Origin: Bacteroidales bacterium
GTDB taxonomy: Bacteria; Bacteroidota; Bacteroidia; Bacteroidales; FEN-979
Reading direction: 5' to 3'
NCBI GenBank assembly: GCA_030681475.1
Contig: JAUXWT010000021.1
Coordinates: 1 to 41,806 of the forward strand
Length of the DNA: 41,806 nt
A program made the position numbers and the translations under genes. This document shows, in pieces, positions 1-41,806 of the stretch (position 1 is the first letter of the stretch; the number at the start of each line of letters is the position of its first letter). The notes beneath the pieces are model-generated. The model was not told the DNA's origin and made no database searches. It saw only the letters and a list, made by a program, of their open reading frames with translations.

Positions 1-60
1 TGTCCAGACGTGAAAGACGTTGTTTTACATAGCATTGATATTCAGTCATATATAAAATAG
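1..60 (+). CDS. possible C-terminal tail of a gene cut by the window edge
   Basis: Frame 1 is open from the first base to a TAG at 58-60 and would encode 19 residues ending in SYIK. Nothing in so short a stretch identifies a family. It is listed only because an open frame runs off the window edge. Confidence 0.15.
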   Translation, partial: CPDVKDVVLHSIDIQSYIK

Positions 61-94
61 GGGGGTAAAATTAGGTTTTTAGAAAACCATACTA

Positions 95-102
95 TATATT
101 TG
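95..102 (+). promoter_or_regulatory. candidate Bacteroidota -7 promoter element
   Basis: TATATTTG matches the Bacteroidota -7 consensus TAnnTTTG. No clear TTG/TTTG -33 box lies 19-21 nt upstream. It precedes the signal-peptide-like fragment at 102-188, so it could drive the damaged T9SS gene. Confidence 0.25.
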
Positions 103-188
103 TGTCGAAACTGGCATCAAAAAAAGTAGTTTTTAGAGGTGCCCTATTGTTTCTTTTACCTCTGGCAGCTTTTACCCGGGAACCTTAA
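102..188 (+). other. out-of-frame signal-peptide-like fragment of the T9SS gene
   Basis: From a GTG at 102 this frame encodes a basic start (SKLASKK), then a hydrophobic core with ALLFLLPLAA, and ends at a TAA at 186-188. That is the build of a Sec signal peptide. The following T9SS protein is in another frame, which stays open from 137. The fragment looks like the original N-terminus, separated from the rest by a frameshift or by an internal deletion. The start codon is uncertain because no ATG is available. Confidence 0.35.
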
Positions 189-241
189 CTGCCGTTTATT
201 ACAGATCGTCAGTAACCTTAGCAGGAACTGCCAATCAGTGG

Positions 242-1570
242 ATGACGATAGCGCTTGACAGTCCTTTCTTTTATGATCCCTATCAAAGCCTGATTGTGGA
301 GGTTGGGCAATGTGGTGCTCCGGGAGCATCAGGAGCCAGTGCAAGTTATACAAATTTAACAGGTAACAGGAGACTATGGTCTTTAGGTGGATGTCCTTTT
401 AATGTCTATCCTTATGCCAACTCTTCGGTATACCATATGGGCTTGAATATAGTGGCCACCGGCCCGGTAGCCGTGACCAATCCAGCCACAAGTGTAACAA
501 CGACCACAGCATCTCTTAACGGAACAGTCAATGCCAGACTCACCCCAACCACCGTGACTTTTGAATACGGATTGACTGCTGCCTATGGAACGTCGGTTGC
601 CGGTACACCCGGTGTTGTAACCGGAAATGCAGCTACCCCCATAACAGCGGGCATAACCGGGTTACTTCCCGACATGACATATCATTACAGGATCAATGGA
701 GTCAACGGCAACGGAACAGCCAATGGTGAGGATATGACATTCGTGACGACCCTTCCATCACCCACAATATCCGGTCCTACTCCTGTCTGTGCCGGATCAA
801 CCGGGAATGTTTATACAACAGAAGCCGGATATTCAGGTTATATCTGGGCAGTTTCTGCAGGCGGTTCAATTACAGCAGGCGGAACGGGTTCAGACAATGT
901 TGAGGTAACATGGAATACAGCAGGGGCCCAGGCCGTTATCGTTAATTACACAAATGAAAATGGTTATGCGCCATCTTTTACAATTTACCCTGTGCTGGTA
1001 ACCTCGCTGCCACCGCAAACAATTACTTTGGAAAACATTGTTGTCGCCCGGGGTCAGGAACAATGTTATGATGCGAATCAAACGGTCACAACAGGCGGAG
1101 CAGGAACATTCCTGGTACAACCCATGGCTGCCGTGGACCTGATCGCAGGTCAGCACATCAACATGCTTCCTGGCACAAAGGTGGAACAGGCGGGATACCT
1201 GCATGCCTTCGTCGTGACAAACTGCCTCTGGTGCAGCGCTTATCCGGTGAATCAGATGGTCGCAGCACAACCGGATACAACGAATCAGGAGGCCATGATA
1301 ATCCCGTTCATAGAAAACCCGCCCAATGTTCTGTTCCGGGTTTACCCGAATCCGACAACGGGTGAATTCACACTTGAAATCGATCCTTCTCTGGCATATT
1401 CAAAAACCACTGTACAAATCTTCAGCTTTCTTGGGAAAGAGGTGTTACGCAATGAGATGAAGGGTATGAAAAAAGAGAGGTTCTCATTACAGGACAGCCC
1501 ACCCGGGATCTATCTTGTCCGTTTAGTATGTGATGAAAAGACAGGCACGGCAAAGATTATAAGGAAATGA
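242..1570 (+). CDS. T9SS-targeted surface protein, N-terminally truncated
   Basis: Secreted protein of unknown ligand, predicted to be exported by T9SS and anchored at or released from the cell surface. Residues about 75-165 form a fibronectin-III/arch-like module containing FEYGLTAAYG. Residues 172-250 are Ig/PKD-like with one Cys. The last 78 residues are a type A sorting domain (VYPNPTTGEF, IFSFLGKEV, PGIYLVRL). The ATG at 242 is the first start codon in frame, but the frame is open from 137 and already encodes sensible beta-strand sequence there (VYYRSSVTLAGTANQW). The start is therefore probably not native. A signal peptide exists just upstream in another frame. The gene is probably a damaged copy, or the sequence has a local error. 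The domain calls are firm; an intact gene is doubtful. Confidence 0.75.
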   Translation: MTIALDSPFFYDPYQSLIVEVGQCGAPGASGASASYTNLTGNRRLWSLGGCPFNVYPYANSSVYHMGLNIVATGPVAVTNPATSVTTTTASLNGTVNARLTPTTVTFEYGLTAAYGTSVAGTPGVVTGNAATPITAGITGLLPDMTYHYRINGVNGNGTANGEDMTFVTTLPSPTISGPTPVCAGSTGNVYTTEAGYSGYIWAVSAGGSITAGGTGSDNVEVTWNTAGAQAVIVNYTNENGYAPSFTIYPVLVTSLPPQTITLENIVVARGQEQCYDANQTVTTGGAGTFLVQPMAAVDLIAGQHINMLPGTKVEQAGYLHAFVVTNCLWCSAYPVNQMVAAQPDTTNQEAMIIPFIENPPNVLFRVYPNPTTGEFTLEIDPSLAYSKTTVQIFSFLGKEVLRNEMKGMKKERFSLQDSPPGIYLVRLVCDEKTGTAKIIRK

Positions 1571-1725
1571 TAACAAGATTATATGGGAAAACCAATTCAT
1601 TTAAACACTCTTCGCCGATCCAAATTGATCGACCCTGAAACTTGATTGATAAGAGGTTAAGGTGGTCAATCAAAATCGGTGAAAGGCGCTCAAAATAAAC
1701 GATCTGCCTATTTAAAAAAGGTTCA

Positions 1726-2228
1726 TCACAATTTTTCGCACCTCAGAAAAGTGTTTTTTCCCTCTCTCAAAATTTCCTTGAATCCATTACATGAACCTGC
1801 GGTTTGGAAAATATGCATTGCCTTTGTAAGCCATAGCAGTAAGTCAAGGTTGTCGGTTGCAAGTCCCGGATTCTTTTCACCGGGGAATAAAAGATATTTC
1901 CGGAGTTCGTATTGCTCGTCGATCGTTTCACGCCAACTGTCATCCTCATCAGTAAACAATGATGCGTCGGCCACACTTTTCTTATTGGTGAATAAATCAT
2001 TCGCTTTACCCCAGGATGCCATCACCCCTGAAAACCACCAAACATTCATCCACCACGCAAATCCAATGGTTACAACAGTACCCGGTGTTACGTTATCGCC
2101 AATCGATTCGATGGATTGCTTGGTAATGGCGATCTTTCTCCCTGAGGCGGATGCTCAAAGTGCACATGGGTGGTGTCCTCCCGGATGAAAAGCAGATTGC
2201 CGACCCGTTTTCGACCGACTGCCTTTTT
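1726..2228 (-). pseudogene. frameshifted gene of unknown function behind the rhodanese-EgtD fusion
   Basis: Two minus-strand frames join into one plausible protein. From 2228 down to about 2140, directly after the TAG of the upstream gene and in its frame, the DNA encodes VGNLLFIREDTTHVHFEHPP. From about 2135 down to 1726 another frame encodes KIAITKQSIESIGDNVTPGT and then a Trp-rich stretch (AWWMNVWWFSGVMASWG) and a helical tail. Adding one A to the AAA run near 2133-2137 restores a continuous reading. The longest intact piece starts at an ATG at 2049 (107 residues). No ATG is visible for the N-terminal piece, so it may also be translated by read-through or from a rare start. I do not recognise the family. 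It is probably co-transcribed with the fusion gene. Sequencing error and true pseudogene are both possible. Confidence 0.5.
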
Positions 2229-4478
2229 CTATTGAAAGTGCACCAGCGAAAACCACCGATAGGCATCAGTATATATATCTTTTATCCGCAGGCCGGTTGT
2301 CTCTGCCATTTGTTGAATATGACCGGGAGTGTATTTATAAGAGTTCTCCGTATGTATTGTTTCATTTTTCTGTAACCTGATTTTTCCATTCAGGTGCGGA
2401 CTCCCGATCTCCATATCCGTCAGGGCTTTGAGGTGCATTTCTATTCTGGCTTCTGAAATGTTATAAAATGCAAAGTGCGCAAAATGGTCAGGGTTGAAAC
2501 CGGTACCGGCATAATGGTTTACAACGTTCAGTATGTTTTTATTAAATGCAGCCGTTTTGCCTTGCCGGTCGTTATAGGCCTCTTCCAATATTTTTATTTC
2601 CTTGACCATATCCAACCCGATCAGAAGTTGGTCACCTGGTTGCATCATTGTTTTCAAGTTCTTTAAAAAGCCGGTTTCCTGCTTCCCGGTAAGATTCCCC
2701 ATCGTACTGCCAAAAAAACAGATCAGCTTCTTTCCTTCCCCGGGAATCACGTTAAAAGGCTTCATAAAATCGGTCAGGATGCCGTTTATTTTAATCCCGG
2801 GATATTTTATGGAAAGCTTTTCCGCTGATTTCACGATGGCAGTTCTGCTGACATCTACCGGGATATAACGCAAAGTTTCCAAACTATCTGCAGGCAAAGT
2901 GTCCAGGAGAATTGAAATTTTTGAGCAATCTCCGCTACCTAATTCGATTATTTCCGTCAAACCTGAGCTGTTCAGGATTTGCGGAGCGAATTCAGTCAGA
3001 ATAGATTTTTCTGTTCTTGTGGGATAGTATTCGGGGAGCCTGGTAATTTCTTCAAAAAGCGCTGAGCCGGCCTTATCGTAAAAAAACCGGCTCGAAATAT
3101 ATTTTTGCTGAGCTGATAGGCCGCATATTATTTCAGATCTGATTTCTTCAGGGCGTTCATGCAATAAATAATCATTGACTTCCATTTTATCCTCAGGAAT
3201 TCCGGTTTCAACCGGGTTATCCGGGTTGCTGCTCCATTCAAACCAACCTCCGTCATACACCGAAACCCTTGGCCATCCCATCAGCCAGGCGTTGAACCAG
3301 GCTTCGCTGCCGCGCCATCCTGTTCCGCAATAAAATGCGAGATGCTTGTCGGGGGTAATGCCAACGTTTTTCCAGATCTCCGCTATTTCATGAAATTCAC
3401 GATTTGTTTGATCGAAATTCCTGTAATTCTCCATGTGGTAGGCATCAGAACCACAATCGGCGAAAATTGCCCCTGGTATCCTTCCTTTTTTTTCGATATA
3501 GTTATAACCGCTCACTTCGCCAAGGTATTCCGGCCAACTGCGAACGCAAACCAGTTCGGAACCTGGCGAGGCAATGATATCCCTGGCTTCAGGTGTGTCA
3601 ACAGCAAGTTCGGGATGCACAGGTATCGTTGCGCCAAATTTTGAGACGGGATTTTTAGGTTCATCGGTATATAAAATTTCATACCCCGCATCCTGCCACG
3701 ACTGAAAACCTCCATTGAGCACCCTGACATCTTTCACACCGGCATACATCATCACAAAGGCACATCGCACAGCGCCTATATCGCCGGCTGCACTGCCCGG
3801 AAAAGGGTCGTTGTTATCGGGCGACATGTATTTTCCATACATAATAACGGTGGTATCTGAAGTAATACCATGATCCTCCAATGCTTTTTTAAGTTCTTCA
3901 GGACTTCTTCTGTTCCATGTTTCAGGTGATTCAATGGCCAGGGTATCCATGTCAATGGCCCCCGGGATGTGTCCGCTCAGGTAAGCTTCCCGGTTTCGGT
4001 AATGGGCATGAACGACAATGTATTTATCGTTTTCATAATGTGACGGGATTTTACCTGAGATAAGCGTGTTGAGCCATTGCGCTGAGACCAGGTTCCGAAA
4101 CCGGGCCAAATGCTGCATGGGAAGGTCAGGGTTTTCCGACCATTCTTCAGAAAACCGATTGTAAACGGATACATTGGAATATCCTGATTTTATAAAACGG
4201 GTTGCCACTTTTCCTGAATCAATTTCATCATAACCGTAAACAATGATTTCATGTTCAGGAAATATCTGCTTATGCCTGACCATTTCAATCCAATCCATAT
4301 ATGTCGTCCATTTAACCGGCAGGCTTTTTGCGTTTTTGATATGTCCGCCACGGCGTTCTTTCTGCAACCGCCATCCGTTATATGCATCTGCGGGCCTTAC
4401 GTCGATGATCTTTATGTCAGGCTTATCCAGCAGAATCAAAAGTTCGCCGGTGGAGATTTCATGAAAAGAGTTAACCAT
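2229..4478 (-). CDS. eanB-eanA: three-rhodanese sulfurtransferase fused to EgtD-type histidine methyltransferase (EanB-EanA-like)
   Basis: Predicted cytosolic bifunctional enzyme of ergothioneine synthesis. Residues 1-125, 130-275 and 290-425 are rhodanese-like. The first two lack a Cys in the active loop (IIVYGYDE, VIMYGKYM). The third has the full loop YCGTGWRG with Cys384. Residues 440-749 are an EgtD/EanA methyltransferase: LPEYYPTRTE (481-490), SAM motif IELGSGDCSK (511-520), VDVSR, FFGSTMGNL with Asn595, and the histidine-binding pair Glu711/Ser713 in HTENSYKY, matching the EgtD Glu-x-Ser. In the known two-protein pathway of green sulfur bacteria, EanA trimethylates histidine to hercynine and EanB moves persulfide sulfur to the imidazole without oxygen. 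Order here is sulfurtransferase first. No EgtB-type oxygenase gene is nearby. Family assignment is firm; ergothioneine as the product is inferred. Confidence 0.88.
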   Translation of the reverse strand: MVNSFHEISTGELLILLDKPDIKIIDVRPADAYNGWRLQKERRGGHIKNAKSLPVKWTTYMDWIEMVRHKQIFPEHEIIVYGYDEIDSGKVATRFIKSGYSNVSVYNRFSEEWSENPDLPMQHLARFRNLVSAQWLNTLISGKIPSHYENDKYIVVHAHYRNREAYLSGHIPGAIDMDTLAIESPETWNRRSPEELKKALEDHGITSDTTVIMYGKYMSPDNNDPFPGSAAGDIGAVRCAFVMMYAGVKDVRVLNGGFQSWQDAGYEILYTDEPKNPVSKFGATIPVHPELAVDTPEARDIIASPGSELVCVRSWPEYLGEVSGYNYIEKKGRIPGAIFADCGSDAYHMENYRNFDQTNREFHEIAEIWKNVGITPDKHLAFYCGTGWRGSEAWFNAWLMGWPRVSVYDGGWFEWSSNPDNPVETGIPEDKMEVNDYLLHERPEEIRSEIICGLSAQQKYISSRFFYDKAGSALFEEITRLPEYYPTRTEKSILTEFAPQILNSSGLTEIIELGSGDCSKISILLDTLPADSLETLRYIPVDVSRTAIVKSAEKLSIKYPGIKINGILTDFMKPFNVIPGEGKKLICFFGSTMGNLTGKQETGFLKNLKTMMQPGDQLLIGLDMVKEIKILEEAYNDRQGKTAAFNKNILNVVNHYAGTGFNPDHFAHFAFYNISEARIEMHLKALTDMEIGSPHLNGKIRLQKNETIHTENSYKYTPGHIQQMAETTGLRIKDIYTDAYRWFSLVHFQ

Positions 4479-4595
4479 CTCTGAATACTTTATTTATGAT
4501 TCCATAGTCGTAAAAATAAGCAATCCTGACAAATTGGATATTTAACAAAAAGTGCAATTTTTGTAAATTATTATCCAAACACCAATACTTCAGCG

Positions 4596-5222
4596 ATGAA
4601 AAGACAAATTTCTTACTGTTTCCTGGTTCTGATCCTAATCACCTCCTGCAGCAAATACCCGCCCGCTTCCGAACGGTTGACCGAAGAGCTGGCCATCTAT
4701 ACGCAATTTGATGTATCAATCGCCTTCAACGATTATCAAACCTTCGCCATCGTACCTGCCGTTGCATTCATCGGCGGGAATGACAGCGCTACAATCACCA
4801 GTCCGGATGCCCTGGCTTTGCTGAACAGAATTGCACAGAACATGGTGAGCCGTGGATTTAAACAGGTTGCGGCCACTGCAAATCCTGACCTTGGCATCAA
4901 TGTAACCGCCATCAGGAGCACCATCACAACCGTCTATTCTCCGGGTTGGCATTGGAGTTATCCGGGCTATTATCCCGCAGGCTGGTGGGGTTATCCCGGT
5001 TACAAATATGGCTATCCATACTATCCTGCATACATGACCACCTATGCAACCGGATCGGTAATCATCGAACTTATTGATTTACAAATGGCCACAGACAATA
5101 TGGTGATGGTAAGATGGAATGCATTTATCCGCGGTGTGCTGAACAACCGGTATCCTCAAACCGATGTGCTGAACACGGTAGATCAGGCATTTAAACAAAC
5201 CCCGGCGATCAAGACTTTTTGA
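4596..5222 (+). CDS. DUF4136-family lipoprotein
   Basis: The first 17 residues form a lipoprotein signal with lipobox ITSC and the lipidated Cys at position 18. The mature part starts with the DUF4136 pattern, in which DVSIAFNDYQTFAIVP is followed by a small helical region and MVSRGFKQV, and ends with NTVDQAFKQTPA. A Tyr/Pro/Gly/Trp-rich loop lies in the middle (about residues 122-148). The protein is likely anchored to the inner leaflet of the outer membrane; no biochemical role is established for the family. The next gene starts almost at once and encodes an outer-membrane barrel, so the two probably form one transcription unit. Confidence 0.85.
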   Translation: MKRQISYCFLVLILITSCSKYPPASERLTEELAIYTQFDVSIAFNDYQTFAIVPAVAFIGGNDSATITSPDALALLNRIAQNMVSRGFKQVAATANPDLGINVTAIRSTITTVYSPGWHWSYPGYYPAGWWGYPGYKYGYPYYPAYMTTYATGSVIIELIDLQMATDNMVMVRWNAFIRGVLNNRYPQTDVLNTVDQAFKQTPAIKTF

Positions 5223-5249
5223 ATGTTTTTGCCGGATAAAAATATACGA

Positions 5250-5924
5250 ATGAAAAAGAAATACAATTTACAATTGAAACGGATATTATTACCGCTCATT
5301 GCGCTGCGTTTAATGGCCAGCCAGGCTCAAAGCCAGGATACAACAGCTTCGCCGCGATTTGTGCATGGTTCATATTACACCTGCGCATGGAATACCACTA
5401 TCACCCTGGGCGATTTCAATGATTGGGTAGGTCATGCAAGTCCGGCCGGGTTTGACCTGGGTGGCCGCTATTTTATCAAAGCAGGATTGGTGGCAGGTTT
5501 CAATATCGGCTGGCAGCGTGTTTCGCAAAGTTACACCAATGAAACCTTTTATGGTAGTGCCGGACAGGCGATCACTGCGACAAATTACCGTTTTACCTGG
5601 ATGATACCCTTCCAGGGCGTAATTGCATACCACCTCATACCGGATAAAATAATTTCACCGTATTTGGGTATAGGGATAGGCGGTGATTATATGGAACACC
5701 ATCTCCTGGTGCAGGAGTATGATATTTACGAGACCCGCTGGGGTCTTTCACTGATCCCTGAGATCGGCGCCCTGGTGAAATTCGGAAAATCTTCACGGTG
5801 GGCCGCTTTGGTGGCTTTTAACTACAAATGGACGACAAACGGTATCGGATTGTATATTGACAGGAGTTCAAAAAACATGCAGATGCTTAACCTGAAGTTT
5901 GGTCTTGCCTTTAAAATGCGATAA
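5250..5924 (+). CDS. outer-membrane beta-barrel protein
   Basis: The product has a basic, then hydrophobic, N-terminus (MKKKYNLQLKRILLPLIALR) ending near AQSQ, typical of a Sec signal peptide. The rest alternates strands rich in Gly and aromatic residues (GGRYFIKAGLVAGFNIGWQR, YLGIGIGGDY, LNLKFGLAFKMR), ending in a barrel-like terminal strand. The frame is open with an ATG at 5223, directly after the stop of the previous gene. The ATG at 5250 is preferred because it gives a clean signal peptide. It resembles the generic outer-membrane beta-barrel domain of Bacteroidota; substrate or function is unknown. Confidence 0.75.
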   Translation: MKKKYNLQLKRILLPLIALRLMASQAQSQDTTASPRFVHGSYYTCAWNTTITLGDFNDWVGHASPAGFDLGGRYFIKAGLVAGFNIGWQRVSQSYTNETFYGSAGQAITATNYRFTWMIPFQGVIAYHLIPDKIISPYLGIGIGGDYMEHHLLVQEYDIYETRWGLSLIPEIGALVKFGKSSRWAALVAFNYKWTTNGIGLYIDRSSKNMQMLNLKFGLAFKMR

Positions 5925-6051
5925 GTAGAAATACGCAGTAAAACTCAGTAAAAGCCACCTTAAGAACAGGCTATTTAACTCTTTTTTTGTCGAAGAATTG
6001 GTTGTAATTTAGACAGATTAAAAAAAATCCAATTCCTAAAAAATATATATC

Positions 6052-6492
6052 ATGAAAACAATAAAAAATATTATAAAGCCAACAGCAATAATCCAGATTA
6101 TTGTCCTGATTTTGGGTATTCAGACTGAGGTTCTTTTTGCAGCTAACCCACTTAATGCCACCCCTGGCAATAATTCTTCAATATGTGTTTTCTGCAGTAT
6201 CAGTGACTTGCCAACTTTAAATGACGTTGAGTTTGAAAAATTCAACTTTTTTGCACCAAATGTACCTGCTGAAGCTACTTTTGATGACGAAATTGAGGTT
6301 GCGGAAATCAGTTTTGCTCCAACCCCACCATCAGAAGCTAATTTTGACGATGAAATGCCAGGAACGGAGGTTAGTCTTGTGCAAGCAACCCCAGCAATAT
6401 ACCTATTTGACAATGATCCCGAATTCAACAATATAATTCTTCTTGAATTTCTTTCACCCAAAATCCCGGAAATAGCTGATTTCAAAAAGTAG
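6052..6492 (+). CDS. small secreted acidic repeat protein
   Basis: The 146-residue product has an N-terminal signal-like segment (IIQIIVLILGIQTEVLFA) and then an acidic, Lys-poor mature part built from a 21-residue repeat. Unit one starts FAPNVPAEATFDDE, unit two FAPTPPSEANFDDE, and a third starts LVQATPAIYLFDND. A partial unit precedes them and another (PKIPEIADF) ends the protein. Two Cys sit close together (CVFC) just after the signal. I do not recognise a named family. A strong intrinsic terminator follows, so it is probably a separate unit from the downstream sensor gene. A periplasmic or secreted location is inferred from the signal. Confidence 0.6.
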   Translation: MKTIKNIIKPTAIIQIIVLILGIQTEVLFAANPLNATPGNNSSICVFCSISDLPTLNDVEFEKFNFFAPNVPAEATFDDEIEVAEISFAPTPPSEANFDDEMPGTEVSLVQATPAIYLFDNDPEFNNIILLEFLSPKIPEIADFKK

Positions 6493-6532
6493 ATATTTTC
6501 CATCTGGTGTAAATGTGGCGTCAAAATAAATT

Positions 6533-6566
6533 CCCTGTAAATGAAAACTTTGCAGGGTTTTTCTTT
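6533..6566 (+). terminator. rho-independent terminator
   Basis: CCCTGTAAA pairs with TTTGCAGGG (nine pairs, one of them G-T) around the loop TGAAAAC, followed by TTTTTCTTT. It sits 40 nt behind the stop of the small repeat protein. Confidence 0.75.
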
Positions 6567-6594
6567 GCTAATAACAAAATAATAACTATATTTG
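6564..6594 (+). promoter_or_regulatory. candidate promoter for the propeller-cyclase gene
   Basis: TTTG at 6564-6567 and TATATTTG at 6587-6594 match the Bacteroidota -33 and -7 boxes with 19 nt between them. The -33 box overlaps the T tract of the terminator before it. The next gene starts about 165 nt downstream, which would be a long leader. Confidence 0.5.
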
Positions 6595-6759
6595 TATTAA
6601 TGCAGTCTAAATATTAATAAATTGCATTATAATGCGTTCTGATTCTTAGGGTAACCCTGATAAGAAATCCTTCCCCGGATATTGAATTAAATTAGTCGTT
6701 TTTGGATATGCTTTGATGATATAGCTGATTTAATCAGAATTCATTATTAAAGTAATCGC

Positions 6760-7677
6760 ATGAAAAAATATTTTATTTTAATTTTATTTCTGTGGGCTGT
6801 TTTATCATGTACTCACCAACAGGATCCTGTTTCCACGAACAATTTTGCACCTAAGGTTGTTGAAGTTGAAGGATGTATTGTGCCCAATGACAGCCTGAAT
6901 AAACTCAAAATAATCCCGGCCGGTGAGCCAAAAATCGTAAGAGCCGGCAATCCCAAAATTATACTTACAAAAACGAGCATACTTCCCACTAGAATTCCGA
7001 GGATAATAATATCAGGATCACCTGAAATTTCCATCCCGGGGCATAACAATTTTTCATTCCCCAAAGTAGTTCCGGCAATAATAAATCCTTTTCTTGCAGG
7101 CATCCCGGAGATAGTCATTGCGAAAGAGGCTCAAATTAAGGAAAACAACCCGCAGGACTTCAGCTCATATGGGAAATTTCAAGGTTTAAAAGCGAATACA
7201 ATAAACGCAATCACCCAAGATAACGTTGGGAACCTATGGTTCGGAACGGCGCGAGGCATCACAAGATTCGACGGAAAATCCTTTGCTCATTATACAGAAG
7301 CAGCAGGCTTATGCAGAAATAATGTTTCATCCATCGTACAAGACAAAAACAACGACCTCTGGATTGGAACGAAAGGTGGAGGCATATCACGATTCGACGG
7401 AAAATTCATGACTAATTTTACCGAAAAAGAAGGCTTGCCTGATAATTTTATTTCTGCAATTTTGGAAGATAAAAGCGGAAATCTATGGTTTGGAACAAAC
7501 GGAGGCGCTTCAAAATTTGATGGAAAATCGTTTACCCAATATACTGATAAAGAAGGCTTAATTAACAATGTTGTTTTTTCTGTCTGCGAAGATAACCAGG
7601 GAAGCCTTTGGTTTGGAACTCCGGGAGGTGTCTCGAAATTTGATGGAAAATCGTTTTCTAATCTCTTTCGGGGTTAG
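6760..7677 (+). CDS. N-terminal half of a disrupted propeller-cyclase sensor lipoprotein
   Basis: A lipoprotein signal ends in VLSC with Cys17. A linker with repeated Pro-x-Ile/Val motifs follows (PKIVRAGNPKII, PRIIISGSPEIS). From about residue 140 come Reg_prop beta-propeller units of the type DNVGNLWFGTARGITRFDGK. Three units are complete and the fourth breaks off after FDGKSFSN, where an inserted hairpin element supplies LFRG and a TAG. The next gene resumes at FTEKEGLGNNEV, exactly where this unit should continue. The two pieces were therefore one gene of about 950 codons encoding a sensor. As it stands, this half would be a soluble or lipid-anchored half propeller. Confidence 0.8.
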   Translation: MKKYFILILFLWAVLSCTHQQDPVSTNNFAPKVVEVEGCIVPNDSLNKLKIIPAGEPKIVRAGNPKIILTKTSILPTRIPRIIISGSPEISIPGHNNFSFPKVVPAIINPFLAGIPEIVIAKEAQIKENNPQDFSSYGKFQGLKANTINAITQDNVGNLWFGTARGITRFDGKSFAHYTEAAGLCRNNVSSIVQDKNNDLWIGTKGGGISRFDGKFMTNFTEKEGLPDNFISAILEDKSGNLWFGTNGGASKFDGKSFTQYTDKEGLINNVVFSVCEDNQGSLWFGTPGGVSKFDGKSFSNLFRG

Positions 7678-7749
7678 TTCCCCGCCGCTTGCGGCGAATG
7701 AAAATAATTCCCGATGATACCCCGCTGCTCTGCGGCGGGGAGGTTCATT
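7663..7749 (+). repeat. 87-bp hairpin-rich insertion (REP/MITE-like)
   Basis: The insert is defined by the propeller repeat it interrupts: the codon for Asn ends at 7662 and the unit resumes with TTT ACC at 7750. It contains three hairpins: CGGGG/CCCCG (7669-7684), CGCCGC/GCGGCG (7683-7696), and a nine-pair stem from CCCCGC to GCGGGG (7720-7740). Its GC-rich ends are inverted relative to each other (CCCCGCCGC near the left, GCGGCGGGG near the right). No target-site duplication is obvious. The length is a multiple of three, yet it brings an in-frame stop. A REP-associated transposase lies at 29312-30013, but its own palindrome is of different sequence. Confidence 0.7.
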
Positions 7750-9609
7750 TTTACCGAAAAAGAAGGTTTAGGCAATAATGAGGTCAGAAGTATATTATGT
7801 GATAAAGATGGGAACATTTGGTTCGGAACCAATGGTGGTGTAACAAAATTCAAACCTTCTGAAAAGCCCGAAACAGGTTCCGGGTTTTATACTCATTACA
7901 CCGAAACAGAAGGGTTATCCAATAATAATATAATGTCTGTTTTAGAAGACCAGCGTGGAAATATTTGGTTTGGCAGTTCCGGCGGTGGCTTGACAAAATT
8001 CGACGGAAAATTCCTCACTTGTTTCACCAAAAAAGAAGGCTTGTGCGATAATGCAGTAATGTCTGTTTTGGAAGACAAAAACGGGAACCTTTGGATAGGT
8101 ACTTCCACGGGTATCAGTAAACTTATTAAAGAAACAAATGATGAGTTAGCTGACAATAAATATAGAAACCAGAGCCGTGGGTCAGGGATGTTTAAAAACT
8201 ATACTTATGATGACGGGTTTTATGGTGTGGGTTGTAACAGCAATTCCATATGTGAAGATAATACTGACGCTATATGGATCGGTGCAAACGACAGGCTTAC
8301 AGTTTACCACCCCGGAGTAATGGATGTGGATACGATTGCCCCAAACATTAAATTGGTGGGCATAGATTTATTTAATGAACAATTTTCCTGGGAAGGCGCT
8401 GAGAGGAATAAAGATACAAGCATAGTTTTGAGCAATGGGGTAATTGCAGGCAACATTAAATTTGATGGATTATCAAAATGGTACTGTATCCCTGAAAATT
8501 TAAGTTTACCATACGATGTTAATTTTCTCACTTTTAATTTTATTGGCATAACCACTAAAGCAGCACAGAAAGTAGCATACAAGTATAAATTAGATGGATT
8601 AGGGCAAAACTGGAGCTCCACTACAAACCAAACGAGCGCCTCTTTTGGCAACTTATCGCACGGAGAATATACCTTCAGGGTAAAAGCAATGAATGGCGCT
8701 GGCTATTGGAGTAAAGAATATAGATACAACCTTACAATTCGTCCGCCATGGTGGAAAACAAACTGGGCTTATTTGTTATATACCATGGGATTTATTGCAG
8801 GGATTTTTTGGGTTGACCGTATCCAAACTCAAAGGGTAATCGCAAGAGAACGTCGACGGACCAGAGACCGGGAATTGGAACAAGCCCGTGAAATTGAAAA
8901 GGCCTATCAGGCATTAAATTTGCAACATGAAATTGTAGCAAAACAAAATGACGAACTGGAAATAGAAAAAAAATGCAGTGATGAATTGCTGCTTAATATC
9001 CTCCCGTCAGAAGTTGCTGAAGAATTGAAAGCAAAAGGCTACGCAGATGCAAAACTTATTGACGAGGTCACCGTGCTCTTTACCGACTTCGTCGGATTTA
9101 CCCATCTTACCGAACAACTTTCTCCAAAACAACTGGTAGCAGAAATTCACCATTGTTTCTCTGCATTTGATAATATCATACATAAACACGGAGTGGAAAA
9201 AATCAAAACCATTGGCGATTCTTATATGGCAGCAGGTGGTCTTCCGACACCCAACAATAATCACGCAATTAACACGGTTAAAGCAGCATTGGAAATACAA
9301 CATTTTATGGAAAGACACAACTATAGAAAAAAAGTTGCAGGGGAACCCTTTAGTGAAATACGTATCGGTTTGCATTCAGGTGCGGTAATTGCCGGAATTG
9401 TGGGGGTGAAAAAGTTTGCTTACGACATTTGGGGCGATACTGTAAATACTGCAAATCATATAGAACAAAGCGGTGATGCCGGAAAAGTAAACATCAGTGG
9501 GGAAACTTATAAAGTTATCAAAGATAAATTTGATTGCGCCTATCGGGGAAAAATATTGGCAAAGAACAAAGGAATGATCGATATGTATTTTGTAAATAAT
9601 TCTGTATGA
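7714..9609 (+). CDS. C-terminal half of the disrupted sensor: propeller, Y_Y_Y, adenylate cyclase
   Basis: The ATG at 7714 lies inside the inserted element, so residues 1-12 are not native. Four further Reg_prop units follow, then a Y_Y_Y domain (about 264-345), one membrane span (WAYLLYTMGFIAGIFWV, about 351-367), a charged coiled coil, the linker LLLNILPSEVAEELK and a class III nucleotide cyclase domain (450-631). Metal ligands Asp458 and Asp502 are present. Lys498 and Asp571 are the pair that selects ATP over GTP. The transition-state Asn578 is present, but the usual Arg is His582. The ancestral protein would sense a periplasmic signal and make cAMP. Without the N-terminal half there is no export signal, so this half is probably non-functional. 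Confidence 0.85.
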   Translation: MIPRCSAAGRFIFTEKEGLGNNEVRSILCDKDGNIWFGTNGGVTKFKPSEKPETGSGFYTHYTETEGLSNNNIMSVLEDQRGNIWFGSSGGGLTKFDGKFLTCFTKKEGLCDNAVMSVLEDKNGNLWIGTSTGISKLIKETNDELADNKYRNQSRGSGMFKNYTYDDGFYGVGCNSNSICEDNTDAIWIGANDRLTVYHPGVMDVDTIAPNIKLVGIDLFNEQFSWEGAERNKDTSIVLSNGVIAGNIKFDGLSKWYCIPENLSLPYDVNFLTFNFIGITTKAAQKVAYKYKLDGLGQNWSSTTNQTSASFGNLSHGEYTFRVKAMNGAGYWSKEYRYNLTIRPPWWKTNWAYLLYTMGFIAGIFWVDRIQTQRVIARERRRTRDRELEQAREIEKAYQALNLQHEIVAKQNDELEIEKKCSDELLLNILPSEVAEELKAKGYADAKLIDEVTVLFTDFVGFTHLTEQLSPKQLVAEIHHCFSAFDNIIHKHGVEKIKTIGDSYMAAGGLPTPNNNHAINTVKAALEIQHFMERHNYRKKVAGEPFSEIRIGLHSGAVIAGIVGVKKFAYDIWGDTVNTANHIEQSGDAGKVNISGETYKVIKDKFDCAYRGKILAKNKGMIDMYFVNNSV

Positions 9610-9780
9610 GAAGGCTCAAATTTAACTTGTTTTACACCTTTTTACCATAAACCCCCTTCAGGGAGAGGACTCAATATTGAAATTAAAGTAGAACCAGGTT
9701 CTGACTCCTGCGTATTTCCGGAAAGATTTTTTCCTAATTTTATGCGCTGAAAAAATCCAGTTTCATTTTATCATTCCCTT

Positions 9781-12700
9781 ATGAACAATTTTACTTTCTC
9801 CAGGCATCTCTTTACGATGTTCCTTGCCACCATGGCTTTGTTCTCCTCTGTTCCGGTACTTGCCCAGTACGTGGATGATCCGAATCGCGATCAGATTCCC
9901 CAATACCTTCGGGATTTTGCTCCGACAAATACCGATGCCCCGCTTTCAACCGTAATGACGGTAAACAATTTTGATAATTTCAACCTCGGCGTCGATTTTG
10001 GCGAGAGTAACATCGCCGCAAATCCGATGATTCCCGCATGGTTCTTTACGGCTTATAACACAAATACGGTCCACCATACTGAAAACGGGATTGATTGGGC
10101 AAATGGCACCCCTTCTTTTGGAGCGACCATGCAGGGAGATCCCGTGGTGGCATACGATAGCATTGGCAACTTGTTTTATCAGAACATGTATGGCTCCAGC
10201 ATTCTCGGCGTAAAGGTCATGAAATCGACCAACAACGGCGTTACATGGGGCCCTTCCGTCACAGCCGTGGCAGGGGTGGACAAGAACTGGATGGCATGCG
10301 ACCAGACCAGCGGCCCTTATGCCAATAATGTTTACGTCTGCATGACTGCCAGCTCGGGTGGTAATTTTGCCCGCAGCATCGACAATGGAGCATCTTTCAC
10401 AACAACCTTCAACGCCAGCACGCAGAGTCTCCCGGGGATGATGGTATGCGTAGGCCCGAATGGCAATGTCCAGGGGAAGGCGGTTTACGTCGTTACGAAC
10501 AGCGGAAGTTCCTTCAGTTCAACGTATACTTTTTATCGATCGCTGGATGGCGGTTTAACTTTCACTCAGATGTCGGCACAGCAGTTTGCGAATACGGTCG
10601 GAACGCAGGTGAGCGGCAGGAACTCCGTTCAGAACATGCGCACCAGACCCTACCCGATGATCGCTGCCGACAATAGTTACGGAGCAAGCCGCGGGCGTTT
10701 GTACTGTGTCTATGCATCCAACGATCCTACGGGGAACGGGAACAAACCGGACATCTGGAACCGCTACTCCGACGACGGAGGAGCAACATGGTCATCCGCT
10801 ATCCTGGTCAACGACGATCCCAACCCGCAAACCCATCACCAATGGCACCCCGGTATATGGTGCGACAAGCAGACCGGCCGGCTCTATGCCATGTGGATGG
10901 ACACACGCGACTGCCCCACCAACGACAGCGCCCTCATCTATGCCTCATATTCCGATAACGGCGGCGTTACCTGGGCTCAGAACCAGGCCGTTTCAAACCA
11001 GAAAATGAAGATCGATTGCGCAACCTGCGGCGGGGGCGGAACACCGCGATACGAAGGAGACTACAACGGCATCGTATCAAATAAAAAAGTCGGCATGGCA
11101 GGCTGGACGGACTTCCGCCAGGGCAGTTTTATGAGCGTGACCGGTTACTTCCCCGATTTTGCCATGTCACGCAGCCCCGCCACCGGAACCCTTTTCGTGG
11201 CCAGCGACAGCATCGATTTCACCGTCAGCGTGCCGGCAGTCAAACTTTATACAGATACGGTGGCGCTTTCAGGACAGATCACCCCGGCCCCTGCAACCGG
11301 CAGCATCACCTTCAGCTATCCCCAGGGAAATAAGATCACCACCTTCCCCGGATCTAAAATTGTGAGGGTCAAACTGAGTGGAAACGTACCACTGGCGAAC
11401 TACCAGGTGGTTTTCTTTGCAAAAGGACCGAATGGGACTCCTGCCCACCAGCGCAATGCCACCATCACGGTACAGGCTTCACTGGCGCTGTCTGTTTCTG
11501 TTTCGGCAACTCCCTCTTCAGTCTGCGCCGGGAGCGTCACCCAGTTGCAGGCCTTTGCCGCCGGAGGGACGAACCCATATACCTATACCTGGACATCCAA
11601 CCCGCCGGGATTCAGTTCCACACTGCCAAATCCAAATGCATCACCTGCCGCTGCCACATGGTACATTTGCAAAGTAAATGACAATGTCGCAAAATTTGCC
11701 AAGGACAGTGTCTATGTTACGATCAGCGCCGTTCCTGCCGCCCCCGGCGCCATCACCGGTAATACTGCGCCATGTTCCGGTACCAATGCAAACTACAGCG
11801 TTGCCTCCGTTCCCGGAGCAACATCCTATAACTGGACTATTCCGGCAGGGGCTTCCATCTTATCGGGACAGACCACCACCTCCATCACCGTTCTATGGGG
11901 AACAACCTCCGGGAATGTCTCGGTTACTGCGGGGAACAATTGCGGGAGCAGCTCAGCAAGCCAGACTGCCGTAACACTCACACCGTCGCCTTCAATGCCC
12001 GGGACGATCATCGGACCGTCGACCGTTTGCACCGGGACCACAGTCAGCTTCAACGTTCCGCCGGTTGCAGGGGTGACCAACACCTGGACCGTTCCGCCGG
12101 ATGCAACCATCACCACAGGGCAGGGAACGAATGCCATTACGGTACTCTGGGGGAGTTCTGCGGGCTTTGTGAGCGTGGTTGCACAAATCGGCGCCTGCAC
12201 AAGTTTGCCGGTTTCAATGGGTGTCAATCCTGAAACAATCCCCGGCGCTGCATTGGCCATTTCAGGTTCCGATACCGTATGCCAAGGTATGGGAGGTTAC
12301 CAGTACAGCATCCCACTGATTTCCAATGCTTCATCCTACACCTGGTCACTACCAACGGGTGCAATTATTTCTTCAGGACAGGGTACGAATGCCATCCAGG
12401 TTGATTTCGGTGGTTCAGCAATTTCCGGTGACATTACCGCCGCAGGTAACAATATGTGCGGAACAGGTGTTGAGAGTTCAACGCAACTGACGGTGATGGT
12501 CTGCACTGGATTCAACGAAAACAACCTTCTATCGCAAATCAGGATCTATCCCAACCCGGTGCACGGGCTGCTCAACATCTCCATCGAAGGGAAGGAAAAA
12601 CAGCTTAGGGCGCAGGTCACGGATGTGAGTGGCCGCATCATGTACAATGGATTGTTTGACAACCTCCCGGCCGTTTGCACACGGCAGATTGACGTCAGCG

Positions 12701-12786
12701 GGTTCGCAAAAGGCGTTTACCTGATCAAATTCTCCAACGATTCCAGGATCTTTACCGGGAAATTTACAGTTGACGGGGGAAAGTAA
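9781..12786 (+). CDS. T9SS-secreted Asp-box (sialidase-fold) protein with PKD-like domains
   Basis: The signal peptide covers about residues 1-28 (FLATMALFSSVPVLAQ). Residues 60-470 carry five Asp-boxes of the BNR/sialidase type (STNNGVTW, SIDNGASF, SLDGGLTF, SDDGGATW, SDNGGVTW), indicating a beta-propeller. The sialidase Arg triad and FRIP motif were not recognised, so glycosidase activity is not claimed. An Ig-like region (about 480-560) and four PKD/Ig-like repeats follow, each with a VC or PC motif near its start. The C-terminus is a type A sorting domain (IYPNPVHGLLNIS, VTDVSGRIMY, KGVYLIKF). It is probably a surface or released protein that binds or degrades extracellular polymer. The gene is visibly richer in GC than its neighbours. 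Confidence 0.85.
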   Translation: MNNFTFSRHLFTMFLATMALFSSVPVLAQYVDDPNRDQIPQYLRDFAPTNTDAPLSTVMTVNNFDNFNLGVDFGESNIAANPMIPAWFFTAYNTNTVHHTENGIDWANGTPSFGATMQGDPVVAYDSIGNLFYQNMYGSSILGVKVMKSTNNGVTWGPSVTAVAGVDKNWMACDQTSGPYANNVYVCMTASSGGNFARSIDNGASFTTTFNASTQSLPGMMVCVGPNGNVQGKAVYVVTNSGSSFSSTYTFYRSLDGGLTFTQMSAQQFANTVGTQVSGRNSVQNMRTRPYPMIAADNSYGASRGRLYCVYASNDPTGNGNKPDIWNRYSDDGGATWSSAILVNDDPNPQTHHQWHPGIWCDKQTGRLYAMWMDTRDCPTNDSALIYASYSDNGGVTWAQNQAVSNQKMKIDCATCGGGGTPRYEGDYNGIVSNKKVGMAGWTDFRQGSFMSVTGYFPDFAMSRSPATGTLFVASDSIDFTVSVPAVKLYTDTVALSGQITPAPATGSITFSYPQGNKITTFPGSKIVRVKLSGNVPLANYQVVFFAKGPNGTPAHQRNATITVQASLALSVSVSATPSSVCAGSVTQLQAFAAGGTNPYTYTWTSNPPGFSSTLPNPNASPAAATWYICKVNDNVAKFAKDSVYVTISAVPAAPGAITGNTAPCSGTNANYSVASVPGATSYNWTIPAGASILSGQTTTSITVLWGTTSGNVSVTAGNNCGSSSASQTAVTLTPSPSMPGTIIGPSTVCTGTTVSFNVPPVAGVTNTWTVPPDATITTGQGTNAITVLWGSSAGFVSVVAQIGACTSLPVSMGVNPETIPGAALAISGSDTVCQGMGGYQYSIPLISNASSYTWSLPTGAIISSGQGTNAIQVDFGGSAISGDITAAGNNMCGTGVESSTQLTVMVCTGFNENNLLSQIRIYPNPVHGLLNISIEGKEKQLRAQVTDVSGRIMYNGLFDNLPAVCTRQIDVSGFAKGVYLIKFSNDSRIFTGKFTVDGGK

Positions 12787-12816
12787 AAAAAGAAAACTGC
12801 ACGGTTTCCCAACTTA

Positions 12817-13941
12817 TTACAGCAGATAACTACCGAAATTCTTTGGATGGATGGTTGTAAAGGAACTGGCCGGATAATCCTGTATAAAGTTTCCGGGGAC
12901 TTTATTTGCTTTTGTCTCGGTCCATTTGAACTCACAGGCATCAAAAGTTCCTCCGGTTTCCCTGATCAGGTCAATCTCCTGTTGCTGGTGATTCCTCCAA
13001 AAGTAATGTCGGGTTAGCCTTTCCTCATATTGGTCTTTTTTTATGATCTCTCCAACCATGAAATTTTCCCACAGTTTACCCTTATCGGCTCGTAATGACA
13101 TCGGATTGAACTGATTGATCAGCGCGTTTCGGATGCCATTGTCCCAGAAATAGATTTTCCGGCCTTTTTTAATCTCATTGCGCTGATTCCGGGATAATGC
13201 AGGCAGAGTATAAATTACGAATGCCTTCTCAAGTAAATCAAGATAACGGATAACGGTATTCCGGTCACATCCTGCAATTTCACCCAGTTCGGTCAGTGAA
13301 ACCTCATTGGTGATCTGAAGTGCAAGCGCCTGCAGCAATTTTGGAATGATACTCGGTTTTCTGACAGAATCCATGGATAGAATGTCCTTATATAGATAGT
13401 CACCCGCTAATTCGGTGAGCAACTTGTCACGTTTCAAATCAGATAACACGGGCTCCGGGTACATTCCGTAAATCAGCCGTTGTTCAAGAAGCCGGTTTTC
13501 CACTGTTTCGGATGAAGCATCGACAAGTTCAGAAAATGAGAACGGATGCAATTGAAATTCCAGCTTTCTGCCGGTGAGAGGTTCATGTATGGAATCGTGC
13601 AGACCGAGTGCAGATGAACCGGTGACAATAACCTGTAATTGCTTCAGGTTATCGGCGATAAGCTTTAAAGTTATTCCGATTTCCCTGATCCGTTGGGCCT
13701 CATCAATGACCAGAAGTTCGGCATCACCAATCCGATGTTTCAGTTCTGTCGAGCTGGGCCGGTCAAGGAATTGTTCCACATCCGGCTCATCGCAATTCCA
13801 AAACAAAATTCTCTTTTCCGAAGAGCGAGCCATCTCAAGCGCCAATGTAGTTTTTCCAACCTGCCTGGCACCCGTAAGGATAATGATTTTTCCTTTGAAG
13901 AGATACTTCTCAACCACCCGTTGTAATTTTCTTTTTATCAT
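12817..13941 (-). CDS. AAA-family ATPase with DUF4143 domain
   Basis: Walker A is GARQVGKT (residues 24-31) and Walker B is LLVIDEAQ (76-83), followed by the sensor-like TGSSALGL. The C-terminal third carries the DUF4143 winged-helix and nuclease-like fold (LTELGEIAGCDRNTVIRYLD, then EIDLI and CEFKWT, a PD-(D/E)xK-like pattern). The family is widespread in Bacteroidota and archaea and has no settled function; mobile or defence roles have been suggested for relatives. It converges on the T9SS gene with a 30-nt gap and is transcribed alone. The start ATG lies about 20 nt behind a good promoter. Confidence 0.88.
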   Translation of the reverse strand: MIKRKLQRVVEKYLFKGKIIILTGARQVGKTTLALEMARSSEKRILFWNCDEPDVEQFLDRPSSTELKHRIGDAELLVIDEAQRIREIGITLKLIADNLKQLQVIVTGSSALGLHDSIHEPLTGRKLEFQLHPFSFSELVDASSETVENRLLEQRLIYGMYPEPVLSDLKRDKLLTELAGDYLYKDILSMDSVRKPSIIPKLLQALALQITNEVSLTELGEIAGCDRNTVIRYLDLLEKAFVIYTLPALSRNQRNEIKKGRKIYFWDNGIRNALINQFNPMSLRADKGKLWENFMVGEIIKKDQYEERLTRHYFWRNHQQQEIDLIRETGGTFDACEFKWTETKANKVPGNFIQDYPASSFTTIHPKNFGSYLL

Positions 13942-14342
13942 GGTCTATGAATATATTCACAAAATTAATATAAAATATATGAATACAATCAGATATTTAT
14001 GAAATTTGTTCTGGATATTAGGAAAATTTTTCCCTGGATTGAATAAACGTCATAGATACATATAAAAAGTATCGTTTTTTAACATTGTATAGGATTTTTT
14101 TATTTCAAAATCCGCAAATTGATACGAATGGTTTAGTAAAATCTGCAAAACGATGAACTGATTGTGTCTGATTTTGATGATTTTACGTAACAAACCGGGG
14201 CATTTTCCATTTTCTTCGGAAACCCTGCAATTCGGCGTATGAGGTTTGGAATATCCATTCTGAAACCGGCTTTAACATGGTTAGTTTTATGCTGAATTTA
14301 CACCAGCAGTGCAACCTGTACGGTTAATAAATGGAAATAAAG
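13942..14342. other. intergenic region of about 400 nt, AT-rich
   Basis: No gene is visible on either strand. The left end holds the promoter of the minus-strand ATPase gene. A weak hairpin (GATAC 14055-14059, GTATC 14069-14073) followed by six Ts could be a terminator, but its stem is only five AT-rich pairs. No TAnnTTTG box for the downstream gene was found. Confidence 0.5.
13960..13988 (-). promoter_or_regulatory. promoter of the DUF4143 ATPase gene
   Basis: On the minus strand a TTG (complement at 13986-13988) is followed after 18 nt by TAATTTTG (13960-13967), matching the Bacteroidota -33/-7 pattern. The start codon is about 20 nt downstream of the -7 box. Confidence 0.5.
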
Positions 14343-15629
14343 ATGAAAAAAAAACTGTTTTTTACTGCTTGCTTAAGAAAGCGACATCTGCTTGCTTTTT
14401 CTTTCATGGTGCAGGTCATGGCTGTCATGGCCCAGGGAGTGGCTCAATGGAGGGGACCTGACAGATCTGGCAATTTTCCTGAAAACGGTTTACTGAAGGA
14501 ATGGCCGGCAGAAGGGCCGGTTCTCCTTTGGTCTGTCTCCGGGATCGGGGAGGGTTACTCGTCTCCTGTTTGCGACGGTAAAGCGGTCTATGTCACCGGG
14601 ATGAAGAATGATTCGGATTACCTGACAGCCATTAGTGATAAAGGCAACATCATCCGCCAGGTTTCTTATGGCTCGACTTTGTCCGAGACACACCCGGGCA
14701 GCCGTTGTACCCCTGCAGTCGATGCAGACAACATCTATGTTTTAAGCGAAGGCGGCGCCATTTCATGCATCGGCGTGAAAGATGGCATGATAAAATGGTC
14801 TCTTGATGCACAAAAAGAGTTCAAACCTTCTTACAGTGCTCATGGGATTTGTGAATCCCTTCTTGTATCGGAGGACAACGTGTTTTATACACCATGCGGC
14901 CCAAAAACAACGCTCGTCGCGCTGGATAAAAATACCGGTGAAACAAGGTGGGCAACAGAAAGTCTGAATGATGTCAGCGCTTATGTTTCGCCATTGTTAA
15001 TAAAATATGCAGATAAACAAATTATCGTCACATTGACATCAGAACATCTGTTGGGCATTGATGCTGAAAACGGGAAGTTCTTATGGTTTATTGACCACAG
15101 TAAATTATTCATTGGAACGCGTTGGTACGCCGCGTCAAATGCCATAACCCCCTTGTTCAGCGACAGCTGTATTTATATCACCGGGGGTTATAACCAGGGC
15201 GGAGCCAAATTCAGTTTAAACAAAGATGCTTCGGCAATTGACCTGGTCTGGACAGATTCCGTACTCGATTGTCATATCGGCGGGGTCGTCCTCGTTGATG
15301 GTTACATCTATGGTTCGAACTGGATCAACAACAGAAAAGGTGACTGGTGCTGTCTTGATTGGAAAACCGGCAAGTCCATGTATGTTCACACCTGGTTCAC
15401 CAAAGGTTCAATCATTGCGGCTGGCGGCATGCTGTATTGTCTGGAGGAAAAGACAGGAAATTTAGGCCTGGTCAGACCGGATCCCAATAAATTCGACCTG
15501 GTCAGCAGTTTAAAGATCCCATTGGGAAAGGGCCCTTTCTGGGCGCATCCCACGATCCGGAATGGAATCCTGTATATCCGGCATGGAGATGTTTTAATGG
15601 CATATGATCTCCGTAGAATGATAAATTGA
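14343..15629 (+). CDS. secreted PQQ-like beta-propeller repeat protein
   Basis: The product has a signal peptide (a Lys run, then HLLAFSFMVQVMAVMAQ) and then the family signature QWRGPDRSGNFPE, typical of BamB/PQQ-like propeller proteins of the outer-membrane assembly factor and alcohol dehydrogenase fold. Repeats with Ala/Val-x-x-Gly strands and Trp docking residues follow (VYVTGMKND, IYVLSEGGAISCIGVKDGMIKW, TTLVALDKNTGETRWA). No PQQ-binding catalytic residues are recognised, so a structural or binding role is more likely than dehydrogenase activity. An in-frame ATG at 14331 exists; 14343 is preferred for its Lys-rich n-region. The gene appears monocistronic. Confidence 0.82.
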   Translation: MKKKLFFTACLRKRHLLAFSFMVQVMAVMAQGVAQWRGPDRSGNFPENGLLKEWPAEGPVLLWSVSGIGEGYSSPVCDGKAVYVTGMKNDSDYLTAISDKGNIIRQVSYGSTLSETHPGSRCTPAVDADNIYVLSEGGAISCIGVKDGMIKWSLDAQKEFKPSYSAHGICESLLVSEDNVFYTPCGPKTTLVALDKNTGETRWATESLNDVSAYVSPLLIKYADKQIIVTLTSEHLLGIDAENGKFLWFIDHSKLFIGTRWYAASNAITPLFSDSCIYITGGYNQGGAKFSLNKDASAIDLVWTDSVLDCHIGGVVLVDGYIYGSNWINNRKGDWCCLDWKTGKSMYVHTWFTKGSIIAAGGMLYCLEEKTGNLGLVRPDPNKFDLVSSLKIPLGKGPFWAHPTIRNGILYIRHGDVLMAYDLRRMIN

Positions 15630-15745
15630 GACATTCCTAAAAATTGGTTATTTTTACACCATGAATCGATCTGGTTGATCGCTTAGGCCATGGATGTGAT
15701 TGTGCAGATGGAATAGCTCCCGGGAGGATTTTAAATACTTGGTAA

Positions 15746-16825
15746 ATGAACAGCAACGATATTAAATTTGACTTTGACGACATTCTGATCAGCCCGGCGG
15801 TGAAAAGCAGCATCTACTCCCGTAAAACAACAAATGTGTTGGATGAAAACGGTATGCTTCCATTATTCACTGCTCCGATGGATACGGTTATTGAACTGGA
15901 CTACCGTAAAATTTTCACCGGCAATCAGATCTATCCCATTATTCCAAGAACGCAGACAAAATCGTTCACAGCCGATGATTGCATTCAAGTCAATGACTGG
16001 GTTGCCATAAACCTGGATCAGTTTGAAAGGTTGTTCCTTGCAAATAAATCAGTGCATGTCTCTGATCCTGTAAAAGTTCTCATTGATATTGCCAACGGAC
16101 ATATGCAGCGGTTGATCGAGGCCGTCATCAAGGCCAGGGAAAAATACCGGGAGGAGCTGGTCCTGATGGTGGGCAATGTAGCCAACCCGCAGACTTTTAT
16201 AGAACTATCCAGGGCAGGCGCGGATTTTGTGAGGGTTGGCATTGGAAATGGTTCAGGTTGCAGCACTTCCGTGCATACAGGTATCGGATACCCGCTGGCT
16301 TCGTTGATCCACGACATCCATCAGGAAAAGAAAAACCATTCCATAAAATTCGCCAGGGTGGTTGCAGACGGTGGAATAAAAAATTACGCTGATATCATCA
16401 AAGCGCTTGCCCTTGGCGCTGATTATGTCATGTGCGGAGGAATATTCAACAAGGCGCTGGAATCGGCGGGGCATACCTTCGCGGCCAATAAAAAGTTTGA
16501 AGGTTATACCGTTCCGGGCGACCAGGTTGATCAATACAGCGATGAGGTGAGGACAGCCTTTAAAATGGGCTCCCTGTTTTACAAGAAATTCAGGGGAATG
16601 AGTACCAAAGAGGTCCAGGCTCACCTTGGAAATGAGCTCCGCTCATCTGAAGGTGTGACCAGGATGATCCAGGTAGAATATACGATTGCCGGCTGGGTTG
16701 AAAATTTTAAGGATTATCTCTCCTCTGCTATGTCTTACACCGACAGCAACGATCTCCAGGATTTTATCGGGAAACCGAAATGGAATCTAATTACTCAAAA
16801 CAGTCTAAACCGGTTCAATAAATGA
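15746..16825 (+). CDS. IMP dehydrogenase/GMP reductase family protein
   Basis: A TIM-barrel purine-nucleotide oxidoreductase. DFDDILISP and FTAPMDTV mark the N-terminus. The catalytic loop is GIGNGSGCSTSVHTGIGYP with Cys172, the position of the Cys that forms the thioimidate intermediate in this family. VVADGGIKNYADIIKALALG and GADYVMCGG form the phosphate-binding part, and KFRGMSTKE resembles the mobile flap. At 359 residues it lacks the CBS pair of ordinary IMP dehydrogenase and is close in length to GMP reductase. The loop and flap differ from textbook GuaC, so the substrate is left open. Its last four bases overlap the next start (ATGA), which implies translational coupling. Confidence 0.8.
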   Translation: MNSNDIKFDFDDILISPAVKSSIYSRKTTNVLDENGMLPLFTAPMDTVIELDYRKIFTGNQIYPIIPRTQTKSFTADDCIQVNDWVAINLDQFERLFLANKSVHVSDPVKVLIDIANGHMQRLIEAVIKAREKYREELVLMVGNVANPQTFIELSRAGADFVRVGIGNGSGCSTSVHTGIGYPLASLIHDIHQEKKNHSIKFARVVADGGIKNYADIIKALALGADYVMCGGIFNKALESAGHTFAANKKFEGYTVPGDQVDQYSDEVRTAFKMGSLFYKKFRGMSTKEVQAHLGNELRSSEGVTRMIQVEYTIAGWVENFKDYLSSAMSYTDSNDLQDFIGKPKWNLITQNSLNRFNK

Positions 16826-17439
16826 AAATAGCAGTATTTGGCGCAAGCGGAAAAACTGGCATTCTGATTGTATATCAGGCGCTTAATCAAGGACATGCCG
16901 TCACTGCTTTTGCCCGTACCGCTTCAAAGGTCACTATTCAGCATAAAAATCTGCGGGTTATTCAGGGCGATATCCTTGAGCCTGGCCAGGTCATGTCGGC
17001 CGTTGAAGGCCAGGATGCAGTGCTTTGCGCACTTGGGATTGACAGCAGAAAACCGGGTACCGTACTTTCAGACGGAACACTGAATATTCTTAATGCCATG
17101 GAGAGCGCCGGTGTTAAGCGGTTTATCTGCATGTCGTCGGCCGGTATCCTGGGCAACGACGGCGGATTCTGGTTTGGAAAGATCATCATGCCGCTTTTTC
17201 TGAAGCATGTGTTTGAAGATAAAAAACGGCAGGCAAAGGTGATCCGTGAGAGCAAGGCAGAATGGGTGATCATTCGTCCGACCGGGCTTACGGATGCACC
17301 GAAAACCAATACCTACAAAATAAACGTGGAAATTCCGACATCAAAGAGCATTCCGCGTGCTGATGTGGCCGATTTCATGTTAAAACTTCTGAACGATAAA
17401 AAATATGACGGGCAAATGCCAGCCATATCCAGTTTTTAA
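16822..17439 (+). CDS. NAD(P)-binding protein of the NmrA/atypical SDR type
   Basis: A Rossmann fold with the nucleotide motif GASGKTG at residues 7-13 and an NADP-favouring Arg after the second strand (AFARTASKV). The typical DAVLCALG, SAGVKRFICMSSAG and WVIIRPTGLTD segments of NAD(P)H-binding epimerase-like proteins are all present. The 205-residue length is normal for this family. It overlaps the previous gene by four bases, so the two are co-translated. The substrate is unknown; relatives include flavin reductase/biliverdin reductase-B-like enzymes. It is followed after 17 nt by the restriction-modification gene, which probably belongs to a different history. Confidence 0.82.
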   Translation: MKIAVFGASGKTGILIVYQALNQGHAVTAFARTASKVTIQHKNLRVIQGDILEPGQVMSAVEGQDAVLCALGIDSRKPGTVLSDGTLNILNAMESAGVKRFICMSSAGILGNDGGFWFGKIIMPLFLKHVFEDKKRQAKVIRESKAEWVIIRPTGLTDAPKTNTYKINVEIPTSKSIPRADVADFMLKLLNDKKYDGQMPAISSF

Positions 17440-17456
17440 GCTATTTATTTAAAAAC

Positions 17457-20400
17457 ATGTTGCAGCAGAACATCTTCGGGAGCAAAATTTATCTGCAGAA
17501 ATTGGCCAATTTTCGTATTGATGATAAGATCGATCTTGCCGCTAAGACAGAGATAATCGCTAAGTATATCAAAGCCCTAGACAGTGGTAAAATAGAGCGA
17601 ACCAAGGAAGAGTCAATTCAGGCTGATTTCATGAACAAATTTTTTGGAGATATCCTCGGGTATGATTATACTGATCCAACTGTATGGAATTTAGAAAAAG
17701 AATTTAAATCCATTACTGATGGAACAAAATCAGACGGAGCTTTAGGGTTCTTTAAAATAGAGGGGAAAACTGTTGTAACCGACGTTCGGGCAACTATTGA
17801 ATTAAAAGACGCACTAACCGATTTGGACAAACCGCAAAATCGGGTGAATGACAGGCGAACGCCAGTTGAACAGGCTTTTTCATATGCATCCAAGGTGGGA
17901 GGACGTTGTAAATGGGTAATTGTTTCCAATTTCAGGGAGGTCAGGTTATATCATGCGTCGGATCAAAGCAAATACGAAATTTTTGTGTTGAACCAGATGC
18001 TGAATCAAGAATGCCTGAAACGTTTCTTTTTTCTCATGCATAGGGATCGATTGATCTCCATGAGTTCAGAATCGGAAATTGATATACTTTATCGTGAAAG
18101 GCAAGAACATGAACAAACAATCACTAAAATTTTTTATACTGAATATAAAATCCAACGAATTGAGTTGTTTGAGCATATCAAGTTAAATAATCCTGGTAAG
18201 GATGAATTGATGATATTAACGAAAACTCAAAAACTGCTCGATCGGTTTATTTTTATTTGCTTTTGTGAAAATGCGTCATTACTGCCTCCTAATACTTTAA
18301 AAAAAATTAAAGATATAATAAATAATGCATTTGATTTGGAGAAGGATAAATTGTGGCGTCAGCTAAAAGGTCTTTTTCATAGCATTGATTTAGGAAATCC
18401 AGGCATGGATATTAATAAATTCAATGGTGGGCTTTTCAGAAAAGACGATGAACTGGATAATTTTACTATCAGGGATGAAGTCCTTTTAAAGATGATCAAA
18501 TTATCTGAAAATGACTTTAGCAGTGATCTGAATGTAAATATTCTGGGTCATATTTTCGAACAATCAATTTCGGATATTGAGGTGTTCAAAGCCAGGATTG
18601 GCAACGGTAAATCTTTACATGAGGAGGCAAAACAAGAAGTTCGTAAGAATGGTAAACGAAAAAAAGACGGTATTTTTTACACTCCTGAGTTTATTACCAG
18701 GAGTATTGTAAATGAGGCTATTGGTGGTTGGCTGGATGATTGTAAAAATGAACTTGGTTTTTACAACCTGCCTGATCTCACAAAGGCAGACTTTGCATCT
18801 GTTCACACAGTTCGCCGTAAAAGCAAGGAAACTGGCAAAATGTACGAAGCATTATCGTATAACCTCATCATCGAAAAACACATTCATTTTTGGGAATCAT
18901 ACAAGGAGAGGCTATTGCAAATAAAAGTACTCGACCCGGCATGTGGTTCAGGTGCGTTTCTGAATCAGGCCTTTGATTTTTTATACACAGAAGGAAGAAA
19001 AGTAAATGATGAATTGAGTCTTTTACGAGCCGGTCAATTGGAGGTTTTCGAGCTCGATCGCCATATTTTGACCAATAACCTGTTTGGAGTTGATATTAAT
19101 CCCGAATCGGTGGAAATCACTAAACTCTCCTTATGGTTAAAGACAGCAAACAAAGGTAAAGAATTAGCTGAATTGGATGAAAACATTAAATGCGGAAACT
19201 CGCTTGTTGATGACCCTACGGTATCACATAACCATGCATTTAATTGGTTTATTGAATTTCCAAATGTATTTCCAAATCACCGGAAACATTATGAAATTAA
19301 AGACAAGGCCACTCTTGATTTTGTTGAAGATCCCAGTTATAATTATAAAAACCCTGATAGTAAGGGATTTATAAAGCACGGGTTTGATGTTATCATTGGC
19401 AATCCGCCATGGGGTGCATACCTTGATCAAGTTTCATCAAATTATTTACTGGTTAAGTATCCGGTTATCCCTGGAAAGATTAAAGATACTTATCTCTATT
19501 TTACTCTTTTAGCGATTAGTCTGCTGAAAAATAATGGATATCTTGGATTTGTTATCCCAAATACCTGGCTTTTAATAAATAACGCCAAAGGTTTCAGGGA
19601 ATTTTTACTTCAATTTAAAGTGAAAAAAATCATTGATTATGGTGACAATGTGTTTTCCGATGCCATCGTTGAATGCACCACTTTGATAGTGAAAAAATTC
19701 AAGGATATAAGCGCTGATTGTGAAACCATCAGGATAAAAAACGGTATAGTATTATTCAATAATAGAGTAGATAAAAATATTTGGCTTAGGGACGATTTAG
19801 CCCGGATCGTTTTAAACATCGATTTCAATTCTCAGGATATAATTAAACGAATTGAATCACACACCGAACCGTTTTACCTTAATAACGATATAATTTTCGG
19901 AATAAAACCTTACCAGGTCGGACACGGTGTTCCAGCTCAGACCAGGAAAGATGTTACAAACAGAATATATCACAGCGATGTAATGATTGACAGCCAATGG
20001 TTTCCTTTGGTAACAGGGACAGATGTAACAAGGTACCATCTGCAGTTTAAAGAAAATGCCTATATCAAATATGGTAAATGGCTTATGTATCCCTCCAATG
20101 AACAAAAAATCAAAGGACCAAAAATCCTGCTGAGAAGAACGAGCTCAGATCTCAAAGCAACCTATGATGAACACTGCTATTATCCACAGAATTCAATTTT
20201 TATTATTACTTCTAACCGATATCATTTGAAGTATCTGTTGGTCCTTTTGAATTCAAAGCTGATGGATTATCTCTACAAGCAAAAATGTCCCCAGGTTGGA
20301 AAAATATTTGCAGAAGTTAAACCCAGTATCATTAAATCGTTACCCATTCCGGCACTAAATCCGGAACAACAGCTTCCATTTATCGAGTTAGCCGATTTTA

Positions 20401-20720
20401 TGCTTTCTAAAAACAAGAAACTCTTTGAACATAAAAATATTTTTATTCAGTTTATACAAAGTAAATGGCCGGGATTTAATGTTTCAACTAAACTGTCAAA
20501 CTGGCCTTCACTTTCATTTAACGGGTTCATCACAGAACTTGCAAAGCAAAAAATAATGTTATCCTTATTGGAGCAGTCTGAATGGTTGAAGTTTTTTGAC
20601 ATTGAAAAAAGAAAAGCGGAAGATTTGCAATCAACAATTTCACAAACAGATAATACCATTAATAACATGGTTTATGATCTATATCAGTTGAATTTAAAAG
20701 ACAGAGATATATTGCAGTAA
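17457..20720 (+). CDS. type IIG restriction-modification enzyme (Eco57I-like)
   Basis: A single chain of 1087 residues combining endonuclease, adenine methyltransferase and target recognition. The N-terminal region has a PD-(D/E)xK-like pattern (KSDGALGFF, then ATIELKDAL at about 112-120). The methyltransferase starts with a helical segment and KKDGIFYTPEFI. SAM motif LDPACGSGAFLNQ is at about 491-503 and catalytic motif NPPW at about 648-651. The C-terminal third resembles a TaqI-type specificity domain (KSLPIPALNPEQQLPF). It modifies and cuts DNA at a site that cannot be read from sequence. No separate specificity or methylase gene is next to it. The gene is clearly AT-rich compared with both neighbours, suggesting horizontal acquisition. 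Confidence 0.88.
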   Translation: MLQQNIFGSKIYLQKLANFRIDDKIDLAAKTEIIAKYIKALDSGKIERTKEESIQADFMNKFFGDILGYDYTDPTVWNLEKEFKSITDGTKSDGALGFFKIEGKTVVTDVRATIELKDALTDLDKPQNRVNDRRTPVEQAFSYASKVGGRCKWVIVSNFREVRLYHASDQSKYEIFVLNQMLNQECLKRFFFLMHRDRLISMSSESEIDILYRERQEHEQTITKIFYTEYKIQRIELFEHIKLNNPGKDELMILTKTQKLLDRFIFICFCENASLLPPNTLKKIKDIINNAFDLEKDKLWRQLKGLFHSIDLGNPGMDINKFNGGLFRKDDELDNFTIRDEVLLKMIKLSENDFSSDLNVNILGHIFEQSISDIEVFKARIGNGKSLHEEAKQEVRKNGKRKKDGIFYTPEFITRSIVNEAIGGWLDDCKNELGFYNLPDLTKADFASVHTVRRKSKETGKMYEALSYNLIIEKHIHFWESYKERLLQIKVLDPACGSGAFLNQAFDFLYTEGRKVNDELSLLRAGQLEVFELDRHILTNNLFGVDINPESVEITKLSLWLKTANKGKELAELDENIKCGNSLVDDPTVSHNHAFNWFIEFPNVFPNHRKHYEIKDKATLDFVEDPSYNYKNPDSKGFIKHGFDVIIGNPPWGAYLDQVSSNYLLVKYPVIPGKIKDTYLYFTLLAISLLKNNGYLGFVIPNTWLLINNAKGFREFLLQFKVKKIIDYGDNVFSDAIVECTTLIVKKFKDISADCETIRIKNGIVLFNNRVDKNIWLRDDLARIVLNIDFNSQDIIKRIESHTEPFYLNNDIIFGIKPYQVGHGVPAQTRKDVTNRIYHSDVMIDSQWFPLVTGTDVTRYHLQFKENAYIKYGKWLMYPSNEQKIKGPKILLRRTSSDLKATYDEHCYYPQNSIFIITSNRYHLKYLLVLLNSKLMDYLYKQKCPQVGKIFAEVKPSIIKSLPIPALNPEQQLPFIELADFMLSKNKKLFEHKNIFIQFIQSKWPGFNVSTKLSNWPSLSFNGFITELAKQKIMLSLLEQSEWLKFFDIEKRKAEDLQSTISQTDNTINNMVYDLYQLNLKDRDILQ

Positions 20721-20779
20721 AACAATCCAGGGAAATTATAACAATTAAAACAATCAGCTGAAAACCAAAAACACGTGTT

Positions 20780-21523
20780 ATGGACATGAAATTCAAAAAT
20801 CAATTTCTTGAAAGATGGGCAAAATACTTTGCCGACAGTGAGTTACCAATCACTTATTATTACGTGGACGATCCCGGCGATGTGGCACGGGCCAATATTC
20901 CCGACAAACATAGCTGTATCGTTTGCGAACTGGCGCTGGTCCGCAAAGGATTTCCGCTTGCCTGGAATTTACATACGCTCGGGTGCGATGGTGCGCGCAG
21001 GTACCTTGGTTATTCGGATAAAATGAGGCCGGATTTCGAACACTTCCTGTCACAGGGTATCCCCGGCGAACTGGAGGGCGAGCGCTATATCCGGACCCCG
21101 GAGATGGTGAAGGAGATCATGTTACACACCCCGTGTATCCCTGCAAATGGACGTTATATTGTTTTCAAACGGTTTGATCAGTTGACCCCTGATGATGATC
21201 CCTTAGCGGTGATCTTTTTCGCTAAACCGGATGTTCTTTCAGGATTGTTTACACTGGCCAACTATGACCAGCCGGATGGAAACGGCGTAATCGCACCCTT
21301 CGCCTCGGGATGCGGCTCCATGGTGCATCATCCCTGGTTCCAGGGTGAGCAGGAAAATCCGAAAGCGATCCTCGGGATGTTTGATGCATCAGCCCGGTCC
21401 TGCATACCAAAGGACACGCTTACATTTGCCATCCCCATGAAGAAATTTATCAACATGGTAATTTATATGGACGAAAGTTTCCTGATCACTGAAACCTGGA
21501 ATACCGTTAGAAAAAGACTCTGA
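20780..21523 (+). CDS. DUF169 family protein
   Basis: The 247-residue soluble protein matches the general plan of DUF169/ArCR proteins: an N-terminal substrate-like part (ITYYYVDDPGDVAR), a central VFKRFDQLTPDDDPLAVIFFAKPDVLSG stretch (shown in shorter parts: VFKRFDQL, VIFFAKPDVLSG), and the C-terminal FASGCGSMVHHPW with a Cys and two His. Cys residues (CIVC, CGSM, CIP) could bind metal. No function is established for the family. Start candidates are the ATGs at 20780 and 20786. It stands alone between the restriction enzyme and a minus-strand dehydrogenase. Confidence 0.72.
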   Translation: MDMKFKNQFLERWAKYFADSELPITYYYVDDPGDVARANIPDKHSCIVCELALVRKGFPLAWNLHTLGCDGARRYLGYSDKMRPDFEHFLSQGIPGELEGERYIRTPEMVKEIMLHTPCIPANGRYIVFKRFDQLTPDDDPLAVIFFAKPDVLSGLFTLANYDQPDGNGVIAPFASGCGSMVHHPWFQGEQENPKAILGMFDASARSCIPKDTLTFAIPMKKFINMVIYMDESFLITETWNTVRKRL

Positions 21524-21546
21524 TCCCGGAGGTGTGACGATTGCGG

Positions 21547-22338
21547 TCAACCCGTTTGATCGCAAAGATCGAACAACTGTTCGACCGCTTTTTGATCTCG
21601 GGAAAAAGGACAAACAACCGGTCTCAGGTGTTCATAATATTTTCCGGTGATACTGTTAACCTCCTCCGAAAGGGAGAGGAATAAAGGTGTTTCCGCACCT
21701 TGTTCCGGCGATTCAGAACCGCCAAAGCCAAATGCATTGCTGAGTTTTGAATTGACATCGCCGGGGTGGCAGGAATTCACCGTAATTCCTTTGGAATGCA
21801 ATCGTTCCGCAAATGCGACTGAAAGCATCCGGTCGGCTTGCTTTGCCTGCCGGTAAGCCGCATCATTGTCGTAGGATCTTGATTCAAACTCCGGGTCGCC
21901 CAGGTTTAGTCCACGGGCCCAGTAGCTGGCAACATTGACGATCCGGGCGCCCGGGCTCCCCTCCATCAATTGCTGCAGATATTTTATCATCCAAAAGTAT
22001 CCCAGAACGTTCGTCGCCCACTGTACTTCGATCCCTTCAGCGGTTTCGGTACGCTTTCGCGGGGCTGTCGCGGCATTGTTGACCAGCAGATGCAAAGGTT
22101 GTTCGAACCGCCTGCTGAATTCAAGGATTTCATGATGGAGCCCAAGGTCTACTGCTTCAATAAAAATTTCAGGATTAGAGGTGCGCTGAATAATAGTGGC
22201 CCGGGCATTTTCAAGTTGTGTTAAATCACGGCCAACCAGGGTGACCCTGAATCCTTTTGCAGCGATGCCCTCTGCAATGGCCCTTCCGATGGCGCCATAG
22301 GCTCCGGTTACAATTGCGTTTTTTTGATGGTGGTTCAT
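21547..22338 (-). CDS. short-chain dehydrogenase/reductase
   Basis: A classical SDR with cofactor motif TGAYGAIG (residues 11-18), NNA at 87-89, and catalytic Ser138, Tyr162 and Lys166 (YRQAK). VGRDLTQ after the second strand suggests NADP. The substrate loop and length (263) resemble retinol dehydrogenase/WW-domain oxidoreductase-like SDRs, which act on hydrophobic alcohols; the physiological substrate is unknown. It converges on the DUF169 gene with a 23-nt gap and appears to be transcribed alone from the promoter at 22359-22366. Confidence 0.85.
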   Translation of the reverse strand: MNHHQKNAIVTGAYGAIGRAIAEGIAAKGFRVTLVGRDLTQLENARATIIQRTSNPEIFIEAVDLGLHHEILEFSRRFEQPLHLLVNNAATAPRKRTETAEGIEVQWATNVLGYFWMIKYLQQLMEGSPGARIVNVASYWARGLNLGDPEFESRSYDNDAAYRQAKQADRMLSVAFAERLHSKGITVNSCHPGDVNSKLSNAFGFGGSESPEQGAETPLFLSLSEEVNSITGKYYEHLRPVVCPFSRDQKAVEQLFDLCDQTG

Positions 22339-22358
22339 TGTATCAGTCAGCTATTCCT

Positions 22359-22366
22359 CAAAGTTA
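22359..22366 (-). promoter_or_regulatory. candidate -7 promoter element of the SDR gene
   Basis: TAACTTTG on the minus strand matches TAnnTTTG and lies 21 nt upstream of the SDR start. No convincing -33 TTG is found at the usual distance. Confidence 0.35.
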
Positions 22367-22513
22367 TTAATTTTCATCAACATTTCTGGTTATTGTAAGT
22401 CGGCGATAATCCGGCGCCTTTGTGACACCCTTGCACGCCTTGGTGGTTAAATTTTGTTTGTTGAATATCATTTGATTTAATCTTTGCATCGTTATTTATA
22501 TTAAAACTCGAAC

Positions 22514-22906
22514 ATGAATTACTATTATCTTACAGCAGGGATCCTTGCCGCCATGGCGTGCATAGGTCATTTCACAATGGGTAAAAAAGATTTTTTAAAG
22601 CCTGTTTTAGAATCAGACATTGATGAAATACCCAAGAAGGTGATGCACAGTTTATTTCATTATATGTCTGTATTCATGGTGCTGACAACGATTTTTTTCA
22701 TTGGAAATGCCATTGGCTGTGAGCGCGACAACTGTGTAATCAACAGTCATACAACAGTTAAATTTATCGGATTGATCTATGCGGGTTTTGCGGTGGTTCA
22801 AATAATTATTGCAGCTACTTCAAAAATTGAGAAAGGAATCTTTAAGCTTTTCCAATGGGTGTTCTGGATTTTGATCGCTGTTTTTGCGTTTTCAGGGACG
22901 TGCTGA
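22514..22906 (+). CDS. small integral membrane protein, four predicted helices
   Basis: The 130-residue protein has hydrophobic segments at about 5-21, 49-66, 83-103 and 110-127. Between the first two is a cytoplasmic-like acidic/basic loop (KKDFLKPVLESDIDEIPKK). Two Cys (CERDNC) lie in a loop after the second helix. It has no named family that I recognise. It converges with dxs, leaving a 14-nt gap. The function is unknown. Confidence 0.7.
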   Translation: MNYYYLTAGILAAMACIGHFTMGKKDFLKPVLESDIDEIPKKVMHSLFHYMSVFMVLTTIFFIGNAIGCERDNCVINSHTTVKFIGLIYAGFAVVQIIIAATSKIEKGIFKLFQWVFWILIAVFAFSGTC

Positions 22907-22920
22907 TCAACAGGCAATAC

Positions 22921-24822
22921 CTATGTTGAGATAAGGTTGGTTAAGGCAAGGATAATCCCTTCGGTATCGAAACCACACTCGTGATGGAGTTCTGCAACAG
23001 AGCCCTGACCGATAAAGAGATCAGGTATTCCGAGCCGTTTAACGTCTGCAGCATACCCATGATCGGCCATGAATTCAAGAACGGCCGAACCCATGCCGCC
23101 CATTACGGAACCATCTTCGACGGTGATGATTTTATTAAATTTTTCGAAAACTTCATGCAGTAACGCTTCATCAAGCGGTTTAAGGAACCGGAGATCGTAA
23201 TGTGCAGCCGAAATTCCGGACTTGTCCAGTTCGGAGCAAGCCTCAACGGCATAATTTCCAACATGTCCAAGGGTGATGATGGCCGCATCTTTACCATCGC
23301 AGACCTGTCGACCCTTACCAACTTCAACCGGCATCATGGATGTTTTCCAGTTTGGCATCACCCCGCGCCCTTTCGGATAACGGATGGCGAAGGGCCCCAT
23401 ATCAGGTAATTGTGCGGTGAACATCATGTTGCGGAGTTCTGCTTCGTTCATGGGAGAGGCCACGATCAGATTTGGGATGCACCGCAGATAAGCAAGGTCA
23501 TAGGCGCCATGATGTGTTGCGCCATCTTCGCCAACAAGGCCGCCACGGTCGAGGCACAATACCACATTGAGCTTCTGCAGGGCAACATCGTGAATGACCT
23601 GGTCGTAACCCCGTTGCATGAATGTGGAATAAATATTACAAAACGGAATAAGTCCCGAAGCAGCCATGCCGGCGCTGAAGGTAACCGCGTGCTGTTCAGC
23701 AATTCCCACGTCAAAGACTCGTTCGGGCATCTTAGCCATCATCAGGTTGAGCGAACATCCGGTCGACATGGCGGGGGTAATGCCCACGATTTTCGGGTTT
23801 GTTTCAGCCAGTTCAATAATGGTTCGTCCGAACACCGTCTGGTATTTAGGGGCAAGTCCGTGGCATTGATCCTCCTTTATCGTCCCGGTTTTCCGGTCAA
23901 ATACACCCGGCGCGTGATATCCTGTCTGATCCTTTTCGGCTTTTGCGAAACCCTTACCCTTGACAGTGTGAATATGCAGCAGTTTCGGCCCTTTAATGTC
24001 GTTCATGTCAGTTAGTAACTTCACCATCCTGATCACATCGTTGCCATCTACCGGGCCGAAATACCTGAAATTAAAAGCTTCGAAAAGATTTCCGCTTTTA
24101 AGCAGGGTGGTTTTGACGGCGTTTCCCAATTGTTTGACGATCGCACGTGAATTCTGACCATATTTAGTCCCGCCACCCATCATCAGCCAGACCTTGTCGC
24201 GAAACTTGTTGTAGGTCCGTGAAGTGACAATATCAGCCAGGTAATCCTTGATTGCCCCTACGTTTTTGTCGATGGCTATCTGGTTGTCGTTGAGGATCAC
24301 CATGAGATTGGCATTGGAAACCCCGGCATTATTAAGCGCTTCCATGGCCATGCCGCCTGTCATTGCTCCGTCGCCGATAATGGCCACATGCTGACGGTCG
24401 GTTTGTCCGCTTAGTTTAGCGGCAACCGCCATCCCAAGTGCAGCGGAGATGGAGGTGGAAGAATGCCCTACGCCAAATGCATCATATTTACTCTCAGCCA
24501 TTTTTGGGAATCCGCTGATCCCTTGATAGGTGCGGATGGTTTCAAAGCGGTCTTTTCTTCCGGTAAGGATCTTGTGTGCGTATGCCTGATGACCTACATC
24601 CCAGATGATCTTGTCGAAAGGGGTGTCATAAACATAATGGAGGGCAACGGCAAGTTCAACAGTGCCCAGGCTGGCTCCCAGGTGACCCGGATTGACAGAC
24701 ATTACCTCAATAATAAACTGACGGATCTCGTCGCATAATGATGGCAGATCGTCCACTTTAAGTTTCTTGAGATCTGACGGAAAGTTGATTTTAGAAAGCA
24801 AAGGCAATAAATGCGGGGTCAT
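22921..24822 (-). CDS. dxs: 1-deoxy-D-xylulose-5-phosphate synthase
   Basis: This enzyme condenses pyruvate and glyceraldehyde 3-phosphate with thiamine diphosphate, the first step of the MEP isoprenoid pathway. The TPP motif runs from IIGDGAMTGGMAMEA to ILNDNQIAID. Other family blocks are PGHLGASLG, DVGHQAYAHKILTGR, VGHSSTSISAALG, the transketolase-like central domain with FDVGIAEQHAVTFSAG, and the C-terminal swivelling domain. The start at 24822 (MTPHLLPLLSKI) gives 633 residues, the usual length. A longer frame up to 24897 would overlap the upstream gene and is not supported. It lies 10 nt behind the MIP18-family gene and is probably co-transcribed with it; linkage to an Fe-S assembly factor is sensible because later MEP enzymes carry Fe-S clusters. 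Confidence 0.96.
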   Translation of the reverse strand: MTPHLLPLLSKINFPSDLKKLKVDDLPSLCDEIRQFIIEVMSVNPGHLGASLGTVELAVALHYVYDTPFDKIIWDVGHQAYAHKILTGRKDRFETIRTYQGISGFPKMAESKYDAFGVGHSSTSISAALGMAVAAKLSGQTDRQHVAIIGDGAMTGGMAMEALNNAGVSNANLMVILNDNQIAIDKNVGAIKDYLADIVTSRTYNKFRDKVWLMMGGGTKYGQNSRAIVKQLGNAVKTTLLKSGNLFEAFNFRYFGPVDGNDVIRMVKLLTDMNDIKGPKLLHIHTVKGKGFAKAEKDQTGYHAPGVFDRKTGTIKEDQCHGLAPKYQTVFGRTIIELAETNPKIVGITPAMSTGCSLNLMMAKMPERVFDVGIAEQHAVTFSAGMAASGLIPFCNIYSTFMQRGYDQVIHDVALQKLNVVLCLDRGGLVGEDGATHHGAYDLAYLRCIPNLIVASPMNEAELRNMMFTAQLPDMGPFAIRYPKGRGVMPNWKTSMMPVEVGKGRQVCDGKDAAIITLGHVGNYAVEACSELDKSGISAAHYDLRFLKPLDEALLHEVFEKFNKIITVEDGSVMGGMGSAVLEFMADHGYAADVKRLGIPDLFIGQGSVAELHHECGFDTEGIILALTNLIST

Positions 24823-24832
24823 CTTCCATGGA

Positions 24833-25165
24833 TTAAAGTAAGCCGAGTTCAAGCAGCGCAGACTCTGAAAGCATGTCTTTGTCCCAGGGCGGTTCAAAGG
24901 TGAGTTCGACCTTTACGGTGCCTACTCCTTCTACCATTTTCACGGTGTCCTGGATCTGCAAAGGCAGATCTTCGGCCACCGGACAATTGGGGGAGGTTAA
25001 CGTCATAAGGATATATACATCGTTGGTTTGATCATTGACCTGCAGATTGTAGATCAGTCCCAGGTCATAGATGTTGACCGGTATCTCCGGATCAAAAACA
25101 GATCTTAATGCAGCGATAATTTTTGCCTCAATGGGGCTATGGTGAATTTGACTGGTGGATTCCAC
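24833..25165 (-). CDS. MIP18/DUF59 Fe-S cluster assembly factor
   Basis: A small cytosolic protein of the DUF59 family, related to SufT and eukaryotic MIP18, which helps mature Fe-S proteins. FDPEIPVNIYDLGLIY (24-39), MTLTSPNCPV with the conserved Cys61, and LTFEPPWDKDMLSE all fit. The length of 110 is typical. It lies 10 nt upstream of dxs in the same direction. No sufBCDS genes are in the window, so the naming as SufT is left open. The promoter just upstream would give a very short leader. Confidence 0.9.
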   Translation of the reverse strand: MESTSQIHHSPIEAKIIAALRSVFDPEIPVNIYDLGLIYNLQVNDQTNDVYILMTLTSPNCPVAEDLPLQIQDTVKMVEGVGTVKVELTFEPPWDKDMLSESALLELGLL

Positions 25166-25178
25166 GGCACTTTTTTTG

Positions 25179-25186
25179 CAAAGATA
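25179..25186 (-). promoter_or_regulatory. candidate -7 promoter element of the MIP18-dxs operon
   Basis: TATCTTTG on the minus strand matches TAnnTTTG, 14 nt upstream of the MIP18-family start codon. No clear -33 TTG. The expected leader is about 7 nt. Confidence 0.35.
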
Positions 25187-25274
25187 AGGTAATTCTGATT
25201 AAAAGAATGGCCATGAAATCCACTGCGGGGAGGGAGCGAAACCTGAAAATCTGAAAAATATCAGTGCCGGAATG

Positions 25275-25727
25275 TTATTCGTTTATAACGATCGGACTAC
25301 TTACATCGCAGATTGGCGGACAGGGGCTTAAATTTTTGGAATCTGTATTGAAAATGGTGTTTTTAAAGGCATCTTTTCCTGTATTATCAACACCAACCAC
25401 AATTCCGATTGTCCTTGCATCAATGTTCTTACCCAGGTAAATCCTGAAACCTGTCAGTGCCGGGTTTTCTTTGATAATGCTGTTCATGGCATCCAGTTGC
25501 TCTTTATCGATGGTAAAACCTTTGATAACCTTGTTAAGGGGTGCGGCATCAGCCTGATAATTCCTGACAAACGCGTTGGCCTCGGCTGCTGTGATCGGTA
25601 CGATCCCGCCGGTGGGAGCGGAGGCTGCCGGCCCGCTTGTAAATGAATACAAGCCGATCATGGAAATCCCGATGACCATGCCTGAAATAAATCCTATTAC
25701 TGTAAAGAACAATTTTTTTGTTTTCAT
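25275..25727 (-). CDS. membrane-anchored hypothetical protein
   Basis: The 150-residue product has one N-terminal hydrophobic helix (LFFTVIGFISGMVIGISMIG) that could anchor it or act as an uncleaved signal. The exterior part includes ITAAEANAFVRNYQADAAPL, a conserved-looking FRIYLGKN segment and a Cys-rich end (CPPIC). Such FRIYLG/DNTGK patterns recur in Bacteroidota proteins of unknown function that I cannot assign. It has its own promoter and is monocistronic. Confidence 0.65.
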   Translation of the reverse strand: MKTKKLFFTVIGFISGMVIGISMIGLYSFTSGPAASAPTGGIVPITAAEANAFVRNYQADAAPLNKVIKGFTIDKEQLDAMNSIIKENPALTGFRIYLGKNIDARTIGIVVGVDNTGKDAFKNTIFNTDSKNLSPCPPICDVSSPIVINE

Positions 25728-25772
25728 AATCGTTTTATTTAGAATGACATTAAATTATTGATTAATTTCGCT

Positions 25773-25804
25773 CAAAGGTAATTATTTAGAATCGTTCAAA
25801 ACAA
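25773..25804 (-). promoter_or_regulatory. promoter of the 25275-25727 gene
   Basis: On the minus strand TTG (complement 25802-25804) is separated by 21 nt from TACCTTTG (25773-25780), a full Bacteroidota -33/-7 match. The start codon lies about 45 nt downstream. Confidence 0.5.
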
Positions 25805-25870
25805 TTTATTGTGAAATTGGGTATATACGGTCATAATTTAAATTATAATCGTGTGAAAGTAACGAAAAAA

Positions 25871-27661
25871 ATGGTAAAAACCAATATAATTTTCTTTTTC
25901 GTGCTGATATTTAACTCCGCGGGAATTTTCAGTCAGGTTGATCCGGTTGCTTACACCCGGAAAACCATGAATGAAGTTAAATCTACCGATAGTGACAGTC
26001 TGAAAATTGAAAGGCTTTTCGAACTTGCGTTTTTTTTCTTCGATTACAATGGCGATAACAGTGCAGCCGACAGTATTGGTACCATGGCCATCCGCATTGC
26101 TGAAAGGAGTCATCGTCCTGAATTACTTTTCCTGGCCTATAACAGGTATGTTGAAACCAACGACCAGCACGAATATTACCAAAAAGCGCTTGACTATGCT
26201 TTAAAAGCAGTACAGATTTCGTTTACGAATAAAAATCCGGGAGATGCCTTCCAAAACTATAAAAATCTCTCTTCTGTTTATCTGTCAGGATATGAATTCG
26301 ACAAAGCCCTTGAGTATAGCTACAGGTTGTTGTCGATCGCAGGCACTTCGGAAGATGTCGGACAAAAGGTTGAAAGTTACCTGTTCATCGGACAGTGCCT
26401 CGAAGGAAAAAACCAAAAGATCGAAGCTTTCCGGAACTACCTTAATGCCTTGAGCCTGACGGAAAAATTGAAAAACAGCAAATTAAAGGGCGAGTGCTAT
26501 TCCAGGTTATCGAACTTTTACAATTTCAACAAGTTATACAATAAAGCCACCCATTACAAACTGTTGCAACGTGACCTGATCATGAACACGCAACCGGTCG
26601 ATTCTGTTGCATTGTTGTGGACTGTGTACGATTTGCAGGTTATCGACATCAACTCTGATAATAATCAGTTGAATGAAAGCAACATGGAGGAGATCATTGG
26701 ATTTGCCACACGCAATAACTGCAAGCGGATGCTGAACTATGAAATTGCACTGATCCGTACCCATTATATTGCGGCGAATAAAATCGGATTGCTCCACGAT
26801 CTGTATTACAAAAGGTTCCCGCTTGAACTGACAAGACTGGCATCAGAAAATCCTGCTTTGTATTTCAGGCTGAAAGCTTTTTTTTGTGAAGAAAAGCATA
26901 TGCCCGATTCATCATTATATTATTTCAATAAAGCCGAGAAGGAGTTGCAATCGGAAACCAATATAATCCTTCAATCCAATTTTTATAACAGGTTTGGCCA
27001 GTTTCTGTTGCGACAAGGTCTTCACAAACAGGCCATCGCGAAATTTTCAAGATCGCTTGACCTGGCCCAAAGGGTTTTTTATATTGACTACATGCTGGGC
27101 GCTGCAAAACAACTGGAAGAAATCTATGCCGTCAATGGGGATTATAAGAATGCATTCGATTATTCAGTGATGAACAAAGTTCTGACCGACAGCATGAACA
27201 ATATGTCGAAAAAAGATCAATTGCTGATTATGGAGATAGACCATGAAACCGGGCAAAGAGAACTTGCCGCCGAACAGGAGAAGCAATCCAGGATCAGGCG
27301 GCATTATTTGCAGTACACCGCTATAACTATTGGTATCCTTTCGGTGTTTATCATCCTGATCATGCTTGGCAGCCTGAAAGTTCCGGAGTGGATCATCAGG
27401 ATGCTGGGTTTCTTTTCTTTCATCTTCCTTTTTGAGTTCATCATTTTACTGGCCGATCGGAAAATCGAGGAGGTGACCCACGGCGAACCCTGGAAAGTAC
27501 TCCTTATCAAGATATTTCTCATCGCGATACTCCTTCCATTGCATCATAGCATTGAAAAAAAGGTCATCACCTATTTGCTGAACCATAAACTGCTCGACAT
27601 TACCAGGTTTTCGATGATAACGAGGTTAAAAGGAATTGGCAGGAGACTTGGAAGGAAGTGA
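25871..27661 (+). CDS. TPR protein with C-terminal membrane helices
   Basis: The start at 25871 gives a clean signal peptide (MVKTNIIFFFVLIFNSAGIFSQ); the frame extends to an ATG at 25811, which would place charged residues before it. About residues 80-430 are helical repeats of TPR type (YYQKALDYALKAVQI, DKALEYSYRLLSIA, HKQAIAKFSRSLDLA). A short coiled segment and three hydrophobic helices follow (ITIGILSVFIILIMLG, MLGFFSFIFLFEFIILL, ILLPLHHSI region), with a basic tail. The plan is that of periplasmic-sensor TPR histidine kinases, but no kinase or regulator domain is present. The function is unknown; protein-protein interaction at the membrane is likely. Confidence 0.78.
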   Translation: MVKTNIIFFFVLIFNSAGIFSQVDPVAYTRKTMNEVKSTDSDSLKIERLFELAFFFFDYNGDNSAADSIGTMAIRIAERSHRPELLFLAYNRYVETNDQHEYYQKALDYALKAVQISFTNKNPGDAFQNYKNLSSVYLSGYEFDKALEYSYRLLSIAGTSEDVGQKVESYLFIGQCLEGKNQKIEAFRNYLNALSLTEKLKNSKLKGECYSRLSNFYNFNKLYNKATHYKLLQRDLIMNTQPVDSVALLWTVYDLQVIDINSDNNQLNESNMEEIIGFATRNNCKRMLNYEIALIRTHYIAANKIGLLHDLYYKRFPLELTRLASENPALYFRLKAFFCEEKHMPDSSLYYFNKAEKELQSETNIILQSNFYNRFGQFLLRQGLHKQAIAKFSRSLDLAQRVFYIDYMLGAAKQLEEIYAVNGDYKNAFDYSVMNKVLTDSMNNMSKKDQLLIMEIDHETGQRELAAEQEKQSRIRRHYLQYTAITIGILSVFIILIMLGSLKVPEWIIRMLGFFSFIFLFEFIILLADRKIEEVTHGEPWKVLLIKIFLIAILLPLHHSIEKKVITYLLNHKLLDITRFSMITRLKGIGRRLGRK

Positions 27662-27681
27662 GTTCTTATTGCCATATGCCC

Positions 27682-27758
27682 TGGTGGAGTATACCGGAGT
27701 CGAACCGGTGACCTCTGCATTGCGAACGCAGCGCTCTGGCCAACTGAGCTAATACCCC
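27682..27758 (-). tRNA. tRNA-Ala (anticodon CGC), CCA encoded
   Basis: A full cloverleaf is visible on the minus strand. The acceptor GGGGTAT pairs with ATACTCC, including the G3-U70 pair that identifies alanine tRNA. The D stem is GCTC/GAGC, the anticodon stem CTGCG/TGCAG with loop TTCGCAA, and the T arm ACCGG-TTCGACT-CCGGT. Discriminator A is followed by an encoded CCA (27682-27684). The anticodon CGC (27722-27724) reads GCG. Confidence 0.93.
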
Positions 27759-27810
27759 CGAGAAGCAGGATGAATTTGATGTCAAAGGTATCGCATATTC
27801 GTCATTATCC

Positions 27811-28794
27811 TTACATAGGCGGTTTGGACTTCATGACTTTGTTATTTACCGGCTTCAGGCTGTGCAAATATTTGTAGATCGCGGTCAAATCCGTGGTGTC
27901 CATGCCTGCATACATGGTCCATGGCATGATCGACTGTACTTGTCCTTTATGCAGCGCCTGTGGCTCGAAGGTTGCAAGGTCGTAAGTCTTGAAGCGGAAT
28001 ATAAAGGTCTCTTCTGTCCATCGGCCAATGCCTGTCTCTTCATCCGGGGTGATATTGGACGATACGAGCAGACTACCGTCCGGCATCTGAAATTCCCGTC
28101 CTCCCGTATATGCCAGGCTTTTAATGATCTGACCGTGCTCGGCTGGGGTGTGACATTCAATACACCCGGCAGCCCTTGCCAGGTATTCACCATACGCAAG
28201 TGAATCCGTAACCGGCGGACTGACCTGGGGATTATCCTTTGCAGGCATCAGGTGCAGGATGATATTCATCGGGAAGGTGGGGTTTGACCGGGGTACGGTA
28301 TTTTCAAGGGAAGGGATGTTACGGATGTAAGCAATCACACTGTAAATGTCCTCGGTTTCGAGCGTCCCGTATGCCATATACGGCATAATCGGGAACAACG
28401 GATGCCCGTCTTTGCTCACTCCGCTGGTAATGGCCCGATAAATTTCGGCATCAGTCCAATCCTTCAGGTTAAACGGGGTGATGTTTGGCGACTCAAAATG
28501 CCCGGGAAATCCCATTTTCTGATCAAAAATTTCCCCACCCTTTCCTTCGGTTCCAGCCACCATCGGACCCGAAAACTTGCTCCAGTCACGGGTCGAATGA
28601 CAATCCATGCAAACCATCACATGATTTGCCAGGTATTTGCCCCGCTCAATGCGTGCAGGTGTAGACTCCACTGACAACTCCTTTAACGGAACATTGGGAA
28701 GGAACCAGACCAGATACAGAATTATACCAAGAATAATAACTGCAAGGGCAACACCCACGCCGCCCAGGATCATTGGCCATTTTCTCTTTTTCAT
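27811..28794 (-). CDS. membrane-anchored diheme cytochrome c
   Basis: An N-terminal helix (ILGGVGVALAVIILGIILYLVWF) anchors the protein with its body in the periplasm. Two cytochrome c modules follow. The first heme site is CMDCH (62-66) and the second CIECH (210-214). Likely Met axial ligands lie in PIMPYMAYG and SIMPWTMYAG. The plan resembles the small c-type subunits that accept electrons from periplasmic dehydrogenases. No dehydrogenase gene is adjacent. It follows the VOC gene by 12 nt in the same direction, suggesting one operon, although no functional link is known. A tRNA gene lies behind its 3' end. Confidence 0.88.
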   Translation of the reverse strand: MKKRKWPMILGGVGVALAVIILGIILYLVWFLPNVPLKELSVESTPARIERGKYLANHVMVCMDCHSTRDWSKFSGPMVAGTEGKGGEIFDQKMGFPGHFESPNITPFNLKDWTDAEIYRAITSGVSKDGHPLFPIMPYMAYGTLETEDIYSVIAYIRNIPSLENTVPRSNPTFPMNIILHLMPAKDNPQVSPPVTDSLAYGEYLARAAGCIECHTPAEHGQIIKSLAYTGGREFQMPDGSLLVSSNITPDEETGIGRWTEETFIFRFKTYDLATFEPQALHKGQVQSIMPWTMYAGMDTTDLTAIYKYLHSLKPVNNKVMKSKPPM

Positions 28795-28806
28795 GATTTC
28801 ATAGTT

Positions 28807-29193
28807 TTAATGGGTGTGGAGGGCAATCCGGTTACCTTCGGTGTCAAGGAACAATGCCATGTATCCGACCTCCGGAGAGATTAGCGTTTTTGGTTTCAAC
28901 ACCTTCCCGCCTGCACCCTCAACACGCCCGAGTTCAATCGAGACATCCCCGCTGAAAGCCGTGAAATAGATAAGTATTCCGTCTGAAGAAGGTTTGTAAT
29001 GTTCAGGATGATGGATCAATGCTCCTCCAGAACCAACGGTGTTTTCTACCCACGGGAAGAATGCCATGATCTCCTGGCCCATTTGTCCGCGGGTGAGTTT
29101 CAGGCCAAAAACAGCTTCATAAAAACGGATGGCGCGGTCCATTTTTGTCACAGGGATTTCAAACCATCCAACCACGTTATGTTTAATATCCAT
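28807..29193 (-). CDS. VOC (glyoxalase/dioxygenase fold) family protein
   Basis: A single-module VOC protein of 128 residues. VVGWFEIPVTKMDRAIRFYEAVFGLKL opens the fold (shown here in part: GWFEIPVTKMDRAIRFYEAV) and GYMALFLDTEGNRIALHTH closes it. Candidate metal residues include the first-strand Glu and the C-terminal His. The frame is open to 29322, but 29193 is chosen because homology begins there and the promoter at 29224-29231 lies between the two starts. The substrate is unknown. It is coupled to the cytochrome c gene 12 nt downstream. Confidence 0.85.
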   Translation of the reverse strand: MDIKHNVVGWFEIPVTKMDRAIRFYEAVFGLKLTRGQMGQEIMAFFPWVENTVGSGGALIHHPEHYKPSSDGILIYFTAFSGDVSIELGRVEGAGGKVLKPKTLISPEVGYMALFLDTEGNRIALHTH

Positions 29194-29223
29194 AATATTC
29201 TTTTTTAATGTGTTTGGCATGAT

Positions 29224-29231
29224 CAAAGGTA
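29224..29231 (-). promoter_or_regulatory. candidate -7 promoter element of the VOC-cytochrome operon
   Basis: TACCTTTG on the minus strand matches TAnnTTTG. Transcription would start near 29217, giving a leader of about 24 nt to the chosen VOC start and excluding the longer frame. Confidence 0.45.
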
Positions 29232-29311
29232 GTATAAATTTATAGCATGAAAAATATTTTTCAACAGCAGGTTCACTTTTTCTATTTAAGTGGACTAATC
29301 GGAAAAATCCA

Positions 29312-30013
29312 ATGAAATTCAATCCGGAAATTCATCATCGCCGGTCGATAAGAATACAAGGGTATGATTATTCAAAACCAGGCTTGTATTTTATCACCAT
29401 TTGTACCCATGACCACAAATATCATTTCGGTAAAATTCGTAATGGTTTGGTCTGTCTGTCGGAAGTAGGAGCCGTCGCATGGTATTGTTGGCGGACCATT
29501 CCGGATCATTATCCGCAAATACATTTACATCAATTTATTGTCATGCCCAACCATGTGCACGGTATCATTGAAATTGTTGGCCGACATTGTGACGGTATCG
29601 CCGACGATTTATCGATACGTGTCCGTGGATCCGTAGGGGTTCAAAATTTTGAACCCCTACGGATGGACCCGTTGATGAACCCGCGGATGGACCCGTTGAT
29701 GAACCCCCGGTTGGATCCAACATTTATTGCACATGAAAACCACCTGCCTGTTAATAACGATTGCGACCGTCCTTCCGCATGGCGAACGCATCAATATCAA
29801 AAAACAATCCCGGGATCGGTAGGGGCGATTATTCGAGGATATAAATCGGGTGTTACAAAGTGGTTCAGGAAAAACACATGCCATAAAACCATCTGGCAGC
29901 GAAACTTCTACGAAAGGATCATCCGGGATTATACTGCATATAATAACGTCTCAAATTATATCATCAACAACCCTTCCAGGTGGGAGGCGGACCGGTTTTA
30001 CAGGTTCAGGTAG
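29312..30013 (+). CDS. REP-associated tyrosine transposase (RAYT, Y1_Tnp/IS200-like)
   Basis: A single-stranded-DNA transposase of the HUH type. RRSIRIQGYDYSKPGLYFIT and HDHKYHFG open the domain. The HUH motif is PNHVHGI (His81, His83) and the likely nucleophile is Tyr177 in IIRGYKSGVTKWFR. The end KTIWQRNFYERIIRDY is typical of RAYT proteins, which act on REP hairpins rather than on an IS of their own. Residues about 105-133 are an insertion relative to the core, encoded by a 36-bp perfect palindrome followed by a 24-nt tandem repeat. No flanking IS ends are visible. Its last 16 bases overlap the 3' end of the convergent decarboxylase gene. Confidence 0.88.
   Translation: MKFNPEIHHRRSIRIQGYDYSKPGLYFITICTHDHKYHFGKIRNGLVCLSEVGAVAWYCWRTIPDHYPQIHLHQFIVMPNHVHGIIEIVGRHCDGIADDLSIRVRGSVGVQNFEPLRMDPLMNPRMDPLMNPRLDPTFIAHENHLPVNNDCDRPSAWRTHQYQKTIPGSVGAIIRGYKSGVTKWFRKNTCHKTIWQRNFYERIIRDYTAYNNVSNYIINNPSRWEADRFYRFR
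29629..29664. repeat. 36-bp perfect palindrome inside the RAYT gene
   Basis: The half-site ATCCGTAGGGGTTCAAAA is followed immediately by its exact reverse complement. It is translated in frame and contributes GVQNFEPLR to the transposase. It could form a long hairpin in single-stranded DNA or mRNA, the kind of structure RAYT enzymes recognise. Confidence 0.9.
29661..29708 (+). repeat. 24-nt tandem repeat, two copies
   Basis: Two 24-nt units (29661-29684 and 29685-29708) differ at one base and encode the repeated peptide RMDPLMNP. The first overlaps the right end of the palindrome. Copy-number change would keep the reading frame. Confidence 0.85.
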
Positions 30014-31422
30014 GCATATGCTTCCTTTACAAGAAAAGCCCATCCCTTCTTTACCGTCTCGAAGGTCGTATGCGTTTGACCTGCCACAAACCTAATCACG
30101 TACTTCTCGTTCAGCTTGGTCTGGGTGAGAAACACTTTTCCGGAATGGTTCAGTTTGTTCAGAACCGTTTCATTCAGCCGGCCGAGTTCCGCTTCATCCT
30201 CAATGTCCTGCGGATGGAACCGGAAACAGACCAGATTGAAGAGTGTCGGCGCCATAAGTTCAAGGCCGGGCGTATCAACAATTTGTTGTTTGACCCACTG
30301 GCCGAAGGCGATGTGGTCGCGAATCTTCTGCTGCAGCCCGCTGATCCCATATGTACGGATCACGAACCACAACTTAAGGGCGCGGAACCTGCGCCCCAGC
30401 GGTACGCCCCAGTCGCGGTAATTGTTCACGATCTTATCCTCCGGGGTCTTGAGGTATTCAGGAAGGATGCTGAAGGTGTTGATCAGCGACTGTTTGTCGC
30501 GGATGAAATAGGCGGAACAGTCGAAATTGGTAAACATCCACTTATGGGGGTTCACCACAAATGAGTCGCAACGGCCTATTTCCGGCATCAGTTCGCGTAT
30601 CTCGGGCAGCATCAACGCTGTTCCGGCATAGGATGCATCAACATGGTGCCAGCAACCGTATTTTTCACAGATCCTTCCGATCTCGCCTGATGGATCTATC
30701 GCTGTTGAACTGGTCGTTCCAAAGGTAGAAACTACCGCGAGCGGAGTGAATCCGGCAGCGATATCCTGGATGATAGCCTCTTCCAGCAGCTCGGTTCTCA
30801 TGGCAAAGTTATTGTTCACCCCGATCTTGACAAGATTTTCGATGCCGATCCCGGCAATTTTGACATCCTTGTCAACCGAAGAGTGTCCCTGCGTGGAGGT
30901 ATAAACCCTGTAACGGTCGACCGGGGTGAATCCCCGGCGGTTGATGGCAAAATCGGACCTTTTTTCGCGCGCCGACAACAACGCCACTAAAGTTGCGGAG
31001 GAGGAGCTGTCCTGGATCACGCCAACAAACTCCTTCGGCAGTCCCAGGATGTCGCGCAGCCACTCCATCATCCGCTCTTCAAGTTCTTCGGCGGCGGGTG
31101 ATGTCAGCCATAGCATGCATTGGGCGCCCATGGAGGCGGTGAGCATCTCTGCCAGGATGGAGGGTTCGCTGTTGTTTGCCGGGAAGTAGGCAAAAAATCC
31201 CGGGTGCTGCCAGTGGGTCATTCCGGGGATAATAATATCCTTGAAATCAGAGAAAATTGTGTTAAAATCCTCACCCTCAACCGGGGCTGCCACAGGAAGC
31301 CGGGCTTTGATGTCGCCGGGTTTCACTTCCGGTTTCACGGGATATTTCTCCAGGTTTCCCAGGTAATCGGCCATCCAGTCGACCAGTTCATGGGCGTTTT
31401 CACGAAATTCTTCAGTGTTCAT
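29998..31422 (-). CDS. pyridoxal-phosphate decarboxylase, aromatic-L-amino-acid decarboxylase-like
   Basis: A group II PLP decarboxylase of 474 residues. MTHWQHPGFFAYFPA, TSPAAEELEERMMEWL, the PLP-stacking His in STQGHSSVDKD, HHVDASYAG, and the Schiff-base Lys294 in VNPHKWMFTNFDCSAYF fit aromatic amino acid decarboxylases (tryptophan, phenylalanine, tyrosine or DOPA). The substrate cannot be fixed from sequence. The start at 31422 (MNTEEFRENAHELVDWM) is preferred; an ATG at 31443 lies upstream of the likely transcription start. It lies alone on the minus strand, and its 3' end overlaps the RAYT gene by 16 bases. Confidence 0.9.
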   Translation of the reverse strand: MNTEEFRENAHELVDWMADYLGNLEKYPVKPEVKPGDIKARLPVAAPVEGEDFNTIFSDFKDIIIPGMTHWQHPGFFAYFPANNSEPSILAEMLTASMGAQCMLWLTSPAAEELEERMMEWLRDILGLPKEFVGVIQDSSSSATLVALLSAREKRSDFAINRRGFTPVDRYRVYTSTQGHSSVDKDVKIAGIGIENLVKIGVNNNFAMRTELLEEAIIQDIAAGFTPLAVVSTFGTTSSTAIDPSGEIGRICEKYGCWHHVDASYAGTALMLPEIRELMPEIGRCDSFVVNPHKWMFTNFDCSAYFIRDKQSLINTFSILPEYLKTPEDKIVNNYRDWGVPLGRRFRALKLWFVIRTYGISGLQQKIRDHIAFGQWVKQQIVDTPGLELMAPTLFNLVCFRFHPQDIEDEAELGRLNETVLNKLNHSGKVFLTQTKLNEKYVIRFVAGQTHTTFETVKKGWAFLVKEAYAYLNL

Positions 31423-31440
31423 ATTACAGAGTTTTCCTGA

Positions 31441-31448
31441 CAAATTTA
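31441..31448 (-). promoter_or_regulatory. candidate -7 promoter element of the decarboxylase gene
   Basis: TAAATTTG on the minus strand matches TAnnTTTG. The inferred transcription start near 31434 gives a leader of about 12 nt to the ATG at 31422. No TTG at -33. Confidence 0.4.
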
Positions 31449-31472
31449 AAAGAAAACCACGGTCATTTCTAA

Positions 31473-31512
31473 ATTTCGCTATTTCGCCATTTCACTATTT
31501 CGCTATTTTCTA
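31473..31512 (+). repeat. 8-nt tandem repeat in a promoter region
   Basis: Five units in a row: ATTTCGCT, ATTTCGCC, ATTTCACT, ATTTCGCT and ATTTTCTA. The array ends inside the -7 element of the uvrA-like gene and fills the place of its -33 box. Confidence 0.85.
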
Positions 31513-31518
31513 CTTTTG
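31511..31518 (+). promoter_or_regulatory. candidate -7 promoter element of the tandem uvrA-like genes
   Basis: TACTTTTG matches TAnnTTTG and lies 14 nt before the start codon at 31533. The upstream box region consists of the 8-nt repeat array. Confidence 0.45.
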
Positions 31519-31532
31519 CAGAAACTATTTTC

Positions 31533-34010
31533 ATGTTCAAAGCGCCGGTCATTTCCATCACCCATGCCTCCGAACACAACCTCCGCTCGGTCAGCATTGA
31601 ATTTCCGAAAAACAGACTGATCGTGGTTACAGGTGTGTCGGGTTCCGGGAAATCGTCGCTGATCTTTGATGTACTTTACCGGGAAGCCGAAAGCCGCTAT
31701 CTTGGCTCGTTTTCGTCGTTCGCCCGCCAGTTCATGGGCAAATTAAAAAAGCCGGATGTGGAGAAGGTGGAAGGTTTATCGCCGGCCATCGCACTTAATC
31801 AGAGATCGGTCGTCTCCAATTCCCGCTCCACCGTTGGAACCATCACGGGTATTTACGATTCGCTGCGGCTTTTGTACGCACGCCTTGGCCATCTCCCTGG
31901 TGAAGATCGAACAATCCCACTCAACCGAAGCTTGTTTGCGTTCAACTCTCCCGAAGGCGCCTGTCCTGCCTGTAAAGGGCTTGGGGTTGAGGATTTCCTT
32001 GATCCGGAACTGCTGATCTCCGATGAAAAGAAAACCCTGCGCGAGGGAGCTCTCGTGATCACCGCCCCAAACGGCTATATCATATATTCACAGGTAACCC
32101 TGGATGTGCTCGACCAGGTATGCCGATCAGAAGGATTTCATATCGACATTCCCTGGAAGGACCTTACCCTGGAACAAAAGCACATCGTCCTTTATGGCAG
32201 TGACAAACTGGAGATCCCGTTTGGCAAACATCCGCTCGAATCGCGGATGAAATGGAGCGGGATCACGGCAAAGCCCCGCGAATTAGGCCATTACAAAGGG
32301 ATCCTTCCCGTGATGGAGACCATCCTTCAACGCGACCGGAACAGGAACATCCTTCGGTTTGTAAGGAGCGTGAAGTGTAACGCGTGTCATGGGCGTCGGC
32401 TGAACGAAAAGGCGCTATCGGTTAGGATCAACGGATTCAATATCGCTGAGCTTGCCGCCCTTCAACTGGATGAATTACAGCAGGAACTTCATGGGATCAG
32501 TTTCACCAAAACAGAACAAATGATCGCTGATCCCATCGTCACACAGATTTCAAAGCAGGTTGATCTGCTGAGTCGGCTCGGCCTCTCCTACCTGACTCCC
32601 GACCGTGAATCAACAACCCTCTCGGGCGGGGAATCTCAGAGGCTGCGACTGGCGACCCAGGCCGGAATGGGATTGAGCGGTATGATCTGCATCTTCGATG
32701 AACCTTCGATCGGACTTCATCCCCATGATGTCGGGCAGCTTATTGGCATTCTGAAAGAAATACGTGACAATGGCAACACGGTGATCGTGGTAGAGCATGA
32801 AGAGGAGTTCATTCGTCATGCCGACTGGCTGATCGACATTGGCCCGGGTCCCGGGGTCAGCGGTGGTGAAGTATTGTTCAACGGCACGCTGAAAGAGGCC
32901 GGTGAACTGCCGGAGGCGCAAATCCTCCGAAGCCGTACACTATCATATCTCTATGGTTTTGAACAGTTTAAAGTCCCTGCCCAACGAAGATCAGGAACCG
33001 GCCTGATCACCATCAAAGGAGCATCGGCGCGAAACCTCAAGGGGATCGATGTCACATTCCGGCTTCAGGCATTGAATGTGGTTACAGGAGTATCCGGTGC
33101 GGGGAAATCAACGCTGACAAACCACATCCTGGGTTCATTTTTACAGAATAAACTGCATCATGCCAACGAAACTGTCGGCGAATTCGGGGAGATCAGGGGG
33201 TGGGAAAGTATCGGGAAACTGATCTCAATTGACCAGTCGCCGATCGGGCGCACCCCACGCAGTAATCCGGCAACCTATACCGGGCTGTTTGACCATATCC
33301 GTGATCTGTTTGCGAAACAAGCGGAATCTGTCAGTCGCGGATATGACAAAAGCCGGTTTTCATTCAACACAACCGGCGGCCGTTGCGAATCATGCGAGGG
33401 AGCAGGATATCTGCAGGTCGGCATGCATTTCATGGGTAATGTGGAGGTGTTGTGCGAGGCATGTGAAGGACGCAGGTTTGATGATGAAACACTGAGGATT
33501 ACTGTGGAAGGGAAAAATATTTCCGAAATTCTGGAGATGACCGTCGCGGAGGCATATGAGTTTTTTTCCGGAATCCCGAAATTGTTGCGTTATCTTGAAA
33601 CACTTGATGGCATTGGACTTGGATACCTGTCGCTTGGTCAGCGATCGTCAACCCTGAGCGGAGGTGAGGCTCAGCGCATCAAGCTGGCCACTGAACTGTC
33701 CAAACCAAAAGCGGAGCATACCCTTTACATCCTGGCGGAACCGACTACCGGGTTACACCAGGCTGACACGGAAGTTCTGCTTAGGGCGCTTGACCGGCTG
33801 ATTGCCCAGGGCCACACCGTTATCCTGATCGAACATCACCCCGGACTCATTGCAGCAGCGGATCACATCGTTGACCTAGGCCCCGGGAGCGGACGGAATG
33901 GAGGAAAGTTGCTTTTCTCAGGCTCACCGGAGGAGATGGTCGATTGTGAAGGTTCACCAACCGCAAATGCCCTGAAGGAATATCGAATATTCAATATTCC
34001 ATTTCCCTGA
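31533..34010 (+). CDS. class II UvrA-like ABC ATPase, first of a tandem pair
   Basis: A double ABC ATPase of the UvrA family. The first Walker A is GVSGSGKS (34-41), with signature LSGGESQR (about 363) and Walker B FDEPSIGLH. The second Walker A is GVSGAGKS (about 520-527), with signature LSGGEAQR (about 708). Cys pairs CPAC/CNAC and CESC/CEAC are the zinc modules. The region after LLYARLG is only about 15 residues before FAFNSPEGACPAC, so the UvrB-binding domain of canonical UvrA is missing; this defines class II (UvrA2), linked in other bacteria to damage tolerance or drug resistance. The second Walker B reads LAEPTTGLH, with Ala735 in place of Asp. Its 3' end overlaps the next uvrA-like frame. 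Confidence 0.9.
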   Translation: MFKAPVISITHASEHNLRSVSIEFPKNRLIVVTGVSGSGKSSLIFDVLYREAESRYLGSFSSFARQFMGKLKKPDVEKVEGLSPAIALNQRSVVSNSRSTVGTITGIYDSLRLLYARLGHLPGEDRTIPLNRSLFAFNSPEGACPACKGLGVEDFLDPELLISDEKKTLREGALVITAPNGYIIYSQVTLDVLDQVCRSEGFHIDIPWKDLTLEQKHIVLYGSDKLEIPFGKHPLESRMKWSGITAKPRELGHYKGILPVMETILQRDRNRNILRFVRSVKCNACHGRRLNEKALSVRINGFNIAELAALQLDELQQELHGISFTKTEQMIADPIVTQISKQVDLLSRLGLSYLTPDRESTTLSGGESQRLRLATQAGMGLSGMICIFDEPSIGLHPHDVGQLIGILKEIRDNGNTVIVVEHEEEFIRHADWLIDIGPGPGVSGGEVLFNGTLKEAGELPEAQILRSRTLSYLYGFEQFKVPAQRRSGTGLITIKGASARNLKGIDVTFRLQALNVVTGVSGAGKSTLTNHILGSFLQNKLHHANETVGEFGEIRGWESIGKLISIDQSPIGRTPRSNPATYTGLFDHIRDLFAKQAESVSRGYDKSRFSFNTTGGRCESCEGAGYLQVGMHFMGNVEVLCEACEGRRFDDETLRITVEGKNISEILEMTVAEAYEFFSGIPKLLRYLETLDGIGLGYLSLGQRSSTLSGGEAQRIKLATELSKPKAEHTLYILAEPTTGLHQADTEVLLRALDRLIAQGHTVILIEHHPGLIAAADHIVDLGPGSGRNGGKLLFSGSPEEMVDCEGSPTANALKEYRIFNIPFP
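33977..34000. repeat. GAATATT-type short repeat at the uvrA-uvrA junction
   Basis: A 24-nt AT-rich stretch containing GAATATTGAATAT in reverse orientation. It encodes part of the C-terminal tail EYRIFNI. The same 13-mer recurs in the opposite orientation just after hppD (41648-41670). Confidence 0.5.
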
Positions 34011-34072
34011 AAGGTGTCTCTACCCATAACCTCAAACACATCAATGTAGAAATACCGCACAACAAAATCACC

Positions 34073-36439
34073 GTGATCACAGGGGTTTCGGGCAGCGGAA
34101 AGTCATCACTGGCGTTTGATACCATTTATGCCGAAGGGCAGAACCGTTTTCTCGAGAGTTTTTCTCCTTATGTAAGAAGCCAGCTCGGCATCAGGGAACA
34201 GGCTGATTTTGAGGAAATTTCCGGACTTACCCCCACCTTTGCCGTTAACCAGGGCAGTTCCGGCAAAAATCCCCGGTCCACCGTCGGCACGATGACCGGC
34301 ATCTATGATCATTACCGCTTGCTATTTTCCCGCTTGGGCAGAATACCACCCGAAGCCGGTCACGCGTCACGCGTCACGCGTCACGTATCACCGACTTCCA
34401 GCATGTTCTCCTTCAATCATCAACACGGGGCCTGTCCTGCTTGCGATGGGTTGGGCTACCTGACGGTCTGTGATCCGGAAAAACTGATCACCCATCCTGA
34501 AAAATCTTTATTGGCTGGCGCGATGGACGGGACAAAAACCGGCAGGTTCTATGGTGATCCGTTCGGGCAGTATGTTGCTACGCTCCGGGCTGTTGGCCAA
34601 AAATATGGTATTGATTTTTTCATCCCATGGAATGAGTTACCTGTAAGTGGGAAACAAATGGCCTTGAACGGAACCGGGGAAGAACAGTACGATGTAAGTT
34701 GGCAATTCGCGAGGGACCGCCGTCAGGGGGAACATCATTTCAAAGGGCCATGGAAAGGACTGTCAAAACTGGTGAGTGAGGAATACACCCGAAAGCATGC
34801 CGATCACCGGGGGGAAAGCATGATGGGGATAATGATCACAGCCCCGTGCCCGTCATGCCTGGGCACCCGGCTGCGAAAAGAAGCTATGGCATGGCAGATC
34901 AAAGGTAAAAATATTGCAGAACTGTCCAGGCTCCCGATAAGCCGGTCGGTTGAATTTTTCAGGTCACTGCTGCCTTTGTTGAAAGGCGATGCTGAAACTG
35001 AAATAGCCACTCCACTGATAGGGGAGATCCTGCGCAAACTTGAATTTTTATCAGAACTGGGTTTATCCTACCTGACCATTGACCGCATTTCATCGACCCT
35101 GTCTGGCGGGGAGGCACAAAGGATCAGGCTCGCCGGTCAGCTGGGTTCCGGCCTCACCGGCATCACTTATGTACTCGACGAACCCACCATCGGCCTGCAT
35201 CCAAGAGACACCGCCAACCTGATGAAGCTGATCCGCACATTGCAGGAGGCCGGCAATACGGTGGTGATCGTTGAACACGACCGGGATGTCATCCTCGCGG
35301 CTGATCATATTATTGACATAGGCCCGGGGGCCGGAAAAAATGGTGGTCATGTTGTCGCTGAAGGAACGCCTGATCAGATCTTTAAAAACAAAGATTCAGT
35401 GACCGGCCCGTATCTTTCGGAACATGACAACACTTTCCAGTTGGAAACCAAGGTAATCAATAGTCAACAGCCCCGGATTCAAAAGAGAGATCTGAAGCCG
35501 GGGCTGGCGATCACCAATGCATCCGCCAATAACCTGAAGGGTTTCGACCTTGAAATTCCCGCGGGCGGGATCATTGCCATCACAGGCGTGTCGGGCAGTG
35601 GCAAATCCACCCTGCTATTTGAAGTGATACAGTCCTCCTGGGAAAATAAAAAACCAACAGGATGTTCATCCATTGCGGGCTTCGACAATTTTCAACGCAT
35701 CATGACCGTTCACCAGCGTAGCGGATTCAACTCCTCCCTTGCCACCCCTGCCACGTTCACCGGCGTGTTTGACCATATCCGCCAATTATACGCCACAGTT
35801 CCGGGATCAAAACAATCAGGTTTCGGGAAAAACTCCTTTTCATATCTGAATAAAGAAGGCAGGTGCAGCCACTGTGAGGGATCAGGACAAATCCGCATAT
35901 CCATGGATTTTCTCCCTGACGTGAAGATGGAATGTGAACAATGCCATGGAAAGCGCTACCGTCAGGAAATACTCTCCTGTCTGTTCCAGGGTAAGAATAT
36001 TGCTGAAATCCTGGAGTTGACCGTTGAAGAGGCGTCCCGTTTTTTCGCCGGGCAAAACAATATTTCCAGGCAGTTGCAGATACTTGAAATGGTAGGCCTG
36101 GGTTATCTTCAAATGGGGCAATCGCTTGACAGTCTGTCGGGTGGTGAATCGCAACGGTTGGTTTTAGCCACTGAACTGATGAAACCCGGTAAGGGATCAA
36201 CACTCTATTTGTTTGAAGAACCTTCGACCGGGCTTCATTTCCGGGATGTCGAACACCTCCTGGTCTTGTTTCATAAGCTGGCCGGCCAGGGACACACCCT
36301 TATTATCATCGAACACGATCCCATGATCATCGCCCAAGCTGATTACATCATCGAACTTGGGCCGGAGGGGGGTGATCAGGGAGGCAACCTGATGTGTGAT
36401 TCTTTGGGGTTACAATTAAAAAAACCGCCCCGTATATGA
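34073..36439 (+). CDS. class II UvrA-like ABC ATPase, second of the pair, start codon unclear
   Basis: A second UvrA2-type double ATPase. Walker A GVSGSGKS lies at the very start, with LSGGEAQR, LDEPTIGLH, a second GVSGSGKS, LSGGESQR, and the zinc Cys pairs CPAC/CPSC and CSHC/CEQC. The UvrB-binding insertion is absent. The coordinates use the first conventional start (GTG), but this cuts the fold: codons upstream in the same frame encode the conserved GVSTHNLKHINVEIP. The native start must lie near 33980-34007, overlapping the stop of the first gene, and there only ATA, ATT or CTG codons exist. The second Walker B is FEEPSTGLH, with Glu715 replacing Asp. A 7-nt repeat array lies near residue 100. 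Confidence 0.85.
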   Translation: MITGVSGSGKSSLAFDTIYAEGQNRFLESFSPYVRSQLGIREQADFEEISGLTPTFAVNQGSSGKNPRSTVGTMTGIYDHYRLLFSRLGRIPPEAGHASRVTRHVSPTSSMFSFNHQHGACPACDGLGYLTVCDPEKLITHPEKSLLAGAMDGTKTGRFYGDPFGQYVATLRAVGQKYGIDFFIPWNELPVSGKQMALNGTGEEQYDVSWQFARDRRQGEHHFKGPWKGLSKLVSEEYTRKHADHRGESMMGIMITAPCPSCLGTRLRKEAMAWQIKGKNIAELSRLPISRSVEFFRSLLPLLKGDAETEIATPLIGEILRKLEFLSELGLSYLTIDRISSTLSGGEAQRIRLAGQLGSGLTGITYVLDEPTIGLHPRDTANLMKLIRTLQEAGNTVVIVEHDRDVILAADHIIDIGPGAGKNGGHVVAEGTPDQIFKNKDSVTGPYLSEHDNTFQLETKVINSQQPRIQKRDLKPGLAITNASANNLKGFDLEIPAGGIIAITGVSGSGKSTLLFEVIQSSWENKKPTGCSSIAGFDNFQRIMTVHQRSGFNSSLATPATFTGVFDHIRQLYATVPGSKQSGFGKNSFSYLNKEGRCSHCEGSGQIRISMDFLPDVKMECEQCHGKRYRQEILSCLFQGKNIAEILELTVEEASRFFAGQNNISRQLQILEMVGLGYLQMGQSLDSLSGGESQRLVLATELMKPGKGSTLYLFEEPSTGLHFRDVEHLLVLFHKLAGQGHTLIIIEHDPMIIAQADYIIELGPEGGDQGGNLMCDSLGLQLKKPPRI
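34360..34391 (+). repeat. 7-nt tandem repeat inside the second uvrA-like gene
   Basis: TCACGCG occurs three times in a row (34360-34380), then as TCACGTA and a partial copy. It encodes HASRVTRHV in a surface-loop position, between the first ATPase half and the first zinc Cys. A gain or loss of one unit would shift the frame. Confidence 0.85.
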
Positions 36440-36444
36440 GGCGG
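36423..36444 (+). terminator. weak terminator-like hairpin at the end of the second uvrA-like gene
   Basis: ACCGCC (36423-36428) pairs with GGCGGT (36439-36444), with the stop codon in the loop. A second short hairpin and TTTT follow but no clean T tract. It may protect or end both convergent transcripts. Confidence 0.35.
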
Positions 36445-36658
36445 TATCGCTTTTGCGATTAATTTGGCCGAAATTCTTAGAGATTCCGGATCAGCCTTTT
36501 GGCTTTAATACATGCTCCGTAATAAGCGGAACAAGTCATAAAAACAAAATGAACTTTTTTCTCTCCTTTTTTGGTTTTTAGTAGGGTTAAAAAATGATAT
36601 TACAAAGATAACTCAAATGATCCGGAAGTCAACAATTTTAACTTTTTTTAACATAACA

Positions 36659-37750
36659 TCAGATAACTTTGTAAGGGGGATAATCATTGTAACCCTTGGC
36701 ATCTGCGGAATAAAAGGTGTTGAAATCCCAATCAGTGTTGAGCGGCCAGTCATTCATCATACGTTCCACCAGATCAGGGTTGCTGATAAAGGGTTTGCCG
36801 AATGCGATCAGGTCGGCCAGGCCGTTCTGCAGGTCGCGTTCGGCAGTCTCCTTTGAATAACCACCCGCAAGGATCAGCGTGTTTCGCATTTTTTCGCGGA
36901 TCGTCTGTTTTATCTCGATGGGAACCTCCGGGGCCCCCATGGCGCTGTGATCAACGAGGTGGATGTAAAGGATCCCCAACCTGTCAAGGTTAGACGCGAG
37001 ATAGGAGTAGGTATCATTAATTTCGGGGTAGGGTGTCATGCCTCCATTGACTCCATAAGGTGACAACCGGATGGCGACTTTATCCATGCCAATGGCTTTT
37101 CCGACCGATTCGACCACCTCCAGAACAAAACGGCAGCGGTTTTCGATGGTTCCGCCGTATTCATCATTTCTTTGGTTGCTCATAGGTGAAAGAAACTGTT
37201 CAAGCAGGTACCCGTTGGCGCCATGAAGTTCGACTCCGTCAAAACCTGCCGTAATGGCATTGATGGACGATTTCATGAACTCCTTCCTTGTATGGATCAA
37301 ATCCTCGGCCGTCATGGCCCGGGGAACCGGCAGATCCTGCATTCCTTCGTTGTCGGTGTACATTTGTCCGGATGCTGCGATGGCTGAAGGGGCGATCACT
37401 TCGGCGCCCTTCGGCAGGTTATGTTGATGTCCCATTCTTCCGGCATGCATGAACTGGATGAAAATCTTTCCACCCTTACCGTGTACGGCATCAGTTGTTT
37501 TCTTCCAACCGGCTACCTGTGATTCGTTGAATATCCCGGGGATCCTGGCATACCCCAATCCGTTCGGGGAAGGAGATGTGCCTTCGGTAATGATGAGACC
37601 AGCGCTTGAACGTTGCTCATAATAATTAGCCTGGAGTTCATTGGGTATATTTCCGATCGCCCTGCAACGGGTCATCGGAGCCATGACAACCCTGTTTTTT
37701 AATTCGATATTTCCTAGTTTATATGGACTGAATAATTTATACATTTTCAA
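36659..37750 (-). CDS. Old Yellow Enzyme-type alkene reductase
   Basis: An FMN-dependent NAD(P)H oxidoreductase of 363 residues that reduces activated C=C bonds. Family marks are PYKLGNIELKNRVVMAPMTR with Thr27, FIQFMHAGR, the substrate pair His176/Asn179 in HGANGYLLEQFLSP, YGGTIENRCRF, and the C-terminal FMN phosphate site with GGY and GKPFISNPDL. It resembles NemA/xenobiotic reductases; the natural substrate is unknown. The gene converges on the uvrA-like pair and diverges from scoA with a shared promoter region. An alternative start is the ATG two codons in. Confidence 0.92.
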   Translation of the reverse strand: MKMYKLFSPYKLGNIELKNRVVMAPMTRCRAIGNIPNELQANYYEQRSSAGLIITEGTSPSPNGLGYARIPGIFNESQVAGWKKTTDAVHGKGGKIFIQFMHAGRMGHQHNLPKGAEVIAPSAIAASGQMYTDNEGMQDLPVPRAMTAEDLIHTRKEFMKSSINAITAGFDGVELHGANGYLLEQFLSPMSNQRNDEYGGTIENRCRFVLEVVESVGKAIGMDKVAIRLSPYGVNGGMTPYPEINDTYSYLASNLDRLGILYIHLVDHSAMGAPEVPIEIKQTIREKMRNTLILAGGYSKETAERDLQNGLADLIAFGKPFISNPDLVERMMNDWPLNTDWDFNTFYSADAKGYNDYPPYKVI

Positions 37751-37782
37751 TTTTTAAATAAATAATTTGACTTTTTTCTCTG

Positions 37783-37790
37783 CAAAATTA
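37783..37790 (-). promoter_or_regulatory. candidate -7 promoter element of the alkene reductase gene
   Basis: TAATTTTG on the minus strand matches TAnnTTTG, 32 nt upstream of the start codon. It faces away from the scoA element 21 nt to the right. Confidence 0.4.
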
Positions 37791-37811
37791 TGATTTTATT
37801 TAGAATTAGTA

Positions 37812-37819
37812 TAAATTTG
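37812..37819 (+). promoter_or_regulatory. candidate -7 promoter element of the scoA-hppD cluster
   Basis: TAAATTTG matches TAnnTTTG. Expected leader to the ATG at 37837 is about 11 nt. No TTG at -33. Confidence 0.4.
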
Positions 37820-37836
37820 CTGGAGATTCTGTAAAA

Positions 37837-38532
37837 ATGAAAAAAACAGTTAACAATGCCTTAGAGGCAATCAAAGGGATCGAAAGCAACATGACCCTCA
37901 TGCTTGGGGGCTTTGGTTTATGCGGTATCCCTGAAAATTGTATTTCGGCCCTGGCCGAAAGTGATGTCACCGGACTGACATGCATTTCGAATAATGCCGG
38001 TGTTGATGGTTTTGGCCTTGGGATGCTCCTTCGACGCCGCCAGATCAGGAAAATGATCTCCTCCTATGTTGGGGAGAACAAGGAATTTGAGCGCCAGTTG
38101 CTTGCTGGTGAACTGGAGGTGGACCTTGTTCCTCAGGGGACACTTGCCGAACGTATCCGGGCCGGCGGTGCAGGAATTCCGCTCTTTTTTCTCCCGGCCG
38201 GCTTCGGTACCGAGGTTGCCCAGGGAAAAGCCGTCAGGGAATTCGATGGCAAAATGTATCTTGAGGAGCGCTGGCTGAAAGCCGATTTTGCCATAGTCAA
38301 AGCCTGGAAAGGAGACACACACGGCAACCTGATCTACAGGTACACCGCCAATAACTTCAACCAGGTGATGGCAACCGCAGGCAGGATTACCATTGCGGAG
38401 GTAGAGGAACTTGTTCCTGCCGGCGCCCTTGATCCGAACCATATTCACACTCCCGGTGTATTCGTACAAAGGATTTTCCAGGGAACCAACTATGAAAAAC
38501 GTATCGAATTCGCTACCACCCGCCCTGAATAG
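37837..38532 (+). CDS. scoA: 3-oxoacid CoA-transferase subunit A
   Basis: The alpha subunit of succinyl-CoA:3-ketoacid CoA-transferase, which transfers CoA from succinyl-CoA to acetoacetate. MLGGFGLCGIPENCISAL, LTCISNNAGVDGFGLGML, GELEVDLVPQGTLAERIRAGGAGIP (shown in part: VDLVPQGTLAERIRAGGAG) and GTEVAQGKAVREFDGK are the standard family blocks, and 231 residues is a normal length. It is followed after 50 nt by subunit B. Location next to homogentisate pathway genes suggests it activates the acetoacetate released from tyrosine. Confidence 0.95.
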   Translation: MKKTVNNALEAIKGIESNMTLMLGGFGLCGIPENCISALAESDVTGLTCISNNAGVDGFGLGMLLRRRQIRKMISSYVGENKEFERQLLAGELEVDLVPQGTLAERIRAGGAGIPLFFLPAGFGTEVAQGKAVREFDGKMYLEERWLKADFAIVKAWKGDTHGNLIYRYTANNFNQVMATAGRITIAEVEELVPAGALDPNHIHTPGVFVQRIFQGTNYEKRIEFATTRPE

Positions 38533-38582
38533 GCCAACTGTTTTTTCGTAAGTCGTAAATAATTAATCGTAAATCCTCTCAT

Positions 38583-39239
38583 ATGTCTCTTGATAAAAAT
38601 GGAATAGCAAAACGGATCGCACAAGAGTTGCAGGATGGTTTTTATGTCAACCTGGGTATTGGAATCCCTACGCTTGTAGCCAACTACATTCCGGAAGGGA
38701 TGCAGATCGTGCTCCAGTCCGAGAACGGATTGCTCGGGATCGGCCCGTTTCCTTCCAAAGATGAAATTGATCCTGATCTCATCAATGCCGGAAAACAAAC
38801 CATCACGGCTGTTCCCGGCTCGGCTTTTTTCGATTCCGCCGCGAGTTTTGCCATGATCAGGGGCGGACATATTGACCTCACCGTGCTTGGCGCTTTTGAA
38901 GTTTCAGATACCGGCGACATTGCGTCCTGGAAGATCCCTGGAAAACTTGTTAAAGGTATGGGTGGGGCAATGGACCTGGTGGCGTCGGCCAAAAATATCA
39001 TCGTGGCCATGATGCACACCAACCCGCAGGGAGAATCGAAACTGCTGAAAAAATGCACCCTGCCGCTGACCGGCGTGGGTGTCGTTAAGCGGATCGTCTC
39101 CGACCTGGCCGTAATTGATGTCACTCCGCAGGGATTTAAACTTGTAGAGCGTGCTCCAGGGGTTTCTGTTCAGGAGATCATCAATGCCACCGAAGGAAAG
39201 CTGATCGTTGAAGGAGAGATCCCAGAAATTAAAATTTGA
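38583..39239 (+). CDS. scoB: 3-oxoacid CoA-transferase subunit B
   Basis: The beta subunit of the CoA-transferase. The catalytic Glu47 lies in QSENGLLGIGPFP, which forms the glutamyl-CoA thioester in this family. GFYVNLGIGIPTLVANYIP, FDSAASFAMIRGGHIDLTVLGA and KGMGGAMDLV are the other conserved blocks. The length of 218 is normal. The 50-nt gap to scoA holds a loose repeat of TCGTAAAT and no terminator, so the two genes are presumably co-transcribed and their products form a heteromer. hmgA follows after 43 nt. Confidence 0.95.
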   Translation: MSLDKNGIAKRIAQELQDGFYVNLGIGIPTLVANYIPEGMQIVLQSENGLLGIGPFPSKDEIDPDLINAGKQTITAVPGSAFFDSAASFAMIRGGHIDLTVLGAFEVSDTGDIASWKIPGKLVKGMGGAMDLVASAKNIIVAMMHTNPQGESKLLKKCTLPLTGVGVVKRIVSDLAVIDVTPQGFKLVERAPGVSVQEIINATEGKLIVEGEIPEIKI

Positions 39240-39270
39240 TTTTCACCATTTCGCTTTTTCACCATTTCGC
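39240..39270 (+). repeat. 15-nt direct repeat before hmgA
   Basis: TTTTCACCATTTCGC occurs at 39240-39254 and 39256-39270. Its CATTTCGC core resembles the ATTTCGC units before the first uvrA-like gene. The pair fills most of the scoB-hmgA gap. Confidence 0.8.
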
Positions 39271-39282
39271 CATTTTTTAATT

Positions 39283-40440
39283 ATGCCCCACTACCATACA
39301 CTCGGCAAGATCCCCCGCAAACGGCATGTGGTATTCCGCAAACCCGACGGCGGGTTATATGCTGAACAGCTTGTTTCGACGGAAGGGTTTTCCGACACCT
39401 ATTCACTGGTTTATCATTGTCATCCGCCTACCCTGGTGACCAAGATTGATGAAGCATACTCCGTAGCGCCGAAAATTGCAGATCCGAAGAATATGCAGCA
39501 CCGCCTCTTCCGCGGGTTTGATGTTGCCCCTGCAGATGATTTTTTAGAGAGCCGGATCCCTGTGCTGGTCAACAACGATTGTCATATCAGTTTGGCAGCG
39601 CCGCGCAAGTCAATGACAGATTACTGGTTTAAGAATTCCGGGGCCGATGAGATGATCTTCATCCACCAAGGTGAAGGTACCCTGAAAACCATGTACGGGA
39701 ACATCCCGTTCAGTTACGGAGACCACCTGGTCATCCCGCGGGGTGTCATCTACCGGGTGGAATTCAATACGCCGGATAACAGACTTTTTATTGTTGAATC
39801 TTTTTCCCCGCTTCGTTTTCCGAAACGGTATCTTAATCAATACGGGCAATTGCTTGAACATGCCCCTTTTTGCGAACGCGACATTCGTAAGCCGCAGGTA
39901 CTCGATTCCCATGATGAAAAGGGTGATTTCCTGGTAAAGATCAAACGGGAGGAGATGATTTGGCCATACCATTACGCGACCCATCCGTTTGACCTGATCG
40001 GATGGGATGGATTTCATTATCCCTATGCCTTCTCCATCCATGATTTTGAGCCGATCACCGGACGGCTGCATCAGCCACCACCTGTTCACCAGACATTCGA
40101 AACCCCGTCGTTCGTGATCTGTGCTTTTGTACCCCGGCTATTTGATTACCATCCTGATTCCATTCCCGCCCCTTACAACCACAGCAATGTCGATTCCGAT
40201 GAGGTACTCTACTACGTGGATGGTGATTTCATGAGCAGAAACAACATCAAACAGGGAAACATCACCCTGCATCCGACAGGAATTGTCCATGGACCCCATC
40301 CGGGCGCGGTGGAACGAAGCCTTGGGATAAAAGAGACAAAAGAACTGGCTTTGATGGTTGATACCTTCAGACCATTAAAAATTACAGAACAAGCATTTGC
40401 CATTGAGGATCCGGAGTATTTCAGATCGTGGCTTGAATAA
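39283..40440 (+). CDS. hmgA: homogentisate 1,2-dioxygenase
   Basis: An Fe(II) cupin enzyme that opens the ring of homogentisate to maleylacetoacetate. The start at 39283 (MPHYHTLGKIPRKRHVVFR) is the conserved N-terminus; the frame extends to 39208, inside scoB, without homology. Central blocks are FIHQGEGTLKTMYGNIPF, the double-stranded helix with YNHSNVDSDEVLYYVDGDFM, which carries the probable His and Glu metal ligands, and HPTGIVHGPHPGAVERS, which carries a further His. At 385 residues it belongs to the shorter bacterial type. It lies between the CoA-transferase and hppD, completing the first two oxygen-dependent steps of the tyrosine route. Confidence 0.93.
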   Translation: MPHYHTLGKIPRKRHVVFRKPDGGLYAEQLVSTEGFSDTYSLVYHCHPPTLVTKIDEAYSVAPKIADPKNMQHRLFRGFDVAPADDFLESRIPVLVNNDCHISLAAPRKSMTDYWFKNSGADEMIFIHQGEGTLKTMYGNIPFSYGDHLVIPRGVIYRVEFNTPDNRLFIVESFSPLRFPKRYLNQYGQLLEHAPFCERDIRKPQVLDSHDEKGDFLVKIKREEMIWPYHYATHPFDLIGWDGFHYPYAFSIHDFEPITGRLHQPPPVHQTFETPSFVICAFVPRLFDYHPDSIPAPYNHSNVDSDEVLYYVDGDFMSRNNIKQGNITLHPTGIVHGPHPGAVERSLGIKETKELALMVDTFRPLKITEQAFAIEDPEYFRSWLE

Positions 40441-40442
40441 AT

Positions 40443-40478
40443 CAATGCAAACAATGCAAACAATGTAAACAATGCAAC
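40443..40478 (+). repeat. 9-nt tandem repeat between hmgA and hppD
   Basis: Four units of CAATGCAAA, the third with T for C and the last ending AAC, begin just behind the hmgA stop. Confidence 0.85.
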
Positions 40479-40514
40479 TATGCTTAGATTAATGATACAT
40501 GTACTTTTTCAGAC

Positions 40515-40540
40515 ATTTTCAAATCAACAAATTTTCAAAT
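40515..40540 (+). repeat. 10-nt direct repeat just before hppD
   Basis: ATTTTCAAAT occurs at 40515-40524 and 40531-40540, a period of 16 nt, ending 7 nt before the hppD start codon. It is unrelated in sequence to the 9-nt array in the same gap. Confidence 0.75.
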
Positions 40541-40547
40541 TAATTTC

Positions 40548-41648
40548 ATGAATTCTCAGGAAGATTTTTTACCAATAAATGGCACTGACTATGTGGAGTT
40601 TTACGTGGGCAATGCCAAGCAGGCAGCACATTATTATCAGACAGCCTTCGGATTTCAGCCATTGGCCTATGCAGGGCTGGAAACCGGCTTGAAAGACCGT
40701 ACATCGTATGTGATCAGACAGGATAAGATTGTTTTTATACTCACCACCGCGTTGGTTCCCGATTCACCCATTGCCGATCATTGCAAACTGCATGGTGACG
40801 GCGTAAAGGTTGTCGCCTTGTGGGTTGACGATGCCCGGAAATCCTTTGAAGAGACAACCAAACGTGGGGCCAGGGCCTATTTCCATCCACGGGTTGAAAA
40901 AGATGAATCCGGCGAGGTCGTGATGTCGGGCATTCATACATATGGAGAAACTGTACATATTTTTGTTGAACGAAAAAATTATTCCGGCGTCTTCCTTCCC
41001 GGATTCGTGAAATGGGAACCGCAGTATCGTCCTTCGATTGTCGGATTACGATTTGTTGACCACATGGTGGGCAACGTCAATTGGGGTGAGATGAATACCT
41101 GGGCAAAGTTTTACAAGGAGGTAATGGGGTTCAGCCAGATGATCTCTTTCGACGACAAGGATATTTCGACCGAATACACCGCCCTGATGAGCAAGGTGAT
41201 GGCCAGCAGCAACCTTTACATTAAATTTCCGCTCAACGAGCCTGCCCGTGGTAAGAAAAAATCACAGATCGAAGAGTACATCGATTTCTACCGGGGAGGC
41301 GGGGTGCAACACGTAGCCATGGCGACCAACAATATCCTTGAAACAGTTGCCGCCTTGAAAAACCGTGGCGTGGAATTTCTGAGAGTGCCCGATACATACT
41401 ACGATGCATTGATCCAGCGCGTCGGGAAAATTGATGAAACAATCGATCTGCTGCGAGATCTTGGGATTCTTGTGGATCGCGATGAGGATGGGTACCTGTT
41501 GCAGATATTCACCAAACCGGTTGAAGACCGCCCCACTGTATTTTATGAGATCATTCAGCGTAAAGGAGCAAAATCATTTGGAAAAGGCAATTTCAAAGCG
41601 CTGTTTGAATCGATTGAACTGGAGCAGGAGCGAAGGGGAACCCTGTAG
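40548..41648 (+). CDS. hppD: 4-hydroxyphenylpyruvate dioxygenase
   Basis: An Fe(II) enzyme of two VOC modules that converts 4-hydroxyphenylpyruvate to homogentisate, the substrate of the gene before it. The 2-His-1-Glu iron site is complete: His172 (FVDHMVGNV), His255 (GGGVQHVAMAT) and Glu334 (PTVFYEIIQR). The N-terminal module (YVEFYVGNAKQAAHYYQTAFG) is the non-catalytic one. The C-terminal gating helix GKGNFKALFESIELEQERRG is present. At 366 residues the length is standard. It is the last gene of the scoA-scoB-hmgA-hppD series. No fumarylacetoacetase or maleylacetoacetate isomerase gene is within the window. Confidence 0.96.
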   Translation: MNSQEDFLPINGTDYVEFYVGNAKQAAHYYQTAFGFQPLAYAGLETGLKDRTSYVIRQDKIVFILTTALVPDSPIADHCKLHGDGVKVVALWVDDARKSFEETTKRGARAYFHPRVEKDESGEVVMSGIHTYGETVHIFVERKNYSGVFLPGFVKWEPQYRPSIVGLRFVDHMVGNVNWGEMNTWAKFYKEVMGFSQMISFDDKDISTEYTALMSKVMASSNLYIKFPLNEPARGKKKSQIEEYIDFYRGGGVQHVAMATNNILETVAALKNRGVEFLRVPDTYYDALIQRVGKIDETIDLLRDLGILVDRDEDGYLLQIFTKPVEDRPTVFYEIIQRKGAKSFGKGNFKALFESIELEQERRGTL

Positions 41649-41670
41649 AATATTGAATATCGAATATTGA
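41648..41670 (+). repeat. GAATATT-type short repeat after hppD
   Basis: A 23-nt stretch of overlapping GAATAT units starting at the last base of the hppD stop. It shares GAATATTGAATAT with the reverse-oriented copy at the uvrA junction. Confidence 0.5.
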
Positions 41671-41806
41671 GTCCACTCCGAAAAGTCGGAGGGCCTGTTT
41701 GGGTTAATTGATTTATAATAGTAGTTAAACGTATTCATTTTTGACGTAGTTATAAACAAATGATTGTCAATAACTTAATTTGTTTTTGTCGTTTTTTAAC
41801 GGTAGA
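41671..41806. other. window end without a recognised feature
   Basis: No gene, strong hairpin or TAnnTTTG element is seen in these 136 AT-rich bases. Confidence 0.4.

Follow-up and report, generated by a model that had tools for sequence, protein, structure and literature searches.

An EanB-EanA-type fusion in a Bacteroidales genome, a probable one-polypeptide route to ergothioneine without oxygen

Introduction

A gene in the draft genome of a Bacteroidales bacterium raises the question of whether the oxygen-independent route to ergothioneine, which C. limicola divides between the two proteins EanA and EanB (Clim_1148, Clim_1149), can be carried by a single polypeptide. The gene lies on the minus strand of the window, by which we mean the whole stretch of 41,806 nucleotides that was analysed, and an earlier note had read it as an EanB-like rhodanese joined to an EgtD/EanA-like methyltransferase. 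In this study, we find one uninterrupted frame whose two halves belong to the families of EanB and EanA, with catalytic residues intact, and we find that the arrangement recurs in other genomes. On these sequence grounds the protein is very probably a naturally occurring bifunctional enzyme that covers every step of ergothioneine synthesis without oxygen.

Results

The open reading frame runs from 4478 to 2229 on the minus strand and has 749 codons, an ATG start and zero internal stops, in agreement with the reading as one polypeptide. Its features are as follows.

2229..4478, minus strand: fused eanB-eanA gene, 749 codons, stop codon at 2229-2231
3192..4463, minus strand: EanB-like part, residues 6-429, three rhodanese modules (C. 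limicola EanB match, Pfam, Foldseek)
3504..3506, minus strand: codon of Tyr325, equivalent to the acid/base residue Tyr353 of EanB (alignment; the Y353F entry 6kw0 has F here)
3327..3329, minus strand: codon of Cys384 in module 3, equivalent to the persulfide-carrying Cys412 of EanB (alignment to EanB)
3312..3323, minus strand: codons of Thr386 to Arg389, equivalent to Thr414 and Arg417 of EanB (alignment to EanB)
3162..3191, minus strand: linker, residues 430-439 (10 residues), pLDDT below 50
2232..3161, minus strand: EanA/EgtD-like histidine methyltransferase, residues 440-749 (TIGR03438, PF10017, EgtD 4pim at 222.5 bits)
2340..2348, minus strand: codons of Glu711 and Ser713, equivalent to Glu282 and Ser284 of EgtD (alignment to EgtD)

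A Pfam scan of the protein gave Rhodanese in three stretches (139.2 bits), matching the three modules described earlier, and Methyltransf_33 (PF10017) at residues 447-748, nearly full length (profile 2-302 of 304, 335.1 bits). These were the sole domains at E 0.001, and a sulfoxide synthase (EgtB-like) domain was absent from the chain. The fused gene is the one Methyltransf_33 match in the source draft genome (4.24 Mb in 111 contigs, 98.67% complete, 0.48% contaminated). When the gene was compared with those of L042, L040 and L066, differences at third codon positions were about 2-5 times those at first and second positions in both halves, a pattern that fits a protein under selection.

The rhodanese half is closest to EanB. 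Residues 6-429 matched the C. limicola EanB chains of the PDB with 683 bits (E 4.6e-204), the second-best family being YnjE with 297 bits, and the printed alignment counts 286 of 424 residues (67%) as identical to C. limicola EanB. The catalytic loop FYCGTGWRG with Cys384 is confined to module 3, as the earlier note had it; the equivalent loops of modules 1 and 2, which follow the model strands 77-81 and 210-215, read YGYDE and YGKYM. EanB numbering equals that of the fused protein plus 28 (hand-counted and checked on the Y353F and T414A chains), so that Tyr353, Cys412, Thr414 and Arg417 correspond to Tyr325, Cys384, Thr386 and Arg389. All four are kept, and none of these four columns varies among the 113 EanB-like rows; the apparent invariance of M1 in the same alignment stems from the few sequences that reach that column. 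According to studies of EanB, the Cys412 persulfide is the sulfur carrier, Tyr353 is the acid/base, Thr414 orients the substrate and Arg417 stabilises a carbene intermediate in calculations (PMC10903977, PMC9103826).

These residues are not diagnostic for EanB because E. coli YnjE shares them: it too carries the Tyr and the CGTGWR loop, hence the Cys, Thr and Arg, and we therefore rejected the conserved Tyr, Cys and Arg as proof of EanB activity. The assignment of the sequence to EanB rests instead on overall similarity, tree and linkage. In the tree, 28 EanB-like rows, which include the window protein as well as C. limicola EanB, split from seven outgroup rhodaneses with support of 100/99 (the outgroup comes from Enterobacterales, Aeromonas, Fusobacteriota and Clostridia; three members are long branches and one is partial). 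This placement speaks against a YnjE/TST-type sulfurtransferase, a reading that we rejected, and answers the worry that the rhodanese part might group with thiosulfate sulfurtransferases of other function.

The methyltransferase half scored 348.8 bits against TIGR03438 (egtD_ergothio), the EgtD equivalog model, whose cut-off is 290.9, and the domain is complete, as had been claimed. With a hand-counted, two-residue chain offset, Tyr39, Tyr56, Asn166, Tyr206, Glu282 and Ser284 of EgtD correspond to Tyr467, Tyr484, Asn595, Tyr635, Glu711 and Ser713, all of which are kept; their roles in the histidine pocket are described in the EgtD literature (PMC8593015). Among 77 EanA rows, the Glu711 column has E in 74 and the Ser713 column has S in 73, the remainder being gaps. 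The proposed Glu711/Ser713 histidine-recognition pair was thereby recovered, and both the equivalog score and the intact pocket speak for an EgtD-type enzyme, against the doubt that the methyltransferase acts on another substrate. There is also a second EanA type, 31-36% identical to that of the window, which accounts for 36 of the 77 rows and is paired with EanB (e.g., L058, L089 and L107); it keeps the Glu/Ser pair in 35 of 36 rows, with one gap. None of the fused proteins carries it, the EanA part of all eight sharing 43% identity or more with that of the window.

Structure prediction, which the earlier note had proposed alongside profile searches for comparing the two parts with EanB and EanA/EgtD, led to the same two families. 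The AlphaFold2 model, built on a 52-row alignment that includes partial rows, has a mean pLDDT of 89.5 and a pTM of 0.63. C. limicola EanB entries fill Foldseek ranks 1-14 (TMt 0.96-0.98; rank 1 is 6h98 at 0.98), followed by YnjE at ranks 15-18 and EgtD at ranks 19-33 (TMt 0.89-0.93). Residues 430-439 are the sole stretch with pLDDT below 50. In the predicted model, both folds are complete and are tethered by a linker without confident structure, and their mutual placement is left unfixed. The other fused proteins have different linkers, the extremes being L042 with hardly any and L006 with about 35 residues.

The proposed survey of the architecture across genomes was run within Bacteroidota, where other phyla entered only as stray named hits and plasmids; it found the fusion to be recurrent and also rare. 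In the window's family, 8 of 43 genomes matched, six with a single frame (G000, G007, G009, G015, G018 and G020) and two split (G011 and G016). The order sample comprised 393 genomes, 51 of which gave a match at 1e-70; ORF analysis found three single frames (G000, G007 and G054) among the 30 loci listed, and for the remaining 21 matching genomes the call was based on the match table alone. The phylum sample gave 18 matches in 395 genomes at 1e-120, with a single frame in one of the 18 loci, the window's own, and the class sample gave two matches in 395, the second spanning residues 3-429 within a frame of 435 residues. Among the best 80 of 391 named relatives, five were single frames (L040, L041, L042, L044 and L068). 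Because L040, L041, L042 and L044 repeat G018, G020, G007 and G054, with identical EanB parts, the distinct genomes with the fusion number at least eight: six in the window's family, G054 and the source of L068. The fusion is therefore not peculiar to the source genome, as at least seven others have one-frame fusions. One of these, L044 (G054), is a single frame with a partial EanA (q5-221), the frame departing from EanA homology close to the contig end, no more than about 70 bases from it.

Several candidates were set aside. Locus ORF analysis resolved into two ORFs each both the open frames of 781-881 residues in G323, G385, G417, G811, G579 and G696 and the read-through matches in G418, G305 and G486. 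G227, G124 and G131 (816-1019 residues) were called split solely from stop codons inside the matches. None of 212 matching plasmid records held at least 80% of the query in one place, and a PADLOC search gave no result.

How the fused gene relates to the usual pair was examined in 113 EanB rows, which are best hits rather than a random sample and represent 112 genes, that of L066 being present twice (L010 is a shortened copy). Eight rows are fusions, in 69 EanA is encoded by an ORF of its own, and for the other 36 no EanA ORF above 120 bits was present in the DNA examined, which for many of these loci included only about 1.5 kb of flank. Every one of the 69 split rows has both genes on one strand with eanB first, the distance between them being up to 150 bases in 57 and more in 12 (measured on stop-to-stop frames); the order is the same at L049, from a Chlorobium metagenome genome. 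Since eanA is found downstream on the same strand in all of them, and so close in most, the fused proteins would have come from the joining of an existing adjacent pair.

Two separate genes are found in the closest relatives, L066 and L067. In the sister L066, the eanB frame continues past GIPEHKMEIIPNIKC to two stops, and eanA starts in another frame before NYLVHVSNEDIVAEIF; a run of N lies near the end of eanB, and we count the locus as split because the two in-frame stops and the frame change sit beyond that run. At the window junction, GIPEDKME passes directly into VNDYLLHERPEEI (VNDYLLHE) without the intergenic stretch of L066, which fits a deletion that took out that stretch. As a side observation, L067 comes from a contig titled Deltaproteobacteria, and its eanB and eanA nest inside the Bacteroidota window clade, so that the contig is either misbinned or the genes were transferred.

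The fused state needs five changes on the 113-row EanB tree and likewise on a joined EanB and EanA tree of 40 rows, which omits L010. A single clade of all fused sequences was rejected (p-AU 0.0002), L068 standing apart, and so was a clade of the five fused sequences of the window clade that leaves out L066 and L067 (p-AU 3e-5). Joining L006 and L007 to the window clade was not rejected (p-AU 0.086), and a smaller EanB tree places L006 within it with support of 85/65. All these p-AU values are optimistic because the groups were chosen after a tree had been seen. The fusion probably arose more than once. The trees allow either two or more independent origins or a single early one followed by several splits, the latter not favoured by parsimony, and L066 and L067 may have lost the fusion.

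The seven genes scanned beside the window fusion encode T9SS-sorted PKD proteins, a DUF4136 protein, propeller/cyclase proteins, an AAA/DUF4143 protein and one unmatched product, and no known ergothioneine gene was found among them. The product of 7714-9609 combines an adenylate/guanylate cyclase catalytic domain with regulator propellers and a Y_Y_Y domain.

Across 71 named loci (50 split, 5 fused and 16 without an EanA ORF), a protein of the betaine-choline-EgtU superfamily that combines a permease with a substrate-binding domain occurs at seven, directly after eanA in five. The best solved relative of its binding domain is 8dp6 (284 bits), which we take to be H. pylori EgtU, the record itself being named only Osmoprotection protein. 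We regard this protein as a likely ergothioneine carrier; the role is likely rather than shown because the binding domain gives up to 207 bits with choline- and nicotine-sensor binding proteins, against 163-170 bits with the chains named Ergothioneine transporter EgtUC. A search for it in the source genome, run without a positive control, gave no match, and the ABC ATPases at the fused loci L041 and L042 are set apart from any such permease.

A flavin disulfide reductase is present at four of the 71 loci and lies between eanB and eanA in three (L088, L075 and L096); one may speculate that it might recycle ergothioneine disulfide. At L088 (1101-7444), eanB, the flavin disulfide reductase and eanA lie ahead of genes for an EgtU-like permease/binding protein and its ATPase, and L075 is arranged likewise. 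A DUF427 protein occurs at 22 of the 71 loci, within 300 bases of eanB or eanA and on the same strand in 16 (e.g., L043:7620-7970, L088:1101-1415 and L116:5778-6089).

Discussion

It seems that the fused protein would act in two steps. The C-terminal EanA part would use three SAM to trimethylate L-histidine at its alpha-amino group, and the product would be hercynine. In the N-terminal EanB part, Cys384 would be loaded with sulfane sulfur from polysulfide or persulfide, and Tyr325 would activate the hercynine imidazole for transfer of the sulfur to C2, yielding ergothioneine. The EanB-clade placement, the EgtD equivalog score and the intact pocket support the overall reading of the earlier note, an EanB-EanA-type fusion. 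Moreover, one report describes ergothioneine made in Bacillus by an EanA homologue from a Bacteroidales bacterium together with an EanB homologue from Anaerobacillus (PMC11767532). One point against the pathway reading comes from another report, in which the major thiols found in the Chlorobiaceae under test did not include ergothioneine (PMC6282198).

Both halves might be active while the sulfur transferase serves another or an additional heterocycle, the product then not being, or not only being, ergothioneine. The 36 of 113 EanB-like rows without a nearby EanA ORF above 120 bits, many of them with only about 1.5 kb of flank, could be taken this way. However, the window sequence sits within the clade of C. 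limicola EanB, and its covalent partner is a histidine-specific methyltransferase whose product is the known substrate of EanB, which makes this account quite improbable. That the fusion is an artefact of assembly or sequencing over a true two-gene operon we judge very unlikely indeed: the nearest relatives are split and the source is a draft in 111 contigs, but more than a frame slip would be required to produce a junction that lacks the intergenic stretch of L066, and at least seven other genomes have one frame with differing linkers.

The earlier note had also suggested that the fusion might channel hercynine, and nothing was seen in support of this. A closed channel from EanA to EanB could be imagined for sequential enzymes in one chain whose fused state is scattered over the trees with five changes. 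Yet linker length and sequence vary among the fused proteins, the linker pLDDT below 50 and the pTM of 0.63 indicate no fixed interface, and the kinetics of the separate enzymes point the other way, so that we consider such a channel improbable. For C. limicola, the published rates are 3.8 per min for EanA and 0.5 per min for EanB (PMC11767532). A 1:1 fusion would therefore make hercynine faster than it is used, and a substrate that accumulates rather than being scarce argues against a need for channelling. The gain of fusing the two enzymes would instead lie in a fixed 1:1 dosage, one transcript and co-location through a flexible tether, without a sealed channel.

The preferred reading, that of an EanB-EanA-type bifunctional enzyme, can be set beside known systems. 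C. limicola EanA and EanB belong to the same two families and have the same catalytic residues, and they are two proteins, whereas the window has one polypeptide with EanB at the N-terminus. E. coli YnjE shares the three-module fold, the Cys loop and the equivalents of Tyr353 and Arg417; it differs in its 42% identity over 377 aligned columns, its position outside the EanB clade and the lack of a methyltransferase in its chain. Fungal Egt1 is likewise a single protein that couples histidine methylation to the following step of ergothioneine synthesis; in its chain the methyltransferase comes first. Egt1 is termed bifunctional in the literature, its second activity being a cysteine-using sulfoxide synthase that is followed by the lyase Egt2 (PMC11993508). 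In contrast, the second activity of the window protein is that of a rhodanese, predicted from sequence to need neither oxygen nor a lyase. Oxygen-independent sulfuration of hercynine is also described for MES, the metallopterin-dependent ergothioneine synthase of Caldithrix abyssi, a two-module protein; unlike the window protein, MES belongs to an unrelated enzyme class, uses cysteine as donor and has a separate methyltransferase (PMC9516567).

In the portions of the open-licence EanB literature available, we found no EanA-EanB fusion; the fusions mentioned there concern other proteins only (MES, GshF, OvoA/OvoB and solubility tags), and the founding EanB papers may mention one. The fusion appears to be a genuine though modest variant of a known pathway, for which relatives usually carry two neighbouring genes.

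Taken together, we think it likely that this single polypeptide is a complete oxygen-independent synthase, one that converts histidine into ergothioneine and that arose on more than one occasion in Bacteroidota from the eanB-eanA pair, an anaerobe counterpart of fungal Egt1. Such a protein would offer a one-gene route from histidine, SAM and sulfane sulfur to ergothioneine, which may be of use in engineering, and the presence of natural fused and split versions inside one genus gives a ready comparison of what is gained by fusing sequential enzymes. A fused enzyme of this kind would also bear on the question of why anaerobes would make an antioxidant.
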